Shown here one piece after another: positions 1 to 64,000 of a DNA stretch of 64,000 nucleotides. Location: the NCBI GenBank assembly GCA_027214125.1, contig JAPWHF010000010.1, positions 62,001 to 126,000 of the forward strand. Reading direction: 5' to 3'. The notes beneath the pieces are model-generated. The model worked only from the letters and a program-made list of their open reading frames with translations, did not search any database and had not been told where the DNA came from. The position numbers and the translations under genes are program-made. Numbering within the stretch: position 1 is the first letter of the stretch; each line of letters opens with the position of its first letter. The DNA comes from Zoogloeaceae bacterium G21618-S1. Its GTDB lineage: Bacteria > Pseudomonadota > Gammaproteobacteria > Burkholderiales > Rhodocyclaceae.

Positions 1-233
1 CCGCAGGCCGGGCACGGTCGAGCGAACGCCGGTTCATTCGTTGCGGCGACCGTGGCGGTGGCCAGCAGCGCTGGCACATCGGGGTGGTGTTCGCGCCAGC
101 GGCGGTAGTCGTCCAGCGCAATCAGCACGCCCTGGCAACCGGAGCATTGCAACGCGCTCAAGCCTTCGCTCAATGACGTTGATGCGAATCCGGTGCCCGT
201 GCCGCACGGGCAGGCGAGGTGGCGTTGTCGCAT
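1..233 (-). CDS. Zinc-ribbon (zf-TFIIB-like) protein, partial
   Basis: Only the N-terminal 77 codons lie in the window; the reading frame is still open at base 1. The translation begins MRQRHLACPCGTGTG and carries CPCG, a second pair CSGC (in LQCSGCQG) and a third CPAC at the edge. These spaced CxxC pairs are typical of small zinc ribbons of the zf-TFIIB type. The ATG lies 4 bases after the stop of the upstream small gene, so it is the last visible member of the leftward PspA/flotillin operon. The role is unknown. The zinc-binding call rests on the cysteine pairs only. Confidence 0.6.
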   Translation of the reverse strand, partial: MRQRHLACPCGTGTGFASTSLSEGLSALQCSGCQGVLIALDDYRRWREHHPDVPALLATATVAATNEPAFARPCPAC

Positions 234-237
234 CGGC

Positions 238-483
238 CTAGATTCCGGTTTGGGCACGTACGGACTCGATCCGGGCAAGCATCTCCGGCGTCAGCTCGGC
301 GGTCGTCAGACGACGCAGAATGCTGCGCAGGACGCGCTTCTCGTTGTCGTCGACGAGGCCATCGCGCAGAACGACATCGACGAGTTTCTGCAGTTCTCGG
401 ACATCGAGCTTGCCGTCGTTGGAAAAGCATTCGATCGAGCGGAAAGCGAGCTCAAGATAGTCTCGATTCTCTTGTATGTTCAT
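238..483 (-). CDS. Small TerB/EF-hand-like protein of the PspA-flotillin operon
   Basis: An 81-residue acidic, helical protein. The stretch FSNDGKLDVRELQKL followed by DGLVDDNEKRVL resembles the acidic helix-loop-helix repeats of TerB-like (tellurite resistance) or EF-hand-like proteins, but the similarity is weak and I cannot assign a family with certainty. There is no signal peptide or membrane segment, so it should be cytoplasmic. It starts 5 bases after the flotillin stop and is followed after 4 bases by the zinc-ribbon gene, so it is surely co-transcribed. TerB-type proteins are known partners in PspA/flotillin-containing stress neighbourhoods, which supports the reading but does not prove it. 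Confidence 0.65.
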   Translation of the reverse strand: MNIQENRDYLELAFRSIECFSNDGKLDVRELQKLVDVVLRDGLVDDNEKRVLRSILRRLTTAELTPEMLARIESVRAQTGI

Positions 484-488
484 GCGCC

Positions 489-2594
489 TCAGGTCTTGCG
501 GAAAGTGTCCAGAAGCGATTTGAGCGCATCCTTCTGCTGCTCGTCGCCATCGCGCAGTACCCGCGTCAGCAGCGCGGCGACGCTGAGATTCTGCAGCTCG
601 CCCGAGGCGCCGCCGAGTGCGCCGACCACATCGCGCACATCGCCGATCATGTCGCGCTCACCGCTCAGATGGTCCTTGAGTGCGACCTGCAGGGTATTGC
701 TCTTGGCGATCGCGCCGTCCAGCCCCTTGCCGATCGACAGCGCATTGACGAAGCGGTCGAAGTAGTCGCCCTGGCCACCGACGATGTCGATCTTGGCGTT
801 GGCCAGCGCGGTGCCGAGGACTTCCGCCTGCTCGCGGGCGATGCCGGTTTGCGCATCGATGGCCTTGAGCGTTTCGATGTGGGCATTCTCCAGCTGCATA
901 CGGAATTCCTCGTGTGCGCGGGTGTCGGCGGTCATGGCGCTCATGGCATCGAACTTTTCGCGCAAACCCTTGGCTTCGGCTTCGAAGCGCGCTTCGATGA
1001 CCTTGGCGTCCGCCTGGCCTGTCAGCACCGTCGCCTCGGCATCGGCGGTGCGTACATGGACATCCGCCAGGCCGAGTTTCTCCCTGCCCTGTGCCTCGGC
1101 GTCCATGCGCGCGCGCAGTGCCTCGGCTTCCGCGAGGCCGTACTTTTCCACCGCTTCGGCTTCGGCAATCTTTACCTTCGCATCGGCCAGGCCCTGTTTC
1201 TCCTTGGCGTCGGCACTGACCATCATGACCCTGGCTTCGGCCAGACCCGGCGCGGCCGCCAGCGCTTCCATGCCTTCGGCCTCGCGTTTTTTCGCGTCGG
1301 CGTCTTTCTCCGCGACTTTCAGTTTGGCCTCGGCCAGGGTCAGCTCTTCGGCCGCCTTGTGGTGAGCGCGGCGCTCCTGTGCTTCGGCAGCCTTGACCTC
1401 CAGCACCAGCTTCTCTTCGGCCGACCCTTCGGCGATGATGATCGTCGACTTCTTGGTGCGGTCGGCCTCGGCCACCACGCGCAGTTCCTTGATGGCCTCT
1501 TCCTGCTCGGCGACCGTGCGTTCGACGACAATGCGCTCCCGGATCACGTCGGCGATGGCCTTCTTTTGCACCTCGACAGCCTTGTCCTTCTCGATGCGCT
1601 GCAGCGTGACTTCCTTTTCACGATCAACGATCTCGAGATCGCGGGCTCGGGTGACCTTTTCCTCTTCGATGGCGACCGCGCGCTTGCGGTTGTTCTCGGC
1701 AACCTCCTTTTCACGCAGAACGTTTTCCTGCTGAACGGTGATGGCCTGTTCGGCATCGAGGCGGGCGAGCTCGGCCTTGGCGCGTTCCTCGGCCTGGATG
1801 CGGGCGGTTTCGGCTTCCTCGCGTGCCCGAACCGAGGCAATCTCGCGCTGCTGACGCGCCTCGGCGTCGGTCTGCTGGCGCACCAGTTCGAGCAGGGTTT
1901 CCTGGGTTTCGACGTCCTTCTTCTTGATCTGCATTTCTTCATCGCGACGCAGATCGTTGGTGCGGACATGTTCGACCGCGGTCAGCTCGGTGATCTTCTT
2001 GATGCCCTGCGCATCCAGGATGTTGTTCGGATCGAGCTTGGAGAGCGGGGTTTGTTCGAGGTAGTCGATCGCGGCGTCTTCGAGCACATAGCCCGACAGG
2101 TCATCGCCGATCTGACGGATGATCTCGTCACGGAAACGGTCGCGAGCCTGGTACAGATCGACAAAGTCCATGGCCTTGCCGACGGTCTTGAGCGCCTCGG
2201 AGAACTTGGCGGAAAAGAGCTCTTCGAGTGTTTCATGGTTGGAGGCGCGGTCGCAGCCGATGCCCTGCGCAACCTTCAGAACGTCTTCGGCGGTCTTGTT
2301 AACTCGCACGAAAAACTTCACCTTGATGTCGGCGCGGATGTTGTCCTTGCAGATCAGGCCTTCATGTCCGGTGCGGTCGATCTCGATGGTCTTGAGAGCG
2401 ATATCCATCAACTCGGCCTTGTGGATGATCGGATAGACCATCCGGCCGGTGAATGTGACATCGGGTTCGGCGCGTAAGGTGTTGACGATCATTGCATAGC
2501 CCTGCTCGACCTTGCGGTAGAACTTGGCGAACAGTGCGAACAAGACCAGCACCAGCAGGGCGACAATGCCCACGGCGACATAGATCGGCTCCAT
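489..2594 (-). CDS. yqiK: Flotillin-like SPFH/band 7 membrane protein (YqiK type)
   Basis: A 701-residue protein with one N-terminal membrane segment (about residues 5-25). It continues with an SPFH/band 7 domain (about 25-200) and then a very long alanine/glutamate-rich coiled coil (about 215-580) full of EAEA/ARRE heptads. The C-terminal tail is more globular. This is the flotillin architecture; Escherichia coli YqiK is shorter, about 550 residues. Flotillins oligomerise on the inner membrane and organise membrane microdomains. It follows the YqiJ-like gene after 55 bases and belongs to the PspA operon, so a role in envelope integrity under stress is likely. The coiled coil is longer than usual. 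Confidence 0.9.
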   Translation of the reverse strand: MEPIYVAVGIVALLVLVLFALFAKFYRKVEQGYAMIVNTLRAEPDVTFTGRMVYPIIHKAELMDIALKTIEIDRTGHEGLICKDNIRADIKVKFFVRVNKTAEDVLKVAQGIGCDRASNHETLEELFSAKFSEALKTVGKAMDFVDLYQARDRFRDEIIRQIGDDLSGYVLEDAAIDYLEQTPLSKLDPNNILDAQGIKKITELTAVEHVRTNDLRRDEEMQIKKKDVETQETLLELVRQQTDAEARQQREIASVRAREEAETARIQAEERAKAELARLDAEQAITVQQENVLREKEVAENNRKRAVAIEEEKVTRARDLEIVDREKEVTLQRIEKDKAVEVQKKAIADVIRERIVVERTVAEQEEAIKELRVVAEADRTKKSTIIIAEGSAEEKLVLEVKAAEAQERRAHHKAAEELTLAEAKLKVAEKDADAKKREAEGMEALAAAPGLAEARVMMVSADAKEKQGLADAKVKIAEAEAVEKYGLAEAEALRARMDAEAQGREKLGLADVHVRTADAEATVLTGQADAKVIEARFEAEAKGLREKFDAMSAMTADTRAHEEFRMQLENAHIETLKAIDAQTGIAREQAEVLGTALANAKIDIVGGQGDYFDRFVNALSIGKGLDGAIAKSNTLQVALKDHLSGERDMIGDVRDVVGALGGASGELQNLSVAALLTRVLRDGDEQQKDALKSLLDTFRKT

Positions 2595-2649
2595 GAAATC
2601 CCCTTGTTGAACGTTTGATTGTGGTGAAAGTAGCTTGAGTCGGGCGCGC

Positions 2650-3267
2650 TCAGTGGCTCGCGTCTTCGACGATCTGATAGCGCTCGCCGGCCGGGTCGTA
2701 GTCGACGATGCGGGCAGTGGCGCCGCGGTGCAGCGTGTTCGGTTGCTCCGCCCAGACCTTGATGTTCAGGCTGGCGCCCCGGGTGTGGACCTCGGCCCGT
2801 CCGAAGTGCGCGTCAACGGTCTGGCTGAGTACCTTGCAGTGTTCTCCAACCAGCGCGGCGTTGGAGCGTGCCGAGTGCGTGACGAACAAGCCCCGCAGGG
2901 GGCGGAGCAACCATGCCGTGACGGGTAGTGACAGCGCAAAGCTCACGATGAGCGTGCCGATGCCCGCGAGTGCCCCCAGGGTTGCCGTTGGGAGCAATGG
3001 CAGAACCCACATACCGGCGAGGCAGCTGAGTGTCCAGGAGATCAGGATGATCAGACTGACGACGATCGAAAACGGCACCCCATTGAGGCCAAAGGCCACG
3101 AGGTAGCTGGCCACTACGCCGATGTCGTCGATGCCGCCATCCAGGCTGCCGGCGTCGAGATCGAACAGCCCGACCAGTGCCAGGAGCCAGTAGAAGATCA
3201 CCACGCACAGGAGCGCCGTGAAGATCGCGGTCGGGAAACGGGTTGCGGCATCCAGGAACTCGATCAT
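2650..3267 (-). CDS. yqiJ: YqiJ-like membrane protein with C-terminal OB-fold (NfeD-related)
   Basis: A 205-residue protein. Three hydrophobic segments (about residues 14-36, 60-80 and 85-115) are followed by a soluble C-terminal part (about 135-200) rich in short beta strands, ending in a segment like RIVDYDPAGERYQIV. This is the YqiJ layout: membrane anchor plus an OB-fold domain related to NfeD. NfeD/YqiJ proteins are obligate neighbours of SPFH proteins, and here the flotillin gene follows directly. The two probably form one membrane complex. It lies downstream of the ribbon-helix-helix gene with a 46-base gap. Confidence 0.85.
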   Translation of the reverse strand: MIEFLDAATRFPTAIFTALLCVVIFYWLLALVGLFDLDAGSLDGGIDDIGVVASYLVAFGLNGVPFSIVVSLIILISWTLSCLAGMWVLPLLPTATLGALAGIGTLIVSFALSLPVTAWLLRPLRGLFVTHSARSNAALVGEHCKVLSQTVDAHFGRAEVHTRGASLNIKVWAEQPNTLHRGATARIVDYDPAGERYQIVEDASH

Positions 3268-3313
3268 GGTGCGCGTGACACTCCTCGATTGAAATCAGGG
3301 CAAGACAATAGCA

Positions 3314-3643
3314 TCAAGATTTATGCATTTGTGCGAACGTTACCAACTCCGACGTGACGCGCTCCTTGATGCCCAACCGGTCGTCGGCGGACAGGTCGTA
3401 GCGCGCACCCAGCTCCTCGTAGTCCGATGGTGATAGCGACACGGTGAGGCGGGGGCGTTTGGGTCGGCTGGAAATCGGCAGGCCCAGCAGATTGCGGATC
3501 TCGTCCGACGTGGAACGATTGTGCTCGAAGGCGGAGCGACGCACCGCTTCCAGCACTTCCTGTTCCACGTCGAACGCGACCTGGACGGCGCGAATGGCCT
3601 GATCCGAACTTTGCCAGCGAGTCGGTTTGCGCGGCGCGTTCAT
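3314..3643 (-). CDS. Ribbon-helix-helix-like putative regulator in the PspA operon
   Basis: A 109-residue protein. Residues 18-55 (VQVAFDVEQEVLEAVRR, then STSDEIRNLLGL) have the strand-helix-helix pattern of a ribbon-helix-helix DNA-binding unit. A second strand-like motif, RLTVSLSPSDYEEL, follows at about 65-78, so it may hold two such units or a dimerisation extension. The start codon overlaps the stop of pspA (ATGA), so the two are translationally coupled. Ribbon-helix-helix proteins often repress their own operon from tandem palindromes, and such a site exists upstream of the operon. That link is inference. Confidence 0.7.
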   Translation of the reverse strand: MNAPRKPTRWQSSDQAIRAVQVAFDVEQEVLEAVRRSAFEHNRSTSDEIRNLLGLPISSRPKRPRLTVSLSPSDYEELGARYDLSADDRLGIKERVTSELVTFAQMHKS

Positions 3644-4368
3644 GCTGCGGGTTCATCTCCAGCCCGTGGCGTTGTCCCGCCTTCGGCGCGTGTGCGGATG
3701 CGTGCCATGATCTTGCGTTGGCGGTCGGCGTTATCGCCGATGCCGGCGGCGTTGAGCTTTTCTTCCAGCGCGCGGTGTCCGAACTCCTTGTCCAGACTGT
3801 CGGCCGCTGTCATGCGGTCGGCGAGATCCTCGTGGCGCTTCTTGATGCGCTCAAGCGACTCGCGCGCAGTGCTCAGGCGAGAGCCGGTGCTGGCGATATT
3901 GTCGGAAATCGAACTGGTCGCGCGATAGACGCTTTCGGTGGTGCGGGCGACTGAAATTTCGCGCTCGTGTTCGCGGATCTTGGCCTCGGCGTTCTTGATC
4001 AGCGCCTGCAGCTTGCCAACCTGAACGGCAAAGGCTGCGTGCGCGTTGGTTTGCTCGGTATGCTCCCGATCAAGTTCGGCGACCTTCCCGGCCACCTCCT
4101 CGGCCAGCGATTCTTGACCCTTGTTCAACGCCTCCACCGCCAGCGATTCGTAACGCAGGATCTCGGCCTGCAAGCGCTCCATTGCGCGTGCCGTCTGGAT
4201 TTCCTTGGCCATGACGCCGGCCAGCTCGTGCTTAGCCTGATCGATACTGCTCTTGGCGTCCAGAATCTCTTGTTCGTAGATGCGCGTTGCATTGGCGTCG
4301 ACGACACTTTCGCCGATTTCCCTGACCGAGCCACGCAGCAGACTTACCAGTTTTTTGATCACGGACAT
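3640..4368 (-). CDS. pspA: PspA/IM30 family protein (YjfJ type)
   Basis: A 242-residue, almost entirely helical coiled-coil protein without a signal peptide. It begins with the amphipathic helix typical of PspA/IM30 (MSVIKKLVSLLRGSVREI) and continues with long charged helices. Length fits PspA (about 222) and YjfJ (about 232). PspA proteins bind the inner leaflet of the inner membrane and form rods that seal or remodel damaged membrane, and some inhibit the activator PspF. No pspF, pspB or pspC gene lies nearby; the partners here are DUF2170/YjfI, a ribbon-helix-helix protein, YqiJ and flotillin. It starts 13 bases after the DUF2170 gene. Confidence 0.92.
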   Translation of the reverse strand: MSVIKKLVSLLRGSVREIGESVVDANATRIYEQEILDAKSSIDQAKHELAGVMAKEIQTARAMERLQAEILRYESLAVEALNKGQESLAEEVAGKVAELDREHTEQTNAHAAFAVQVGKLQALIKNAEAKIREHEREISVARTTESVYRATSSISDNIASTGSRLSTARESLERIKKRHEDLADRMTAADSLDKEFGHRALEEKLNAAGIGDNADRQRKIMARIRTRAEGGTTPRAGDEPAA

Positions 4369-4381
4369 GTTCTGTCTCCTG

Positions 4382-4798
4382 TCAATTCAAGAATTCTGAA
4401 AGGGCATCCAGCGCGTCGAGCGCGTTGTCGCTCAGTGCCGCGACATCGGCCGCGATGTCTTCGACGCGCGAGTCCCTCGATAGCGCGCCGAAGAGGACGA
4501 AGCGATCGCCGACTCTGCCAAAGGATGACAAGGGGACCGATGGATTCAGGTCCAGCAGGGTCTCCAGAAGTCGGGTGCGGCCCTCCGGGCGGATCTCGGC
4601 TTCGGTCCAAAGGAAGCACATGCAGAGAATCTGGGCGTCGGAGCAGGTGATGAAGATCGGTAGCTCATCCCGCTCCGCGATGCTGACCTGCACGACGGGC
4701 ACGTCGCCGGGAATGGGCTGGAGTTGAACGGCCAGGCCGCCAAGTGTGGAGGAAATGACGTGGTCGATCCCTCGGAGTTGCTGCTGCAGCGTTTTCAT
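4382..4798 (-). CDS. yjfI: DUF2170 (YjfI) family protein
   Basis: A 138-residue soluble protein with alternating strands and helices. It has the motif-like stretch FITCSDAQILCMCFLW in the middle and an acidic C-terminal tail. It matches the DUF2170/YjfI family, which sits next to pspA-like genes in many proteobacteria. The biochemical function is not known; the family is considered a PspA-associated stress partner. It is the first gene of the operon. The start is well supported: AAGGAG stands 5 bases before the ATG, and a promoter/operator lies about 45-85 bases upstream. Confidence 0.85.
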   Translation of the reverse strand: MKTLQQQLRGIDHVISSTLGGLAVQLQPIPGDVPVVQVSIAERDELPIFITCSDAQILCMCFLWTEAEIRPEGRTRLLETLLDLNPSVPLSSFGRVGDRFVLFGALSRDSRVEDIAADVAALSDNALDALDALSEFLN

Positions 4799-4840
4799 TG
4801 ACGCTCCTTGACCGGATATGAACGCGGGATAAGTACCGTG

Positions 4841-4882
4841 AGCCTAGGCGCAGCGACATAAGATGTCAAGACATTTTATGTC
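4841..4882 (-). promoter_or_regulatory. Sigma70 promoter with double palindromic operator for the PspA operon
   Basis: On the minus strand TTGACA (4869-4864) and TAGGCT (4846-4841) stand exactly 17 bases apart, a good sigma70 promoter for the DUF2170-pspA operon. The -35 box lies between two copies of the perfect 13-base palindrome GACATNNNATGTC, at 4855-4867 (centre AAG) and 4870-4882 (centre TTT), separated by AA. Together they make a near-perfect 28-base palindrome. A protein bound there would cover the -35 box, so repression is expected. Which protein binds is not visible; the ribbon-helix-helix gene product of the same operon is the best guess. Confidence 0.75.
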
Positions 4883-5029
4883 GTGATGTAAAACTCATAC
4901 CCAATGAAAGATGTGCATGCTTTCGCCGCCGCATAAACCCAAAAGGGGTCTGCCGCTGTAGGTAGAATGCGAGGTATTGTTCATCAAAGGCCCAATGTGG
5001 CGCCAAAGTACCTGGAGATCGTTGCTCCC

Positions 5030-6274
5030 ATGGAAAATCCGATTGGCGAGAGCAGGGACCCCCTCTGGCGCCAGGCCATTGCGGGTGCGCAGATTTTGTT
5101 CGTGGCCTTTGGTGCGCTGGTGCTGGTGCCCTTGCTCACCGGCCTCAACCCCAGCCTGGCGCTGCTCGGCGCGGGTGTCGGCACGCTGCTGTTTCAGGCG
5201 GTGACCGGACGGCAGGTGCCGATTTTCCTCGGCTCCAGTTTTGCTTTCATCGCGCCGATCATCTACGCCACGCAAACCTGGGGCGTGTCGGCCACCATGG
5301 GCGCGCTGGCGTGCGTGAGTGGGGTGTATTTCCTGTTTGCTGTGCTGGTGCGCAAGCATGGTGCCGAGATCGTGCATCGTTTCATGCCGCCAGTGGTGAT
5401 CGGTCCGATCATCATGATCATTGGCCTGTCGCTGGCGGCGGTGGCGGTGAACATGGCGATGGGCAAGAGCGGCGACGGCAAGATCGAGCTGGTGCCCTAC
5501 GCCACGGCGATGGTGGTGGCGGCAGCGTCGCTGCTGACTACCGTGGTGGTGTCGATTTTTGCACGTGGCTTTCTGCGCCTGGTGCCGATTCTGTCCGGCG
5601 TGCTGGTCGGTTATGTACTGGGCGTGATGCTCGGGCTGGTGGACTTGAGCAAGATCGCCGATGCGCCGTGGTTTGCGATGCCGGCCTTCGTGACGCCGAG
5701 CTTCGAGTGGGCGGCGGTGCTCTTTATGTTGCCGGTGGCGCTGGCGCCGGCGATCGAACATGTGGGCGATGTGGTAGCCATTGGCGGCATCACCGGCAAG
5801 GACTACACCGAGACGCCCGGCCTGCATCGCACCCTGGCCGGTGACGGCCTGGCGGTGTTGTTTGCCGGCCTGATCGGCGGCCCGCCAGTGACCACCTATT
5901 CGGAAGTGACCGGCGCGGTGACGCTGACCCGCAACTTCAACCCGGCGGTGATGACCTGGGCAGCGGTGCTGGCCATCGTCATGGCCTTCTTTGGCAAGTT
6001 CAACGCCATCTTGCAGTCGGTGCCGGTGCCGGTGATGGGCGGCATCATGATGCTGTTGTTCGGCTCGGTGGCCAGCATTGGCTTGAAGACGCTGATCGCC
6101 GCGCGAGTGAACATGGATGAGCCGCGCAATCTGGTGATCGTGTCGACCGTGTTGGTGTGCGGTATCGGTGGGTTGGCGGTGAACCTCGACGGCTTCAGCC
6201 TGCAGGGGGTGAGCCTGTGCGGTGTGGCCGCGATCGGCCTGCATTTGCTGCTGCCGGAGCGCCGTCGCGCTTGA
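5030..6274 (+). CDS. uraA: Uracil-xanthine permease family transporter (NCS2)
   Basis: About 414 residues, with 12-14 hydrophobic segments covering nearly the whole chain, as in UraA. Family signatures visible are the GSSFAFIAP segment near residue 70 and the LAPAIEHVGDVVAI stretch with the conserved Glu/His near residue 245. NCS2 proteins import uracil (or xanthine) with protons. I place the start at ATG 5030 (MENPIGES), which has GGAG upstream; an in-frame ATG at 4967 adds 21 unlikely residues and has no clear ribosome site. It is divergent from the PspA operon and monocistronic. It fits functionally with pyrE further right. Confidence 0.9.
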   Translation: MENPIGESRDPLWRQAIAGAQILFVAFGALVLVPLLTGLNPSLALLGAGVGTLLFQAVTGRQVPIFLGSSFAFIAPIIYATQTWGVSATMGALACVSGVYFLFAVLVRKHGAEIVHRFMPPVVIGPIIMIIGLSLAAVAVNMAMGKSGDGKIELVPYATAMVVAAASLLTTVVVSIFARGFLRLVPILSGVLVGYVLGVMLGLVDLSKIADAPWFAMPAFVTPSFEWAAVLFMLPVALAPAIEHVGDVVAIGGITGKDYTETPGLHRTLAGDGLAVLFAGLIGGPPVTTYSEVTGAVTLTRNFNPAVMTWAAVLAIVMAFFGKFNAILQSVPVPVMGGIMMLLFGSVASIGLKTLIAARVNMDEPRNLVIVSTVLVCGIGGLAVNLDGFSLQGVSLCGVAAIGLHLLLPERRRA

Positions 6275-6389
6275 ATGAACGAGATGGCAGGGATACTGTC
6301 ATCTGTATGCACTGTTGCGACATGGCGCTCGCGACCCTCGACCGCTCCGGTGGCGAGACAATAAAAACGCCCCGCTAGGAGAGCATTGA

Positions 6390-7049
6390 ATGACCGTTCG
6401 TTTTGTCGAAGCCTGCAAGCTGCCCAGTCGCTTCGGCGTTTTTACGCTGCATGGCTTCGAGGACACCGCCACCGGTATCGAGCATCTGGCCATCACCCAT
6501 GGCGACATTTCCGACGGCACGCCGGTGCTGGCGCGCATCCACTCCGAGTGCCTGACCGGCGACAGCCTGTTCAGCGAGCGCTGTGACTGTGGCTACCAAC
6601 TTGAAGCGGCGATGCGCCAGATTGTGGACGAGGGGCGGGGGGTGATTCTGTACCTGCGTCAGGAGGGCCGCGGCATTGGCCTGCTCAACAAGATCCGCGC
6701 CTACAAATTGCAGGACGAAGGCGCCGATACGGTCGAGGCCAACGAGCAACTCGGTTTTCCGGCCGACATGCGCGACTTCGGCATTTGCCAGCCGATGCTG
6801 GCCCATCTGGGGGTGAAGTCACTGCGTTTGATGACCAACAACCCGCGCAAGCTGGAGAGCATGCGTCAGCATGGCTTGATGGTGGTCGAGCGGGTGCCGC
6901 TGCAGGTCGGGCGCAATCCGCACAACACCGGCTACCTCGACACCAAGGAAAACAAGCTCGGACATCTGATGAAGCCCGCCGTAGCCTACCGCGCGCCCCA
7001 CCGCAAAGCGGATGGTGGGGCGTCGGCGCCCGAACGGGAAACCGCCTGA
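6390..7049 (+). CDS. ribA: GTP cyclohydrolase II
   Basis: Converts GTP to 2,5-diamino-6-ribosylamino-4(3H)-pyrimidinone 5'-phosphate, the first committed step of riboflavin synthesis, in the cytoplasm. Zinc-ligand cysteines are visible as C54, C65 and C67 (SERCDCG). They are followed by the QEGRGIGL motif near residue 90 and the TNNPRK motif near 148. Length (219) equals stand-alone RibA rather than the RibBA fusion. A ribosome site (AGGAGAG) precedes the ATG. The last 20 residues are a loose hydrophilic tail beyond the usual end. No FMN-riboswitch-like leader was seen in the 115-base gap upstream. Confidence 0.95.
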
Positions 7050-7061
7050 GAACTCAGGCGG
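7042..7061. terminator. Shared hairpin at convergent gene ends
   Basis: CCGCCTGAG and CTCAGGCGG form 9-base inverted arms separated by AA. The stop codon of ribA and the stop codon of the convergent nitronate monooxygenase gene both lie inside this palindrome, four bases apart. It can fold on either transcript. It lacks a clear T-run, so termination efficiency is uncertain. Confidence 0.55.
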
Positions 7062-8316
7062 TGATGGGCGCCAGGTCGGGCAAGGCGATCTTGTTGTCCT
7101 TGCTGAACTGGTAGTCCTTGAACACGTGTTCGGCAGTGAGTAGCTGATAGCTGCCGTCTTCGTTCTGGCGTGTGGTGTCTTTCAGACGATAGGTGTAGTG
7201 CCCGCAGGTCCAGCACTCGAAGTTGCGCATGTGGGTGCACAGACAGGTCTTGTCCATCACCTTCACCCGCTTGGCCCCGGGGTGCAATGCCACCTCGCGG
7301 TTATAGGCTTCGATGTACTGGCAGTTGCCCTTCGCGTCGAGCAGGTAGCCGTAGGCTTCGCAGTTCGGGCGGATGCCGTCGCCAATGGCCGGGCTGCTCT
7401 TGAGCATGCGCATCGGATAGCCGGTTGGCGAGATCTGGTTCACCTCGATGCCGTCTTCTTCGGCCGTCAGATAGTGCTGCTGCACGTCTTCGGGCAAGCC
7501 GCATTCATGGGTGACCGTAAAACGTGTGGCGACCTGAACGGCGGCTGCGCCGGCTTCGAGGAAGTTCACCGCGTCGGTGCCGGTAAAGATGCCGCCGGCC
7601 GGAATCACCGGCAGGTCGAGCTGTTCGGCTTTCAGCCAGGCCTGGATTTCGTTGGTGATGGTGGCCAGGTCGTACTCGGCCCAGTCCATGCCAAAGCCGA
7701 GGTGACCCCCGGCCAGCGGGCCTTCGACCACCACGTAATCGGGCAGACGACCGGTGCGGGCGCTTTTCTTGAGAAACAACTGCAGTGCGCGCAGCGAGGA
7801 GACGATGATGCCCAGGTGCACGTCGCGGAAGCGCGGGTGATCTTCGATCAGCGCGAAAGAGCCCAGGTGCAGACCGGCGGCCAGGGTGATGCCTTCGATG
7901 CCGGCGTCCATGGCGGCCCGCAGACGAACGCGCAAGGTTTCCTTGGGCGCGTTCATGGTCAGCTTTTCCATGCAGTTGATGAAGATCAGCCCCGGGCCGC
8001 GTTTGGCCTCCATGGTGGCGGTGACGTGGCGAGCGGTCGCCTCGGCCAGCATGTCCATGTTGAACTGCACGACGGACTTGTCGGAGTTCGCGACGTTGAA
8101 TTTGTACTGCTGGAGTTTGTCCTTGACGTACTTGGTCTTGAAGCGGCGGTCAGACACCGTTGGCACCATGGCATCGGAAATATGCCCGACACCGCCAAGA
8201 CGCGCGGCTTCAAGGGATAGTTCGGCGGCGGAAATATCCACCCCCATGCCACCTACCATAATGGGCACGAGCTCGTGCTTGCCCAGTCGCAGGCGGAAAT
8301 CATCTACGCATTTCAT
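7054..8316 (-). CDS. Nitronate monooxygenase / NPD-family flavoprotein with C-terminal Cys-rich region
   Basis: About 420 residues of TIM-barrel type. The N-terminal part has PIMVGGMGVDIS, then GHLGFG near residue 215. FMN-phosphate-binding segments follow (IPAGGIFTGTDAV near 245 and GAAAVQVATRF near 262). These identify the 2-nitropropane dioxygenase/nitronate monooxygenase family, which oxidises nitronates using FMN; some relatives are enoyl reductases. A C-terminal extension holds CLCTHMRNFECWTCGHYTYR, with four cysteines spaced like a metal site. I start at ATG 8316 (MKCVDDF); 14 more residues are possible in frame. Substrate unknown. Confidence 0.8.
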   Translation of the reverse strand: MKCVDDFRLRLGKHELVPIMVGGMGVDISAAELSLEAARLGGVGHISDAMVPTVSDRRFKTKYVKDKLQQYKFNVANSDKSVVQFNMDMLAEATARHVTATMEAKRGPGLIFINCMEKLTMNAPKETLRVRLRAAMDAGIEGITLAAGLHLGSFALIEDHPRFRDVHLGIIVSSLRALQLFLKKSARTGRLPDYVVVEGPLAGGHLGFGMDWAEYDLATITNEIQAWLKAEQLDLPVIPAGGIFTGTDAVNFLEAGAAAVQVATRFTVTHECGLPEDVQQHYLTAEEDGIEVNQISPTGYPMRMLKSSPAIGDGIRPNCEAYGYLLDAKGNCQYIEAYNREVALHPGAKRVKVMDKTCLCTHMRNFECWTCGHYTYRLKDTTRQNEDGSYQLLTAEHVFKDYQFSKDNKIALPDLAPITA

Positions 8317-8478
8317 TCGGTCAGTGCCCCCCATGGCTGAGCCGCCATTATCGCGCACTCGCCTGATTTACGCAGGTTTTTGCCGGATGAACCGACAATG
8401 TCCGAGCGAAAATGACACTGTCACTCGCTGTGGCGCCCGAATCACCGACCGTCGGACCGGCCGTTCGGCGGCCGTAGA

Positions 8479-9261
8479 TCAAAGGCCGATGTCGTAATCG
8501 ACGGTCAAGGGTGCGTGATCGCTGAAGCGTTCGTCCTTGAAAACCGACGTTGCCTTGGCGGCAAGCGCGGTGCCGGGTGTGGCAATCTGGTAATCCAGCC
8601 GCCAGCCGACGTTCTTGGCCCAGGCCTGGCCCCGGTTGGACCACCAGGTGTAGCAAGTGTCGGTGGTGTCCGGGTGCAGGGTGCGATACACATCGACCCA
8701 GCCCACTTCGTCGAACAGGCGGGTCAGCCAGGCGCGCTCTTCGGGCAGGAAGCCGGAGTTCTTCTTGTTGGATTTCCAGTTGGTGAGGTCAGCCTCGCGG
8801 TGTGCGATGTTCCAGTCGCCGCAGATGATCACCTCGCGGCCGCTGGCGATCAGTTCGGCCATGTGCGGCAGGAAGATATCCATGAAGCGGTACTTGGCGG
8901 CCTGCCGCTCTTCGGAACTGGAGCCGGAGGGCAGGTAGAGCGAGACCACCGACAGCTTGCCGAAGTCGGCCTGGAGGTAGCGGCCCTCGGCATCGAATTC
9001 GGCATTGCCCAGACCTTCGATCACCCGGTCCGGTTCGCGTCGGCTGTAGATGCCGACACCGCTGTAGCCGCGTTTGTCGGCGCAGTGGAAAAACCCGTGG
9101 TAACCCGGCGGGGCGAGCATCTCCTCGGAGAGGTCGGGGCGCTGCGCCTTGAGCTCCTGCAGGCAGACGATGTCGGCGTTCTGGTTCGACATCCAGGCAA
9201 AAAAGCCCTTACGTTCTGCCGACCGGATGCCGTTGAGGTTGATAGTGATGACGCGTAACAT
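8479..9261 (-). CDS. xthA: Exodeoxyribonuclease III
   Basis: A 260-residue member of the exonuclease/endonuclease/phosphatase fold. Visible catalytic elements are N8 in TINLNGIR, E36 in CLQELKAQ, the GDWNIAH motif near residue 148 and the C-terminal FSDHAPL with the catalytic Asp-His. The enzyme cuts at abasic sites and removes 3' blocking groups in base excision repair. It is divergent from pyrE with only 8 bases between the two start codons, so both promoters must lie inside the opposite genes or overlap. Confidence 0.95.
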
Positions 9262-9269
9262 TCGGTGTC

Positions 9270-9944
9270 TTGAGAATGATTCTGATTGGGGCCAACGTGG
9301 ATTTTAGCCGGGATTTCATTGCACTGGCCTGTGACAAGGGCGTTTTGCGTTTTGGTGAGTTCGTGACCAAGGCGGGGCGCAAGTCGCCGTACTTCTTCAA
9401 CGCCGGTTTGTTTGACGATGGGGCGTCCTTCGGCGCGCTGTGCAGCTTTTATGCGCGTGCCATTCTCGCCTCCGGCCTCGACGCCACGATGTTGTTCGGT
9501 CCGGCCTACAAGGGCATCCCTCTGGTGGCCGGCACGGCCATGCGTCTGGCCGAGCAGGGCGTGAATCTGCCCTATTGCTTCAACCGCAAGGAGGCCAAGG
9601 ATCATGGCGAAGGCGGCACGCTGGTGGGTGCGCCGCTGGTTGGCCGGGTGCTGATTCTCGATGACGTCATCTCTGCTGGCACCTCGGTGCGCGAATCGGT
9701 TGAGATCATCCGCGCCAACGGTGCGACGCCGGCAGGCGTGGTGATCGCGCTCGATCGCATGGAGCGCGGGCAGGGCGCCTTGTCGGCCGTGCAGGAAGTG
9801 CAGGCGCAATTCGACATGCCGGTCATCGCCGTGGCGACGCTGGTCGATCTGATCGGCTATCTGGGCGACAGTCCCGATCTGGCCGCCAACCTGTCGGCCG
9901 TCAAGGCCTACCGCGACGCCTATGGCGTCGCATCGCAAGGGTAA
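9270..9944 (+). CDS. pyrE: Orotate phosphoribosyltransferase
   Basis: A 224-residue enzyme that joins orotate and PRPP to form orotidine 5'-phosphate in pyrimidine synthesis. The PRPP-binding motif [16 protein letters not shown] is present near residue 130, and the N-terminal [13 protein letters not shown] is the family signature. The start region is short of alternatives; ATG 9270 or the nearby internal ATG (9276) are both possible. The last base of its TAA is the first base of the next gene's ATG (TAATG), so the two are coupled. Confidence 0.95.
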
Positions 9945-10573
9945 TGCTCATGATGATCCGCTGCCTGGCCGCGATCGGCCTGATGCTCGCCAGTGTGCTG
10001 AGTACGCCAGCGAGCGCCGCAGGCGCGATCCTGTGCTGCGAAAACGCCGAAGGCCGTCGTGTGTGTGGCGATGTGTTGCCGCAGGCCTGCTACGGACGGG
10101 CGTACCGGCGGGTGGCGTCGGATGGCACCGTCATTGAACGGATCGCCGCGCCAATGAGTGACGCCGAGCGCATCGCCGCCGAGCGGGAGGCGCGTTTGCG
10201 CGAGCTTGAAGAAGCGCGCCGCCGCAGCCAGCGCTTGCAGGACCGCGCTTTGCTCGATACCTATCGGAGTGCGGCCGATATCGATCAGCGCGAGAGCCGC
10301 GCCATTGGTGAAATCGAACGTGATCTGGCCAAAGCCAAAGAGCGTTTGGCCCAGCTGCAGCACGGTCACGAGCGACTGCAGGAAGAAGCCAAGCTGCATC
10401 CGGCGGGCGCGGTGCCGGAGGACCTGACTCAGGCCATTCGCGACAATCAGTCGGAGCTGGCTGCACAGGAAACCGTCATCGACGCCAAGCTCAAGAACAT
10501 GGATGCGGTGCACGCCCGCTACGCGCGTGACCGCGAACGCTATCGGGCGCTGACCAGCACCGGCACGCGTTGA
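9944..10573 (+). CDS. Exported coiled-coil protein of unknown function
   Basis: A 209-residue protein with a signal peptide (residues 1-25, [27 protein letters not shown]). A short cysteine-containing segment follows (LCCENAEGRRVCGDVLPQACYGRAYR), reminiscent of DUF4124-type domains. The rest is a long charged coiled coil (about residues 75-200). It is likely periplasmic. Its start overlaps the pyrE stop, but no functional tie to pyrimidine synthesis is evident. No enzyme motif seen. Confidence 0.75.
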   Translation: MLMMIRCLAAIGLMLASVLSTPASAAGAILCCENAEGRRVCGDVLPQACYGRAYRRVASDGTVIERIAAPMSDAERIAAEREARLRELEEARRRSQRLQDRALLDTYRSAADIDQRESRAIGEIERDLAKAKERLAQLQHGHERLQEEAKLHPAGAVPEDLTQAIRDNQSELAAQETVIDAKLKNMDAVHARYARDRERYRALTSTGTR

Positions 10574-10601
10574 TTGGTGTCGCCACCGTTCGGGAGATCT
10601 G

Positions 10602-12671
10602 ATGACATCTGAACCCCGCATCGTCCACGCGGCCTGTCCGCATGACTGTCCCGACACCTGCGCCATGCACATCACTGTCGAGGACGGCCGGGCGACCAGG
10701 GTGCGCGGCGCCGAAGACCACCCGTTCACGCACGGCGCACTGTGCACCAAGGTGGCGCACTACCTCGACCGCGTCTATTCGCACGACCGCCTGACCCATC
10801 CGATGAAGCGTGTCGGCAAGAAAGGCGAGGGCCGCTTCGAGCGCATCAGCTGGGACGAAGCCCTCGACACCATCGCCACCCGCTTCGCCCAGATCGCTGC
10901 CGATGACCCGCGCGCCATCCTGCCCTACAGCTACGCCGGCACCATGGGCCTGGTGCAGTCCTCGGGCATGGACCGCCGCTTCTTCCACCGCCTCGGCGCC
11001 TCGCTGCTCGATCGCACCATTTGCGCCTCGGCCGGCAGCGCCGGCTGGAAGTCGGTCATCGGTGCCTCGGTCGGGACCGATCCCGAGGCCGTGGTTGACG
11101 CGAAGCTGATCCTCATCTGGGGCGCCAACCCGGTGGTCTCCAACCTGCACGGCTGGCGCTTCATGCAGCAGGCCAAGCGCAATGGCGCCCGGTTGGTGTG
11201 CATCGACCCGTGGCGTACGCAGACGGCCGACAAGTGCGATCTGCACCTCGCGCCACTGCCGGGTACTGACGGCGCCATCGCGTTGGCAATGATCCAGGTG
11301 CTGATCGCAGACGACCTCATCGACCACGACTACATTGCGCAGCACACCGTCGGCTTCGAGGCCCTGGCCGAGCGGGTGCGCAGTTGCACGCCCGAATGGG
11401 CCGCGCCGCTCACCGGCCTGCCGGCCGAGGCGATTCGTCAGCTCGCCCGCGACTACGGCGCCACCCGGCCGAGCGTGATCCGCCTCAATTACGGCCTCAA
11501 TCGCTGCGCTGGCGGCGGCACGGCCGTGCGTAACATCGCTTGCCTGCCGGCGCTGGTTGGCGCCTGGCGCGAGGCGGCCGGCGGCGCGGTGCTGTCCACC
11601 TCGGGCAATTTCCCGGTCGACACCGCGGCGCTCGAGCGCCCCGATCTCTACCCGGATGCCGAGCGCTTCCCGCCACGCACCATCAACATGTCGCCCATCG
11701 GCGAGGCACTGCTCACCGCCAATGACCCGCCGATCCGCGCCATCTATGTGTACAACAGTAACCCGGTGGCGGTGGCGCCCGACAGCAACCGGGTGCGCGC
11801 CGGCTTCGCCCGTGAAGACCTGTTCTGCGTGGTGCACGAGCTGTTCCAGACCGATACCGCCGATTACGCCGACATCCTCCTGCCCGCCACCAGCCAGCTC
11901 GAACATGTCGATGTGCACAAGGCCTACGGCCATCTGTACGCCGTGGCCAACACGCCGGCCATTGATCCGGTGGGCGAGTCGCTGCCCAATAGCGAAGTCT
12001 TCCGTCGCCTTGCCGCGCGCCTGGGCTTTGACGACCCGGCGCTGTTCGAAGACGACGCCACCATTGCTGCCGCGGCCTTCAACACCCGTGATGCCCGCAG
12101 TCTGGGCTTTGCCGAGGGCTTGGCCAAGCAAGGCTGGGCGCGTCTCAATCTGCCCCGGCCTTTCGCGCCCTTCGCCCGGGGCGGTTTCCCGACGCCGTCA
12201 GGCCGCTGCGAGTTCTTTTCGCAGACGATGGCCGATCAGGGCTTTGACCCGCTGCCCGGCTGGGTGCCGCCGATCGAATCGCCCGTCAGCAACCCGGGGC
12301 AGGCCGCGCGCTATCCCTTGGCCATGATTTCGCCGCCGGCGCGCAACTTCCTCAACTCCAGCTTCGCTAACCTGCCTCGCTGGCGCGACAAGGAAGGCGC
12401 GCCGACACTGGAGCTGCATCCCGAGGACGCCGCTGCACGTGGTATTGCCGATGGCGCCCGCTTGCGCATCTTCAATGATCGCGGGGCGTTTCATGCCTTG
12501 GCGGTGGTCACCGACCGGGTGCGCCCCGGCGTGGTCGCCGCGCCGTCGGTGTGGTGGCAGAAGTTTTCCGGCGATGGCGAAAATGCCAATGCCGTTACGT
12601 CCTCGGCGCTCACCGACATGGGCGGCGGACCGGTGTTTTACGACTGCCTGGTCGAGGTTGCGCCAGCCTGA
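10602..12671 (+). CDS. Molybdopterin-dependent oxidoreductase (formate dehydrogenase-like)
   Basis: A 689-residue protein of the DMSO reductase superfamily. The N-terminus holds a 4Fe-4S motif, CPHDCPDTC plus C48 in GALCTK. Molybdopterin domains follow, with WGANPV near 170 and YVYNSNP near 380, and a C-terminal molydopterin-dinucleotide-binding domain (about 570-680). No twin-arginine signal is present, so it should be cytoplasmic. The residue after the GTDGAIALAM motif does not show the substrate, so formate is only one possibility; such stand-alone genes are often annotated as anaerobic dehydrogenases. No electron-transfer subunit or chaperone gene lies nearby. It follows the coiled-coil gene after 28 bases with GGAGATCTG before the ATG. 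Confidence 0.88.
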   Translation: MTSEPRIVHAACPHDCPDTCAMHITVEDGRATRVRGAEDHPFTHGALCTKVAHYLDRVYSHDRLTHPMKRVGKKGEGRFERISWDEALDTIATRFAQIAADDPRAILPYSYAGTMGLVQSSGMDRRFFHRLGASLLDRTICASAGSAGWKSVIGASVGTDPEAVVDAKLILIWGANPVVSNLHGWRFMQQAKRNGARLVCIDPWRTQTADKCDLHLAPLPGTDGAIALAMIQVLIADDLIDHDYIAQHTVGFEALAERVRSCTPEWAAPLTGLPAEAIRQLARDYGATRPSVIRLNYGLNRCAGGGTAVRNIACLPALVGAWREAAGGAVLSTSGNFPVDTAALERPDLYPDAERFPPRTINMSPIGEALLTANDPPIRAIYVYNSNPVAVAPDSNRVRAGFAREDLFCVVHELFQTDTADYADILLPATSQLEHVDVHKAYGHLYAVANTPAIDPVGESLPNSEVFRRLAARLGFDDPALFEDDATIAAAAFNTRDARSLGFAEGLAKQGWARLNLPRPFAPFARGGFPTPSGRCEFFSQTMADQGFDPLPGWVPPIESPVSNPGQAARYPLAMISPPARNFLNSSFANLPRWRDKEGAPTLELHPEDAAARGIADGARLRIFNDRGAFHALAVVTDRVRPGVVAAPSVWWQKFSGDGENANAVTSSALTDMGGGPVFYDCLVEVAPA

Positions 12672-12716
12672 GCGCCCCCCCAGATCTGCCGTTTTGCGTC
12701 AGGCCCCCCGAGGGGG

Positions 12717-15164
12717 TCAGGGCAACTTGGGGCGGCCCGGCGTTTCCTTGAGCGCGGCCGGGTTCAGGCACAGCGCCAGCCAGGCGGTGAGGAGCAGCAT
12801 CAGCGTCATGCGCGGCATGTCGAGCAGACTGTCGAATACGCCTACGGCCACGAAACCCGCCAGGCCGGCCAGCACCGGCGCCGCGAACGGATGCTCACGT
12901 GCCCGCCCCAGCCCCACGCGCCCGGCCGCCGCGAGCAGCATCAGGCCAAGCATTGCCAGCCCAAGTGCGCCTTGCTCGACCCACACGTGCAGGAACAGGC
13001 TCTTGGCATGCCAGGGCAGGTGGTGGCGGTCGGAGCTGAAGAACCAGCGATCCACCCCGGCCTGAAAGTCGCCATTGGCGACCAGCGAGCGCCCTGCACT
13101 GTCGATGACCTCAATGTCGTCCACATCTACCGGAGCCCGCCCGTCAGTGGCCAGCGACAGTACGCTGGGCCGGTAGTGTTGTCCGGCGTTGGCGGTGAGG
13201 CTGCCCGCTTCCATCGTGCCTTGCACTTCGGTCCAGGTCGGGCTGTCGATCTTGATGAGGGCAATGGCACACATCTGGGTGTATAGCAGGTGTTTTCGGC
13301 AGATTTCGAGATGCAGGCTGGATCGCGCCGGTGCGCGCAGTTTCATGCGGTAGTGGAAGGGGCCGGTGGTGTCGGCGGCGACCCGTTGCGACACCCGGAA
13401 CAGTTCCCCGAAGCCCAGCACATGGCGCGCGGCGCCAATGCGGCTGAAGCGTTGACCGCTCTCATCAGGCAGCTCCCACGAGCCGGCATTGGCGGCCAGC
13501 GGGCCAGACCAGAAGTAGGCGTCCGGATAGCGACCCAGGCCGAGGCCCAGCCAATGATCGGCAGGCGTGCGCACCAGCGCGGCGCCTTCTTGCCAGTGCG
13601 CGATGCGACCTCCCAGATCCTCGCTGACGGTCGAAAAGCGTTCGCCCATGTAGTAACTGGTGGTGCCGGTGGCCAGCGCGCCGGCCACGCCGAGGATCAG
13701 CAACGCGTGCGCCAGGCCGTCGCCCGCCCGATGCCACAGCGGGCGCGGCAGCATGAGCTGCACCGTGAGGACCAGCAGGCCGGCGCCCGCGGCGGCAAAA
13801 ATGCCTGCTTCGCCCACGCCTTCGCCCCAGTAGCGACCGACCACCGCGGCCGATACGGCGCAGGCACCTGTCAGCGCGAGTCCGACAACTGCCGGTGAGG
13901 CGGACCCGGGGCGACGCAGGCTGATTGCCGCAGCCGTCAGGGCCGACAGGCACAGCACGCCGAAGGCGAGATAGGGCCCTTTGTCGATCATCGGACTGAG
14001 CAGTGTGACGGCACCGAGCAGCACGCCCGCGCCGAGTGCCAGCATGCGTTGGCCGCGGCCCAGCCGGCGGGCGATATCCCCAAACAGATAGGCCGCCAGC
14101 GCGAAGCCGATCAGGGCCGCCAGGCCGCGATAGCCGCCGCCAGCGAAGGCGGCCATGGCCGAGCCGATCAGCACGGCGGCGGCCAGCCATGCGCCGCCGG
14201 GCAAGGGGCGTGGACAGTCGTCGACGACGGGCGTGGCGGTCGCGCTGGCCCGCCCGGCCAACAACAGCAACACCAGGCTGACCCCGACAGCGGCATACAG
14301 GCCGCGGGAGAAGGTGGTCAGGATCGCATAGCCGCCAATGGCGAGTACCGCCAGGAAAAGCAGCCGCCGCGTCAGGTCGCGACTGCGTAGAAAGCCTGCC
14401 AGCGCGAAGGGGAAGCTTAAGGCCAGCCAGGCATCAAGGGCGGCGCCGCCAACATGCATCTCCCAGAACAGGCCGGTGGTGCGGTAATCCGCCGAGAAAT
14501 TGGTGAGGCCGGGGAAGGCGTCGCGCTCCCACACCGTCACCAGCGAGGCGGTAAGCAGACCGAGCGTCATGCCGAGCGTGAGCCGGCCGAAGGCGGCCGC
14601 GCCGCGCGCACGTCCGGCGGCGTGCAGGCAGGGCAAGAGCATCAGAAGGAGGACCGGCGCCTTGAGCAGGCGCAGGCCATTGAGAGGTGTTTTGTAGCCG
14701 GCGAACAGGCTGGCATCGAAGGGGGGGAGCGGAATCGGCGTGCGCCAGGCCGACACGCCGTAGCTGACAATCCATAGCAGGGCAATCAGCAGGGCGATTG
14801 GCGACAGCCGGAAGGCCGGCGCGGCGCGCACCGGCAGGGGCGGGGCCAAGGCCTCGCGCAGGCCGACGCCGGCGACCACCGCCAGCACCAGGGCGTCGCT
14901 TTCAGTGAAGTGGATCCAGCCGGTGAGCGGGGCGAGGTCGATGACCGGCCACAGCGCCGGCAGCACAACCAACCAGGCGGAGGGGCGCGCCAGAAAGGTC
15001 ATCACGGCGAGGGCGGCCACCGCCGTGGCGGCGACCCGATCGAGGGGATGATGCCAGGCCCACAGGCCGAGCGAGGCGAGGGCGATCAGGGCGCTGACGG
15101 CGAACCACAGCCGGGCCAACGGGCCGGTTCGCTGCGCCTGCAGGGAGGGCATGGGTGCGTGCAT
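12717..15164 (-). CDS. O-antigen ligase/polymerase-like membrane protein
   Basis: About 815 residues with 12 or more membrane segments over residues 1-500. A large soluble insertion (about 540-750) follows, then three terminal membrane helices. Near residue 745 HLPWHAKSLFLHVWVEQGALGL matches the H-x-N/S-L-F-L pattern of the Wzy/WaaL family, which polymerises or ligates lipid-linked glycans in the periplasm. The insertion contains a beta-rich region ending NGDFQAGVDRWFFSSD, which looks like a carbohydrate-binding sandwich. I use ATG 15164 (MHAPMPS); an in-frame start at 15194 adds 10 residues. No glycosyltransferases are adjacent, so its glycan is unknown. Confidence 0.75.
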   Translation of the reverse strand: MHAPMPSLQAQRTGPLARLWFAVSALIALASLGLWAWHHPLDRVAATAVAALAVMTFLARPSAWLVVLPALWPVIDLAPLTGWIHFTESDALVLAVVAGVGLREALAPPLPVRAAPAFRLSPIALLIALLWIVSYGVSAWRTPIPLPPFDASLFAGYKTPLNGLRLLKAPVLLLMLLPCLHAAGRARGAAAFGRLTLGMTLGLLTASLVTVWERDAFPGLTNFSADYRTTGLFWEMHVGGAALDAWLALSFPFALAGFLRSRDLTRRLLFLAVLAIGGYAILTTFSRGLYAAVGVSLVLLLLAGRASATATPVVDDCPRPLPGGAWLAAAVLIGSAMAAFAGGGYRGLAALIGFALAAYLFGDIARRLGRGQRMLALGAGVLLGAVTLLSPMIDKGPYLAFGVLCLSALTAAAISLRRPGSASPAVVGLALTGACAVSAAVVGRYWGEGVGEAGIFAAAGAGLLVLTVQLMLPRPLWHRAGDGLAHALLILGVAGALATGTTSYYMGERFSTVSEDLGGRIAHWQEGAALVRTPADHWLGLGLGRYPDAYFWSGPLAANAGSWELPDESGQRFSRIGAARHVLGFGELFRVSQRVAADTTGPFHYRMKLRAPARSSLHLEICRKHLLYTQMCAIALIKIDSPTWTEVQGTMEAGSLTANAGQHYRPSVLSLATDGRAPVDVDDIEVIDSAGRSLVANGDFQAGVDRWFFSSDRHHLPWHAKSLFLHVWVEQGALGLAMLGLMLLAAAGRVGLGRAREHPFAAPVLAGLAGFVAVGVFDSLLDMPRMTLMLLLTAWLALCLNPAALKETPGRPKLP

Positions 15165-15264
15165 GGAGGGGCGTCGAGTCGGCAACGGCACCATCGTAAC
15201 CGAAGCCTATCGCGCCGTCTGCCTTGCGTGGGGTGTGCGCGCAAAAGCCGCTATCATCGCCGCC

Positions 15265-16110
15265 ATGCCTGCCGCTACGCCGCCCCGCGCCTGGATCGCC
15301 CTGCATGTGGCGGTATTCCTCTTTGGCAGTGCCGGGCTGTTCGCCAAAGGCTTGCCACTGTCGGCCGAAGCGCTGGTGTTCGGGCGAACCGCCATCGCCG
15401 CGCTCGCCTTGTGGCTGTGGCTGCGTTGGCGGCCGGAGGCGGGACGCTTTCGGGGCTTGAGTCTGCTCGCCGGGCCGCTGCTGGCGGTGCACTGGTTGAG
15501 TTTTTTCGTCGCCATTCAGGTGTCGTCGGTGGCCATCGGCTTGATGGGCTACGCCAGCTACCCGATGTTCGCGGCCGTGCTGGCGGTGTTCGGCGGTGAG
15601 CGGCCGAAGCGCGCGGACTGGGTGTGCGCCGGGGTCGTCACGCTGGGTCTGGTGGTGTTGGTGCCGCACTGGCGCTTCGGTGACAGCACGCTTATCGGCC
15701 TGGCCTGGGGCGTGCTCTCGGGCTTCAGCTTTGCCGTGCTCGCCAGTATCAACCGGCGCATCAGCCGCAGCAGCGGGCCGGTGCGCCTGGCCATGGCGCA
15801 GAACGCCATCGCCGCCTTCTGTTTGATGCCGTTTGTTGATGGGGTGATGCCCGGCAGTGCCACCCAGTGGCTATGGCTGATCGCGCTGGGCGTGGTGTGG
15901 ACGGCGCTGGCCCACACCTTGTTCATTGCCAGCCTGCGTCATGTGCCGCCGCAAACGGCGGCGGTGGTTGCGTCGCTGGAGCCGGTGTACGGCATTGCGC
16001 TGGCGGCGATGTTGTTTGCCGAGCTGCCCGGCATGCGCGAGTGGATTGGCGGCGTGCTGATCATCGGCGTCACGGTGTGGACGACGCTGCGGCGGCCTTC
16101 AGGGGCGTGA
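15265..16110 (+). CDS. EamA-family (DMT) transporter
   Basis: About 281 residues with ten hydrophobic segments in two EamA halves, the drug/metabolite transporter layout of inner-membrane exporters or importers. The second half contains the typical ASLEPVYGIALAAMLFAELP segment (about residues 238-258). I start at ATG 15265 (MPAATPPRAW) because the first membrane helix begins right after it; an earlier in-frame ATG would overlap the divergent polymerase gene. Substrate unknown; amino acids or metabolites are common for the family. Confidence 0.85.
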   Translation: MPAATPPRAWIALHVAVFLFGSAGLFAKGLPLSAEALVFGRTAIAALALWLWLRWRPEAGRFRGLSLLAGPLLAVHWLSFFVAIQVSSVAIGLMGYASYPMFAAVLAVFGGERPKRADWVCAGVVTLGLVVLVPHWRFGDSTLIGLAWGVLSGFSFAVLASINRRISRSSGPVRLAMAQNAIAAFCLMPFVDGVMPGSATQWLWLIALGVVWTALAHTLFIASLRHVPPQTAAVVASLEPVYGIALAAMLFAELPGMREWIGGVLIIGVTVWTTLRRPSGA

Positions 16111-16163
16111 CGATTTTGTGACCGGCGTATGATGACGCCTTCCCGTCCCGCATCCCGCCCGTC

Positions 16164-16928
16164 ATGTCCGATACCGACACCCTCGCCGCCGTCACTGCGC
16201 TGGTCCGTCAGGCCAAACGTATCCTCTTCATTACCGGCGCGGGCCTGTCTGCGGATTCCGGTCTGCCGACCTACCGCGGCATTGGCGGTTTGTATGACGA
16301 CAAGCTCACCGGCCATGGCATCCCGATCGAAAAGGCGCTTTCCGGCCAAATGATGGCCAACCGGCCGGAGGTGAGCTGGACCTACCTCGCCCAGATCGAA
16401 GCCAACTGCCGCGGCGCTCAACCCAACGCGGCGCATCATGCCATCGCCCGTCTGGTGGCCGAACGCCCCGGCTCGATGGTGTTTACGCAGAATGTGGATG
16501 GCTTTCACCGCGACGTGGGCACGGTAAATCTGGTCGAGATCCACGGCAACCTGCATCAGTTGCAATGCACCGAATGCGGCCGCGGTCGCCGCGTGCCAGA
16601 CTACGCCGGCCTGCAGATACCGCCGGGCTGCCCCACCTGCGGCGGCGTGATGCGCCCCGACGTCGTGTTGTTTGGCGAAGACCTGCCGCGCGACGGCATC
16701 CTGCGCCTGGAACACATGCTGGTCGAAGGCGTCGATCTGGTCATGAGCATCGGCACCTCCAGCGCCTTCCCGTACATCGCCGGGCCCGTCATCTGGGCGG
16801 CCGAGGCGGGCGTGCCGACGGTGGAGATCAACCCTGGCGAAACGCGAGTGAGTGCGGTAGTGACGCATCGTGTGCAGATGGGCGCAGCGCACGCCCTGGG
16901 CGAGATTCTCGCGGCTCTTGATCGTTGA
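16164..16928 (+). CDS. cobB: Sir2-family NAD-dependent protein deacylase
   Basis: A 254-residue sirtuin that removes acyl groups from lysine using NAD. The NAD-binding motif [15 protein letters not shown] (residues 25-39), TQNVDGFH (108-115) and catalytic His127 in EIHGNLH are all present. Zinc cysteines C135, C138, C156 and C159 complete the small domain. Length matches the family. It is followed after 16 bases by a small acidic protein gene in the same direction, so they may be co-transcribed. Confidence 0.92.
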
Positions 16929-16944
16929 GTTTTTGCCACTTTTG

Positions 16945-17322
16945 ATGAATTCAACGCCCTCACCTTTGCCGCCCGCCGACAGCCGAGGCACCCGTGCGGC
17001 GCTGATTTTTGCGCTCACCGCCGAGCGGCTTTCGTTGTGGTACGAGCACGGCCAGTGGCCGACCGAGGCGCAGGGCGCCACGCTCGCCGCCGACTGGCTG
17101 GCGCGCACCCGGCGGCGCCTGCCGCTCGCCGAGCGACGCCATCTGTCAGGTCTGAGCGACCAACTCGCCCGTACCATGGCCGCCTCGCTCTCGCTGGAGG
17201 CGGGGCTGTTCACGGTGCACGAGATGATGGAAGCGCTTGACCCCAACTACGAATCCGAACACGCACGCGCGCTGATGGCCGAGTGCGAGCGACTGCTCGA
17301 TGACGCGGCGGATGCCGGCTAG
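16945..17322 (+). CDS. Conserved-looking hypothetical protein
   Basis: A 125-residue soluble helical protein ([15 protein letters not shown]), with no signal peptide or membrane segment and no motif I recognise. The middle part, [27 protein letters not shown], and the C-terminal acidic helices look like a genuine fold, and codon use matches its neighbours. ATG 16945 is chosen because upstream in-frame codons overlap the sirtuin gene. Probably co-transcribed with the sirtuin gene. Confidence 0.7.
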
Positions 17323-17362
17323 GTCAGCTGTAGTCGGTGGACGACGACGATGCCGCGGTGTC

Positions 17363-17397
17363 GCGCAGAGGGGATTCGCCGTAGGCGCCCTCTGCGC
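17363..17397. terminator. Hairpin between convergent genes
   Basis: GCGCAGAGGG (17363-17372) and CCCTCTGCGC (17388-17397) are perfect 10-base inverted arms with a 15-base loop. They sit in the 107-base space between the hypothetical gene and the convergent diguanylate cyclase gene, so they may stop transcripts from both sides. No T-run is present. Confidence 0.45.
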
Positions 17398-17429
17398 AAG
17401 GCGGTATGCCGAAGGCGAGAGGCGCGGGC

Positions 17430-18746
17430 TCAAATCCCCCCGCCATCCTCCGACACCAGCACGCGCCGCACCGGCGTGTCGGTTGCCCGCACCACCATGT
17501 TCCGACCCCGGTCCTTGGCCTGGTACAGCGCGCGGTCGGCGCGGTTGATGAGGGCATGGGCGTCTTCGTGGTGGTTCCAGGTGGCGACGCCGAAGCTGGC
17601 GCTGACGGTGCCGACGACCTCGAAGGGCACATCGGCGATCTTGGCGCGCACCGCTTCGGCCACGGCCATGGCGGCGTCGATGGGGGTCTCGCGCAGCAAG
17701 ATCATGAACTCCTCGCCACCGAAGCGGGCGGCGCAATCGGAGCTGCGCAGCAACTCGCGCACACGTACGGCAGTGTGCTTGAGCACCTTGTCGCCGCTGT
17801 CGTGGCCGAAGGTGTCGTTGATGCGTTTGAAGAAATCCAGGTCGAACATCACCACCGACAGGCTGGTGTTGTGGACGCGGGCCTCGGCCATTTCGGCAGC
17901 GAGTCGCTCGAAGAAGCGGCGGCGGTTGACCAGGTCGGTGAGGAAATCGGTGGTGGCGAGTGCTTCGAGCCGACGGTTGAGTCGCGCCATGGGCTCGATG
18001 ACCATCGCCGATAACGCCAGGTTGAGGCCGAGGAACATCAGTCCGAAGATGACGACCAGCGAGATCATGAAGGTGTTGAAGGTGGTGCGCGCTTTTTCGA
18101 GCGGGTAGAGCATGGGCACCCGGACGATCTGCATACCGATGGTTTGGCCCAGTTTCCAGCCGTAGCCGCCTTGCGTGCCGTAGACCTTGACCATGCTCTC
18201 GGGTGCCAGTGCGGGATTGCCGTGGCATGTCAGGCAGCCCGGGTCGGTGAGGGTGATGGGGCGGGCAACGTAGAGCGTTCGGGCGATGCCCTTGCCGTGA
18301 ACGCCCGATAGTTCGACCTCGTCGCGCGGCGATTTCTTGCGCGCCGCGGCGAGTTGTTCGATCAGCTCCGCTTCCCAGGCATTGGCGCGGTCGCGCGGGT
18401 TGGTGGCGTCGAGCGCCGCTTCGCGGTAGTCGTAGCCGGGGTAGCGACTGGCCAGACGGCGCAGGGTTTCGACCGCCGCGAAGGCGGGCACCGTTTGCGG
18501 CAGAAACTGGTCAGCGTTGAGCGGGTCGAGATGCGGCTTGATCTGGTCGGTGGTGTAGCTGCGGATGGCCAGCGCCGTTTCCATCATCACCTGTGAGTCG
18601 TGGCGCACATCGTCGAAGGCGCCTTGCTCGAGAAAGCGGTAGTAATACACGCCCGCGCCGATGAGGCTGAACACGAAGATGGCGATCAGGACGAGATTGA
18701 ACTTGAGTCGCAGCAGAACGCCGCGGGCGGTGCGGGAGGATGACAT
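17430..18746 (-). CDS. Diguanylate cyclase with periplasmic heme-type (DUF3365) sensor
   Basis: About 438 residues. An N-terminal membrane helix (about 12-32), a periplasmic domain (about 35-210), a second helix (about 222-245) and a C-terminal GGDEF domain. The active-site motif reads GGEEF (in ARFGGEEFMIL), as in catalytically active cyclases that make cyclic di-GMP. The periplasmic domain resembles DUF3365/Tll0287-like sensors and contains CLTCHG, a CXXCH heme c attachment motif, so it may sense redox state or a gas through covalently bound heme. I start at ATG 18746 (MSSSRTARG). It stands alone, convergent to the sirtuin pair. Confidence 0.9.
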   Translation of the reverse strand: MSSSRTARGVLLRLKFNLVLIAIFVFSLIGAGVYYYRFLEQGAFDDVRHDSQVMMETALAIRSYTTDQIKPHLDPLNADQFLPQTVPAFAAVETLRRLASRYPGYDYREAALDATNPRDRANAWEAELIEQLAAARKKSPRDEVELSGVHGKGIARTLYVARPITLTDPGCLTCHGNPALAPESMVKVYGTQGGYGWKLGQTIGMQIVRVPMLYPLEKARTTFNTFMISLVVIFGLMFLGLNLALSAMVIEPMARLNRRLEALATTDFLTDLVNRRRFFERLAAEMAEARVHNTSLSVVMFDLDFFKRINDTFGHDSGDKVLKHTAVRVRELLRSSDCAARFGGEEFMILLRETPIDAAMAVAEAVRAKIADVPFEVVGTVSASFGVATWNHHEDAHALINRADRALYQAKDRGRNMVVRATDTPVRRVLVSEDGGGI

Positions 18747-18996
18747 GGGGCTTCTCTCTGTCCGACGCACCGTCTGGCGCGGTGTCAGTCAGCCGGGCAT
18801 GGCCCGGGTAAAAAAGTGTGTCGCATTGTCGCACGCGATATCGCGCACGCCAATGTCGTAAGTGTTTTGCAGGGCGTGTGGCGTTGACCGGCGGAATCAG
18901 TGCGGACAGATCGCCCGAAATTTGATTCGCATCGTCTCTGGGCGGCGGGGTGGATCGTCCGTCATCATGATGGCATCGGTCATTTTGAGAGCCCGC

Positions 18997-20235
18997 ATGT
19001 CCCACGTCACCACAGCGCCCAGCGCCGACGAAGAGAACGCCGTCGCACGGAGAAACGCGGTGTTATACGCTGCCTGTCAGGCTTTTGGCGGCGCGGCGGC
19101 ACCGCTCAATTTTGCGCTGGGCGCTATCGCCGGCAGTTATCTGCTCGGGCCCGACAAGGCGCTGGCCACGGCGCCGGTCACTGGCTACACCCTCGGCGTG
19201 GCGCTCGGTGCCCTGCCGGCGGCGATGCTGATGCGGGCGGTCGGCCGCAAGCGCGGCTTCATGGCGGGCGCGCTGATCGGTATCAGCGGCCTGCTGTTCG
19301 CCACCTGGGCGCTCACGGTGCATTCGTTCTGGCTGTTCTGCATGGCGCTGATGGTCAATGGCTTCTCCGGCGCCTTCGTGCAGCAGTACCGATTCGCTGC
19401 GGCCGACCGCGGCACGGCGGACTTCAAGGCCAAGGCGATTTCCTGGGTGCTGGTTGGCGGCATTGCGGCGGCCGTGCTCGGACCGCAGACGGTGATCCTG
19501 ACCAAGGACCTGCTGTTGCCCGTGCCCTTTGCCGGCGCCTTCCTGAGTGGGATCGGCTTGCTGGTGGCTTCGCTGATCGTGATGGCGTTTCTGGCGCCGT
19601 CGGTGCCGGTGCGGACGCCGACAGGCGTCGTGGCCGACACCGGCCGGCCGCTCGGCGAGATCCTGCGCCAGCCGCGCTTTGGCGTCGCGGTGCTGTGCGG
19701 CACGGCGGCCTACGCGCTGATGAGCCTGGTGATGACCGCCGCGCCGCTGGCGATGATCGGCTGCGGTTTCACCGCGGATGAATCGACTCTCGGCATCCAG
19801 TGGCATGTGCTGGCCATGTTCGGCCCGAGTTTTTTCACCGGCAGCCTGATCGCCCGCTTCGGCAAGCCGCGCATCGTCGCCACCGGCCTGCTCATCCTCA
19901 TCGCCTGCGCCGTGGTCGCCCTGATGGGCGTGGCGCTGGCGCACTTCTGGGGCGCGCTGGTGTTGCTCGGCATCGGCTGGAACTTCGGCTTCATCGGCGC
20001 CACGGCGATGCTCACCGAGGCCTATCGGCCGGAAGAAAAAGGCAAGGCGCAGGGCGCCAACGACTTCATCCTGTTCGGCACCGTGGCCTTCGCCTCCTTT
20101 GCCTCCGGCCAGTTGCTCAACGCCTGGGGTTGGGGCACGGTCAATGCGATCGTCTTCCCGGTGGTGCTGGTCAGCCTGGGGGCGTTGGTGTGGTTGGCGC
20201 GGCTGGAGCGCCGTACGGCGGTGGCGCCGGGTTAG
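18997..20235 (+). CDS. MFS transporter
   Basis: About 412 residues with 12 hydrophobic segments. The loop between helices 2 and 3 reads MRAVGRKRGFMAGAL, matching the major facilitator G-R/K-R-G pattern, and MLTEAYRPEEKGKAQG lies in the second half. The family moves small solutes across the inner membrane; the substrate is not evident. I choose ATG 18997 (MSHVTTAPS). An earlier ATG at 18862 would add a hydrophilic stretch without signal features. The gene's TAG overlaps the convergent acyltransferase-like gene's TAA (TTAG). Confidence 0.85.
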   Translation: MSHVTTAPSADEENAVARRNAVLYAACQAFGGAAAPLNFALGAIAGSYLLGPDKALATAPVTGYTLGVALGALPAAMLMRAVGRKRGFMAGALIGISGLLFATWALTVHSFWLFCMALMVNGFSGAFVQQYRFAAADRGTADFKAKAISWVLVGGIAAAVLGPQTVILTKDLLLPVPFAGAFLSGIGLLVASLIVMAFLAPSVPVRTPTGVVADTGRPLGEILRQPRFGVAVLCGTAAYALMSLVMTAAPLAMIGCGFTADESTLGIQWHVLAMFGPSFFTGSLIARFGKPRIVATGLLILIACAVVALMGVALAHFWGALVLLGIGWNFGFIGATAMLTEAYRPEEKGKAQGANDFILFGTVAFASFASGQLLNAWGWGTVNAIVFPVVLVSLGALVWLARLERRTAVAPG

Positions 20236-21272
20236 CCTGCCAGCTGGCGCATGGCCGCCTCGACCGGGCCACGCTTGAAAGCGCGTGACCAGCACCAGGC
20301 ATAGACGAGGGCAGCGGCGCAAAACAGGCTGGCTGCAGCCACCGCCGCCGTGACCGTCTGGCCACCCAGCATGCCGAGTGTTTCGAGTGTGCCCATGCCG
20401 ATCAGGATGTGGGCGAGATACAAGGTCAGGGTTTGCCGGCCAGCGGGGGTGACGATGCCGATCAGACCGGTCCGGCCCAGCCAGGCCGATCCGCGCAGGC
20501 ACAGGCCGACGACCACCGAGGCGCTGCCGATACCGGCCAGCACATAAAGCGGCATGGGCGGGACGGGGCCTGTGGTGGCCAGGATCGCCAGCGCCGGATC
20601 GATCAGGGCGAGCTGTCTGGCGAGCAGCGCACTGGCCGCCTCCGCCGCTGCCACAGCCAGGGCGCCGAGCAGGATCAAGCGGTGCTGGGTGGTGCGATCC
20701 GGCAGCGTGAGCCGGCTCAGCACGATGCCGAACAGCAGGAAGCCGAGCCAGGGAACGACCGGGTGCCAGCCGTTGAAGAACAGGTTGCGCATGAAGCCGG
20801 TCGGGGTCCAGAAGCCGGCGTATGAATAGCTTGCCCAGTGCCAGCCGGTGTCGTAGTCGAAGACCAGGATCATCGCCACGAAGAGCAGATTCAGCAAAAC
20901 GATGCCCAGCACCAGCCAGCGCGAGGCCAGCGGGACCAGCAGGACGCCGAAAAGGAAATAGAACGCGTAGTAGTGAAGGATGTCTGCATCGAAGACGAGG
21001 GTGTTGAGCAAGCCCAGCGCGAGCAGGAAAACCACGCGGCGCAAGGTGACCGAGAGGGTCTGGGCCAGCGTGCCCTGGGCGGCCGACAGGCCGAGCCCCA
21101 CGCCGGCGAGCACCACGAAGGTGGCCGCCGCCTTGCCTTCGAGCACCCCCGTCAGCGTGTCGAGCAGACCGCCACCGGTGGCGCCCATGGCGATCTTGAA
21201 ATTGACGATGACCATGCCCACGAAGGCGACGAAGCGGGCGATGTCGAGGCCGTCGAGGCGGTGCGGCGTCAT
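20232..21272 (-). CDS. Multi-pass membrane protein, DUF418/heparan acetyltransferase-like
   Basis: 346 residues with about ten hydrophobic segments. It begins [20 protein letters not shown], the R-x-x-x-LDxxR pattern of the DUF418/DUF1624 acyltransferase-like families, with a conserved-looking C-terminal [14 protein letters not shown]. Relatives transfer acyl groups to sugars or envelope molecules across the inner membrane. Its ATG overlaps the stop of the hexapeptide acetyltransferase gene (ATGA), so the two are coupled and may act on the same substrate. The exact reaction is unknown. ATG 21272 is chosen by that overlap. Confidence 0.75.
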
Positions 21273-21967
21273 GCTCTGTCGGCCCGCTCGGTGACGCGAC
21301 GCAGCGCCTCGACATCGCCGGCGACGATCAGCGGCAGATGCGCGGTGATCGTCTCTACCGGCCAGTCCCACCACGCCAGCGACTCCAGCGTGGCGACCGC
21401 GTCGGGCGCGAAGCGCGACTTGATCACCCGCGCCGGATTGCCGCCGACGATGCTGTAGGGCGGCACATCGGCCGCCACCACCGCGCGTGAGGACACGATG
21501 GCGCCATTGCCGATCCTGACCCCTGGCATGATCAGCGCCTCGTAGCCGATCCACACATCGTTGCCGACAACCGTGTCGTCCTTGAACGGCAGATCGTTCG
21601 GCCCCGGCATGACCGTCTCCCAGCCGCTGCCGAAGATCTGGAAGGGATAGGTCGAAATGCCTGATAGCTTGTGGTTGGCGCCGTTCATGATGAATTTCGC
21701 GCCGCGCGCGATGGCGCAGAACTTGCCGATGACGAGTTTGTCGCCGATGAAGGGGAAGTGGTAGAGCACATTGCGCTCGAAGCCGGTCGGATCGTCCGGG
21801 TCGTCGTAATAGGTGTAGTCGCCGATGACGATGTTCGGATTGGTGACGCAGTTCCTGATGAAGCACACCTGCGGGAAGCCGGGCATGGGATGCGGATTGG
21901 TCGGATCGGGGCCGTTCACGATGATCTCCCTGGGTGAGTAATCGGTTGCGGCGCCACTTAGCGCCAC
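21269..21967 (-). CDS. Vat/CatB-type hexapeptide-repeat acetyltransferase
   Basis: A 232-residue left-handed beta-helix enzyme of the xenobiotic acetyltransferase (Vat, CatB) type. It has [13 protein letters not shown] near residue 45, [18 protein letters not shown] with the catalytic His near residue 97, and the hexapeptide run [13 protein letters not shown] near 155. The C-terminal PARVIKSRF is also typical. Family members acetylate streptogramins or chloramphenicol, but many environmental homologues act on other small molecules, so resistance cannot be claimed. Overlaps both neighbours by a few bases. Confidence 0.85.
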
Positions 21968-22548
21968 AGGCGGCTGAGGTAGTCAAAAAACACGCAGTAC
22001 GCGGCGATCGGCAGCGGCAGGCCGAGCAGGGTGCCGAGCACGTAGGGGCGGAATCCGACGCCCGACAAGGCCAGTGTGTAGTTGAGCGCCGGCAGCGTCT
22101 GGAACAGCGTTCTGAGCGCCACGATGACGCCCACCGGCCGCGCATGCAGATGTCCCAGCAGTCGTGTGGCGGTCGGGTTGTCGAGTTTCTGCAAAGCGTC
22201 ACCCCCGATGGCACGAACGGCCACAAAGGTGACGATGCACGAGGCGCTGGCGGCGATATAGGTGGCGACGCCACCCCACAGTTTGCCCAGCGCGAGCACC
22301 GCCGAGGCCAGAAAAACCCAGCCCGGAATCTGAATCAGGTTGCCGAGTGCGAACAGCGCCATGAAGGCGAGTAGTCCGCCAAGCGGGTGCTGGGTGAGTT
22401 GGGCCTGCAGATAGGCGAGGCTAAGGTGATCGCGCAGCCCGAACCCTTCGGCGACGCCGAACAGAATAGCGAGAAACAGCACGACGGTGAGAAGCTGCCG
22501 ATAGCGACGCATGGCGCTCCCGATGGGGTGGCGGTTGGTTGGGTTCAT
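21958..22548 (-). CDS. TVP38/TMEM64 (VTT domain) membrane protein
   Basis: A 196-residue inner-membrane protein with about five hydrophobic segments. The VTT/SNARE-associated signature is visible as [27 protein letters not shown] (short excerpts [10 protein letters not shown] and ALGKLWGG) and a later [18 protein letters not shown]. DedA/TVP38 relatives act in lipid transport and membrane homeostasis. It overlaps the acetyltransferase gene by 10 bases and leads this three-gene operon. Exact role unknown. Confidence 0.8.
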
Positions 22549-22563
22549 TTTTTTCCCGGAGGC

Positions 22564-22722
22564 ATGATGCCGTATCGATGGTTTTGGCGCACGCTGCGAC
22601 GGGTGGGCGTCGGTGCCTTGATTCGATTCGGTGTCATTCTTGGGGGTGTGGTCGGCGGCGTGCCGCCCACCATGCGCCGAGCCGGCACCCGCGGTCCCTC
22701 ACTCCACGGGCGTGATCCGTAA
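22564..22722 (+). CDS. Possible small membrane protein
   Basis: A 52-codon frame with a strong ribosome site, CCGGAGGC, directly before a double ATG. The product (MMPYRWFWRTLRR, then GALIRFGVILGGVVGGV) has a basic N-terminus and one short hydrophobic stretch. It is divergent from the TVP38 gene and overlaps the 3' end of the anti-sigma gene on the opposite strand by 24 bases. No family recognised. The ribosome site is the main argument; it may be spurious. Confidence 0.35.
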   Translation: MMPYRWFWRTLRRVGVGALIRFGVILGGVVGGVPPTMRRAGTRGPSLHGRDP

Positions 22723-23778
22723 CTGACCCGGGGCGACCGCCCCGACGTTCATGATCACGATGTCTTCGCGTCCCAAGCGCTTCAGTTCGGCAACAAGCGC
22801 CGTGCGCAGTGCGTCGCCGACGGCCTCGTCGGCGGCTGAAACCGTCAGTGCCCACGCGCCAGCGGGCAGCGCAAGCAGGCGCGTGGCAAGCTCGGCGGGG
22901 GCGGTGTCCAGGGCTGCGCTGATGGTGCTTGGCGGGGCGATGGCTTCGTCGGCATCTGCACGCAGCGGTGCGCGCTTGGCGGGTGCGCTGCGCAGGGCTT
23001 TGGCCATCGTCGGTGCCGCGGCGGCCGGCGGCGCGGTCACGACTGGCGATGCCGGCGCGGCGTCGGCCATGATCTTGGCGGGTGGGGTCGCTTGCGGTGC
23101 GGTGCGTTTGGCTTCGCGCTCCCGGGATTCACTTGGGCGGGTGCGGGCGATCTTCGCGGGGGCGGCTTCGGCTTTGCCGAGGCGCTCGGCGACTTGCGGT
23201 TTGGGCGCGAAGGCGATGGTGTCCTTGGCGGAGCCAGTGGCGTTGGCTGCCGGTTCGGCTGCCACGTCGGCCGATGCCTCGGCGCGTGACTCGGCCGGCG
23301 CCGACATGCTCGTCTGCGCCGGCATCGGCGGTGGCATGGCGGGCTCTTGCACCATGCGCAGGGCGACGCTGACGGCCAGCGCGGCGGTGAGGGCGGTGCT
23401 GATGCCGGCGAGCCAGGGCCAGCGTCGGCGGCGCACGCGTGGCGCGGCGTCGGCCGTGGGCTGCTGTGCGGCGAGCCAGGCGGCGGTGGCGGGGCTGACC
23501 TCGGCGCCGAGGGCATCACTCGCCTTTTTGCCGGCGGCCAGTTCGGCGAGCAGCGCCTCGCGGCGGGGCGCCTGGGCGCCGTCGATGCGCTCGGCTTCGA
23601 CCATGACGGCGTCGAACAGCCCGGCGGGCGCCTCAAAACCAGCGGGCGCGGGCGTGGCCTCCAGCGCGGTGAGGATGTGTTCAAGCAGGCGCGGCGGCGC
23701 CTCGAAGGCCGGCTGCGCGCGGATCAGCGCGGCGAGCGGGCCGTCGCCGGCAATGAAGCGGTCTTCGGCGGCGCTCAT
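22699..23778 (-). CDS. Putative anti-sigma factor (single-pass membrane protein)
   Basis: 359 residues. The N-terminal cytoplasmic part (1-120) is followed by one membrane segment (about 121-145, WPWLAGISTALTAALAV). A long proline/alanine-rich periplasmic linker (about 150-300) and a C-terminal domain (about 300-359) with the segment VSAADEAVGDALRTALVAELKRLG follow. Position right after an ECF sigma gene, with a 4-base overlap, and the topology support an anti-sigma role. The usual ZAS zinc motif (HxxxCxxC) is absent, so the mechanism would be atypical. Confidence 0.65.
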   Translation of the reverse strand: MSAAEDRFIAGDGPLAALIRAQPAFEAPPRLLEHILTALEATPAPAGFEAPAGLFDAVMVEAERIDGAQAPRREALLAELAAGKKASDALGAEVSPATAAWLAAQQPTADAAPRVRRRRWPWLAGISTALTAALAVSVALRMVQEPAMPPPMPAQTSMSAPAESRAEASADVAAEPAANATGSAKDTIAFAPKPQVAERLGKAEAAPAKIARTRPSESREREAKRTAPQATPPAKIMADAAPASPVVTAPPAAAAPTMAKALRSAPAKRAPLRADADEAIAPPSTISAALDTAPAELATRLLALPAGAWALTVSAADEAVGDALRTALVAELKRLGREDIVIMNVGAVAPGQLRITPVE

Positions 23779-24347
23779 GTGGCGCGCTCCAGCTCGGTGC
23801 GCAGGTGGCGGAAGGCGTAACGCAGCCGGCTTTTGACGGTTTCGAAACCGACGCCGACGGTGGCGGCGATGTCGTCCACGCTCATGTCGGCAAAAAAGCG
23901 CAGGGCGATGGCGTCGCGCTGTTGGGCGGGCAGAGTGAGCAGGGCGGTGTGCACACGCTGGCTGTCTTGCTGCAGGGCGAGCACGGTGTCGGGCGACAGC
24001 TCGCCTTCGTCGCTGGCTTCGGGGGCGGTCTCTTCGGGCGCGCTGTGGCGCTGCCAGGCGCTGCCGCGCGCGTCGAGCCACAGGTTGCGGGCGATCTGGA
24101 ACAGGAAGGTGCGAAAGGCCGCTGTCGGGGTGTAGTCGCCACAGCGCGAAAGCACCCGGATCCAGGTGCTTTGTGCGATGTCTTCGGCTTCGCCCAGATT
24201 GCCTTGCGCCAGCCAGGCGAGGTAGTTGAACAGGGCGCGGTTGTGGCGGTTGAACAATTCCGCCGCCGGCTCGCGCACGATGCCGCGGGCGACCAATAGC
24301 ATCAGGTCTTCGTCGGGCAAAGTGGCGAGCGGCGGCGTGTTGGTCAT
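23775..24347 (-). CDS. ECF-family RNA polymerase sigma factor
   Basis: A 190-residue sigma70-family protein with region 2 (about 20-90: LFNRHNRALFNYLAWLAQGNLGEAEDIAQSTW) and region 4 (about 125-180: LPAQQRDAIALRFFADMSVDDIAATVGVGFETVKSRL). These are the two domains of extracytoplasmic-function sigma factors. It directs RNA polymerase to stress promoters after release from its anti-sigma factor. It overlaps the VWA lipoprotein gene upstream and the anti-sigma gene downstream (ATGA in both cases), so all three are one transcript. Confidence 0.92.
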   Translation of the reverse strand: MTNTPPLATLPDEDLMLLVARGIVREPAAELFNRHNRALFNYLAWLAQGNLGEAEDIAQSTWIRVLSRCGDYTPTAAFRTFLFQIARNLWLDARGSAWQRHSAPEETAPEASDEGELSPDTVLALQQDSQRVHTALLTLPAQQRDAIALRFFADMSVDDIAATVGVGFETVKSRLRYAFRHLRTELERAT

Positions 24348-26107
24348 TCGAGCGGGGCGGTGGCTTGGGGCGGCAACGGGCTGAGCGCGGCGGCCAGGTC
24401 CATCAGCCGCAGGGCTTCACCACGATACCCGAATTGATCGCTGCCGAGGGCGCCTGCGGCCAGTGCGCGGGCGTCGGCGATGGACCACTGGCCGGTGTAG
24501 CTGCCGCCGCGCAGGATCTGACCGAAGCCGGCAATCGCGCTGGCGAAGCGGAAGTTGTCGCTGGTGGCGCTGATCGGCCGCGTGGCTTCACGGCGCACCG
24601 GGTGCTCGATGATCTGGCTGGTGCTGGCGTGGGGCTGCTTGTAGCGCAGGCGCACATGGGCGAGTTCGGCGCTGCGGGCGACGGTGGCGGTGGCCGGGCG
24701 CGGGTCGCTGCCGTAGCGCAGCGGGTCGATCAGGCCGCGCTGACCGACCGGGGTGAGTTCGTACAGCGCGGTCACCGAGTGGCCGGCGCCGATTTCGCCC
24801 GCGTCGATCTTGTCGTTGTTGAAGTCTTCGCGGCGGAGCATGCGGTTTTCGTAGCCGATCAGGCGGTATTCGCTGACCGCGGCGGGGTTGAACTCGACCT
24901 GGATCTTCACGTCCTTGGCGATCGTCGCCAGGGTGCTGCTCATCTCGTTGACCAGCACTTTGTGACCTTCCATCAGGGTGTCGATGTAGGCGTAGGCACC
25001 GTTGCCGGCGTCGGCCATCTGCTCCATCAGCTGTTCGTTGTAGTTGCCGGTGCCAAAGCCGAGTGTGGTGAGCTGTACGCCGGTGGTGCGCAGTTGTTCG
25101 ACGCGGGCCTTGAGCTGCTCGAAGTTGGTCTGGCCGACGTTGAAGTCGCCATCGGTGGCGAGCAGGATGCGGTTGATGCCGCCTTGCACGAAGCCGGCCT
25201 GCGCGGTCTGGTAGGCCAGCTCGATGCCGCTGGCGCCGGCCGTGCTGCCACCGGCGTTGAGGGCGTCGATGGCGGCGAGGATGGTGCCCTTTTCATTGCC
25301 CGGCGTGGCCGGCAGGGCCAGGCCCGAGGCGCCGGCATAGGTCACCAGCGAGATGCGGTCTTGCGGGCGCAACTGCTGCACCAGCAGCTTGAGCGAACTC
25401 TTGAGCAGGGGCAGCTTGTTGGCCGAGCGCATCGAGCCGGAGACATCGACCAGGAAGACGAGGTTGGCCGGCGGCAGCGTTTGCTTGCCGATGTCCTGCC
25501 CCTTGAGCGCGACGCGCATCAGCAGGCGCTCGGGGTTCCACGGCGATTGCGCCAGCTCGGTGTGCACGGCGAAGGGCGTGTTGCCGGTGGGCGGGGCGTC
25601 GTCGTAGGGGAAGTAGTTGATGCACTCCTCGACGCGCACCGCGTCGCTGGGCGGCAGGCGGCCTTCGTTGAGAAAGCGCCGCAGGTTGGACCAGCTGCCG
25701 GTGTCCACATCGATGCTGAAGGTCGACACCGGCGCGGTCGCCACCTGGTGCACCGGGTTGGTGGCTATGCCTTGATAGCGTTCGCGGTCCACCGGCTGCG
25801 GCGGGGCGATGCTCGGCATGGGGTGGGGCATGACGCGCATCAGCTTGGCTTCGCCTTTCATGGCCAGCGATTCCATGGCGCGTTCGCGCGGGGCGGCGGC
25901 CACGACAGGGGTGCTGGCCATGGGGGCGTCGTGTTCGGCGCGCGGTTCGCTGAGTGCATCGGCGGTGCGTGCGGCTTTGGCAGGGGTTTCGGGGGCGGCC
26001 GGCGGCGGCGCGGCCTGGCCGGTGGCGTCGGCCATCGGGGTGCGGCCGGCGGGAGCGCAGGCGCTCAGGATCAGGCAGAGGATGAGGGGGGTGGCGGTGC
26101 GTTGCAT
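24344..26107 (-). CDS. VWA-domain lipoprotein (YfbK/DUF3520 type)
   Basis: 587 residues. A lipoprotein signal ends at the lipobox LSAC (residue 17 of MQRTATPLIL...). A proline/alanine-rich linker (about 20-110) follows, then a von Willebrand domain N-terminal cap, the VWA domain (about 210-390) with MIDAS residues DVSGS and ATDGDFN, and a C-terminal DUF3520-like region (about 400-580). VWA proteins bind ligands through a metal ion. ATG 26107 has AGGAC upstream and gives a perfect lipoprotein signal. It is first in the operon with the ECF sigma and anti-sigma genes, so it may be a sensor or target of that pathway. Confidence 0.88.
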   Translation of the reverse strand: MQRTATPLILCLILSACAPAGRTPMADATGQAAPPPAAPETPAKAARTADALSEPRAEHDAPMASTPVVAAAPRERAMESLAMKGEAKLMRVMPHPMPSIAPPQPVDRERYQGIATNPVHQVATAPVSTFSIDVDTGSWSNLRRFLNEGRLPPSDAVRVEECINYFPYDDAPPTGNTPFAVHTELAQSPWNPERLLMRVALKGQDIGKQTLPPANLVFLVDVSGSMRSANKLPLLKSSLKLLVQQLRPQDRISLVTYAGASGLALPATPGNEKGTILAAIDALNAGGSTAGASGIELAYQTAQAGFVQGGINRILLATDGDFNVGQTNFEQLKARVEQLRTTGVQLTTLGFGTGNYNEQLMEQMADAGNGAYAYIDTLMEGHKVLVNEMSSTLATIAKDVKIQVEFNPAAVSEYRLIGYENRMLRREDFNNDKIDAGEIGAGHSVTALYELTPVGQRGLIDPLRYGSDPRPATATVARSAELAHVRLRYKQPHASTSQIIEHPVRREATRPISATSDNFRFASAIAGFGQILRGGSYTGQWSIADARALAAGALGSDQFGYRGEALRLMDLAAALSPLPPQATAPLE

Positions 26108-26206
26108 GGTCGGTGTCCTGTTGTGGGGGGTGATGTCCATGAAACGAAGTGGTACGGGTTTTGGGGTTAAACCGGGTGGTAAGCAAATGTGTCGGTCATG
26201 CCACGC

Positions 26207-26234
26207 GGAACTTGGCGGCGTGGGCGGCCTCTGA
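26207..26234 (+). promoter_or_regulatory. SigmaE/RpoE-type promoter for nfeD-slipin
   Basis: GGAACTT (26207-26213) and TCTGA (26230-26234) stand exactly 16 bases apart, matching the RpoE consensus of gammaproteobacteria (GGAACTT-N15/16-TCTGA). The predicted transcript starts near 26240, about 40 bases before the nfeD-like ATG. This puts the membrane quality-control operon under an envelope-stress sigma factor. Whether it is RpoE or the ECF factor encoded next door is not visible. Confidence 0.7.
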
Positions 26235-26281
26235 GTGAGTGTGCCGCGCCTTTATCTTTGACGGCGCCACCGGAGGACACG

Positions 26282-27670
26282 ATGACCCGATGCGACACCG
26301 CAAGGATCTGGATGGCCCTGCGCCACATGCTGTTGATGTTGGCGCTGCTCGGCGTGATGCCGGCGCAGGCGGCGACCGTGCGGGTGCTGCAGGTAGAGGG
26401 CGTGATCGGCCCGGCCTCGGCGGACTTCATCGTGCGCGGGTTGAGCCCCGAGAAAGACCTCGAGGCGGTGGTCATCGCGCTCGACACCCCCGGCGGGCTG
26501 GACACGTCGATGCGCCAGATCATCAAGGCTATCCTCGCTTCGCCCGTGCCGGTCATCACCTATGTGAGTCCCGAAGGCGCACGCGCGGCCAGTGCCGGCA
26601 CCTTCATTCTCTACGCCAGCCATCTGGCGGCAATGACGCCGGCAACCAATCTGGGCGCGGCCTCGCCGGTGGCCATTGGCATGCCGGGGAGTTCCAAGCC
26701 GACGCCCAAGCCCGGCGATGACCCGGCCGATCCGGCCAGCAAAGCCGACGCCATCACCCCCTCGCTGGGCGGTGACACGCTGGCGCGCAAAGCCACCAAC
26801 GATGCCACCGCTTATATCCGCAGCCTGGCCGAGTTGCGTGGACGTGATGTCGAATTCGCTGAAAAAGCGGTGCGCGAGGCGGCCAGTCTGTCGGCCGAAG
26901 CGGCGCTGCGCGCGGGTGTGATCGACGTGATCGCGGCCGATGTGCCCGACCTGCTCAAACAGATCGACGGCCGCGAGGTGACGCTGCCCGCCGGCAAGCG
27001 CGCGCTGCAAACCGCCGGTGCCAGCATCGATACCCACCTGCCCGGCTGGCGGCACCAGGCGCTGGCCGTGTTGGCCAATCCGCAGCTCGCGCTGGTGCTG
27101 ATGATGATCGGTTTCTACGGTCTGTTTGTTGAATTCACCAGCCCCGGCTTCGGCGTGCCCGGCGTGGCCGGCGCCATCTGCCTGCTGCTGGCCATGTACG
27201 CCTTCCAGATGCTGCCCATCAACTGGGCGGGTGTCGGCCTGGTGGTGCTCGGGCTGGTGCTGATCACGGCGGAGGTGTTTCTGCCCAGCTTCGGGGTGCT
27301 CGGCATTGGCGGCATTGCTGCGATGGTGCTTGGCGGCGTATTTCTGCTCGATCAGGAGGCGCCGGGCTTTGCCGTGCCGCTGCCCTTCATTGCCGGCACT
27401 GCCGTGGCGGCGGCCGGCTTGATCTTTCTGGCCGGCAACCTGTTTCTCAGGAGCCGCCAGCGACCGCTCGCCAGTGGTGTCGGGCAGTTGCTCGGCCGTG
27501 TCGGCGAAATCAGCGTGATTGACGGCCCCGATGCCTGGGCGCAAGTCGATGGCGAGCGCTGGCGGGTTCGCTGCAGTCAGCCCCTGAGCGCCGGCCAGCG
27601 CATTCGAATTACCGCCATTGACGGGCTGGTGCTGTCCGTCGAACCCATCGATTCAGGGAGCCCCTCATGA
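26282..27670 (+). CDS. nfeD: NfeD-type membrane-bound serine protease (ClpP-like)
   Basis: 462 residues: signal peptide (about 1-27), a ClpP/crotonase-like serine protease domain (about 28-225), four or five membrane helices (about 250-385) and a C-terminal OB-fold domain (about 395-460). Active-site candidates are the Ser in RAASAGTF and the Lys in [12 protein letters not shown], the Ser-Lys dyad of the nfeD/1510-N family, which cleaves stomatin-type partners. ATG 26282 has GGAGGACACG before it, a perfect ribosome site. The stop overlaps the slipin start (ATGA). Confidence 0.9.
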
Positions 27671-28452
27671 GTTTCGATACCTTTACCGGCGTCGCGCCGG
27701 TCCTCATCTTGCTGGTCGCGCTGGCCGCGGCATCGATCAAGATCCTGCGCGAATATGAGCGCGGCGTGGTGTTCACCCTCGGGCGCTTTACCAGCGTCAA
27801 GGGGCCGGGCCTGATCATCCTGATCCCCGGCATCCAGCAGATGGTGCGGGTCGATTTGCGCGTGGTGACCATGGACGTGCCCAGCCAGGACGTGATCTCG
27901 CGCGACAACGTGTCGGTCAAGGTCAATGCGGTGGTGTACTTCCGCGTGGTCGACCCGGAGAAAGCCATCATCGCGGTGGAAAACTACCTGATGGCCACCG
28001 GCCAGCTGGCGCAGACCACGCTGCGTGCCGTGCTCGGCAAGCACGAACTGGACGAGATGCTCACCGAGCGCGACCGGCTCAACCTCGATGTGCAGAAAAT
28101 TCTCGACGCGCAGACCGACACCTGGGGTATCAAGGTGGCCAACGTCGAGATCAAGCATGTGGACATCGATGAATCGATGATCCGCGCCATCGCCCGTCAG
28201 GCCGAGGCCGAGCGAGAACGGCGCGCCAAGGTCATTCACGCCGAGGGCGAAAAGCAGGCCGCGGTGGCCTTGCTCGAAGCGGCGCAGATGCTCGCTGTCG
28301 AACCCGCCGCGATGCAGCTGCGCTATTTGCAGACGCTCACCCAGGTGGCGGGCGACCGCACCTCGACGGTGATCTTCCCGGTGCCGGGCAATTTGCTCGA
28401 CGGGCTGTTCAAGCAGGCCGTGGCCGGCAAACCGCCGGCCGCCACGCCGTAG
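27667..28452 (+). CDS. Slipin / stomatin-like SPFH protein
   Basis: 261 residues with one N-terminal membrane segment (about 8-25) and an SPFH/band 7 domain (about 28-200). [18 protein letters not shown] and [23 protein letters not shown] are typical of slipins, the bacterial stomatins. A short helical C-terminus follows. It is coupled to the NfeD protease, its known partner and substrate class. The pair maintains inner-membrane integrity. The TAG stop codon lies inside the start of an intergenic repeat (GTAGGGCGG). Confidence 0.9.
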
Positions 28453-28593
28453 GGCGGATAAGCGCAGCGCATCCGCCGAACGACGCCCCGAAGTCGCACC
28501 GATGGCGGATGCGCCTGCGGCGTATCCGCCCTACGTGATTCGGGCCGTCGGGCGGGGCCACCCGCCATCACCGCTGGCCGGATGAATCCGGCC
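28450..28593. repeat. Cluster of three palindromic intergenic repeats
   Basis: Three units fill the gap between the slipin gene and the convergent Lon-like gene. Unit 1 (28453-28477) and unit 2 (28504-28530) are bounded by GGCGGAT and ATCCGCC and lie in inverted orientation. Unit 3 (28576-28593) is GGCCGGAT-GA-ATCCGGCC. The slipin stop TAG is the TAG of unit 1's GTAGGGCGG end, and the Lon-like gene's TAG (complement of CTA at 28594-28596) is the same end of unit 3. They probably act as bidirectional terminators. The core recurs at 50238-50307. Confidence 0.85.
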
Positions 28594-31041
28594 CTACTCG
28601 CTTTCTTGCTGACGCGCGACACCGCGCCCGCGGTGGCGTGAGATGCGGCTGTTTTCGTCCGGGCTGGCGTGGCGGCGGGCGGCCATGTCGGCCAGTGTCG
28701 CGGCCACCTTGTAGTTGATGCTGTTGCGCGGCATGGCGCCTTTGGTGTCGGGCGCGCCGGCGGTCATGCCGGTGAGAATCTGCATGGCTTCGTCGACCGT
28801 GGTCACCGCATGCACATGGAAGCGCCCTTCGTGGGCGGCGGCCACCACGTCTTCGCGCAGCATCAGGTGGCGCACGTTGGGCGCGGGAATCACCACGCCC
28901 TGGTCGCCGGTCAGGCCCTGCGCCAGGCACAGATCAAAATAGCCTTCGATTTTTTCGTTCACCCCGCCAATCGCCTGCACCTCGCCGAACTGGTTCACCG
29001 AGCCGGTGACCGCGAGATTCTGCCGGATGGGCACCTGCGCCAGCGCCGACAGCAGCGCGCACAGCTCGCCCAGCGAGGCCGAGTCGCCCTCGACCGGCGC
29101 GTAGGACTGCTCGAACACCAGGCTGGCAGTGAGCGACAGCGGCTGGTGGCGGGCGTAGCGGGCGGCCAGGAAGGCGGTGAGAATCAGCACGCCCTTGGAG
29201 TGGATCGCGCCGCCCAGATCGGTTTCGCGTTCGATGTCGACCACGTCGCCTTCGCCGACGCGGGCGGTGGCTGTGATGCGCACCGGGTGGCCAAAGTGCT
29301 GGCCGGCCAGCGAGACCACCACCAGACCATTGACCTGGCCGGCGCGCTCGCCGGAGGTGGAGATCAGCGTGGTGCCTTCGAGGATCGACTGGCGCACCTG
29401 GTCGGGGTAGCGCGCCATGCGTCGGGCACTGGCGGCCAGTGCGGTGTCGATGTGCGCGCGGCCAATCGTCGGCGCGCCACCACCGCGGGCAAAGTGATCG
29501 GCCTCGCGCATGATGTCGGAGAGCGAGCGGGTGTGCAGGGTCAGGCGGTCGGCCGCTTCGGCCAGGCGCGCGCCTTCTTCCACCAGCCGGGCCATCGCGC
29601 CGCGGTCCAGCGGCAGCAGCTTGGCATTGCGCGCCAGGGTGGTCAGCAGGCGGGCGTAGCGTTGTTCGTTGTCGGGCGTGCGCGGCAGGTCGTCGTCGAA
29701 ATCGGCGGCCACCTTGAACAGCTCGGCAAACTCCGGGTCGTGGTCGGTGAGTAGATAGAAGGTTTCGCGGTCGCCGATCATCACCACCTTGAGCGCACAG
29801 GGCGCCGGTTCGGGCTCCAGGCTCAGTGAGCCCGACCAGCTTTGCGCCTCGGCCGGTGGCTCGATGCGGATCTCGCCACTGCGCAGTGCGCGCTTGAGCC
29901 CTTCCCAGGCATAGGGCTGGGCAAACATGCGGTCGGCGTCGAGGATCAGGTAGCCGCCGCTGGCGCGGTGCAGCGCGCCGGCGCGGATCAGGTTGTAGTG
30001 GGTGACCACGTTACCCATCTGGGTGACATGCTCGATGCGACCAATCAGGTTGCCAAAGCCGGCATTGGTTTCGTGCACCACTGGCGCGCCCTCGGTGGCG
30101 GCGTGGTCAACCAGCAGCTTGATCTGGTAGCGGTGGAAGCGGCTGCCGTCCTCGGCCGGGGTGTCTTCCTCTTCCTCGCCGGGGCTGATCCAGTTGGCGC
30201 CCGAGTCGAGCAAGTCCTTGCGGATCGCATCGAAGAAAGCCAATACCTGCGGCAGGTCGGCGTATTTCTCGCGCAGCGGGCGCAGCAGCAGCGCCACGGC
30301 CGGGCCGAGCACCTCACGTTCGGCGCGGTCGATGGCGTCGCGCAACTCCTGGCGCCAGCTGGGGAATTCGTCGAGCAGGTCGGCCAGGCGGTCGCTCCAT
30401 TCGCCGACCTTTTTCTCGACCGCGGCCTGGGCGTCCTTGGGCTGGGCTTCGAAAAGCTCCGGCGTCATCGGCTCGCCATCGACGGTCGGCGCAAACACAA
30501 AGCCTTCGGCCGTGCGCAGAAAGGCCAGCCCATCGCCATGGCATTGCTCGCCCAGCTCGCGCAGCGCGCCTTCTTCGCGCGCCTTGTGCGCCTCTTGCAG
30601 GGCCGAGACACGGCCCTCGTGGGTCTCGCTGTCGAGCGCGTCGTCAATGGCCGGGCCGAGTTCGCGGATCAGGGTCTGCATGTCGGTGCGCAGTTGTGCG
30701 CCGCGACCGGCGGGCAGGCTGAGCAGTTGGGGCCGCTGCGGGTCGTCGAAGTTGTGCAGGTAGCACAGGTCGGGCGGCACGGCGCGGGTGGCGGCGTGCT
30801 CCTTGAGCAGGCGATTGACGATGGCGTGGCGGCCGCTGCCGTGCGCGCCGAGCACGAACACGTGGTAGCCGGGCTGGTGCATGGCCAGCGCAAAACGCAG
30901 CGCCTCTTCGGCGCGGCCCTGGCCGAGCGACACGGTGGCGTCAGGCAGGCCGGTGATTTGCTCGGTGGTGTCGAAAGGGAAGGTGGTCGGGTCGCAGAGG
31001 GTGCGTAGGCGGTGGTCGGGCAGGGCGGACGGGCCGGCCAT
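28594..31041 (-). CDS. Lon-like ATP-dependent protease (LonB/AAA_32 type)
   Basis: About 815 residues. An N-terminal region with a Walker-A-like VLGAHGSGRHAIV (about residues 60-75) precedes a long helical insertion (about 120-320). The AAA core follows, and the C-terminal Lon protease domain (about 560-770) carries catalytic Ser in EGDSASLGEL and Lys in GGVNEKIEG, the Ser-Lys dyad. LonB-like enzymes degrade misfolded or regulatory proteins in the cytoplasm. I start at ATG 31041 (MAGPSALPD, with CCGGAG upstream) rather than a TTG 11 codons earlier. No membrane helix is evident, unlike archaeal LonB. Confidence 0.9.
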   Translation of the reverse strand: MAGPSALPDHRLRTLCDPTTFPFDTTEQITGLPDATVSLGQGRAEEALRFALAMHQPGYHVFVLGAHGSGRHAIVNRLLKEHAATRAVPPDLCYLHNFDDPQRPQLLSLPAGRGAQLRTDMQTLIRELGPAIDDALDSETHEGRVSALQEAHKAREEGALRELGEQCHGDGLAFLRTAEGFVFAPTVDGEPMTPELFEAQPKDAQAAVEKKVGEWSDRLADLLDEFPSWRQELRDAIDRAEREVLGPAVALLLRPLREKYADLPQVLAFFDAIRKDLLDSGANWISPGEEEEDTPAEDGSRFHRYQIKLLVDHAATEGAPVVHETNAGFGNLIGRIEHVTQMGNVVTHYNLIRAGALHRASGGYLILDADRMFAQPYAWEGLKRALRSGEIRIEPPAEAQSWSGSLSLEPEPAPCALKVVMIGDRETFYLLTDHDPEFAELFKVAADFDDDLPRTPDNEQRYARLLTTLARNAKLLPLDRGAMARLVEEGARLAEAADRLTLHTRSLSDIMREADHFARGGGAPTIGRAHIDTALAASARRMARYPDQVRQSILEGTTLISTSGERAGQVNGLVVVSLAGQHFGHPVRITATARVGEGDVVDIERETDLGGAIHSKGVLILTAFLAARYARHQPLSLTASLVFEQSYAPVEGDSASLGELCALLSALAQVPIRQNLAVTGSVNQFGEVQAIGGVNEKIEGYFDLCLAQGLTGDQGVVIPAPNVRHLMLREDVVAAAHEGRFHVHAVTTVDEAMQILTGMTAGAPDTKGAMPRNSINYKVAATLADMAARRHASPDENSRISRHRGRGVARQQESE

Positions 31042-31254
31042 GGGAGCGTGCTCCGGATAAGAGGCGATGCGCAATGTTAACCGAAGCCGGACCGGGCCGG
31101 TGTCTGCGCTGTGGCGCGCGTCGGTAGATCACGTGTCTGGCGCCACAGAAAAATAATTTCTAAAGCGGCGTAAGAAAAGGGTTCTTTCGTTTGTCTGTTA
31201 TTCCGAGCGCTGCACAAAACAGGCGCTTTAATTTAAAACACATGGAGAATCGTC

Positions 31255-31458
31255 ATGAATACCAAAAACGTCGTTTCAAGTATTGTCGTCACCCTCGCAT
31301 TGACTGCTGGTCTCGCCGGCCATGCCAGTGCCGAGGGCGAATACGGAATTGCTCACTACAATGCACCGAAAGCGATGCAGGCTCATGCCAAGGCAGACGG
31401 CATGATGCAGAAGGCGAAGGTGGATGGTGTTTTCAATACCTACATCAATGGTCGGTAA
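31255..31458 (+). CDS. Exported micro-protein, tandem paralogue A
   Basis: 67 residues: signal peptide MNTKNVVSSIVVTLALTAG to about ASA-26, then a mature peptide of about 41 residues beginning EGEYGIAHY and ending NTYINGR. No cysteines. GGAG stands 8 bases before the ATG, so the gene is real. The following gene encodes a relative with the same MNTK start, the same xGEYGIxH mature N-terminus and a similar Y-x-x-GR end. Base composition is poorer in GC than the neighbours. Function unknown; likely a periplasmic or secreted peptide. Confidence 0.8.
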   Translation: MNTKNVVSSIVVTLALTAGLAGHASAEGEYGIAHYNAPKAMQAHAKADGMMQKAKVDGVFNTYINGR

Positions 31459-31586
31459 TGAATGAATGTGTGCGCCGCAGGAAGTAATAATTTTATTGGC
31501 ATGTAAGAAAAGCGGTGCACAAAACGTCACGACAGCAAGGTGCTGAAGTGAAAGAATCTTTAAATAAAATCGACGGAGAAACAGAT

Positions 31587-31793
31587 ATGAATACCAAAAC
31601 TATCATCGCAGGCATCGTCGCTACCCTCGCACTGGCAGGTTTTGCGGGTACGGCCAGTGCCGACGGCGAATACGGCATCAAGCACTTCGCCACGCCGAAT
31701 GCCGACATGGTCCAGGCCGCTGCGGCACAGCGCGCCGAGCCGAGCATGGTAGAGCTGAACAGCAGCCACGGCAGCTATTTGCCCGGTCGATAA
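31587..31793 (+). CDS. Exported micro-protein, tandem paralogue B
   Basis: 68 residues: signal peptide MNTKTIIAGIVATLALAGF to ASA-25, then a mature peptide DGEYGIKHF ending GSYLPGR. It parallels the gene 129 bases upstream. The ATG at 31587 follows GGAGAAACAGAT. Both genes share upstream strings (GTAAGAAAAG at 31171 and 31503; TGCACAAAAC at 31211 and 31516), so each probably has its own promoter and the duplication included the control region. Function unknown. Confidence 0.8.
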   Translation: MNTKTIIAGIVATLALAGFAGTASADGEYGIKHFATPNADMVQAAAAQRAEPSMVELNSSHGSYLPGR

Positions 31794-31811
31794 GACCATG
31801 CGCACAGACCG

Positions 31812-31839
31812 ACGCCGGCCTGGTAAAACGGGCCGGCGT
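31812..31839 (+). terminator. Hairpin after the micro-protein pair
   Basis: ACGCCGGCC (31812-31820) and GGCCGGCGT (31831-31839) form a perfect 9-base stem with a 10-base loop, followed by TGTGTCCTTG. It ends the exported micro-protein transcription unit and faces the convergent spermidine-synthase-like gene. The T-run is weak. Confidence 0.6.
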
Positions 31840-31871
31840 TGTGTCCTTGACAGCGCAGTTCAGGGCACCGC

Positions 31872-32750
31872 TCAGGTGCTGTGATGCAATGCCCGCTGAG
31901 CCAGACGCAGCTTGCCGGCGCGCTCCAGCTGGTCGACAAAGCTCGGTAGATCGAGCTGACAGCGGTCCTGCCATTGCACGGCCAGTTTGCGCAGGCGGCG
32001 CCAGTCGGGGCGGAACGCCCGGTCATTGAACGCGAACAGCAGGTGGTTGCCGTCTTCGTGGATTGGCAAAACGATCACCCGGTCATCAAAGACATCGAGC
32101 GCATTACCGATCAGCCCGCCGTATAGCGATGTGTCGCCGGCCAGGTTGATCACCAGCATGCCGCGCGCCGACAGTTTTTCGGCCGCGTGCTCGAAGAAAT
32201 CCGTATTGCCGAGTGTGGGTGCGTAGCCGGTGGCATTGAAGGCATCGACCATCAGCACATCAATGCCCGCCTCGGCATTGGCCAGATAGTCGGCGCCGTC
32301 CGTCTGGATGACCTGCAGATGGGTGTCGTCTGGCGGCACGCGAAAGGTGTCGCGCAGGGCAATCACGTCCGGGTCGAGTTCAATGGCAGTGAAGTGCGCG
32401 GTGGGCAGGTGCTGGCGGCAGAACTTGACGATCGAGCCGCCGCCCAGACCAATCAGTGCAATGCGTTGCGGCCGCGGCATGAACACCATGAACAGCATCA
32501 TCTGCTGGGTGTAGCGCAGGGCCAGCGTGTTGGGCGAGCGCGTACGCATCGCGCTCTGGATCAGGCGCAGCGTGAAATACAGGGTGAGATGCTCGCCGTC
32601 GTCGACGACGAAGGGCCGTGTGTAGCGGTCGTCGAGCAACTGGGCGCTGAGCGTGTCGGCGTCGGCGCTTGGTGGCTCGAGCAGCAACACGCGCCCAGGT
32701 TCGGTCATGAAGGGGCTGGGGATCTCGAACAGCGGCAGGCTGGGCGGCAT
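31872..32750 (-). CDS. Spermidine-synthase-like methyltransferase-fold protein
   Basis: 292 residues with a Rossmann SAM-binding core: IALIGLGGGSIVKF (about 97-110), then AIELDPDVIAL and DVLMVDAFNATG. These match the spermine/spermidine synthase superfamily. The gatekeeper D-A in MVDAF fits, but the N-terminal aminopropyl-acceptor region is short, and many such proteins are not true SpeE. No speD gene lies nearby, so polyamine synthesis is not established. Monocistronic, divergent from the lytic transglycosylase gene. An in-frame start at MTEPGR (residue 15) is possible. Confidence 0.75.
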   Translation of the reverse strand: MPPSLPLFEIPSPFMTEPGRVLLLEPPSADADTLSAQLLDDRYTRPFVVDDGEHLTLYFTLRLIQSAMRTRSPNTLALRYTQQMMLFMVFMPRPQRIALIGLGGGSIVKFCRQHLPTAHFTAIELDPDVIALRDTFRVPPDDTHLQVIQTDGADYLANAEAGIDVLMVDAFNATGYAPTLGNTDFFEHAAEKLSARGMLVINLAGDTSLYGGLIGNALDVFDDRVIVLPIHEDGNHLLFAFNDRAFRPDWRRLRKLAVQWQDRCQLDLPSFVDQLERAGKLRLAQRALHHST

Positions 32751-32923
32751 CAGCGCAAAACCATCAGAAACGGGATGCGTCGATTATAGGGCGTGTTGCC
32801 GGCACGTGCTGCGCACCGCCTGGCGTCTGGATGTCACGGTCGGCCTAAACTCGTGGCGCCGTGCGGACGTTATCCATACAGGTGTCACGGAAGCCGTCGT
32901 GTGTTTGAGGTAGTTTGTTTTCT

Positions 32924-33811
32924 ATGGTCCTTGCAACGCTGAATCTTCGTGCGCTGTTGTGTGCGGTGTTGGCCACGGTGCTGATGCCGCTGGCGGCGCG
33001 CGCCGAGGGCGGCAGCCTTTTCCCCGACGAGGCCCCGGTCATCGCGCGACTGCTCGACGACGGCATTGCCGCCGAAGCGGTGGGTTTTGACGCGGGCGCC
33101 GAGGCTCGGTATTGCTGGGCGGCGCGGCTCGGCAGCGTCGAGGGGCAATACCGGCTCGGCAAGTTCTATCTGGCTCACCGCCGACCAGGGATTGGCCCCA
33201 CGGTGGCCACCACCTTGTTGTCGTTTGCCGCGCAGCGCGGTCATCTTGAGGCGCAAAAACTCCTCGCCGGCCGCGCCCCAGGCCGCATCGATACCCCGGC
33301 CTGCTTCGAGCAGGCGATCGATCTTGCGGTCATCAAAACCCTGGGCCGCGTCATCTCGCGTCAGGAAGTGCAGCGCTATGTGGCGGCGCTGCCGGCCGCC
33401 CGGCGGCCGCATGCGCAAATGGTGCAGCGCCTGGCGCCGCAGTTTGGCGTCGACCCGCGCTTTGCGCTCGCCATCGTGCGCAATGAATCCGGCTTTGATC
33501 CGAAGGCGCTTTCCTCCAAGAACGCCATGGGCCTGATGCAACTCATTCCCGAGACTGCCGAGCGCTTCAATGTGGTCGATGCCTTCCAGCCCGAGCAAAA
33601 CGTGCGCGGCGGCCTGGCCTATCTGCGCTGGCTGCTCGACCGGTTCGACGGCGACATCGCCCTCACCGCGGCCGCCTATAACGCCGGTGAAGGCGCGGTG
33701 ATGCGCTACGATGGCGTGCCGCCCTACCCCGAAACCCGCGAGTACGTGGCGCGGGTGCTGGGTTTCTACCGTGCCAGCCAGCATGTGACACCGGGGCGTG
33801 GCGGAGGCTAG
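32924..33811 (+). CDS. Lytic transglycosylase (SLT domain)
   Basis: About 295 residues with a signal peptide (residues 1-27), a Sel1-like helical section (about 45-115), and a C-terminal SLT goose-lysozyme-type domain (about 160-290). The catalytic Glu is in IVRNESGFDPKALS; AMGLMQLIPETA and YNAGEGAVMRY follow, the standard motifs of family 1 lytic transglycosylases. It cleaves peptidoglycan glycan strands with anhydro-muramyl formation in the periplasm. I prefer ATG 32924 (MVLATLN) to a TTG three codons earlier. Confidence 0.92.
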   Translation: MVLATLNLRALLCAVLATVLMPLAARAEGGSLFPDEAPVIARLLDDGIAAEAVGFDAGAEARYCWAARLGSVEGQYRLGKFYLAHRRPGIGPTVATTLLSFAAQRGHLEAQKLLAGRAPGRIDTPACFEQAIDLAVIKTLGRVISRQEVQRYVAALPAARRPHAQMVQRLAPQFGVDPRFALAIVRNESGFDPKALSSKNAMGLMQLIPETAERFNVVDAFQPEQNVRGGLAYLRWLLDRFDGDIALTAAAYNAGEGAVMRYDGVPPYPETREYVARVLGFYRASQHVTPGRGGG

Positions 33812-33833
33812 ATTTCGCGTCGTCGAAGGTTTT

Positions 33834-33851
33834 GGCCGGATGAATCCGGTC
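33834..33851. repeat. Intergenic palindrome (GGCCGGAT type, one mismatch)
   Basis: GGCCGGAT-GA-ATCCGGTC, the same unit as at 28576 and 47124 with one changed base. It lies 23 bases after the transglycosylase stop. The remaining space to the MgtE gene (to 34004) holds more GC-rich partial inverted sequences but nothing I can name. Confidence 0.7.
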
Positions 33852-34004
33852 CGGCGCGGTGCGTCCGGTGCCGCAAGGTGCAGCCAGGACCCTTTGCCGG
33901 CGGGTTCGATACGGCGCGCCGGTGTCGTCGGCCCGACGTGTCACAATGTCGTGCTGCGCCATCCCGGCGTAATGGACGACACTAGCGAATAACAGGCGAC
34001 GGGT

Positions 34005-35636
34005 ATGACCGATCAGGCGATGGACAGCGTGCGTACGGAGATCGCCCAGATCATCGATGCGCTCGAGACGGGCAAGTACAAACGGGTGCGCAAGCGCCTG
34101 CGGCACATGCATCCGGCGAAGATCGCCAGCCTGATCGAAACCCTCGACGACGAGCTCCGCCTGTCGGTGTGGCAGCAGGTCGACGCCACGCACGAGGGGC
34201 GGATTCTCGCGCACCTGACGCCAGAGCTGGCGCGCCAACTGCATAGCGAATCCGGCGAGTCGATATCTACCGAAGAGGAAGCGGCCGCGGCCAGCGAAGC
34301 GCATCACGCCAGCACCCAGATGCGCGAGGTGCGTGAAGCGCTGGCACTGGGCAAGCTCAAGCGGGTCGGCAAGATTCTGCATGCCATGCATCCGGCCAAG
34401 GTCGCCGGGCTGCTTGAATCCTTGCCACCCAAAGAGCGGGTCGACGCCTGGAGCATGGTCGAGACCGACCGCGCAGGCAAAGTCCTGAGCTACCTGCATG
34501 ACGAAAGCTGTGCGTCGCTGGCGATGGAGATGGACCCCGAAGATCTGGTGATCGCGGTGCGTCGGCTCGATCTCGACGACCTGGTCGACTTGATTCAGGC
34601 CCTGCCTGAAGAGGTGGGCCGGCAGGTGCTGCAGGCCACCGATGAGCGCCACCGTGAAAAGCTGGTGTCGATGCTCTCCTACCCGGAGGACTCCGCCGGC
34701 GGCTTGATGAACACCGACCACATCTCGGTGCGCCCCGATGTCAAGGTGCAAACGGTGCTCGGCTACCTGCGCCTGCTCAAGACCCTGCCGGTGCAGACCG
34801 ACAAGCTGATGGTGGCCGACCGCAAAGGCGTCTATCAGGGCGCGCTGCGCCTCAGTACCTTGGTCACCGTGCAGCCCGAGCGGCGGGTGGCCGACATCAT
34901 GGATACCGAGATCCCGGCCATTCCGGTCGACATGCCCGACGACGAAGTCGCCCGTCTGTTCCAGGACCTCGATTTGCTTTCCGCACCGGTGGTCGACGCG
35001 CAGAACAATCTGATCGGGCGGATCACCGTCGATGACGTGGTCGACCAGATCCGCGAAAGCTCCGAGCGCGCCATGATGAACATGGCCGGTCTCGACCAGG
35101 AAGCCGACATCTTCGCCCCCGTGCTCACCAGTTCGCGGCGGCGCGCGGTGTGGCTAGGCATCAACCTCGTCACCGCCTTTCTCGCCGCCTGGGTCATCGG
35201 CCTGTTCCAGACCACGCTGGAGCGTGTTGTCGCCCTCGCCGTGCTCATGCCCATCGTCGCCAGTATGGGCGGCATCGCCGGCAGCCAGACGCTCACGCTG
35301 GTGATCCGCGGCATGGCACTCGGTCAGGTGGCGGGCGGCAACGCGCGCGCGCTGCTGAGCAAGGAGATGGGCATTGCCGCGCTCAACGGCGTGGTGTGGG
35401 CCGCGGTGGTCGCCGCGTTGGCGGTGGTGTGGTTTGGCGATTGGCAGATCGGCGGCGTCATCGGCGCCGCCATCCTCATCAACCTGCTGTTCGCCGCCCT
35501 CGCCGGGCTGATCGTGCCGCTGGTGCTCGACCGCATGGGCATCGACCCTGCGCTGGCCGGTGGCGTCATTCTCACCACGGTGACCGATGTGATCGGGTTT
35601 TTTGCCTTTCTCGGATTGGCCTCGGTGGTGTTGTAG
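34005..35636 (+). CDS. mgtE: MgtE-type magnesium transporter with an extra N-terminal repeat
   Basis: 543 residues, longer than the usual 450. Residues about 10-80 (ALETGKYKRVRKRLRHMHPAKIASL) and about 105-175 (ALALGKLKRVGKILHAMHPAKVAGL) are clear repeats of the first half of the MgtE N domain, linked by an acidic segment. The normal N domain, two CBS domains (about 230-365), a connecting helix and five membrane helices (about 380-543) follow, with SMGGIAGSQT and GGVILTTVTDVIGFF at the pore. MgtE is an Mg2+ channel gated by cytoplasmic Mg2+ at the N and CBS domains. No riboswitch is recognisable upstream. Confidence 0.92.
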   Translation: MTDQAMDSVRTEIAQIIDALETGKYKRVRKRLRHMHPAKIASLIETLDDELRLSVWQQVDATHEGRILAHLTPELARQLHSESGESISTEEEAAAASEAHHASTQMREVREALALGKLKRVGKILHAMHPAKVAGLLESLPPKERVDAWSMVETDRAGKVLSYLHDESCASLAMEMDPEDLVIAVRRLDLDDLVDLIQALPEEVGRQVLQATDERHREKLVSMLSYPEDSAGGLMNTDHISVRPDVKVQTVLGYLRLLKTLPVQTDKLMVADRKGVYQGALRLSTLVTVQPERRVADIMDTEIPAIPVDMPDDEVARLFQDLDLLSAPVVDAQNNLIGRITVDDVVDQIRESSERAMMNMAGLDQEADIFAPVLTSSRRRAVWLGINLVTAFLAAWVIGLFQTTLERVVALAVLMPIVASMGGIAGSQTLTLVIRGMALGQVAGGNARALLSKEMGIAALNGVVWAAVVAALAVVWFGDWQIGGVIGAAILINLLFAALAGLIVPLVLDRMGIDPALAGGVILTTVTDVIGFFAFLGLASVVL

Positions 35637-35648
35637 CTGCGTAGTGCC

Positions 35649-35837
35649 TCAAGCCTTTGGTCGCCTGCGCAACAAGCCGACCAGCAACACCGCCACAAAG
35701 ATCCCCAGCAAGGGCAGCAGCACCCGGTCCGCCTGACCGAGCACGGCCGACAGCCCCAGCGCCGCCGCCAGCCACTCCAGCACCGGCGTGAAGCAGCACA
35801 GCGCCGTGATGAGGCTGCCGATGCCGCCGATCTTCAC
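35649..35837 (-). CDS. merF: MerF-like mercury transport protein
   Basis: About 62 residues from a GTG start: two hydrophobic segments, the first carrying the vicinal cysteines in ITALCCFTPVLEWL, the second LLPLLGIFVAVLLVG, then RRR. This matches MerF, an inner-membrane protein that brings Hg2+ into the cytoplasm via its cysteine pair. An alternative longer frame begins at ATG 35993 but overlaps the upstream gene almost entirely. No merA, merR or merP is visible, so it may not serve mercury resistance. Its neighbour encodes a GDCCVxC protein often found with it. Confidence 0.7.
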   Translation of the reverse strand: MKIGGIGSLITALCCFTPVLEWLAAALGLSAVLGQADRVLLPLLGIFVAVLLVGLLRRRPKA

Positions 35838-35848
35838 CAGGCGCCGGT

Positions 35849-36073
35849 TTACAGGGTGTCCGTCGGGCAGCACGCTGCGCTGGCCTGAACCGGCGGGCAG
35901 GGCACGTCGCCGTAGGAGCAGAACACGCAGCAATCGCCCTTGAGCGGTTTCAGAATGCTGCGGCAGCCCTTGCATTCGTAAAAATACTGGCACGCCGCGG
36001 TGGGCATGGTTTCAGTCTCGACATGGCCGCAGTGCGGGCAGGTGAGGGTGGATTCGAGAATCGGGGATGGCAT
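35849..36073 (-). CDS. GDCCVxC domain protein
   Basis: 74 residues. It has an N-terminal zinc-ribbon pair (CPHCGH), a middle CKGC pair, then GDCCVFCSYGDVPCPP, the defining motif of the GDCCVxC (seleno)protein family seen near merF/merT genes. All positions are cysteine here, with no in-frame TGA in the motif, so this copy is not a selenoprotein. I start at ATG 36073 (MPSPILES), which fits family length. The merF-like start lies within a few bases after its TAA, so translation is probably coupled. Thought to bind metal; function not established. Confidence 0.75.
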   Translation of the reverse strand: MPSPILESTLTCPHCGHVETETMPTAACQYFYECKGCRSILKPLKGDCCVFCSYGDVPCPPVQASAACCPTDTL

Positions 36074-36204
36074 CGGGTCGGCTCCGGCAGTGGACGGGCG
36101 GACGCTTTCGGCGCGCCATGACCCGACGCCCCGCACATATCCGCCTCACCCCTCAGACCCCGCGTCGCCGCGGCGGTTCGGTGCCGGTCGGCATCCGTAC
36201 GGGC

Positions 36205-37205
36205 TTACGTCATCTCCCCGCACAGCGGCCGGCCGAGCTGGGCGCGCACGGCCGCCGCGTCACCGCCCTCGGCCAGCAGCACATGCAGCTTGGCAAAGGC
36301 GGCCTCGGGCGTCATGTCGCCGCCGGAGACCACGCCGATGCGGTTGAGCACCGCGCCGGTGGCGTAGGCGCCCTGAGCCACCGGGCCGACCGGGCATTGG
36401 CTGGTGTTGAGCACCACCACGCCGCGGTCCACGGCGCGGGCCAGGGTGTCGATCAGCGCGGCGTCGGCGTCGGGCACGTTGCCCACGCCGTAGCTGGCGA
36501 GGATCAGGCCGCGCACGGCGGGGGATTCGAGCAGGGCGTCCACCACCCGCGCCGGCAGCCCCGGCCAGATCGGCAGCACCGCCACCGCTTCGGCATCGAA
36601 CGCCGGCAGTGTGAAGCGGCGTTCGGTCGGCGCCAGCAGGCGCTCGCGGTGGACGGTGATGTCGATGCCGATGTCGGCCAGCGGTAGGCAGTTGGGCGAG
36701 TCGAAGGCGTCGAAGGCGACGCTCTTGAGCTTGCGGCTGCGGTTGCCGCGCAGCAGGCGCTGGCCGAACAGCAGGCCGACTTCGCGCACCGTGCCGGCGG
36801 CGGCGATCTCCAGCGCGGCGCGCAGGTTGTCGGCCGCGTCGCTGCGCGGCAGCAATAGCGGAATCTGCGCGCCGGTGAAGATCACCGGCTTGTCGGCACC
36901 GCGCAGCATGAAAGACAGCGCCGACGCGCTCCAAGCCATGGTGTCGGTGCCATGCAGCACCACGAAACCGGCGTAATCGTCCCAGCGGCTGACAAGCGCC
37001 TCGGCAATGCGGCGCCAGTGCGCCGGCTGCAGGTTGGCGCTGTCGATCAGCGGCGCCAGCTCGACGATGTCGCAGGCCGGCGCGCCCACTGCCTGTAGCT
37101 GTGCGCCGAGCACCTCGCCAAAACCGGCCATCGGCCGCAGGCCGTCGGGCGAACCGGTCATGCCGATGGTGCCCCCGGTGTGGAGGACCAGCACGCGGGC
37201 GTTCA

Positions 37206-37206
<1 letters not shown>
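36205..37206 (-). CDS. ansA: L-asparaginase, type I (cytoplasmic)
   Basis: 333 residues without signal peptide. The first catalytic threonine is in VLHTGGTIGMTG, the second in VLHGTDTMAWSASALSF, both standard for bacterial asparaginases. It hydrolyses asparagine to aspartate and ammonia. ATG 37206 overlaps the stop of aspA by one base (TGATG), so the two are coupled and form an asparagine-to-fumarate pathway. Base composition and codon use match neighbours. Confidence 0.92.
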
Positions 37207-38606
<1,400 letters not shown>

Positions 38607-38673
38607 GGGGGTGTCGATCCGTGAGGTCGGAGAGCGCCCGGAGCCGACGTGGCCCCGGGCAAAAGGGAAAAAC

Positions 38674-40131
38674 TCAGGCAGTCTGCAGGCGGGGCTTGAC
38701 GCTGCGCTCGACGTCTTCGGGCTCGATCTCCCAGGCCTCGGGGTCGATGTCCAGATCGGCGAAGCGCTTGGCGTCGAACACCGGTTCTTCGATACCCGCG
38801 GCGATCTGCTCGTCGTAGTCGCGCATGATGCGCAGCCCCGGCTTGAACAGCATCGCCAGCGCCAGCAGGTTGGCCAGGGCGAGGAAGCCCATGGTCACGT
38901 CGGCAAAGGCAAACACCGTACCCAGGTCGGTGGTGGCACCCCAGCCGCACAGGCCGATGGCTACCACGCGATAGGCCGTGGTCAGCGGGCGGTTCTGGTC
39001 GCTGAAGTAGCTCAGGCTGTTCTCGCCCAGGTAGCAGTTGTAGATGATGGTGGTGAAGCCGAACAGCATCAGCGCAATGCTCACGAAGATGCGCCCCCAC
39101 TCGCCCACATGGCTGGCCAGCGAGGCCTGCGTCAGCGCCACGCCGCCGATGTCGGTGGCCACGCCCGGCTGGTACACCGTGCCCAGCAGGATGATGAAGG
39201 CGGTGCAGGAGCACAGGATCAGCGTGTCGATGAACACCGAAAATGCTTGCACGATGCCTTGGTTGGCCGGGTGCGGCACATAGGCCACGGCCGCCACGTT
39301 GGGCGCGCTGCCCAGGCCGGCCTCGTTGGAGAACAGGCCGCGCTTCACCCCCATCAGGATCGCCGCGCCAATGCCGCCGCCGATCGCCGGCTCCAGGCCG
39401 AAGGCGCTCTTCACGATGAGCGCGATCACGCCCGGGATCTGCTCGATGTTGAGCACGATCACCGCCACCGCGATCAGCAGGTAGCCCACCGCCATCACCG
39501 GCACCAACACCTCGGCCACCTTGGCAATACGCTTGACGCCGCCGAACAGGATCACCCCGATAACCACTGCCAGCACCGCACCGGTGGCCAGCACCGGAAT
39601 GCCGAAAGCGTCTTCGAACGAGGTCGCCACCGCATACGACTGCAGCGCCGTGAAGCCGAAACCGAAGGTCAACAGCAGCAGCACCGAATACACCGCCGCC
39701 AGCCAGCCCCACTTGGCGCCCATGCCGCGGGCGATATAGTGCGCCGGGCCGCCGCGGTAGGTGCCGTCGGGCTCGGCCTTCTTGTAGGCCTGCGCCAGCG
39801 TGCATTCAAAGTAGCTGGTGGCCATGCCGATCAGGCCCACCACCCACATCCAGAAGATCGCGCCTGGCCCGCCGAGCGTAATCGCTACCGCCACGCCGGC
39901 AATGTTGCCACCGCCCACGCGGCCGGCCACCGACAGCATCAGCGCCTGGAACGAGCTCAGGTGGCCGTGCTGGTCTTTCGAAAAAGCCTGGTTGGCGCCG
40001 AGGATGCGGAACATGCGGCCGAAATAGCGGAACTGCACAAAGCGCGAACCGATGGTGAACCACAGGCCGAGGCCGATCAGCACCACGATCAGCACTTTGC
40101 CCCACAGCAGGTCGTTGAGTAATTCAAGCAT
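38674..40131 (-). CDS. Sodium:alanine/amino-acid symporter (AGCS family)
   Basis: About 485 residues with about 11 hydrophobic segments. AGRVGGGNIAGVAVAITLGGPGAIFWMW near residue 70 and GLFSNEAGLGSAPNVAA near residue 275 are AGCS signatures. AGCS proteins bring in alanine, glycine or other amino acids with sodium. ATG 40131 has GCGGAGGAC upstream. Being first in the operon with aspA and ansA, it may supply asparagine or aspartate here; that substrate is inference. The divergent XRE gene is its likely regulator. Confidence 0.9.
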   Translation of the reverse strand: MLELLNDLLWGKVLIVVLIGLGLWFTIGSRFVQFRYFGRMFRILGANQAFSKDQHGHLSSFQALMLSVAGRVGGGNIAGVAVAITLGGPGAIFWMWVVGLIGMATSYFECTLAQAYKKAEPDGTYRGGPAHYIARGMGAKWGWLAAVYSVLLLLTFGFGFTALQSYAVATSFEDAFGIPVLATGAVLAVVIGVILFGGVKRIAKVAEVLVPVMAVGYLLIAVAVIVLNIEQIPGVIALIVKSAFGLEPAIGGGIGAAILMGVKRGLFSNEAGLGSAPNVAAVAYVPHPANQGIVQAFSVFIDTLILCSCTAFIILLGTVYQPGVATDIGGVALTQASLASHVGEWGRIFVSIALMLFGFTTIIYNCYLGENSLSYFSDQNRPLTTAYRVVAIGLCGWGATTDLGTVFAFADVTMGFLALANLLALAMLFKPGLRIMRDYDEQIAAGIEEPVFDAKRFADLDIDPEAWEIEPEDVERSVKPRLQTA

Positions 40132-40290
40132 GACGCAGTCCTCCGCAAGCACTCAGCCGGCGGGTGGCCGCGCAGGGGGAAGAAAACAGGATTGTGTGCA
40201 TGGTTGGTCTCCATCTGCGGCTGCAGCCGCTGTTGTGTTTTTCATGCCGGACGGCAAGCCCATTTCAACAAGCGATGGGCCACACGACAA

Positions 40291-40350
40291 TTTGACGGAG
40301 TGGGTCAAAACGTTGCGCATTGGCGCGCAAACTGCGCCATACTGCGCCAG
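40291..40350. promoter_or_regulatory. Cluster of inverted and direct repeats upstream of the XRE gene
   Basis: In the 260-base divergent region between the AGCS operon and the XRE regulator lie two inverted repeats and one tandem repeat. TTTGAC-N7-GTCAAA is at 40291-40309 and TTGCGC-N6-GCGCAA at 40313-40330. ACTGCGCCA(T/G) is repeated twice at 40331-40350. Their density points to regulator binding, most likely of the divergent XRE protein. Which one is the true operator cannot be told by eye. The rest of the gap shows no other structure. Confidence 0.55.
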
Positions 40351-40391
40351 ATGCAGTCGATGACGGGCAAGTAATCGCCGGGAGCCCCCCA

Positions 40392-41204
40392 ATGCACGAA
40401 GATTTCGCACGCAACCTGCGCTTGCTGTGCAGCTACTACAAATCCATTGCCGAAGTGTGCCGGCGGCTCAATGTGAACCGCCCCCAGTTCAACCGCTACC
40501 TCAGCGGCCGCTACCGCCCCTCGGCCAACACCCTGCGGCGCTTTTGCGAATTCTTCGGCGTCGAAGAACACGAAATCCTGCTGCCCAGCGCCCAGTTCGA
40601 ACGCCTGGTGCAGGTGCGCCCGCGCCACACCCCGGCAGCCGAGCCCACCGCGCCCGAAGCCCCGCACCTCGCCCAGCTCAAGGCCATCGGCACCGCCGGA
40701 CTCGACAAATACCTCGGCTACTACTTCGAGACCTACCGCTCGATGGCCTGCCCCGGCAAGATCCTGCGCACCCTGGTGTGCCTGGAGCAACATGGCGGCC
40801 GCGTCTACTACCAGCGCACCGAACGCCTCGTCGAGCACCCGCACGAAAAGGCCTACCACGGCATCTACCTCGGCATGGCCCACTTCCTCACCGATCGCAT
40901 CTTCCTGGCCGACTACGAATCGCTCACCGGCCTGGAAATGACGCAGACCATCCTCTTCCCCTCCTTCAAGAACCGCGTCACCCGCCTCACCGGCCTCAAG
41001 CTCGGCGTTTCCGGCAGCGGCGAACGCATGCCCTGCTGCGCGCGGGTGGTGTACGAGTTTCTCGGGCAGACGATTGATGTGCGGCGTGCGCTACGCCTGT
41101 GCGGCTTGTATGACGCGGATGATGAACGGGTGGATGCCGCGACGCGGGCGGCGGTGGTGAATGACGTGGCGCCGGGGGAGTGGCATTTTCGCGGGCGGTT
41201 TTGA
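40392..41204 (+). CDS. XRE-family transcriptional regulator with unknown C-terminal domain
   Basis: 270 residues. An N-terminal helix-turn-helix (about residues 1-60: SIAEVCRRLNVNRPQFNRYLSGRYRPSANTLRRFCEFFGV) is followed by a large C-terminal domain (about 90-270) that I do not recognise. That part contains the YFETYRSMACPGKILRTLVCLE segment and CCARVVYEFLG. ATG 40392 has GGGAG upstream. It is divergent from the AGCS-aspA-ansA operon and is its obvious candidate regulator; the C-terminal part may sense an amino acid. Confidence 0.8.
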   Translation: MHEDFARNLRLLCSYYKSIAEVCRRLNVNRPQFNRYLSGRYRPSANTLRRFCEFFGVEEHEILLPSAQFERLVQVRPRHTPAAEPTAPEAPHLAQLKAIGTAGLDKYLGYYFETYRSMACPGKILRTLVCLEQHGGRVYYQRTERLVEHPHEKAYHGIYLGMAHFLTDRIFLADYESLTGLEMTQTILFPSFKNRVTRLTGLKLGVSGSGERMPCCARVVYEFLGQTIDVRRALRLCGLYDADDERVDAATRAAVVNDVAPGEWHFRGRF

Positions 41205-41368
41205 GGGGGCGGAGATGCTTAAGCGAAATTCGTGATAAGTAGTGCGGTGTTGAAATACGATATTCACGCGCAATCGCTGACAGGTGGCTGGCGCGCGGCG
41301 CTGTCGTTGGCCGGGCATGGATGCAGGGCGCGGCGCAGGCTAAAAAACGCCTTGTTGCAATAGTGACG

Positions 41369-42946
41369 CTACCGGGTGGGCCCGGTGGTTGCCGGCTTCC
41401 ACGTGCGTTTGATCCTGAGCTTGTGTTGCACTCCCAACACAAGAACTGCGCTTGCGAGCAGCAGTAACGTTGCCGGTTCTGGGACCGAGACCATGTAATG
41501 CATGCCAATCATCATCCGGTCAGTCGCGGAGAGTGGTCGAATACCTTCCATGACATCGAAGCCGGTTTCGGTCAGCACGCCGTCGTCGCCCATGTTGTGG
41601 TCGAGGCCGAGTGCGTGCAGAAACTCGTGAGCAGCAACATTGGCGATGTAGTCGCCGTTCGGGACATCCAGTGTGTTGGCGTAGAGGTCGATAAACCCGC
41701 GTTCGATCTCGCCATGGGTCTCGCCTTCGATGAAAATTGCGCCGTCGGGTGAGACGCCGCCGTTACCACCGACCTTGGTCCCCGGAGGCGGAATAATGCT
41801 CACGTCGATAATGCCGCTTGTGACATCGGCGGGAGGCTCACCATCCACATACATGACCTGGAGTTTGGGTATGCGGATCAGAATCTGACTAATGCCGTTC
41901 TCGAAGTTTTCACGGTCCGAGTCCTTGAGTTCTGCCGGGATGTAGATCTTGATCGTGCTGGGCTCCTTCCAGCTCGCAGTGCCCAAGGTTCCCAGCGTGA
42001 GAAAGCCGGCGTTTGCCTCGCAGGCGAAGAGCCCGGCAATGAACGCGATAGAGAGGTTGGCGCTCAGTCTGGCCAGGCGGGATATCGGATTCTCCAGTGA
42101 GGGCCTGTTTAGCACACGCTTGTGATCAATACCGCGCTGGCGCCTACCTATTCTCCCGCTCAAAACCAATCCACCCAATCCTATGCCCAACAGAAGCAAA
42201 CTGGTCGGCTCGGGAACAAACTGTACGCGCCCGGAAATTTGGCCGCCGACCTGATCGAATGTGCCGGCCAGGAAAACCCGATCCTGAGTCAAGGAGACTG
42301 TCACCGTCGCCCGCCCGGTGCCATCGCTTGGACCGATGCTGTCGTCTGTCTGATCGACAACGTCGCCATACGTGATTCCAAAGAGCGTTTTTCTATATTG
42401 TCCCTGCGAGATAGTGTGTCGAGTGATGCCGTCGTCAAACGTGTGCTCGATTTTCGGTGCAATTGTGTGCCGATCTGTAATCAAGTCCACAACACCATCG
42501 ATGAACGCTTCCGAGTCGAAATTGAGCCCGTCAATTGCTGCAGCCAAGTCGACGTAACTCCATGAACCCGTTCCGTCCCAAGTGTCCGCTCCAACACTAC
42601 CCACGCTGGTGTAGCCCCCTGTGTTTGTCGTGAGATCGAATAGTCCGGTGAAGGTCATCGAGACTGGATTCCCGGCGTAGGTTCCGGTCAGGTCGAACAT
42701 CCAGCCGCTCGCCGACAAATCGCTTGAGTTGAAGCTCATGGTATCGCTGGACAAGCCATAAACGTCTTGCATCATTGATACCGTCATGGCCACCGTCTCG
42801 CCAACGACAAAAGCGTTTTTTTCGACCGCCGTCAACAACCCTGCCCGAACCGGATTTGCGAGAGGGCCGCATAACACCACCATCAATAAGGCGCGGCTAA
42901 GCCACTTGATCGGCAACGGCAGCATACTTCGACGTTGAATGCACAT
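41369..42946 (-). CDS. Double PEP-CTERM protein: in-frame fusion with a metalloprotease-like second half
   Basis: 525 residues that read as two PEP-CTERM proteins joined. Half 1 (1-271): signal peptide to about residue 35, a beta-rich domain, then VPEPTSLLLLGIGLGGLVL and RIGRRQR, a complete sorting signal. Half 2 (about 278-525): a second signal-peptide-like stretch (about 291-313, LSIAFIAGLFACEANA), a domain with HEFLHALGLDH (440-450), the zinc metzincin motif, and a second VPEPATLLLLASAVLVLG (488-505) with basic tail. An in-frame GTG at 42115 could start half 2 alone. Exosortase recognises PEP-CTERM tails for surface sorting. No stop separates the halves: true fusion, stop loss or sequencing error are all possible. 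Confidence 0.8.
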   Translation of the reverse strand: MCIQRRSMLPLPIKWLSRALLMVVLCGPLANPVRAGLLTAVEKNAFVVGETVAMTVSMMQDVYGLSSDTMSFNSSDLSASGWMFDLTGTYAGNPVSMTFTGLFDLTTNTGGYTSVGSVGADTWDGTGSWSYVDLAAAIDGLNFDSEAFIDGVVDLITDRHTIAPKIEHTFDDGITRHTISQGQYRKTLFGITYGDVVDQTDDSIGPSDGTGRATVTVSLTQDRVFLAGTFDQVGGQISGRVQFVPEPTSLLLLGIGLGGLVLSGRIGRRQRGIDHKRVLNRPSLENPISRLARLSANLSIAFIAGLFACEANAGFLTLGTLGTASWKEPSTIKIYIPAELKDSDRENFENGISQILIRIPKLQVMYVDGEPPADVTSGIIDVSIIPPPGTKVGGNGGVSPDGAIFIEGETHGEIERGFIDLYANTLDVPNGDYIANVAAHEFLHALGLDHNMGDDGVLTETGFDVMEGIRPLSATDRMMIGMHYMVSVPEPATLLLLASAVLVLGVQHKLRIKRTWKPATTGPTR

Positions 42947-43589
42947 GGCGTCACCTCACAAACCAAGTTGAAAAGAAAATCCGTTACGTAAAGTCCAGAA
43001 ACAAAGCAAAAATCATCAAAAGACCATGCGCCCTTTCTTCGCCACGGCTGACCTGTCAATTGACCCTAGAAGCAAAATGTCTCCTCATCAAGTGACATCT
43101 GTTGCAAACGTCTTTATCGCGCCGTCCGCCTGACGAACGGGCAGTCATTGGTTATGTATTGGTCGAATTTCCACGGACACCACGACAGGTGGAATATGCG
43201 AGCGTCACAGACGATGCCGTCGGGGTCGCTGCCGACAGGTCTAGAAATCCAACATCCGAAGTGTGTCGTGCAAGCCTCTCCGAACTGTTTTGCCAAAAGT
43301 TCGGACAGACTGAGCCTGTCGCAGTACGTGATGGCGTGATCTACTTGCCGCATCCCCGGATGCGCCAGGCATTGACTGCGTGTGGCAACAGGCCGGGTTG
43401 TCGAACAGCCCGGAGGCTCGGGCGCACCAAGAGACCTTTCATGCCGTCTTTCAACACCGCCCCAGCCGACGCGTTCGGGCAGCGCTTTTGTGATCCGACG
43501 CTGGCGATGCCGTCGTCGATGCATGTCGTTGCAGTGCGCGCGGTTCAGCACACCGCAGGTGCCAACGCTCACGACACGGTGCGCCAGCC
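42947..43589. other. 643-base region without a convincing gene
   Basis: The first 150 bases are A/T-richer and should hold the promoter of the PEP-CTERM fusion gene on the minus strand. The remainder contains overlapping open frames on both strands (for example 43102-43593 plus and 43114-43617 minus) rich in Arg, Cys and His and without family motifs or ribosome sites. I see no transposase remnant, tRNA or repeat. Confidence 0.5.
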
Positions 43590-44549
43590 ATGACAGACGC
43601 TTCGCAAACAGCAGCACACGCGTCCAAAAATAGCGTCGGCACTTCGGCCGACGACCCCGCCGTGAGCGCCGCCGATGCCTGGAAGGGCGTGGCCGCGGCG
43701 GCGGTGGTGGTGTTGTGCTGGTCGGGGTTCAACATCGTGTCGCGCTTCGGCAGTACGGGCGCGTTTACGCCGTACGACATGGCGGCCTTGCGCTACGCCG
43801 TGTCGGCCACGCTGGCGCTGCCGTTCTTCATCCGCGACATTCCGGTGGCGCATTATCCGCGCTACTTCACGCTGGCGCTGTTCGGTGGCCTGGGCTACGC
43901 GCTGTTCGCCTACTCGGGCTTTGCGCTCGCGCCGAGCACGCATGCGGGGGTATTCGTCAATGGCGGTATTCCGTTCTGGACGGCGGTGTTGCTGGCGCTG
44001 ACCACCGGGCTGCAGCGCTCGCGCAAGATCGTGGTGTCGCTGTTGCTGACGACCGCGGGGCTGGTGCTGATCAGCGCCGAGAGCCTGTTTGCGCCGCTGG
44101 CGCGCGGGCAGTGGCTGGGCGATGTGCTGTTTTTGTGTGCGGCGGCATCGTGGGCGATCTTCGGCCTGCTGGTGCGGCGCTGGCAGCCGGGCGCACGCAA
44201 TGCGGTGGTCGGCATCGCCGGGTTTTCGAGCGTGATCTACCTGCCGATCTATGTGCTCTGGCTGCCCAAGACGATCCAGTCGGCCGGCTGGGGGGACCTC
44301 GTGCTGCAAGGCGTCTACCAGGGCATCGTGGCGGCGCTGCTGGCGGCTGGCATGTATGCCTATGCCACCGCGCGGATCGGCGCCAGCCGCGCCTCGATGG
44401 CGTTGGCACTGGTGCCGGCGGTGTCGGCCGTCGGCGCCTATGCGCTGCTGGACGAGCCGATCTCGCTGCTGGCCGGTGTCGGTATTCTGGTGGTGTCGAT
44501 TGGTGCGGGTCTGGGGGCGTGGGCGCCACGGCGCAATACACCGGTTTGA
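43590..44549 (+). CDS. EamA-family (DMT) transporter
   Basis: 319 residues with a hydrophilic N-terminal extension (about 1-30) and ten membrane segments in two EamA repeats. VVVLCWSGFNIVSRFG and GGLGYALFAYSGFALAPSTHAGVFVNGGIPFW are in the first half; SMALALVPAVSAVGAYALLDEPISLLAGVG in the second. An inner-membrane exporter or importer of unknown substrate. A decayed partial copy of its middle lies 470 bases downstream (45020-45202). Confidence 0.88.
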   Translation: MTDASQTAAHASKNSVGTSADDPAVSAADAWKGVAAAAVVVLCWSGFNIVSRFGSTGAFTPYDMAALRYAVSATLALPFFIRDIPVAHYPRYFTLALFGGLGYALFAYSGFALAPSTHAGVFVNGGIPFWTAVLLALTTGLQRSRKIVVSLLLTTAGLVLISAESLFAPLARGQWLGDVLFLCAAASWAIFGLLVRRWQPGARNAVVGIAGFSSVIYLPIYVLWLPKTIQSAGWGDLVLQGVYQGIVAALLAAGMYAYATARIGASRASMALALVPAVSAVGAYALLDEPISLLAGVGILVVSIGAGLGAWAPRRNTPV

Positions 44550-44608
44550 ATTGGACGGGTGGCCGTTTGGCACGTGACATTTTCTCAACGCGAGGCGGCG
44601 AGCGCGCA

Positions 44609-45019
44609 ATGGCAATGAAGATCGCAACCGCCCTGGCGGTCGCTCTGCTGACGGTCGCTTGTGCCAGCATGTCGGCGCCGCTCGATACGACCCGCCTGTC
44701 GGCGGTGTATGTGCAGGACTTCACCTCCTCCGAGCCGACGGCCTGCACCACTGCCGATGTCGACCTGACCCACGCCGAGGCGCAGGCGTTTTTCAAACGC
44801 GCACGCCAGCTCGATGCGCGCACGCTGAACGACAACTACCCGGTCGCACCGTGCCAGATCGAGGGCACCTTGAAGGCGGGCAAACACCTGTGCGACTGGC
44901 AGATCAGCGCGGCGGCCACCGGGGTGATCCGTTGTGAGGGTGATGCGTGGTTTTTTGCGTGTGATGATTGTGGGGATCTGTTCACCCCGATGGCGGGCCC
45001 GCCTGCCAAAAAGCCCTGA
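44609..45019 (+). CDS. Small putative lipoprotein
   Basis: 136 residues with a lipoprotein signal ending at the lipobox LTVAC (MAMKIATALAVALLTVAC). The mature part has six cysteines, including FACDDCGD near the end, and an acidic middle. GAGGCGG precedes the ATG. It lies between the intact EamA gene and the decayed EamA copy. No family recognised; likely anchored in the outer or inner membrane. Confidence 0.75.
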   Translation: MAMKIATALAVALLTVACASMSAPLDTTRLSAVYVQDFTSSEPTACTTADVDLTHAEAQAFFKRARQLDARTLNDNYPVAPCQIEGTLKAGKHLCDWQISAAATGVIRCEGDAWFFACDDCGDLFTPMAGPPAKKP

Positions 45020-45202
45020 GCGCTGACGTTCTTCGGTGGTTTGGGCTACGCGCGTTCGTGTATTCGGGTGTTACCCTGACGCCAACACGCATGCAGGGGT
45101 GTTCGTCAATGGCGGCATTCCGTTCTGGACGGCGAGGCGGGTGCTGATCAGCGCCGAAAAGCCTTTTCGCGCCGCTGGCGCGCGGGCAGTGGCTGGGCGC
45201 GT
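45020..45202 (+). pseudogene. Decayed partial copy of the upstream EamA gene
   Basis: The bases align with 43869-44122 of the EamA gene: shared runs include GTTCGTCAATGGCGG, ATTCCGTTCTGGACGGCG, GGTGCTGATCAGCGCCGA and GCGCGCGGGCAGTGGCTGGGCG. An internal stretch of about 70 bases is missing, small indels break the frame, and no start or stop remains. It is a remnant of a tandem duplication spanning the EamA gene and perhaps the lipoprotein gene. Confidence 0.85.
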
Positions 45203-46063
45203 TCAGTAGGTGCCAGAAACGCTGCAGTCCATGTGCATGAGAATGGACTTGGCAAAAGACTTGGCCCTCGATTTCATGACCAGGAATCGCGAGTCCGTTT
45301 CAACATAAACCACCGTTCCGCCATCTGACGCCTTGAATTCGGCGTAGAGAATCCCGTTGTAGCGAATGCCGGGTGCCGGGTCGGCGTGCTTCCCGGTCTT
45401 TCCTTCCAGAACGCCGCCACTATCAATGCGTCGGTAGTCCGTGCCAGTCAATACCTGTTTGTATTGGATGCTACTGTCGGGGCGTTTTTCTATATTGGTG
45501 ATGGGGTCGTTTCTGTAGATATGTCTTTCATACAGTTCGTTGGGGCGGGGTGCGTGATAGGTCTTCTCGTTGCCCCATGCCAGTGATGAAATAGTGTTTG
45601 GCATGTTTTCGCTGAACGTAAATCCCAGCGGCGTGGCGCTGTTGACGAACAGCGCTTTGGCGCGTGAAACGGGGACAGGGAAAAAGGCTTTGTAGACGCC
45701 GCCTTCATCGAAAAAGTACTGACAACGATTCTTCGCGCTTTGCGCTGTGAGTGAATTGTTCACAAAAACATATTCGTAAAAGTCGAAGGTGTAGACCGCC
45801 CGTGTTCCCTGATTCTGTTCGAGCAATTGTCGCCATGGCTTGACGAAATTTAATTCAGTAAATTCTTCCCGGTTCATTCCTGCGCGTAGTCGAGGCCAGT
45901 TGTCTGGAAACACGACCGCCGTCGCAGAGGCGATATCGATCGCTTTGGGCGGTGGCGTTGCAGTGGCCAGGTTGGTAATGCCAGAGCAGGAGGTGCACGC
46001 GATCAACACAAGGCATGTACTCATTGCCAGGTTCAGGTGATGCGAGGGCGAGTCCTTTTTCAT
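45203..46063 (-). CDS. Hypothetical lipoprotein
   Basis: 286 residues with a lipoprotein-type signal (MKKDSPSHHLNLAMSTCLVLIACTSC; lipobox LIAC or CTSC). The mature part has aromatic-rich strands such as VYTFDFYEYVFVNNSL and a C-terminal GGTVVYVETDSRFLVMKSRAKSF. No family recognised. It is lower in GC than neighbours, suggesting transfer. The start ATG 46063 has AGGA upstream and overlaps the stop of the proline iminopeptidase gene (ATGA). Confidence 0.7.
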   Translation of the reverse strand: MKKDSPSHHLNLAMSTCLVLIACTSCSGITNLATATPPPKAIDIASATAVVFPDNWPRLRAGMNREEFTELNFVKPWRQLLEQNQGTRAVYTFDFYEYVFVNNSLTAQSAKNRCQYFFDEGGVYKAFFPVPVSRAKALFVNSATPLGFTFSENMPNTISSLAWGNEKTYHAPRPNELYERHIYRNDPITNIEKRPDSSIQYKQVLTGTDYRRIDSGGVLEGKTGKHADPAPGIRYNGILYAEFKASDGGTVVYVETDSRFLVMKSRAKSFAKSILMHMDCSVSGTY

Positions 46064-47049
46064 TTTGAATCCTGTGTGTCGCGAGGCTTGAATGCCTGGA
46101 CGAAGTCGCCATTCTCGGCAAACCGCTGCGTTGCCTCGCCCAGCGCCGCCGCCATGGCCGGTGCAAACGGGCTGTGACCGCAGCCGCCGACCAGTTGCAG
46201 CGTGCTCCCGGCGCAAGCGGCGTGCACTGCGCGGGCGTTGTCGGGGTGGCAGATGCGGTCTTGTGTGCCGTGCAGGATCGCCACCGGCAGGCCGGTCATC
46301 GCGGCGGCGGCGTCACGCCACCAGTCGTTTTCCAGAAAGCAGTTGTGATGCAGGTAGTGCGCCTGCACGCGGTATTTGTCGATGGCGGCGGCGAGTGCGT
46401 CGCCGCTTGGCGGGCTGAAGTGGGCGGCGGGGCCGTTGTCGAGGGCGTTTTCCCAGGCCATCCAGGCGACAGTCAGCGCCGCCTGCTCGTTCGGATTGGC
46501 GGCGAGGAGGGCGGCGGGGAGCCAGTTGGCGAGTTTGGATCGTGCGCCCGGTGGGGCGAGGGCGGCGAGGCGGGCGTGGATGGCGGGGGCGTGAGGGTGG
46601 CTGTCATCGAAGAAGCGGCGCAGGTCGTCGCCCGAGGCGAGAAACACGCCGCGCAAAATGGCGCCGAGGCAGGCGCTGTGGTGGGCAGCGAGGTAGGCAA
46701 TGGCCAGCGTGGCGCCCCAGGAGCCGCCAAAGACCAGCCAGCGATCGATGCCCAGGTGCTGGCGAATGCGTTCGATGTCGGCGACTAGATGCGCGGTGGT
46801 GTTGTGCTCGAGGTCGCCGCGTGGGGTGCTGCGGCCGCAGCCGCGCTGGTCGAACTGGATGATGTGGTAGCGCGTGGTGTCGAAGAACTGCCGGTGGCCG
46901 GCGCTCATGCCGCTGCCCGGCCCGCCGTGCAGGCAGATCACCGGCTGGCCATCGGGTGCACCGCTTTGTTCGACATGCAGCTGGTGTCCGTCGCCGACGT
47001 CGAGCGAGAAGACGGACCAGGGGGCGGGTGGGGTAGGCATGGCGTTCAT
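46060..47049 (-). CDS. pip: Proline iminopeptidase
   Basis: About 329 residues, alpha/beta hydrolase of peptidase family S33. The oxyanion region HGGPGSGM, the FDQRGCGRSTP motif, the nucleophile elbow GGSWGATLA and the C-terminal His in GCGHSPFAP are all visible. It removes N-terminal proline from peptides. The start is uncertain: ATG 47049 (MNAMPTPP), ATG 47040 or an earlier codon. It overlaps the downstream lipoprotein gene by 4 bases. Confidence 0.93.
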   Translation of the reverse strand: MNAMPTPPAPWSVFSLDVGDGHQLHVEQSGAPDGQPVICLHGGPGSGMSAGHRQFFDTTRYHIIQFDQRGCGRSTPRGDLEHNTTAHLVADIERIRQHLGIDRWLVFGGSWGATLAIAYLAAHHSACLGAILRGVFLASGDDLRRFFDDSHPHAPAIHARLAALAPPGARSKLANWLPAALLAANPNEQAALTVAWMAWENALDNGPAAHFSPPSGDALAAAIDKYRVQAHYLHHNCFLENDWWRDAAAAMTGLPVAILHGTQDRICHPDNARAVHAACAGSTLQLVGGCGHSPFAPAMAAALGEATQRFAENGDFVQAFKPRDTQDSK

Positions 47050-47123
47050 GCTAGTGCGTGGTGGCCGGATTGTCTGCATTGGCGTGGGTTGGTGCTGGCG
47101 TTCTGTGGGCATTCACCGTTGTT

Positions 47124-47186
47124 GGCCGGATGAATCCGGCCCTACGGAGCGACGCCGCTGGTGCGTAGGGCGGGTCTTAACCCGCC
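47124..47186. repeat. Two palindromic repeats upstream of pqqA
   Basis: GGCCGGAT-GA-ATCCGGCC (47124-47141) and GGCGGGT-N4-ACCCGCC (47169-47186), both next to CCCTAC or GTAGGG ends, belong to the window's intergenic repeat family. They lie between the pip gene and the pqq operon, which are divergent. The remaining 150 bases to pqqA should hold its promoter; AGTCGC-C-GCGACT at 47297-47309 is a small palindrome there. Confidence 0.75.
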
Positions 47187-47334
47187 ATCGGTGTGGCGAG
47201 GGGCGAAGCGGCCTCATGAAAATCTGTAGGCGTGAGTCCACATTCCACGGATGTGTCGCTTGCCGTGCGCCGGCATGCTGGGCTCACGTGGCGCGAAGTC
47301 GCCGCGACTCACCCACAAACACCGGAGACACACT

Positions 47335-47409
47335 ATGAAATGGGAAACCCCGACCGCCGCCGATTTTCGTTTCGGCTTTGAAATCACCATGTACATCGCT
47401 TCGCGCTAA
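47335..47409 (+). CDS. pqqA: PQQ precursor peptide PqqA
   Basis: 24 residues (MKWETPTAADFRFGFEITMY, then IASR). The conserved Glu16 and Tyr20 in FEITMY, which become the PQQ skeleton, are present with the correct E-x3-Y spacing. CCGGAGACACACT precedes the ATG. PqqD presents the peptide to the radical SAM enzyme PqqE, which cross-links Glu and Tyr. First gene of the operon; too short for ordinary gene finding. Confidence 0.95.
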   Translation: MKWETPTAADFRFGFEITMYIASR

Positions 47410-47458
47410 GCCCTGCGAGGTCCGCGGGCGTCGCTCGCGGACCGCTCGGTGACAGATC

Positions 47459-48373
47459 ATGAAAATACGCGTACTCGGCGCCGGTGCCGGCGGTGGCTTT
47501 CCGCAGTGGAACTGCAACTGTCCCAACTGCGCGGGCCTGCGCAGCGGCACCATCCGCGCCACGGCGCGCACCCAGTCGTCGATTATTGTCAGTGGCGACG
47601 ACGAACACTGGGCGCTGTTCAACGCCTCGCCCGACATTCTCACGCAGATCCAGCGTTGCCCGGTGTTGCAACCGGGGCGGGCGCTGCGCGACACCGGCAT
47701 TGCCGCCATCGTGCTGATCGACGCGCAGATCGACCACACCACAGGCCTCTACATGCTGCGCGAACACCGCGAGCCGCATGCGCTGTGGTGCACCCGCCCG
47801 GTGCGCGACGACCTCAGTACCGGCAACCCGCTGTTTGGCGTGCTTGAACACTATTGCGGCATCGACTGGCACGAGATCGCCCTCGGGCAGGACTTCGCCA
47901 TCGATGCCATCGCCGGCCTGCGCTTCACCGCGCTGCCGCTGACCAGCAACGCGCCGCCTTATTCGCCCCGGCGTGACCGCCCCGAGCCAGGCGATAACAT
48001 CGGCGTGACGATTACCGATGCCCGCAGCGGCCGCCGGCTGTTTTACGCGCCCGGCCTCGGGCAGATGGAAGACGCGGTGTGGGCGGCCATGCAGGCGGCC
48101 GACGTGGTGCTGGTGGACGGCACCTTGTGGACCGATGACGAGATGATCCGCCTCGGCGCCTCGGGCAAGACCTCGCGCGCCATGGGCCACATGCCGCAGT
48201 CCGGGCCGGACGGCATGATCGAGTGGCTCGACCGCCTGCCGGCCACCACCCGCAAGATCCTCATCCATATCAACAACACCAACCCCATCCTCAACGAAGA
48301 CAGCGCCGAGCGCGCCGAACTGGCCCGCCATGGCATCGAGGTGGCTTTTGACGGCATGGAGATTGTGTTGTGA
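47459..48373 (+). CDS. pqqB: PQQ biosynthesis protein PqqB
   Basis: 304 residues of metallo-beta-lactamase fold. The N-terminal [18 protein letters not shown] is the PqqB signature with its cysteines, followed by [11 protein letters not shown] and the [11 protein letters not shown] segment. PqqB acts in the hydroxylation of the cross-linked PqqA-derived Tyr. Starts 49 bases after pqqA; its TGA overlaps the next gene's GTG start. Confidence 0.95.
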
Positions 48374-49170
48374 AAGGCGCGGCCGCGCTGTGTCTGGCGA
48401 TGGTCTGCCTGCCGGTGGCGGCTGCGCTTGATGAGGACACGCTGGCCGACATTGTCAGCAAGCCGAGCACCGGCCTCTACAAGGGCTACGCAGAATTCAA
48501 GATGGCGCATTACGCCGAGGCCCGCCAGATCTGGACGGCGCTGGCCGAGCGCGGCGTGGCCGAGGCGTGGTTCAACCTCGGCTTGCTCGCTGAAGACGGA
48601 TTGGGCGAGGCGCAGGATGCGGTGCGCGCGCTCATGTGCTACACCCGCGGCGCCGAGGGCGGCTCCAGCAAAGCGCAGTACCGGCTCGCCCAGTTGTATC
48701 TGGAAGGGCGCCTCGTCGCCGCCGATCCGGCCCGTGCAGAACACTGGCTGGCCCGCGCCGCCGCGCAGGGTGACGATGGCGCGGCCGAGCAATTGGCGGC
48801 CCTGCGCAGTGGCGCATCGGACGACCCCTACCTGAGCGCGCGTCAGCTCGAATCAAACGGCCATGCCAGCACGGCCGCGCAGCAATACACGCGCTTGTCC
48901 GACGCGGGCCACTTGCGTGCCCGAACCCGTCTGGCCTGGCTCTACGAGGCTGGTCGTGGTGTGCCGCGTGATCTGGCGCGCGCGGCCGATTTGTTTGAAT
49001 CTGCCGCCGCCGGTGGTGAGGCGGAGGCGCAGTTTGCCTTGTCGGTGATGCTGCGTACCGGCGTCGGCCGCGGGCAAGACGACGCGGCTGCCGACATCTG
49101 GCTGAACAAAGCGGCCGCGGCGGGTTACCCCGAAGCGGTCGAGGCGCTGCGTGAGCACGCGGGCCGTTAA
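48370..49170 (+). CDS. Exported Sel1-repeat protein inside the pqq operon
   Basis: 266 residues, GTG start overlapping the pqqB stop (GTGA). A signal peptide (about 1-20) is followed by Sel1-like tetratricopeptide repeats across the chain: [67 protein letters not shown]. Such repeats bind proteins. No known PQQ step needs it; because it is coupled to pqqB and followed 14 bases later by pqqC, it may help PQQ export, precursor handling or assembly of a PQQ enzyme. This is inference. Confidence 0.85.
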
Positions 49171-49184
49171 ACCGAGGACTCTGA

Positions 49185-49958
49185 ATGAAAACCGACGACA
49201 TCCCCACCCCGCACCTGGCCGCCATCGCGGGCGAGGCACCGTGGAGCACGCAGGATTTCGAAGCCCGGCTGCGCGAGAAGGGCACCAGCTACCACATCTA
49301 CCACCCCTTCCACGTGATGATGGCCGAGGGCAAGTTGACCCAGACGCAGCTGCAGCGCTGGGTGGCCAACCGGTATTTGTATCAGGTGGCGATCCCGGTG
49401 AAAGACGCCAACATCCTCGCCAACTGCCCCGACCGCGACATCCGCCGCGAGTGGATTCAGCGCATTCTCGACCACGACGGCTATGCCATCGGCGGGGTGC
49501 AGGACGACGGCGGCATCGAGGCGTGGATCCGCCTCGGCGAGGCGGTTGGCCTGAGCCGCGACGACGTGGTGTCCGAGCGGCTGGTGTCACCGGCGGCGCG
49601 TTTCGCGGTCGACGCCTATGTGACATTCGCCCGTCAGCGGCCATGGCAGGATGCCGTGGCCTCCAGTCTCACCGAGCTGTTCGCCCCGCACATCCACCAG
49701 CAGCGCCTCGACACCTGGCCCGACAAGTATCCGTGGATCGAAACCGACGGCCTGCAGTACTTCCGCAACCGCCTCACCCAGGCGCGGCGCGACGTGGCCC
49801 ACGGCCTGCGCTTCACGCTCGACTATTTTGGCCAGAACCGCGCCCTGCAGCAGCGTGCGCTCGACATCCTGCAGTTCAAGCTCGACGTGTTGTGGTCGCT
49901 GGCCGATGCGATCATGCTGCAAAGCTGCGAGATCGAGATCGGGGGGCCGAAAGCATGA
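49185..49958 (+). CDS. pqqC: PQQ synthase PqqC
   Basis: 257 residues of the heme-oxygenase/TenA-like fold. [48 protein letters not shown] and the C-terminal [14 protein letters not shown] are conserved PqqC segments. It performs the last step, ring closure and eight-electron oxidation to PQQ without a cofactor. Overlaps pqqD by 4 bases (ATGA). Confidence 0.96.
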
Positions 49959-50212
49959 GTATCGATACGCCCGCGCTGGCCTCGCGCTTTCGGATGCAAT
50001 GGGAAGAAGCCCAGCAGGCCTGGGTGCTGCTCTACCCCGAAGGCATGGTCAAGCTGAATGCCAGCGCGGCGGAGATCCTCAAGCGTTGCGATGGCTCGCG
50101 GGACGTGCCTGCGCTGGTCGCCGATCTCGAAACCGCGTTTGACGCCACCGGGCTGGAGCCCGACGTACGCGCCTTTCTCGACATGGCGCGACAGCAGCAG
50201 TGGGTGGCGTGA
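49955..50212 (+). CDS. pqqD: PqqA-binding chaperone PqqD
   Basis: 85 residues with the winged-helix RRE-like fold: [24 protein letters not shown] and [11 protein letters not shown] are diagnostic. PqqD binds PqqA and delivers it to PqqE. ATG 49955 overlaps the pqqC stop. It is separated from pqqE by a 120-base stretch that carries a large inverted repeat, unusual because pqqD and pqqE are often adjacent or fused. Confidence 0.93.
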
Positions 50213-50237
50213 TGCTTGCGCGAATCGACCAGGGGAT

Positions 50238-50307
50238 GGCGGATGCGCTGCGCTTATCCGCCCTACGGCGGCGATTGGGCAGGGCGGATAAGCGCAGCGC
50301 ATCCGCC
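50238..50307. repeat. 27-base inverted repeat pair between pqqD and pqqE
   Basis: Two copies of the palindromic intergenic unit (bounded by GGCGGAT and ATCCGCC, inner GCGCTGCGC) lie as exact reverse complements, 50238-50264 and 50281-50307, with a 16-base spacer. Each copy is itself palindromic and the pair could form a cruciform or strong RNA hairpin. The unit is the same as at 28453-28477. It interrupts the pqq operon and could stabilise or attenuate the transcript. Confidence 0.9.
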
Positions 50308-50332
50308 GTTATCCGCCAAGGAGGCTGACATC

Positions 50333-51460
50333 ATGACCCTCACCGACCGCCCCGGCCCGCCGCTATGGCTGCTTGCCGAGCTCACCTACCGCTGTCCGCT
50401 GCACTGCGCCTTCTGCTACAACCCGGTGGATTTCGCGCGCACCACCGCCGACGACGAACTCGACACCGAAGCCTGGCTGCGCGTATTGAACGAAGCGCGC
50501 GCGCTGGGCAGCGTGCAGTGCGGCTTCTCGGGCGGCGAGCCGCTGGTGCGCGACGACCTCGAAGTGCTGGTGGCCGAAGCGCATCGCCTCGGTTACTACA
50601 CCAACCTGCTCACCTCCGGCGTTGGTTTGACCGAAGACCGCGCCGAGGCGCTCAAGCGCGCCGGGCTGGACCATATCCAGCTCTCGTTTCAGGACACCAC
50701 AAAAGAGCTGAATGATTTTCTCTCGCACACCCGCACCTTCGATCTCAAGCAGAAGGTGGCGCAGACCATCAAGGCCAATGGCTGGCCGATGGTGATGAAC
50801 TGCGTCATCCACCGGCTCAACATCGACCACATCGGCCAGATCATCGAGATGGCGGTGGCGCTCGGCGCCGAGTATCTGGAGCTGGCCAACAATCAGTATT
50901 ACTCGTGGGCGCTGCTCAACCGCGATCAGCTGCTGCCCTCGCGCGAGCAGATCGAGCGCGCCGAACGCATCACCAACGAGTATCGCGCCAAGCTCGGCGA
51001 CAAGATTCGCATCTTCTTCGTGGTGCCCGACTACTACGAAACGCGCCCCAAGAAGTGCATGAACGGCTGGGGCAACGTCTTTCTCACCGTCACGCCCGAT
51101 GGCACCGCGCTGCCTTGTCACACCGCCAAAATGCTGCCGGGGCTGAGCTTTCCGAATGTGCGCGAGATGAGCGTGGGCGAGATCTGGTACGACTCTGATG
51201 GCTTCAATCGCTACCGTGGCGACGGCTGGATGAGTGATACCTGCAAGACTTGCCCGGACAAGGAAAAGGACCTCGGCGGCTGCCGTTGTCAGGCCTTCAT
51301 GCTGGCCGGCGACGCCACCGCGCCCGACCCGGTGTGCGACAAGTCGCCAGCGCACCACGTGGTGCTCGACGCCGTTGCCCGCGCCCAGCAACCGGGCGCC
51401 GTCACCACTGCGCCGCTGGTATTTCGCGACCCGAAAGCCTCGCGCCAGATTGCGCCGTAG
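50333..51460 (+). CDS. pqqE: Radical SAM PqqA peptide cyclase PqqE
   Basis: 375 residues. Radical SAM cluster cysteines CPLHCAFC (residues about 21-28) are followed by GGEP (FSGGEPLVRDD) and the C-terminal SPASM cysteines, including CMNGWG, PCHTAK, CKTCPDKEKDLGGCRCQ and CDKSPAH. It forms the Glu-Tyr carbon-carbon link in PqqA. ATG 50333 has AAGGAGG at 8 bases, despite the intervening repeat, so translation is independent of pqqD. The TAG stop belongs to the following repeat (GTAGGGCGG). Confidence 0.96.
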   Translation: MTLTDRPGPPLWLLAELTYRCPLHCAFCYNPVDFARTTADDELDTEAWLRVLNEARALGSVQCGFSGGEPLVRDDLEVLVAEAHRLGYYTNLLTSGVGLTEDRAEALKRAGLDHIQLSFQDTTKELNDFLSHTRTFDLKQKVAQTIKANGWPMVMNCVIHRLNIDHIGQIIEMAVALGAEYLELANNQYYSWALLNRDQLLPSREQIERAERITNEYRAKLGDKIRIFFVVPDYYETRPKKCMNGWGNVFLTVTPDGTALPCHTAKMLPGLSFPNVREMSVGEIWYDSDGFNRYRGDGWMSDTCKTCPDKEKDLGGCRCQAFMLAGDATAPDPVCDKSPAHHVVLDAVARAQQPGAVTTAPLVFRDPKASRQIAP

Positions 51461-51513
51461 GGCGGGTTTCAACCCGCCAAGCACTGCCGCAGCGGGTTGA
51501 AATCCGCCCTACG
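51456..51513. repeat. 22-base inverted repeat holding two stop codons
   Basis: Arms 51456-51477 and 51492-51513 are reverse complements with one mismatch, spacer 14 bases; both ends read GTAGGGCGG outward. The pqqE stop TAG lies in the left arm and the convergent yceI-like gene's TAG in the right arm. It probably ends transcription in both directions. Confidence 0.85.
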
Positions 51514-52204
51514 GCGTGCGCATTGCGACAATGCGCATACGCACCTTCACCGCATCGGCCACCTGCAAGGCGCCGCCGAAGACGGACATTGGGGTGATGC
51601 CGAAATCCGTCTGGCGGATCTCGAAGTCGGCGGTGGCGATCAGTTCGTGGTCATTCTGGATGACGCTCACTGGCACACGCACATCGCGTGACACCCCGCG
51701 CAGCGTGAGGCGAACCGTGGTGTCAAGCGTGGGTAGCGTGCCGTGCAAGGCCACCGCATCAATGTTTACCGTCGGGTGATTCTCGGCGTCGAGCACCCGC
51801 GTACCGAGCATGTTGCGGCGGGTGCCGGCCATGGCGTCCTTGGAGGGCTGCACTTCGAAGCCGTCGCCTTCGTCGCGGCGTGCGTCGACCGGGTCGACCT
51901 CGAACTGCGCCACCGGCAGGCGCAGTGAAAAGCTCGACCGCGACAGGGTCGGCACCAGCGCAATATGCCCGCGCACCTCTGCGGCGCGGATGACATGGTT
52001 ATGCCCCAGTGCGGCCAGCCGCCCTGCGCGATAGACCACAAAGCGAATGTCCGAGCGCTCGGACACGACGGTGTAACGCTGCGCATTCGCAGCCGCCTGC
52101 AACAGGGGTGGGCGGGGTGTGTCGGCTGGCGCCAGTGGGGCCACCGCGGGGGTGCCGCAGGCGCTGAGCGCGAGGGCGAGAAGCAGGATGGACAGGGTGC
52201 GCAT
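51509..52204 (-). CDS. YceI-family lipoprotein
   Basis: About 231 residues. A lipoprotein signal ends at LSAC (MRTLSILLLALALSAC), then a linker to about residue 40, followed by the YceI beta-barrel: SDIRFVVYRAGRLAALGHNHVI near 53 and QTDFGITPMSVFGGALQVADAVKVRMRI at the end. YceI proteins bind long polyprenyl-type lipids in the periplasm. ATG 52204 is chosen for the signal. Convergent with pqqE. Ligand unknown. Confidence 0.85.
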   Translation of the reverse strand: MRTLSILLLALALSACGTPAVAPLAPADTPRPPLLQAAANAQRYTVVSERSDIRFVVYRAGRLAALGHNHVIRAAEVRGHIALVPTLSRSSFSLRLPVAQFEVDPVDARRDEGDGFEVQPSKDAMAGTRRNMLGTRVLDAENHPTVNIDAVALHGTLPTLDTTVRLTLRGVSRDVRVPVSVIQNDHELIATADFEIRQTDFGITPMSVFGGALQVADAVKVRMRIVAMRTP

Positions 52205-52328
52205 GGGCCGTATCGTCGGCCATGGCGCGGCGCCGGGCAAGCGGATACGCCGCTTGCCCGGCCTCGAGGTGCTGCGCGGGGCGAGCGGAGGCGTTTGACT
52301 GCGTCGCCAAGCGCTCGCCGGTGTTGGC

Positions 52329-53255
52329 TTACTGCGTGGCGGGCGGTTTGGGCAGCGGGTGGGGGTACATGCCGCCTTCGATCTTCTTGAGTTCCGCGAT
52401 GCGGTCCATGCGCCCCGGCTTGATCAGCGGGCCGAGTGAGTCGAGGTAGGGGTGGGTCTGGTCGCGCCAGTAGATGCTGAAGTCGCCCATGTGGTCACGG
52501 AAGCTCTTGAGCGGCTGGCCGAGGCGCAGCGTGCCCAGCTCGCGGCTGCGGCGCACACGGTCGATATCCAGCTCGATCGGGATGATCTCTTCGTTGTTCT
52601 GCGCCTGATACTGCACCCGGCCATCCGGCCCGGTGATGATCGAGCGGCCGCTGCCGCCGGCGTCGAGGCCGTTCACATCGAACAGGTAGCACTGGTTGAT
52701 GGTGCTCATGGCCTGCGCGATGGCCAGCTCGTTGTCGCGGTCGATGGTGCCGGTGAGCGTCGGGTGGAGAATCACCTCGGCGCCCATCACCGCCAGCGTG
52801 CGGATGGTCTCGGGGAACCACATGTCGTAGCAGATCGACACGCCGAAACGGCCCACATCGGGCACATCGAACACGCAGTAGTCCAGCCCCGGCGTCACGC
52901 CTTCTTCATAGGGGTAGAAGGGGAACATCTTGCGGTAGCGCGCGATGACCTCGCCCTGCGGGTTGATGACCGAGGCGGTGTTGTAGATCTTGTCGCCGCT
53001 CTTTTCAAAGATGGACCCCGGCAGCAGCCAGATGCCGTACTTGCGGGCCATCTCCTGCATCTCGGCTTCGAAGTCGCACGGAAACTCGCGTGCCGCGTAG
53101 GTCAGCGGGCCAAAGGCGCACAGCTCGCTGAACATCACCATCTGCACCCACGGGTACAGGTTCATGGTGATGTCGAGCTTGAGTTTCATGCGCTCGACGT
53201 TTGACTCGATGGCCGAGACATTCATCTGGATGCCGGCAATGGCAAAAGGCTTCAC
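52329..53255 (-). CDS. Carbon-nitrogen hydrolase (nitrilase superfamily)
   Basis: 308 residues. The Glu-Lys-Cys triad is visible: Glu in VMFSELCAFG, Lys in ARYRKMFPFYPYEEG, Cys in VSICYDMWFPE. Members hydrolyse amides, carbamoyl compounds or nitriles. The extra C-terminal part (about 245-308) suggests an aliphatic-amidase-like or N-carbamoyl branch, but the substrate is not readable. Monocistronic; no neighbouring nitrogen-metabolism genes. Confidence 0.88.
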   Translation of the reverse strand: MKPFAIAGIQMNVSAIESNVERMKLKLDITMNLYPWVQMVMFSELCAFGPLTYAAREFPCDFEAEMQEMARKYGIWLLPGSIFEKSGDKIYNTASVINPQGEVIARYRKMFPFYPYEEGVTPGLDYCVFDVPDVGRFGVSICYDMWFPETIRTLAVMGAEVILHPTLTGTIDRDNELAIAQAMSTINQCYLFDVNGLDAGGSGRSIITGPDGRVQYQAQNNEEIIPIELDIDRVRRSRELGTLRLGQPLKSFRDHMGDFSIYWRDQTHPYLDSLGPLIKPGRMDRIAELKKIEGGMYPHPLPKPPATQ

Positions 53256-53541
53256 GTGTGATCTCCTGAAATCGGGTGGCTCGCGCCTGGTGTGGCGGCC
53301 TGACGGGTGCGGCGTCGGTGGACGTCGAACCGATGGCGAGGCAGGGCGGTGTGGGTGACTGCGCGGGAGATTCCCTCGCCGCGTGCCGTTTTTTCTATGC
53401 CCGCCACGTAAAGAACCTGGCGAATGAGTCTAGCAGAGCGCTTTGGGTAAATTGGTGTCCGAAAATTGATCGGGCGCTGACTACGCTCTACGGAAGCACG
53501 CCGCCATTGCCGCCGCCACCAAAGCCCCGGACAATGCCGGC

Positions 53542-54147
53542 ATGGACCCAATCGTATTGCTTGTCATGGCCGGCCTCGCCGCCTACGCCCTCAAAACCCA
53601 GGACCAGCGCCGGCGCATCGCCCTGCTGGGCAACCACCTTCAGAACTACAGCCTCGAAAAGCACATGGAAACCCTCACCGAGGGCTATCTGCGCGCGCTG
53701 GGCGAAGACGATGCCGAGCGTCGCGAACAGATCTGGGGCCTCATGCGTGCCAACGAAACCGCACTGAGTGAGCAGCTCGGCCGGCTCGCCAATGACCTGA
53801 GTCGGGTCGATGCCGACGCCGTGCGCATCAGCAAGCTTGCCTGGGCGATTCCCTTTGCCGATCGTCTGTTCCCGACGGCCACCTTCGATCTGCGCAAGGC
53901 CGTCAGCATTCACGCGCAAGGCGTCGCCAAGGCGATAGAAGACTTTCCGGCGCGCAGCGACAAGGACAAAGCCTTTACGGTGATGGCCGAGATGTATCTG
54001 TTTCAGCACACCTGCCATTGGTATTGCCGCTCGAAAACCGTCGCCAGCGCCCGGCTCATGGCGCGCCATCAAACCGCTTACGCCCAGGTGCTGGCCGCCG
54101 TGTCGCCCGACACCCGGCGGGCGTACACGAATCTGATCGAAGGCTGA
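53542..54147 (+). CDS. Hypothetical helical protein, single N-terminal membrane segment
   Basis: 201 residues. A short hydrophobic start (MDPIVLLVMAGLAAYALKT) could anchor it in the membrane; the rest is helical with charged repeats such as EKHMETLTEGYLRALGEDD. Segment FQHTCHWYCRSKTVASARL contains two cysteines and two histidines. No family recognised. The 286 bases before it hold no other gene. Confidence 0.7.
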   Translation: MDPIVLLVMAGLAAYALKTQDQRRRIALLGNHLQNYSLEKHMETLTEGYLRALGEDDAERREQIWGLMRANETALSEQLGRLANDLSRVDADAVRISKLAWAIPFADRLFPTATFDLRKAVSIHAQGVAKAIEDFPARSDKDKAFTVMAEMYLFQHTCHWYCRSKTVASARLMARHQTAYAQVLAAVSPDTRRAYTNLIEG

Positions 54148-54182
54148 CGCCCGTCATCGACGGCGATACCACGTCGTAGGGA

Positions 54183-54198
54183 GGGCGGCTCGCCGCCC
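54183..54198. terminator. Hairpin between convergent genes
   Basis: GGGCGGC-TC-GCCGCCC, 7-base arms, preceded by GTAGG. It lies between the hypothetical gene and the convergent SLC13 transporter gene and resembles the window's other GTAGGG-bounded repeats. Loop is very short; arms would open by one pair. No T-run. Confidence 0.45.
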
Positions 54199-54210
54199 AC
54201 CAAGGCCGCA

Positions 54211-55545
54211 TCACCCGAGTGCCAGCACTACGGCGGCCACCGCTACCAGTACCGGATACACCAGCAGCGATACCCACAGCCCGGCGCGGATCATCACCCG
54301 CTGGGGCACATGGCCGCTGCCGAACACGATTGCGTTGGGCGGCGTGGCCACCGGGAGCAAGAAGGCGCAGGAGGTACCCACCGCCACCATTACTGCCAGC
54401 GGGGTCGAGTCGATCTGTGGCGCCAGACCAATGAACAGCGGGATCAGCAGCGCCGCGCTGGCGGTGTTGCTGGTGACCTCGGTGATCAGCAACGCGAACA
54501 GAATCATCAGCGCCAGGCAGACGAAGGCCGGCAGGGTGTCGAGCGGGCCGCCCAGTTGCGCCGCCAGCCAGGCCGCCGCGCCGCTTTCGGCCAGCGCGCG
54601 GCTCAGGGTGAGGCCGCCGCCGAAGAGCAGCAGCACGCCCCAGTCGGTGCTGCGCTCGACGGCCTTCCATTCGGTCAGGCGCAGGGCGTGCAGCATTACC
54701 AGCGCAAATACGGCCACGGCCGCATCGTAGCCGCGTCCCATCTCCAGCCAGACATTCAGCGGCGCGCCAAATACCCACAGCAGCACGGTGGCGCCGAACA
54801 GCGCCAGCATCTGCTTTTGCGGCCGGGTCCACGCGGCTTGCGGCGGCGGCAGTTCGACCTCGGCGCTCAGATCGGGCTTTAGCGCAAAGCGCAGTGCGAC
54901 TTCCATCAAAGGCATCAGCACCAGCACCAGCGGCAGCCCCCACATCAACCAGGCGGCGAAGCCCAGCCCCACTTGCGCGGCGGCGATGGCATTGGGCGGG
55001 CTGCCCACCAGCGTTCCGATGCCGCCGATATTGGCCGAAAAGGCGACACCCAGCAGCACATACATATAGCTTGAGCGATAGCGTTCGATCGGCAGCGAGG
55101 CCAGCAAACCCAGCGCCAGCGGAAGCATCATTGCCGCCGTGGCGGTGTTGCTGATCCACATCGACAGAAAGGCGGTGAGGCCGAACAGCCAGCGTGCGGC
55201 GTGGTCCAGCCGGTTGCCCGCGTGGCGGATCACCTGCGCGGCCATCCAGCGATCCAGCCCCTGCCGCTGCAGCCCGGCGGCCAGGGCGAAGCCGCCGAGG
55301 AACAGGAAAATGACCGGATCGGCGAACTGCCGGAGCGCGCCGTCGAAGGGCAGCACGCCGCTGATCGCCGCCAGCAGGGGTACCAGCACCGCAGTGACGC
55401 TCACATGCAGCGCCTCGGTGGTCCACAGCCAGGCGATGGTCGCCATCAGGGCCAGCCCACCGCCGGTGGGTCCGAGCGAGGGCGTGAGTGCGAGATTCAG
55501 GCCGACAAACAGTCCGACTGCGATACCAAGGTTGAACGTGCGCAC
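54211..55545 (-). CDS. SLC13/DASS-family anion:sodium symporter
   Basis: About 444 residues with around 11-12 hydrophobic segments. The two SNT-type motifs of DASS transporters are present: MWISNTATAAMMLPLALGL near residue 130 and EVTSNTASAALLIPLF near residue 365, with GSPPNAIA and ATPPNAIVFGSG partners. The family moves dicarboxylates, sulfate or related anions. I use GTG 55545 (VRTFNLG); a GTG at 55575 is also in frame. Divergent from the permease gene. Confidence 0.88.
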   Translation of the reverse strand: MRTFNLGIAVGLFVGLNLALTPSLGPTGGGLALMATIAWLWTTEALHVSVTAVLVPLLAAISGVLPFDGALRQFADPVIFLFLGGFALAAGLQRQGLDRWMAAQVIRHAGNRLDHAARWLFGLTAFLSMWISNTATAAMMLPLALGLLASLPIERYRSSYMYVLLGVAFSANIGGIGTLVGSPPNAIAAAQVGLGFAAWLMWGLPLVLVLMPLMEVALRFALKPDLSAEVELPPPQAAWTRPQKQMLALFGATVLLWVFGAPLNVWLEMGRGYDAAVAVFALVMLHALRLTEWKAVERSTDWGVLLLFGGGLTLSRALAESGAAAWLAAQLGGPLDTLPAFVCLALMILFALLITEVTSNTASAALLIPLFIGLAPQIDSTPLAVMVAVGTSCAFLLPVATPPNAIVFGSGHVPQRVMIRAGLWVSLLVYPVLVAVAAVVLALG

Positions 55546-55714
55546 GGGTGAGTCCGGAGAACATCGGGTGGGCACAGTCTACGCGAAGGCAATGTTGGCT
55601 TCAGGTCAATGTTCTGGTGCGGCAAGCGATATAGAATATAAGAGAAGTGCGATAAACCTTGCCGTCGGACGATGGCGGGGATGCCTCGTCGCGGGCAGGT
55701 TCAGGAGGACGATC

Positions 55715-56758
55715 ATGCATGCACAGACCCAAGCCGAGGCGCGATTGACGCACTGGACGCTGATCGTGGCGATGGCCTGTGCGCTGTGGGTGCTGGCCTA
55801 CAGTCAGCTGATGCCCTTCGCCGACGCCATGCTGGCACTGTTCGGGCTGACACGGCAGACCCGGTTTGGCGAGGCGGTGCATTTCTTCCTCTACGACACA
55901 CCCAAAGTCCTGTTGCTGCTGACTGGTGTGGTGTTCGTGATGGGTATCGTTCAGACCTTTTTTGCCCCGGAGCGTACTCGCGCGCTGCTCGCCGGCAAGC
56001 GCGTCGGCGTGGGCAATGTGCTGGCGGCCACGCTCGGTATCGTTACGCCGTTTTGTTCCTGCTCCGCCGTGCCGCTGTTCATCGGTTTCGTTTCCGCGGG
56101 CGTGCCGCTCGGCGTCACCTTCTCTTTTCTGGTATCGGCGCCGATGGTCAACGAGGTTGCCCTGGTCCTGTTGTTTGGGATGTTTGGCTGGGAGGTGGCC
56201 GCGCTCTATCTCGGACTCGGGCTGCTGGTGGCGATATTCTCCGGTCTGGTGATCGGGCATCTGGGCATGGAGAAGTATCTCGAAGATTGGGTGCAGAAGC
56301 TGCAGAACGGCCAGACGGCGAGTTATGCAGGCGAGTCGATGGGCTGGGTGGAGCGCTTCGAGGCCGGGCGCGACCATGTCCGTAATATTGTCGGCAAGGT
56401 GTGGCCCTATATTCTGGCTGGCATCGCGCTTGGCGCGGGTATTCACGGTTATGTGCCCGAAGACTTCATGGCCTCCTTCATGGGCAAAGACGCTTGGTGG
56501 GCCGTGCCAGCCGCGGTGGTGCTCGGCGTGCCGATGTACACCAACGCTGCCGGCATCATCCCCATCGTCGAGGCGTTGATTGGCAAAGGCGCAGCGCTGG
56601 GTACCGTGCTGGCCTTCATGATGAGCGTCATCGCCTTGTCGGCGCCGGAGATGATCATTTTGCGCAAGGCGCTAAAGCCCCGACTCATCGCCACCTTCAT
56701 CGGCGTAGTGGCCACCGGTATCCTGCTCGTCGGCTATGTCTTCAACTGGGTATTGTGA
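55715..56758 (+). CDS. Permease of the DUF318/ArsP (YraQ) family
   Basis: 347 residues with eight or more hydrophobic segments. GIVTPFCSCSAVPLFIGFVSAGVPLGVTFSFLVSAPMVNEVA near residue 100 is the family signature with the Cys-Ser-Cys motif; a second half contains VPMYTNAAGIIPIVEALIGKG. Relatives export trivalent methylarsenic or metals. ATG 55715 has AGGAGG 8 bases before. The next gene encodes a small redox protein, a usual partner. Arsenic or metal efflux is likely but unproven; no arsR was seen. Confidence 0.85.
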   Translation: MHAQTQAEARLTHWTLIVAMACALWVLAYSQLMPFADAMLALFGLTRQTRFGEAVHFFLYDTPKVLLLLTGVVFVMGIVQTFFAPERTRALLAGKRVGVGNVLAATLGIVTPFCSCSAVPLFIGFVSAGVPLGVTFSFLVSAPMVNEVALVLLFGMFGWEVAALYLGLGLLVAIFSGLVIGHLGMEKYLEDWVQKLQNGQTASYAGESMGWVERFEAGRDHVRNIVGKVWPYILAGIALGAGIHGYVPEDFMASFMGKDAWWAVPAAVVLGVPMYTNAAGIIPIVEALIGKGAALGTVLAFMMSVIALSAPEMIILRKALKPRLIATFIGVVATGILLVGYVFNWVL

Positions 56759-56782
56759 ATACGCCCCAAAAAGGAGCTTGCA

Positions 56783-57013
56783 ATGAAAAACGTCAAAGTC
56801 CTCGGCACCGGCTGTGCCAACTGCAAAAACACGGTCGCGCTGATTGAATCCGTGGCCAAGGCGCGTGGCGTCGAGATCGCGCTTGAAAAGGTCGAAGATC
56901 TGCCGTCGATCATGGGGTACGGCGTCATGTCCACGCCCGGTGTGGTGATTGACGGGCAGGTCGTTCACGCCGGCGGCGTGCCCGGTCGTGACAAGGTCGA
57001 AGGGTGGTTCTAG
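56783..57013 (+). CDS. Small thioredoxin-fold redox protein (MTH895/TM0996 type)
   Basis: 76 residues beginning MKNVKVLGTGCANCKNTVAL, with the CxxC redox motif in the right place, and MSTPGVVIDGQVVHAGGVP, the cis-proline segment. This is the thioredoxin-like miniprotein family found beside DUF318 permeases. It probably reduces or carries a thiophilic substrate for the permease. AAAGGAGC precedes the ATG; 24 bases after the permease stop. Confidence 0.88.
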   Translation: MKNVKVLGTGCANCKNTVALIESVAKARGVEIALEKVEDLPSIMGYGVMSTPGVVIDGQVVHAGGVPGRDKVEGWF

Positions 57014-57157
57014 GCGCACGTCCGGAGGCCGTTCGTCGGCCGATCCCCCCCCCAACTGAACCGTCCGGCGGCGTTCTTGACCGGCTGCATTGACCGTCTC
57101 GTGCCTGCATGAGAGCCTGCCACCCTAAAAGTCGTAAGCGACGTTCAGGGAGCGCAT

Positions 57158-59269
57158 GTGATCCGTTGTTCTGCGCGCGATGGTTTTTATCCTCGCGTGT
57201 TTCTTGCATTTGGACTGACCTTGTTGTGGCCCGCGACGGGTGCCGTTGCCAGCGCAATCGATGCTTTTTTCGAAGATATCCCGCTGGTGCTGACAGCCTC
57301 GCGGCTGGCGCAGTCGCCCATGCTGGCGCCAGCGCCAGTCACGCTGATCGACCGCGAAATGATCGAGGCCTCGGGCTTTACCGAGATCCACGACTTGCTG
57401 CGTCTGGTGCCCGGTTTCCAGGTGGCCGACTGGCCGGGGGGCTCGCCAACCGTCGCCAACCATGGCATTGGTGATGCCTACGATCGGCGCATCAAGGTGC
57501 TGGTCGATGGGCGGACGGTCAATAACCCGATCTGGGGCGACACCCAGTGGGACAACCTCGCCATTCGCGTCGACGACATCGAGCGCATCGAGGTCGTGCG
57601 CTCGGCCAACGGCGGCGCCTACGGCGCCAACGCGTTCCAGGGCGTGGTCAACATCATCACCCGCTCGCCGGTCACCGAAGACGGCTACAGCGTGATCTCC
57701 CGCTTCGGCGTGGACGGCTTCTACGACCATGGCGTGCGCGTCAATGGGCCGGAGGATTCGCCCGTGGCATGGCGGCTGTCGGCATCGACCCGCAGCGCGG
57801 CGACCTTCGAGTCCTTTGTCCGGAGCAATGGCGAAAACGAGATGCAGGAAGCGTTCTCGCGCGAAGTCCTCAATCTCCAGCTGGTCAGCCAGATCAACCC
57901 GCAGGACCGACTCAGCCTGCATTTTGGCGTCAGCCAGGGGGTGGACAATCGGGGCTACCCGGAGATGGGTACGCGACTGCGTAACTTTCAGCTCGACCCG
58001 GTGCAGGATGGCGTTATCCGCAACCAGACGGTGCACGCCGCCTGGACGCGCAGCTACAGCACCACCTCCGAACTGTCGCTGCAGTACTTCTACCAAGGCC
58101 AGCAGGCCCGTCGGGCGTGGGAGATTGACGTGCGCAAGGTCGGAGAGGCGCGAGACGGCACCATCTTTGCCGACCGCGACATCGACGTCAGCGTCAACAA
58201 CCTCGAAGTCCAGTTGAGTGGCCAGATTCTGCCGTCCGTGGAGGCCCTGATCGGTGCCGGCGCGCGTCACGAGCGGGTGCGCTCGGCGGCCTATTTCGAC
58301 ACCGATGCGGCACTCACTGCCACTTACTGGCAGACCTTCGGCAACCTCACCTGGCAGGCAACCGATGCCATGGCGCTGAACCTCGGCGGCACCTACGAGC
58401 ACCATGACTACAGCGGAAAGTTGTTTTCCCCGCGTGTGGCCATCAACTACGCCCTCACGCCGACCGCCGGGCTGCGCGTGTCCGCCGGCAAAGCCTACCG
58501 GGCGCCGTCCTTGATCGAAGCGCACGGCCTCGAGACCCTGCGCGAGGACGGCTCAATCGTGAATATCGGCTACAACGCCGCGCAGCCGGTCGACCCGGAA
58601 GAGATGCGCTTCTTCGAGATCGGTCTCGTGGCCCGGCCGATGAAAGGCCTGTCGGTCGATGTGCGCGTGTTCCGCGAAGCCTATTCGGGCTATCTCGACA
58701 GCCAGAGCTGCCGGCTGCCGACGGCCGCGGTGCCGGTGCCGTCCAAAGAGCGCTGCAGCGATGTCGGTGTCTTCCCGCCGGCCGACTGGTCGGCCGCCAA
58801 CGCGCTGACCTACCAGAGCGCCAAGACCAAGCGATTTCTCAACCTGGGCAATTTCGTCGCCAAGGGCGGCGAATACACCGTCGACTGGCGCCGGAAAGGC
58901 TGGGGCCGGGTGGTGTTCTCGCAGGCCTACATCACGCTCAACGCCAGCGACGACCTGGTCGATCGCGACATCGAACTGAGCGCGCCACAGGTCACCACCT
59001 CGCTGCTGTTCATGAAAGACCTGCCCGAGCGCTGGCGCGCCAGCCTCGGCTACTACCACAACGACGATATGTACTGGCTCAACCAGGGCGACCGCGTGCC
59101 CAATCGCGACCGCATTGACCTGCGCCTCGCCAAACGCTTCGGCCCGCCGGGGGCCGAGAACGAATTCGCCCTGGTGATGCAGAACCTGGGTGAGATCGCG
59201 ACCGAGTTCCACGAAGGGCGCTACCGCCACGAACCGTTGATCTACGCCAGCCTGCGGCTGGTGTGGTGA
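57158..59269 (+). CDS. TonB-dependent outer-membrane receptor
   Basis: 703 residues. GTG start at 57158, with GGGAG upstream; signal peptide about 1-32. A plug domain follows (about 45-170: PVTLIDREMIEASGFTEIHDLLRLVPGFQV and IERIEVVRSANGGAYGANAFQGVVNII). The 22-strand barrel runs to the end, with a C-terminal aromatic (RLVW) as in outer-membrane proteins. TonB-dependent receptors import siderophores, vitamin B12, metals or sugars. No ligand is evident; the upstream permease/redox pair suggests metal only weakly. Two cysteines occur in an extracellular loop (QSCRLPTAAVPVPSKERCSD). Confidence 0.9.
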   Translation: MIRCSARDGFYPRVFLAFGLTLLWPATGAVASAIDAFFEDIPLVLTASRLAQSPMLAPAPVTLIDREMIEASGFTEIHDLLRLVPGFQVADWPGGSPTVANHGIGDAYDRRIKVLVDGRTVNNPIWGDTQWDNLAIRVDDIERIEVVRSANGGAYGANAFQGVVNIITRSPVTEDGYSVISRFGVDGFYDHGVRVNGPEDSPVAWRLSASTRSAATFESFVRSNGENEMQEAFSREVLNLQLVSQINPQDRLSLHFGVSQGVDNRGYPEMGTRLRNFQLDPVQDGVIRNQTVHAAWTRSYSTTSELSLQYFYQGQQARRAWEIDVRKVGEARDGTIFADRDIDVSVNNLEVQLSGQILPSVEALIGAGARHERVRSAAYFDTDAALTATYWQTFGNLTWQATDAMALNLGGTYEHHDYSGKLFSPRVAINYALTPTAGLRVSAGKAYRAPSLIEAHGLETLREDGSIVNIGYNAAQPVDPEEMRFFEIGLVARPMKGLSVDVRVFREAYSGYLDSQSCRLPTAAVPVPSKERCSDVGVFPPADWSAANALTYQSAKTKRFLNLGNFVAKGGEYTVDWRRKGWGRVVFSQAYITLNASDDLVDRDIELSAPQVTTSLLFMKDLPERWRASLGYYHNDDMYWLNQGDRVPNRDRIDLRLAKRFGPPGAENEFALVMQNLGEIATEFHEGRYRHEPLIYASLRLVW

Positions 59270-59310
59270 GGGCGTTGGCGCGCCGGCCGCCGGGTCGGCG
59301 CACGCCACGC

Positions 59311-60075
59311 TCAGCCGCGGAACACCGACACCCCGCCATCCACAACCATCGCCGAGCCGGTGACGAAGGCCGCCGCGTCGGAGGCCAGATACAGCGCCGC
59401 TGAGGCGATCTCCTCCGGTTGCGCCAGCCGGCCCAGCGCATGCAGGCCGGTCACATGGGCCAGCGCCTCGGGCGAATTGGCCACCGTTCGCCCCATCGGC
59501 GTGTCCGTGCCGCCGGGCAGGATCGCGTTGGCGCGGATGGCATCGGCACCACATTCCGCCGCCAGCGCCTTCACCAGGCCCACCAGCCCGGCCTTGCTCG
59601 CCGCATACGCCGCCATGCCGGCGAACGCGGTCGTGCTGCCCGCCACCGATGAGGTAAAGATCAGCGCGCCACCCCCACGCCGCCGCATCGCCGGGATCTG
59701 CGCCCGCGCTGCGTAGAAGGCGCTCGACAGGTTCACCGCCAGCGTCTCGTGCCAGCCGGCCAGCGGCACTTCCGGCGTCGGCCCCATGGCGCCCAGCGTG
59801 CCCGCGTTGTTGAAGGCGATGTCCAGCCCGCCGAAGCGGTCCACCGAGGCATCCACCAGCTGCTGCGCAAACGCCGCATCCGCCGCCTCGCCGGCCAGCG
59901 CATACGCCGTACCGCCGGCCGCGCCGATCTCGTCCGCCAGCGCATCCAGCGCATCGATCCGCCGCGCCGTCACCACCACCCGCGCCCCGGCCCCGGCAAA
60001 CGCCAGCGCCGCCGCCCGGCCAATGCCCGAGCTGGCGCCCGTCACAATCGCGATCTTGTCCTGTAGCGAAAACAT
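59311..60075 (-). CDS. Short-chain dehydrogenase/reductase
   Basis: 254 residues of classical SDR type: TGASSGIG (NAD-binding, about 12-19), NNAG (about 88-91), catalytic Ser in TSSVAG, YAASK (Y-x-x-x-K) and a C-terminal GSAMVVDGG. Substrate unknown. ATG 60075 fits the family start (MFSLQDKIAIVTG). Convergent with the TonB receptor gene, divergent from msrA. Confidence 0.92.
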   Translation of the reverse strand: MFSLQDKIAIVTGASSGIGRAAALAFAGAGARVVVTARRIDALDALADEIGAAGGTAYALAGEAADAAFAQQLVDASVDRFGGLDIAFNNAGTLGAMGPTPEVPLAGWHETLAVNLSSAFYAARAQIPAMRRRGGGALIFTSSVAGSTTAFAGMAAYAASKAGLVGLVKALAAECGADAIRANAILPGGTDTPMGRTVANSPEALAHVTGLHALGRLAQPEEIASAALYLASDAAAFVTGSAMVVDGGVSVFRG

Positions 60076-60213
60076 GATGTGTCCCTGCTGTGTTGAGGAA
60101 GCATCAGTCTGCGGCGCTGGCCGGCGGGAGGTACGCGCTTGGCGGACGTGGAATTGGGCGATGCTGTAAGGTCGGCACAGGCCAGACGGTCTCATAGGTC
60201 AAGGAGAACGCCC

Positions 60214-60876
60214 ATGTCGAAACCCCGTACCCAAACGCGCCGTCTGGCCCTCGGCCTGACCCTCGCCCTCGGCCTTTCCGCCGCCGCCCACGCCCGCGAC
60301 ATCCAGTCCATGGTGGTGGCCGGTGGCTGCTTCTGGTGTGTCGAATCCGACTTCGAGTCCGTCCCCGGCGTGCTCGAGGCCGTGTCCGGCTACGCCGGTG
60401 GCCATACCGAGAACCCCACCTACAAACAAGTCACCACCGGCACCACCGGCCACTACGAAGCGGTCAAGATCAGCTACGACGCCGACGTGGTCGGCTACCA
60501 GCGCCTCATTCACCTGTTCTTCCGCTCCATCGACCCCACGGACCCCGGCGGCCAGTTCTGCGACCGCGGCAGCAGCTACCGCACTGCCATCTTCGTCGCC
60601 AACGACGAACAGCGCGCCATCGCCCAGGGCGAACTCGATGCCGCCCAGAAAGCACTCGGTAAGCCCATCGTCACCCCCATCCTCGACGCCGCGCTCTTCA
60701 CCGTCGCCGAGGACTACCACCAGGACTACTACAAGGGCGGCGGCTGGACCCTCACCCGCCGCGGCCCGAAGTCACAGGTGGACGCCTACAACTTCTACCG
60801 CCAAAGCTGCGGTCGCGATGCCCGAGTCTCGGACTTGTGGGGCGCCGATGCGCCGTTCGTGCATCACGGGAAGTAG
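60214..60876 (+). CDS. msrA: Exported peptide-methionine (S)-S-oxide reductase
   Basis: 220 residues with a signal peptide (about 1-29, [17 protein letters not shown]) and the MsrA active site GCFWCVE near residue 39. Further family segments are [28 protein letters not shown] and [10 protein letters not shown] further cysteine near the C-terminus (QSCGR) could resolve the disulfide. It repairs oxidised methionine in periplasmic proteins. AAGGAGAACGCCC precedes the ATG. No msrB follows. Confidence 0.93.
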
Positions 60877-60888
60877 GGGTCGTCAGAC

Positions 60889-61020
60889 GTAGCCCGGACG
60901 CCGCGCAGCGGAATTCGTGTTGCATCGGAGGAATACCCACAGCCCCGCAACTCGAGAAATATTGTTTGTCCATGTACGCCGTGCCTGCGCCACGGGCAAA
61001 CCCGGATTCCGCTGCGCTCC
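60889..61020. repeat. Inverted pair of GC-rich intergenic repeats
   Basis: TAGCCCGG with CGCGCAGCGGAAT at 60890-60914 and ACCCGGATTCCGCTGCGCTCC at about 61000-61020 are inverted relatives of one another (core CGCAGCGGAAT / ATTCCGCTGCG). They flank a short unstructured stretch at the left border of the low-GC HEPN/DUF262 pair and could mark its junction. Confidence 0.6.
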
Positions 61021-61050
61021 ATTCGCGCACGCACGCTGTTTGGCAAGGAT

Positions 61051-61587
61051 CTACGTTCCACGGGTATCTTCACCAGAGTCCGTCAGCACTTCGTACTCTT
61101 CGTGCACTGTCGCGTCCAGATGTTCCAGGATTGAACGCCCGAACCTAAAACACTCCACTGTCTCTTCAATGGGAAGCTCGTCCGGTCCGCCATGTGCAAA
61201 ACTATTTCTGGCATTTACAAGCCGGGAAAGTGCGCCTTTCAATGACGGCTTGTCAGATAGCGCGATCTTCTCCTCGAATCTAGCTTGCCACCGCGAGTCA
61301 AAATCAGCCAGCATACTAACAATCATGTCTAGCTTCGGGTTGCAGCTGGAATTTCGAATTTTCTTTTTTACGAAATTTTTTAACTGCGCATGGCTGTCTT
61401 TGTCAACCCTGTCTGCGATTATTTTTTTAAATCCAGACTCGATGGCGCCTGTTGCCCGAATAACCGCATATTTCTTTACGTAAGGTGTCGGTTTTGCCCC
61501 ATCCCCTATTCCCAAAATGAGCGCAACAATAGCATTCAGTTCGGCTTCGCATTCATCAAGCAGCTGCTTGACTTGATTGTTGTTCAT
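61051..61587 (-). CDS. HEPN-domain putative ribonuclease
   Basis: 178 helical residues with ARNSFAHGG near residues 126-134. The Arg127...His132 pair fits the R-x4-H catalytic motif of HEPN RNases. It resembles RiboL-PSP-HEPN/MAE_28990-type nucleases found next to DUF262 genes. ATG 61587 overlaps the DUF262 stop by 4 bases, so production is coupled. Base composition is far lower in GC than the chromosome. Likely the toxic or effector part of a defence or toxin-antitoxin pair; RNA cleavage is inferred. Confidence 0.8.
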   Translation of the reverse strand: MNNNQVKQLLDECEAELNAIVALILGIGDGAKPTPYVKKYAVIRATGAIESGFKKIIADRVDKDSHAQLKNFVKKKIRNSSCNPKLDMIVSMLADFDSRWQARFEEKIALSDKPSLKGALSRLVNARNSFAHGGPDELPIEETVECFRFGRSILEHLDATVHEEYEVLTDSGEDTRGT

Positions 61588-62717
61588 GCCAGGGCCTCTT
61601 TGAAAGCATCGGCCATTTCAAATACTCTGCGTCGAATATTTTCGCTTCGCATTGTTTCTTCTGACAGTATTTTTTGATAATCAGTATCTTGCAGAACATG
61701 CCTTTTTGCCCGAATCAAGGCGTTTGTATTTTTGTTAGCAAGACCGGATTCTATGATAAACCACGAGGCAATCATGACTGCGTCGAAAACCGTTGAGCTA
61801 AGGCGTGGAATGAATTTGTCTGGATTGCTTGGCGATAGATTATGGAAAGCCTCTTCTCCAAAGACATTGCACACAAAGCGCACCGTTTTAGAGAATTTCT
61901 CTCTCAGAATAGAGATTCTTTCTTCATCAATGCTTTTTCCCATGTACTCGTTTAGATATTGTTTTAATGAGACGTTGTATGGGGCCGAGTCAGAATAGAG
62001 GATATAATCATCTGAAAGCGCAAAAAATCTTAGGATGAGCTCCAAGTCCCTCATTCGGTTGTCGCGCACCTCTGATCCCCATATAACTCTCCATTCCTTT
62101 GTGTCATTCAGATCAAAAAGAAGAGTATTTAACAAGCCTTGATAAACGCAGTTTCTTATCTCTTGGGGGAGTAGAGTCTTTCCGCTTGTGTTAATTCTTT
62201 CGAAAATTTGATAGAGGCTGGTATTTCCTGATGTGGGATGTTGTTGCGCGAATATGATTGCATGGATTGTTGTGTTTCTAATTTTTCTTTTCTCATCTTC
62301 CTCTAGCTGGGCAAATGACTTTCCGCGCCATCTTTCGTGTATTTTTTTGCTGTTTGAAAGAGTAAATGAAGTGTTGTCCTCTGAAAAAACGCCCTTTACA
62401 AAATCGCGAACAGTCATTAATCGTTGATAGCCGTCTATTATTAGAAGTTTTTCATCCTCTGTCTTTGCAAGGAAAATACTCGGAACTGGAAGTCCTAACA
62501 ATACTGAGTCAATAAATCTAGAGGCCTCGACGCGATCCCATACATAGTGCCTTTGGAGCTCCGGCTTTACTAATTCATCGTCGTCATATCGCGCAATTAA
62601 TTCTCTAAACGAAAGATCTGCACCCCAAGACGATATTTTAAATAGACCGTCGTCTGTATAGGCGTCCTCCGCTTCCTCTTTGGGCCGGTCGATTACATCG
62701 TTACGTTCTTGTTCCAT
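61584..62717 (-). CDS. DUF262 domain protein (GmrS-like)
   Basis: 377 residues. Features of DUF262 are PELQRHYVWDRVEASRFIDSVLLGLPVPSIFL (about 52-83) and LLIIDGYQRLMTVRDF (about 91-106), the D-G-x-Q-R motif of this ParB-like nucleotide-binding fold. FERINTSGKTLLPQEIRNCVY lies near 185. DUF262 proteins are sensor/nuclease parts of modification-dependent restriction and related systems. The DUF1524 nuclease domain usual in GmrSD is missing; a HEPN gene follows instead. GC-poor, foreign-looking. Starts 47 bases after rtcB. Confidence 0.85.
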   Translation of the reverse strand: MEQERNDVIDRPKEEAEDAYTDDGLFKISSWGADLSFRELIARYDDDELVKPELQRHYVWDRVEASRFIDSVLLGLPVPSIFLAKTEDEKLLIIDGYQRLMTVRDFVKGVFSEDNTSFTLSNSKKIHERWRGKSFAQLEEDEKRKIRNTTIHAIIFAQQHPTSGNTSLYQIFERINTSGKTLLPQEIRNCVYQGLLNTLLFDLNDTKEWRVIWGSEVRDNRMRDLELILRFFALSDDYILYSDSAPYNVSLKQYLNEYMGKSIDEERISILREKFSKTVRFVCNVFGEEAFHNLSPSNPDKFIPRLSSTVFDAVMIASWFIIESGLANKNTNALIRAKRHVLQDTDYQKILSEETMRSENIRRRVFEMADAFKEALA

Positions 62718-62764
62718 GTTTAGTTAATTCCATTAAAGAATGCCTCGTTACTTGGTTTCTGTCC

Positions 62765-64000
62765 TCACCCCTTCACACAAACCACCTGCCGCAACCGATA
62801 CACCACCTCCACCAACCCAGCCTGTGCTTCCATCACGGCGTCGATATCCTTATACGCCATGGGAATTTCGTCAATCACTTCCGCATCCTTTCGGCATTCG
62901 ACGCCGGCCGTCGCGCGCACCTGATCGTCGACGGTGAATTGTTTGCGCGCGGCCGTTCGGCTCATCACGCGCCCTGCGCCGTGGCTGCATGAGCAGAAGC
63001 TCTCCGGGTTGCCCTTGCCGCGCACGATGTAGCTGGCGGCGCCCATGGAGCCGGGGATGATGCCGAGCTGGCCGGCCTGGGCGGAGACGGCGCCTTTGCG
63101 GGTGATGAAAACCTCGCGGCCGAAGTGGGTCTCTTTTTGCACGTAGTTGTGGTGGCAGTTAACCGCCTGCTGGTCGGCGGTGAAGGGTTTTTTGATGACG
63201 TGGCGGGCGGCGTCGATGAGGTGGGCCATCATCAGTTCGCGGTTGGTTCGGGCGAAGTCCTGCGCCCAGTCGACGGCTTCGACATAGTCGTCGAAGTGCT
63301 GGGCGCCTTCGGTGAAGTAGGCCAGATCGCGGTCGGGCAGGTTGGCCAGATGCTGGCGCATGTCGGTCTGGGCCAGTTCGATGTAGTGGCGGCCGATCGC
63401 GTTGCCGACGCCGCGCGAGCCGGAGTGGAGCATGAACCACACGCGGCCGGCTTCATCCAGACAGACCTCGATGAAGTGGTTGCCGGTGCCGAGCGTGCCG
63501 AGGTGGCTGTGGTTGTTGGTCTTTTCCAGGCGGGGCGCCCGCTCGACAAGGCGGCGGAAGCCGGGTTGCAGGCGTTTCCAGGCGGCGTCCACGCTGGCGG
63601 GCGGTTTGCCCCAGCTGCCGTGGTCGCGCTTGCCGCGGGTCATGTCGCGGCCGTGGGGCACGGCTTTTTCGATGGCGCTGCGCAGGCCGTGCAGCTTGTC
63701 GGGCAGGTCGGCGGCGTCGAGCGTGGTGCGCACGGCCATCATGCCGCAGCCGATGTCCACGCCCACGGCGGCGGGGATGATGGCGCCAAGGGTGGGGATC
63801 ACGCTGCCGATGGTCGAGCCCTTGCCCAGGTGCACATCGGGCATCACCGCCAGGTGCTTGTAGATGATGGGCAGGCGGGCGGTGTGGATGAGCTGCGTGC
63901 GGGCGGCGTCTTCGACCGGCACGCCGTGGGTCCACAGCTTGATCGGGGCGGCGCCGGGCAGGGTGAGGGTGTCGTGGTCGGCGGGGTGGGGCATGGCCAT
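62765..64000 (-). CDS. rtcB: RNA-splicing ligase RtcB
   Basis: About 411 residues, close to Escherichia coli RtcB along its whole length. Visible are AVMPDVHLGKG, GVDIGCGM (metal Cys), GTLGTGNHFIE, HSGSRGVGNAIG, NCHHNYVQKE and SFCSCSHGAGRVMSR with the His that takes GMP. The end DIDAVMEAQ...RQVVCVKG is typical. It joins 2',3'-cyclic phosphate and 5'-OH RNA ends, repairing RNAs cut by ribonucleases. The start ATG is at the window edge (64000 or 63994), so a slightly longer N-terminus cannot be excluded. High GC, unlike the two genes downstream. Confidence 0.96.
   Translation of the reverse strand: MAMPHPADHDTLTLPGAAPIKLWTHGVPVEDAARTQLIHTARLPIIYKHLAVMPDVHLGKGSTIGSVIPTLGAIIPAAVGVDIGCGMMAVRTTLDAADLPDKLHGLRSAIEKAVPHGRDMTRGKRDHGSWGKPPASVDAAWKRLQPGFRRLVERAPRLEKTNNHSHLGTLGTGNHFIEVCLDEAGRVWFMLHSGSRGVGNAIGRHYIELAQTDMRQHLANLPDRDLAYFTEGAQHFDDYVEAVDWAQDFARTNRELMMAHLIDAARHVIKKPFTADQQAVNCHHNYVQKETHFGREVFITRKGAVSAQAGQLGIIPGSMGAASYIVRGKGNPESFCSCSHGAGRVMSRTAARKQFTVDDQVRATAGVECRKDAEVIDEIPMAYKDIDAVMEAQAGLVEVVYRLRQVVCVKG

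Follow-up and report, generated by a model that had tools for sequence, protein, structure and literature searches.

On a contig of Zoogloeaceae bacterium G21618-S1, the RNA ligase gene rtcB is followed by a DUF262 gene and a HEPN gene. This arrangement raises the question of whether RNA cutting and RNA repair are united here in a single functional unit, or whether an imported gene pair lies behind a host gene. All coordinates are positions in the window, the whole 64,000-nt stretch of contig JAPWHF010000010.1 (assembly GCA_027214125.1) that was analyzed.

Organization and Composition of the Locus

The features of the locus are the following:

62765-64000, minus strand: rtcB, 411 aa, with the ATG on the final base of the window (PF01139, E = 1.4e-132)
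62718-62764, minus strand: rtcB-DUF262 gap, 47 bases of low GC, with the first foreign bases right past the rtcB stop
61584-62717, minus strand: DUF262 gene, 377 aa; GmrSD_N, a ParB/Srx-like NTPase or sensor (PF03235, E = 1e-26)
61051-61587, minus strand: HEPN gene, 178 aa, of the RiboL-PSP type, a predicted RNase (PF18735, E = 1.3e-11)
60877-61050, no strand: inter-stop region between the HEPN gene and msrA, the distal edge of the cargo spot, with a 30-nt imperfect inverted repeat that is REP-like
60214-60876, plus strand: msrA, the convergent core gene on the far side of the spot

The open reading frame coordinates agree with the first-pass annotation, which had described three co-directional genes with a 47-base gap and an ATGA overlap; the overlap of the DUF262 and HEPN genes occupies positions 61584-61587 on the minus strand. 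The lower GC content that it had reported for these two genes relative to rtcB and the chromosome is likewise borne out, with values of 41.3% (DUF262) and 47.3% (HEPN) versus 66.8% for rtcB and 64.6% for the window, and 36.2% for the gap. When GC was computed over 1134-nt segments in 100-nt steps (mean 64.6, sd 4.9), values of 45% or less were found only in segments starting at 61101-61801. The arms of the inverted repeat (60892-60921 and 60999-61028) are 77% complementary. The gene at 60214-60876, named msrA (methionine sulfoxide reductase) from its sequence, lies in a frame that is open from 60139, and the ATG start used here is our choice. A scan of the 47-base gap, weak evidence by its nature, found no promoter-like or terminator-like match. 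Transcription of rtcB may extend into the two downstream genes, giving a putative co-transcript.

Features of the DUF262 and HEPN Proteins

The DUF262 protein has an intact DGxQR motif (D95-G-Y-Q98-R99), of which D95, Q98 and R99 are invariant in an alignment of seven DUF262 sequences, and D95, G96, Q98 and R99 in an alignment of nine. Its profile matches chain 7p9k_A of the PDB, a DUF262 protein, with an E-value of 3e-7; we take this entry to be BrxU. The structure model of the protein is poor (pLDDT 66.6), and consequently the fold search was uninformative and gave no usable match. The N-terminal DUF262 domain with DGxQR and the match to 7p9k are shared with type IV-like restriction systems of the GmrSD/BrxU/SspE kind. 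By contrast, the partner here is a HEPN protein, and a Pfam search detected no DUF1524/HNH nuclease domain in either protein of the pair.

The HEPN protein retains the R-x4-H motif (R127-N128-S-F-A131-H132), and R127, A131 and H132 are invariant in all ten aligned HEPN proteins. The histidine is kept in eight of the nine members of a second HEPN set. In an AlphaFold2 model of the protein (pLDDT 81.9), 13 of the best 14 structure matches obtained with VIA are HEPN or HEPN-MNT toxin entries. The top match, 6m6w_H, has a Z-score of 9.8 and an rmsd of 3.4 over 122 residues, in a range where helical bundles (Z below about 13) can match by chance; unrelated helical entries come next at Z 7.8, and the best Foldseek E-value is 0.19. 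HepT/MntA HEPN-MNT toxin-antitoxin systems supply most of the nearest solved structures and share the R-x4-H active-site motif. The pair differs from these in that its HEPN gene is partnered by DUF262, with no MNT nucleotidyltransferase found by Pfam.

The closest known composition is that of PD-T4-2, whose domain list includes DUF262 and PF18735 (PMC10952713). Both systems consist of adjacent, co-directional DUF262 and PF18735 HEPN genes. The present pair is divergent in sequence and is located behind rtcB on the chromosome of another lineage. In PADLOC, the DUF262 protein fits NsnA better than PD-T4-2_A (1.3e-69 versus 6e-52) and the HEPN protein matches PD-T4-2_B weakly (4.2e-4); the pair is, therefore, a divergent PD-T4-2 member at best. 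A table of HEPN families gives RiboL-PSP-HEPN as an "operon with ParB" and assigns DUF262 to the ParB type (Anantharaman et al. 2013, PMC3710099), which corresponds to the HEPN family and ParB-type partner found here. There, the arrangement is merely listed, and the available text of that article contains no mention of rtcB.

Related Pairs Occur on Mobile Elements

A query with the single DUF262 protein over genome contigs returned no relatives. An alignment of two DUF262 sequences was the query that found them, the seven-sequence alignment being too divergent for this purpose. Eight relatives were obtained, seven with 57-70% identity and one with 29%, and a HEPN-type gene follows DUF262 in all eight; seven of these genes match our HEPN gene by tblastn, and one is recognized by its motif only. 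In one of the tblastn-matched relatives (L172), the C-terminal part of the HEPN protein is altered, and this is the sequence that lacks the conserved histidine in the second set. At 16 more distant DUF262 places, the next gene encodes a protein with a HEPN motif in nine cases, an AAA-type ATPase in six and neither in one; one AAA-type ATPase with a chance HEPN motif was left out of the nine.

Related pairs are present on a 3,948-bp E. coli plasmid, on a second E. coli plasmid of 14 kb, and between the CI repressor and the integrase of an E. coli prophage, which is P2-like by our reading of its genes. Others occur in Geobacter and Fulvivirgaceae. DUF262-HEPN pairs thus move between plasmids, prophages and chromosomes.

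The small plasmid, much of which is taken up by the pair, is a setting where addiction would pay. This, together with the overlap of the two genes, the small size of the HEPN protein and the HepT-type toxins among its nearest structures, makes a toxin-antitoxin pair a possible, though doubtful, reading, in which DUF262 would act as antitoxin to, or inhibitor of, a toxic HEPN protein, addiction would maintain the cassette and phage defence would be secondary. Small antitoxins of such systems are unlike a 377-aa GmrSD_N protein, and the upstream gene encodes exactly such a protein with its NTP pocket motif intact. In addition, phage protection by PD-T4-2 has been demonstrated: its deletion in ECOR65 leads to higher plaquing of T4 (Vassallo et al. 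2022, PMC9519451).

The pair could also be a passive passenger, left behind in degenerate or silent form by a mobile element that inserted at a neutral spot. An insertion here, where two core genes converge, interrupts neither of them, and a REP-like repeat is left at its edge. However, the two reading frames are unbroken and the motif residues preserved, as opposed to the DUF262 match in 3 of the 40 plasmid records listed, which is fragmentary (three pieces covering 43% of the query), and we consider this reading quite unlikely.

A Cargo Hotspot between rtcB and msrA

An rtcB orthologue with 83-99% identity is present in seven other genomes of the genus, none of which has a DUF262-HEPN pair behind it; among ten genomes of the genus, DUF262 of this type is found in the present one only. 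Different low-GC cargo lies behind rtcB in seven of the eight genomes with the orthologue, our own included. The cargo is co-directional with rtcB in all seven occupied spots and starts 3-68 bases past its stop (start codons as called by script). DNA homology to the seven congeners is lost no more than 3 bases from the rtcB stop codon, which identifies the spot as an exchange hotspot. At the distal edge, homology to three congeners (G001, G004 and G007) reaches approximately position 60878 and then stops. The msrA gene adjoins the spot in six of the eight orthologue-bearing genomes; the contigs of the remaining two break off within the cargo. The region between rtcB and msrA is, therefore, a hotspot with the same core flanks and different cargo in related genomes.

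Because different genes occupy the same place in close relatives, rtcB appears to serve as a docking site for defence genes. Of the seven first cargo genes, four have a PADLOC match at 1e-5, and among 25 control ORFs taken at these loci two do (one-sided Fisher p = 0.012). The remaining three first cargo genes have no Pfam match above the cut-off and no PADLOC match at 0.01. The cargo is of the DNA-defence type in two sister genomes (DUF262-HNH in G007, AAA/TOPRIM-like in G001). In G003, the cargo protein contains R207-N208-x3-H212, conserved in three of three aligned sequences. It has two weak relatives on plasmids and none in 300 genomes of the order in a search run with no positive control; the cargo protein of G006 has no relative on plasmids.

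Core-gene-flanked defence hotspots are a known kind of locus in bacterial chromosomes, and the present spot resembles them in that conserved core genes on both sides enclose variable, low-GC cargo, some of it defence-like. It differs in beginning at the very stop codon of rtcB. The last 18 nt of rtcB are identical in six of the eight genomes of the genus and differ by one base in two. The synonymous conservation of the last eight codons ranks 6th of 142 windows in the genus and 112th of 142 in other loci. When the rtcB tail was examined as a possible recombination site, no second copy (up to 4 mismatches) was present in the nine loci searched; no direct repeat was found at the cargo edges. Our literature search on rtcB-linked defence hotspots returned no description of this spot.

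Taken together, DUF262 and HEPN probably constitute a self-contained anti-phage cassette of the PD-T4-2 kind that was exchanged into the hotspot between the convergent rtcB and msrA genes. The imported pair of a sensor and a HEPN RNase proposed in the first-pass annotation is supported by the PD-T4-2-like composition, the HEPN and DGxQR motifs, the mobility and the low GC content. In the scheme that we infer for its activity, the DUF262 protein would bind an NTP via the DGxQR pocket, respond to a sign of infection, for example modified phage DNA or some phage process, and hold the HEPN protein quiet or license it. A HEPN dimer would cut its RNA target at composite R-x4-H sites, blocking phage production. 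These findings extend PD-T4-2-like systems, known from E. coli, to another lineage and point to a cargo spot at the 3' end of rtcB.

rtcB as a Neighbour of the Pair

The first-pass annotation had further suggested that RtcB may be part of the module. A single unit of the three genes would imply that HEPN cuts RNA on infection and that RtcB undoes this damage once the threat is over or when activation has been leaky. The genes are tightly spaced and co-directional with no obvious terminator, the cargo is co-directional in all seven occupied spots of the genus, and HEPN-like motifs recur in other slots (the G003 protein and, below the cut-off, an AbiU2-HEPN match in L114 with E = 0.066). Cleavage by HEPN RNases is expected to produce 2',3'-cyclic phosphate ends. 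RtcB joins RNA with such ends (PMC11090510). Putative HEPN cuts may be open to repair by RtcB.

Nevertheless, rtcB is absent from the examined flanks of the eight relatives (seven at 57-70% and one at 29% identity) and of the 16 more distant ones, nine of them HEPN-paired, so that the count of rtcB as the upstream neighbour of such pairs, a check proposed in the first-pass annotation, gave none and came out against RtcB as part of the module. A tblastn search (1e-3) of 74 rtcB loci from the family and order found a match to DUF262 or HEPN at our own locus only. A class-level sample, covering 1.5 kb downstream of 29 rtcB loci (one from the same order, two with less than 200 bases downstream), contained no such match at 1e-4. 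On the basis of these flanks and the two surveys, a general link of DUF262-HEPN pairs to rtcB was rejected. The DNA-type defence genes that G007 and G001 carry at the same place also argue against a single unit, as does the lack of any sign of damage-induced control, which follows from the occurrence of RtcR in none and of rlaP in one (G004) of the ten genomes of the genus. The search for RtcR was made at 1e-60 with the G604 gene as query and included no positive-control genome. We therefore regard a single unit as very unlikely, and rtcB looks like a host core gene that borders the cargo spot rather than a component of the defence pair. As for the chance insertion behind rtcB that had been offered as a fallback, the insertion stands, while pure chance is at odds with a recurrent cargo spot.

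RNA-Repair Genes around rtcB

In related genera, some loci carry rtcR, slipin-like, rlaP and/or rtcA genes around the orthologous rtcB, the names rtcR and slipin being tentative. Within the genus, neither rtcR nor rtcA was found near rtcB in the stretches examined, and L002 has no match to rtcR, slipin, rlaP or rtcA over 10 kb on the upstream side and 3.8 kb on the downstream side of rtcB. The RtcR-controlled rtcB-rtcA RNA repair operon (Hughes et al. 2020, PMC7790460) thus has in common with these loci the RtcB ligase and, in some loci of related genera, the neighbouring repair genes. It differs from the arrangement in our genus, where the cargo varies by genome.

The position behind rtcB could, within the family, be a dedicated effector slot of an RNA-repair operon. 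Interchangeable cargo, often RNA-cutting or linked to RNA toxins (the PD-T4-2-like DUF262-HEPN pair, other HEPN-motif proteins, a Barstar-domain gene), would be co-expressed with, and kept tolerable by, an RNA ligase able to heal the damage. If RNA-cutting effectors proved to be over-represented in the cargo, the old question of which damage RtcB evolved to mend in bacteria would gain concrete, testable partners. We consider such a slot unlikely, but one unforeseen result speaks for a weaker form of the idea. Among the family and order loci with rlaP and/or rtcA after rtcB, other genes lie directly behind rtcB in 8 of 21, and none of eight loci has genes between rlaP and rtcA. On weak evidence, a few of these cargo genes are RNase-linked. 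Beyond the family and order, there is no clear support for such a slot at rtcB loci in general: in the class-level sample, rtcA or rlaP lies behind rtcB in 9 of 29 loci and in eight of these at 160 bases or less, in a 1.5-kb view that would miss long inserts. In the ninth locus (L190), rtcA or rlaP is separated from rtcB by approximately 0.76 kb, and the GC content is not lowered.

Gene arrangement and composition

The rtcB gene is followed by two genes for a DUF262 protein and a HEPN protein (the pair), all on one strand:

62765-64000, minus strand: rtcB (PF01139)
61584-62717, minus strand: DUF262 gene (GmrSD_N/DUF262, PF03235, E 1e-26)
61051-61587, minus strand: HEPN gene (RiboL-PSP-HEPN, PF18735, E 1.3e-11)

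The co-directional order described in the first-pass annotation was confirmed, with a 47-base gap between rtcB and the DUF262 gene and an ATGA overlap between the latter and the HEPN gene, as was the lower GC content of the last two genes (41.3% and 47.3%, against 66.8% for rtcB and 64.6% for the window). A sliding scan with 1134-nt windows found a GC of 45% or less nowhere else in the 64 kb. An imperfect, REP-like inverted repeat of 30 nt lies at 60892-61028, at the msrA-side edge of the cargo that occupies the spot between the rtcB stop and the convergent core gene msrA.

Comparison with known defence systems

Among the PADLOC defence models, the DUF262 protein matches NsnA (1.3e-69) and PD-T4-2_A (6e-52), and its sequence profile matches the DUF262 protein 7p9k (3e-7), which we take to be BrxU. 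Residues D95, Q98 and R99 of the DGYQR motif are kept in the 7 and the 9 sequences of two alignments; the predicted structure model of this protein is of poor quality. The HEPN protein matches PD-T4-2_B (4.2e-4). R127, A131 and H132 of its motif are invariant in 10 aligned sequences, while in a second set of 9 sequences the copy from locus L172, which is altered in its C-terminal part, is without the histidine. A VIA comparison with the predicted HEPN model (pLDDT 81.9) gave HEPN or HEPN-MNT toxins in 13 of the 14 top rows, headed by 6m6w_H (Z 9.8, rmsd 3.4 over 122 residues). Because unrelated helical entries come next in that list at Z 7.8 and the Foldseek E-values are weak, the predicted fold would by itself prove little.

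PMC10952713 places the E. coli anti-phage system PD-T4-2 under both DUF262 and PF18735, a composition shared by the window pair, and a passage of PMC9519451 reports greatly raised T4 plaquing on ECOR65 without PD-T4-2. The 2013 HEPN survey has an entry giving RiboL-PSP-HEPN as 'operon with ParB' (PMC3710099). The pair differs from GmrSD proper in that DUF1524 was found in neither window protein, and from HEPN-MNT in that no MNT partner was found for the window HEPN; thus, neither system applies. Judged by its sequence, the pair is a putative, divergent PD-T4-2-like defence cassette within an rtcB-msrA exchange hotspot.

Relatives of the pair

A scan of genome contigs revealed eight DUF262 relatives, seven at 57-70% identity and one at 29%, titled Gammaproteobacteria, Azonexus, Desulfuromonadaceae, Geobacter, Fulvivirgaceae, Saccharospirillum, Pseudomaricurvus and Paraburkholderia. 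A HEPN-type gene stands directly behind DUF262 in all eight, and no rtcB was seen in their flanks, which extend up to 6 kb and are much shorter at contig ends. The genes ahead of the pair in L171 and L172 are presumably type I restriction genes.

In a class-level sample of 369 genomes, 15 genomes besides the own one held a total of 16 more DUF262 places. The next gene is of the HEPN-motif type at nine, an AAA-type ATPase at six and neither at one; again, no rtcB was seen in the examined flanks. The gene that replaces HEPN in L153, L155, L156, L157, L160 and L162 is, we assume, an AAA-type ATPase, which gives this DUF262 sensor family another type of partner.

The pair is also borne by an E. 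coli mini-plasmid (NZ_AP027509.1, L164; 3,948 bp) at 61.5% and 48% identity, where it constitutes two of the four genes of a table that may be incomplete. That list includes a VbhA-family antitoxin. A 14-kb E. coli plasmid bears a DUF262-HEPN pair too, and in an E. coli prophage, the one place inspected out of 10 chromosomal ones, it is flanked by the genes for the CI repressor and the integrase.

The rtcB-msrA spot in the genus

This rtcB is present in 8 of 10 genus genomes, the own included (83-100%). Of the other two, one gives a 58% match at best and the other no match. DUF262 of the window type occurs in the own genome only (1/10). Towards rtcB, homology to the own genome breaks off at most 3 bases from the stop codon; at the opposite edge it stops just past msrA.

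Content behind rtcB in the congeners
G001: AAA/TOPRIM-like gene and others
G002: 692 bases only, GC 63.6%
G003: 306-aa HEPN-motif gene; contig ends inside the spot
G004: two low-GC genes of no assigned function, then rlaP (L037:7221-8093, RlaP nucleotidyltransferase, PF10127, E 1e-95)
G006: 367-aa protein of no assigned function; contig ends inside the spot
G007: DUF262-HNH
G008: DrmA-like HATPase with DUF4325 STAS-like part (L040:7143-8396)

Seven of the eight genomes thus hold differing low-GC cargo, with an onset 3-68 bases past the rtcB stop. The idea that rtcB belongs to the module is not upheld: no rtcB was seen in the available flanks of the 8 and 16 relatives, the pair is mobile, and the cargo differs within the genus.

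All seven occupied spots have cargo that reads in the same direction as rtcB (binomial p 0.016; here and below, p values are guides only, as the loci are related to one another and the tests were chosen after the data were seen). PADLOC models are matched at 1e-5 by 4 of 7 first cargo genes and by 2 of 25 control ORFs taken from these loci (p 0.012); the control ORFs come from a simple gene caller and may include some that are not real genes. Both control matches are to enzyme-type models (SspA/DndA, viperin) on housekeeping-looking homologues. In G008 a single gene was called between rtcB and msrA, and its product aligns with part of the DrmA model (2e-41).

The last 18 nt of rtcB (window 62765-62782; L033, L035-L040) are identical in six of the eight genomes and one base off in two, despite which the sequences past the stop are unrelated. 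In G001, rtcB is broken near codon 172; its two parts (L034:5042-5539 and L033:4135-4851) share a contig but are separated by about 40.6 kb, as though a large element had inserted into the gene. A literature search on rtcB and hotspots found no description of the spot.

Possible role of RtcB

The DUF262 protein would bind NTP and sense infection, and the HEPN protein would then cut RNA. Since 2',3'-cyclic phosphates are the ends expected after cleavage by HEPN enzymes, RtcB could in principle rejoin the cuts. Passages in the literature describe an action of RtcB against RNase toxins in pseudomonads (PMC11888443) and the occurrence of RtcR-like proteins close to predicted RNA-targeting CoCoNuT systems (PMC11090510). 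RtcR was found in none of the 10 genus genomes at 1e-60 and rlaP in G004 only (1/10); therefore, there is no indication that the pair's expression is controlled by damage.

rtcB loci beyond the genus

We compared 74 rtcB loci: 8 from the genus, 6 from elsewhere in the family or order, and 60 of the closer matches within the family, leaving aside G590 and G610 (complete matches at contig edges), most partial matches and a more distant rtcB group. With L133 dropped, 73 loci offered 600 or more bases downstream. In 14 of them the GC of the stretch behind rtcB is at least 8 points lower than that of the locus, compared with 18 of 472 other gene ends (p 1e-5), low-GC control genes being excluded. 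Half of this signal comes from the genus; outside it the count is 7/65 (p 0.022).

Tblastn with protein queries, two of them named by Pfam (RlaP, PF10127; RTC, PF01137), placed rlaP or rtcA behind rtcB on the same strand at 21 of the 74 loci, of which many presumably also hold rtcR and some a slipin-like gene. The repair gene follows immediately in 13, and a stretch of 0.6-1.7 kb intervenes in 8, with GC below that of the respective locus in 7 of these. The wedged ORFs of L047 are oriented oppositely. At all eight loci with both genes the rlaP-rtcA spacing fits rlaP alone, and hence no insert lies there (0/8, against 8/21 behind rtcB; p 0.047). In a class and order sample viewed over 1.5 kb, eight of nine repair operons are direct, and one has a 0.76-kb insert with no GC drop. 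That the spot is a cargo slot of an RNA-repair operon with RNA-cutting content appears rather improbable.

Seven wedged stretches lie outside the genus, and the protein was scanned in six. Four (L090, L107, L114, L129) gave no Pfam match above the cut-off, L114 having a sub-threshold AbiU2-HEPN match. The other two are:

L099:6445-6924, between rtcB and rlaP: Barstar-domain protein (PF01337, E 1e-10), GC 49%
L144: HEAT-repeat protein

PADLOC at 0.01 returned nothing for five of the six and, for L144, HEAT-type models only (best 1.1e-5), so a defence role of the cargo outside the genus is not shown by these searches. The Barstar-domain gene of L099 sits in a repair operon with rtcR.
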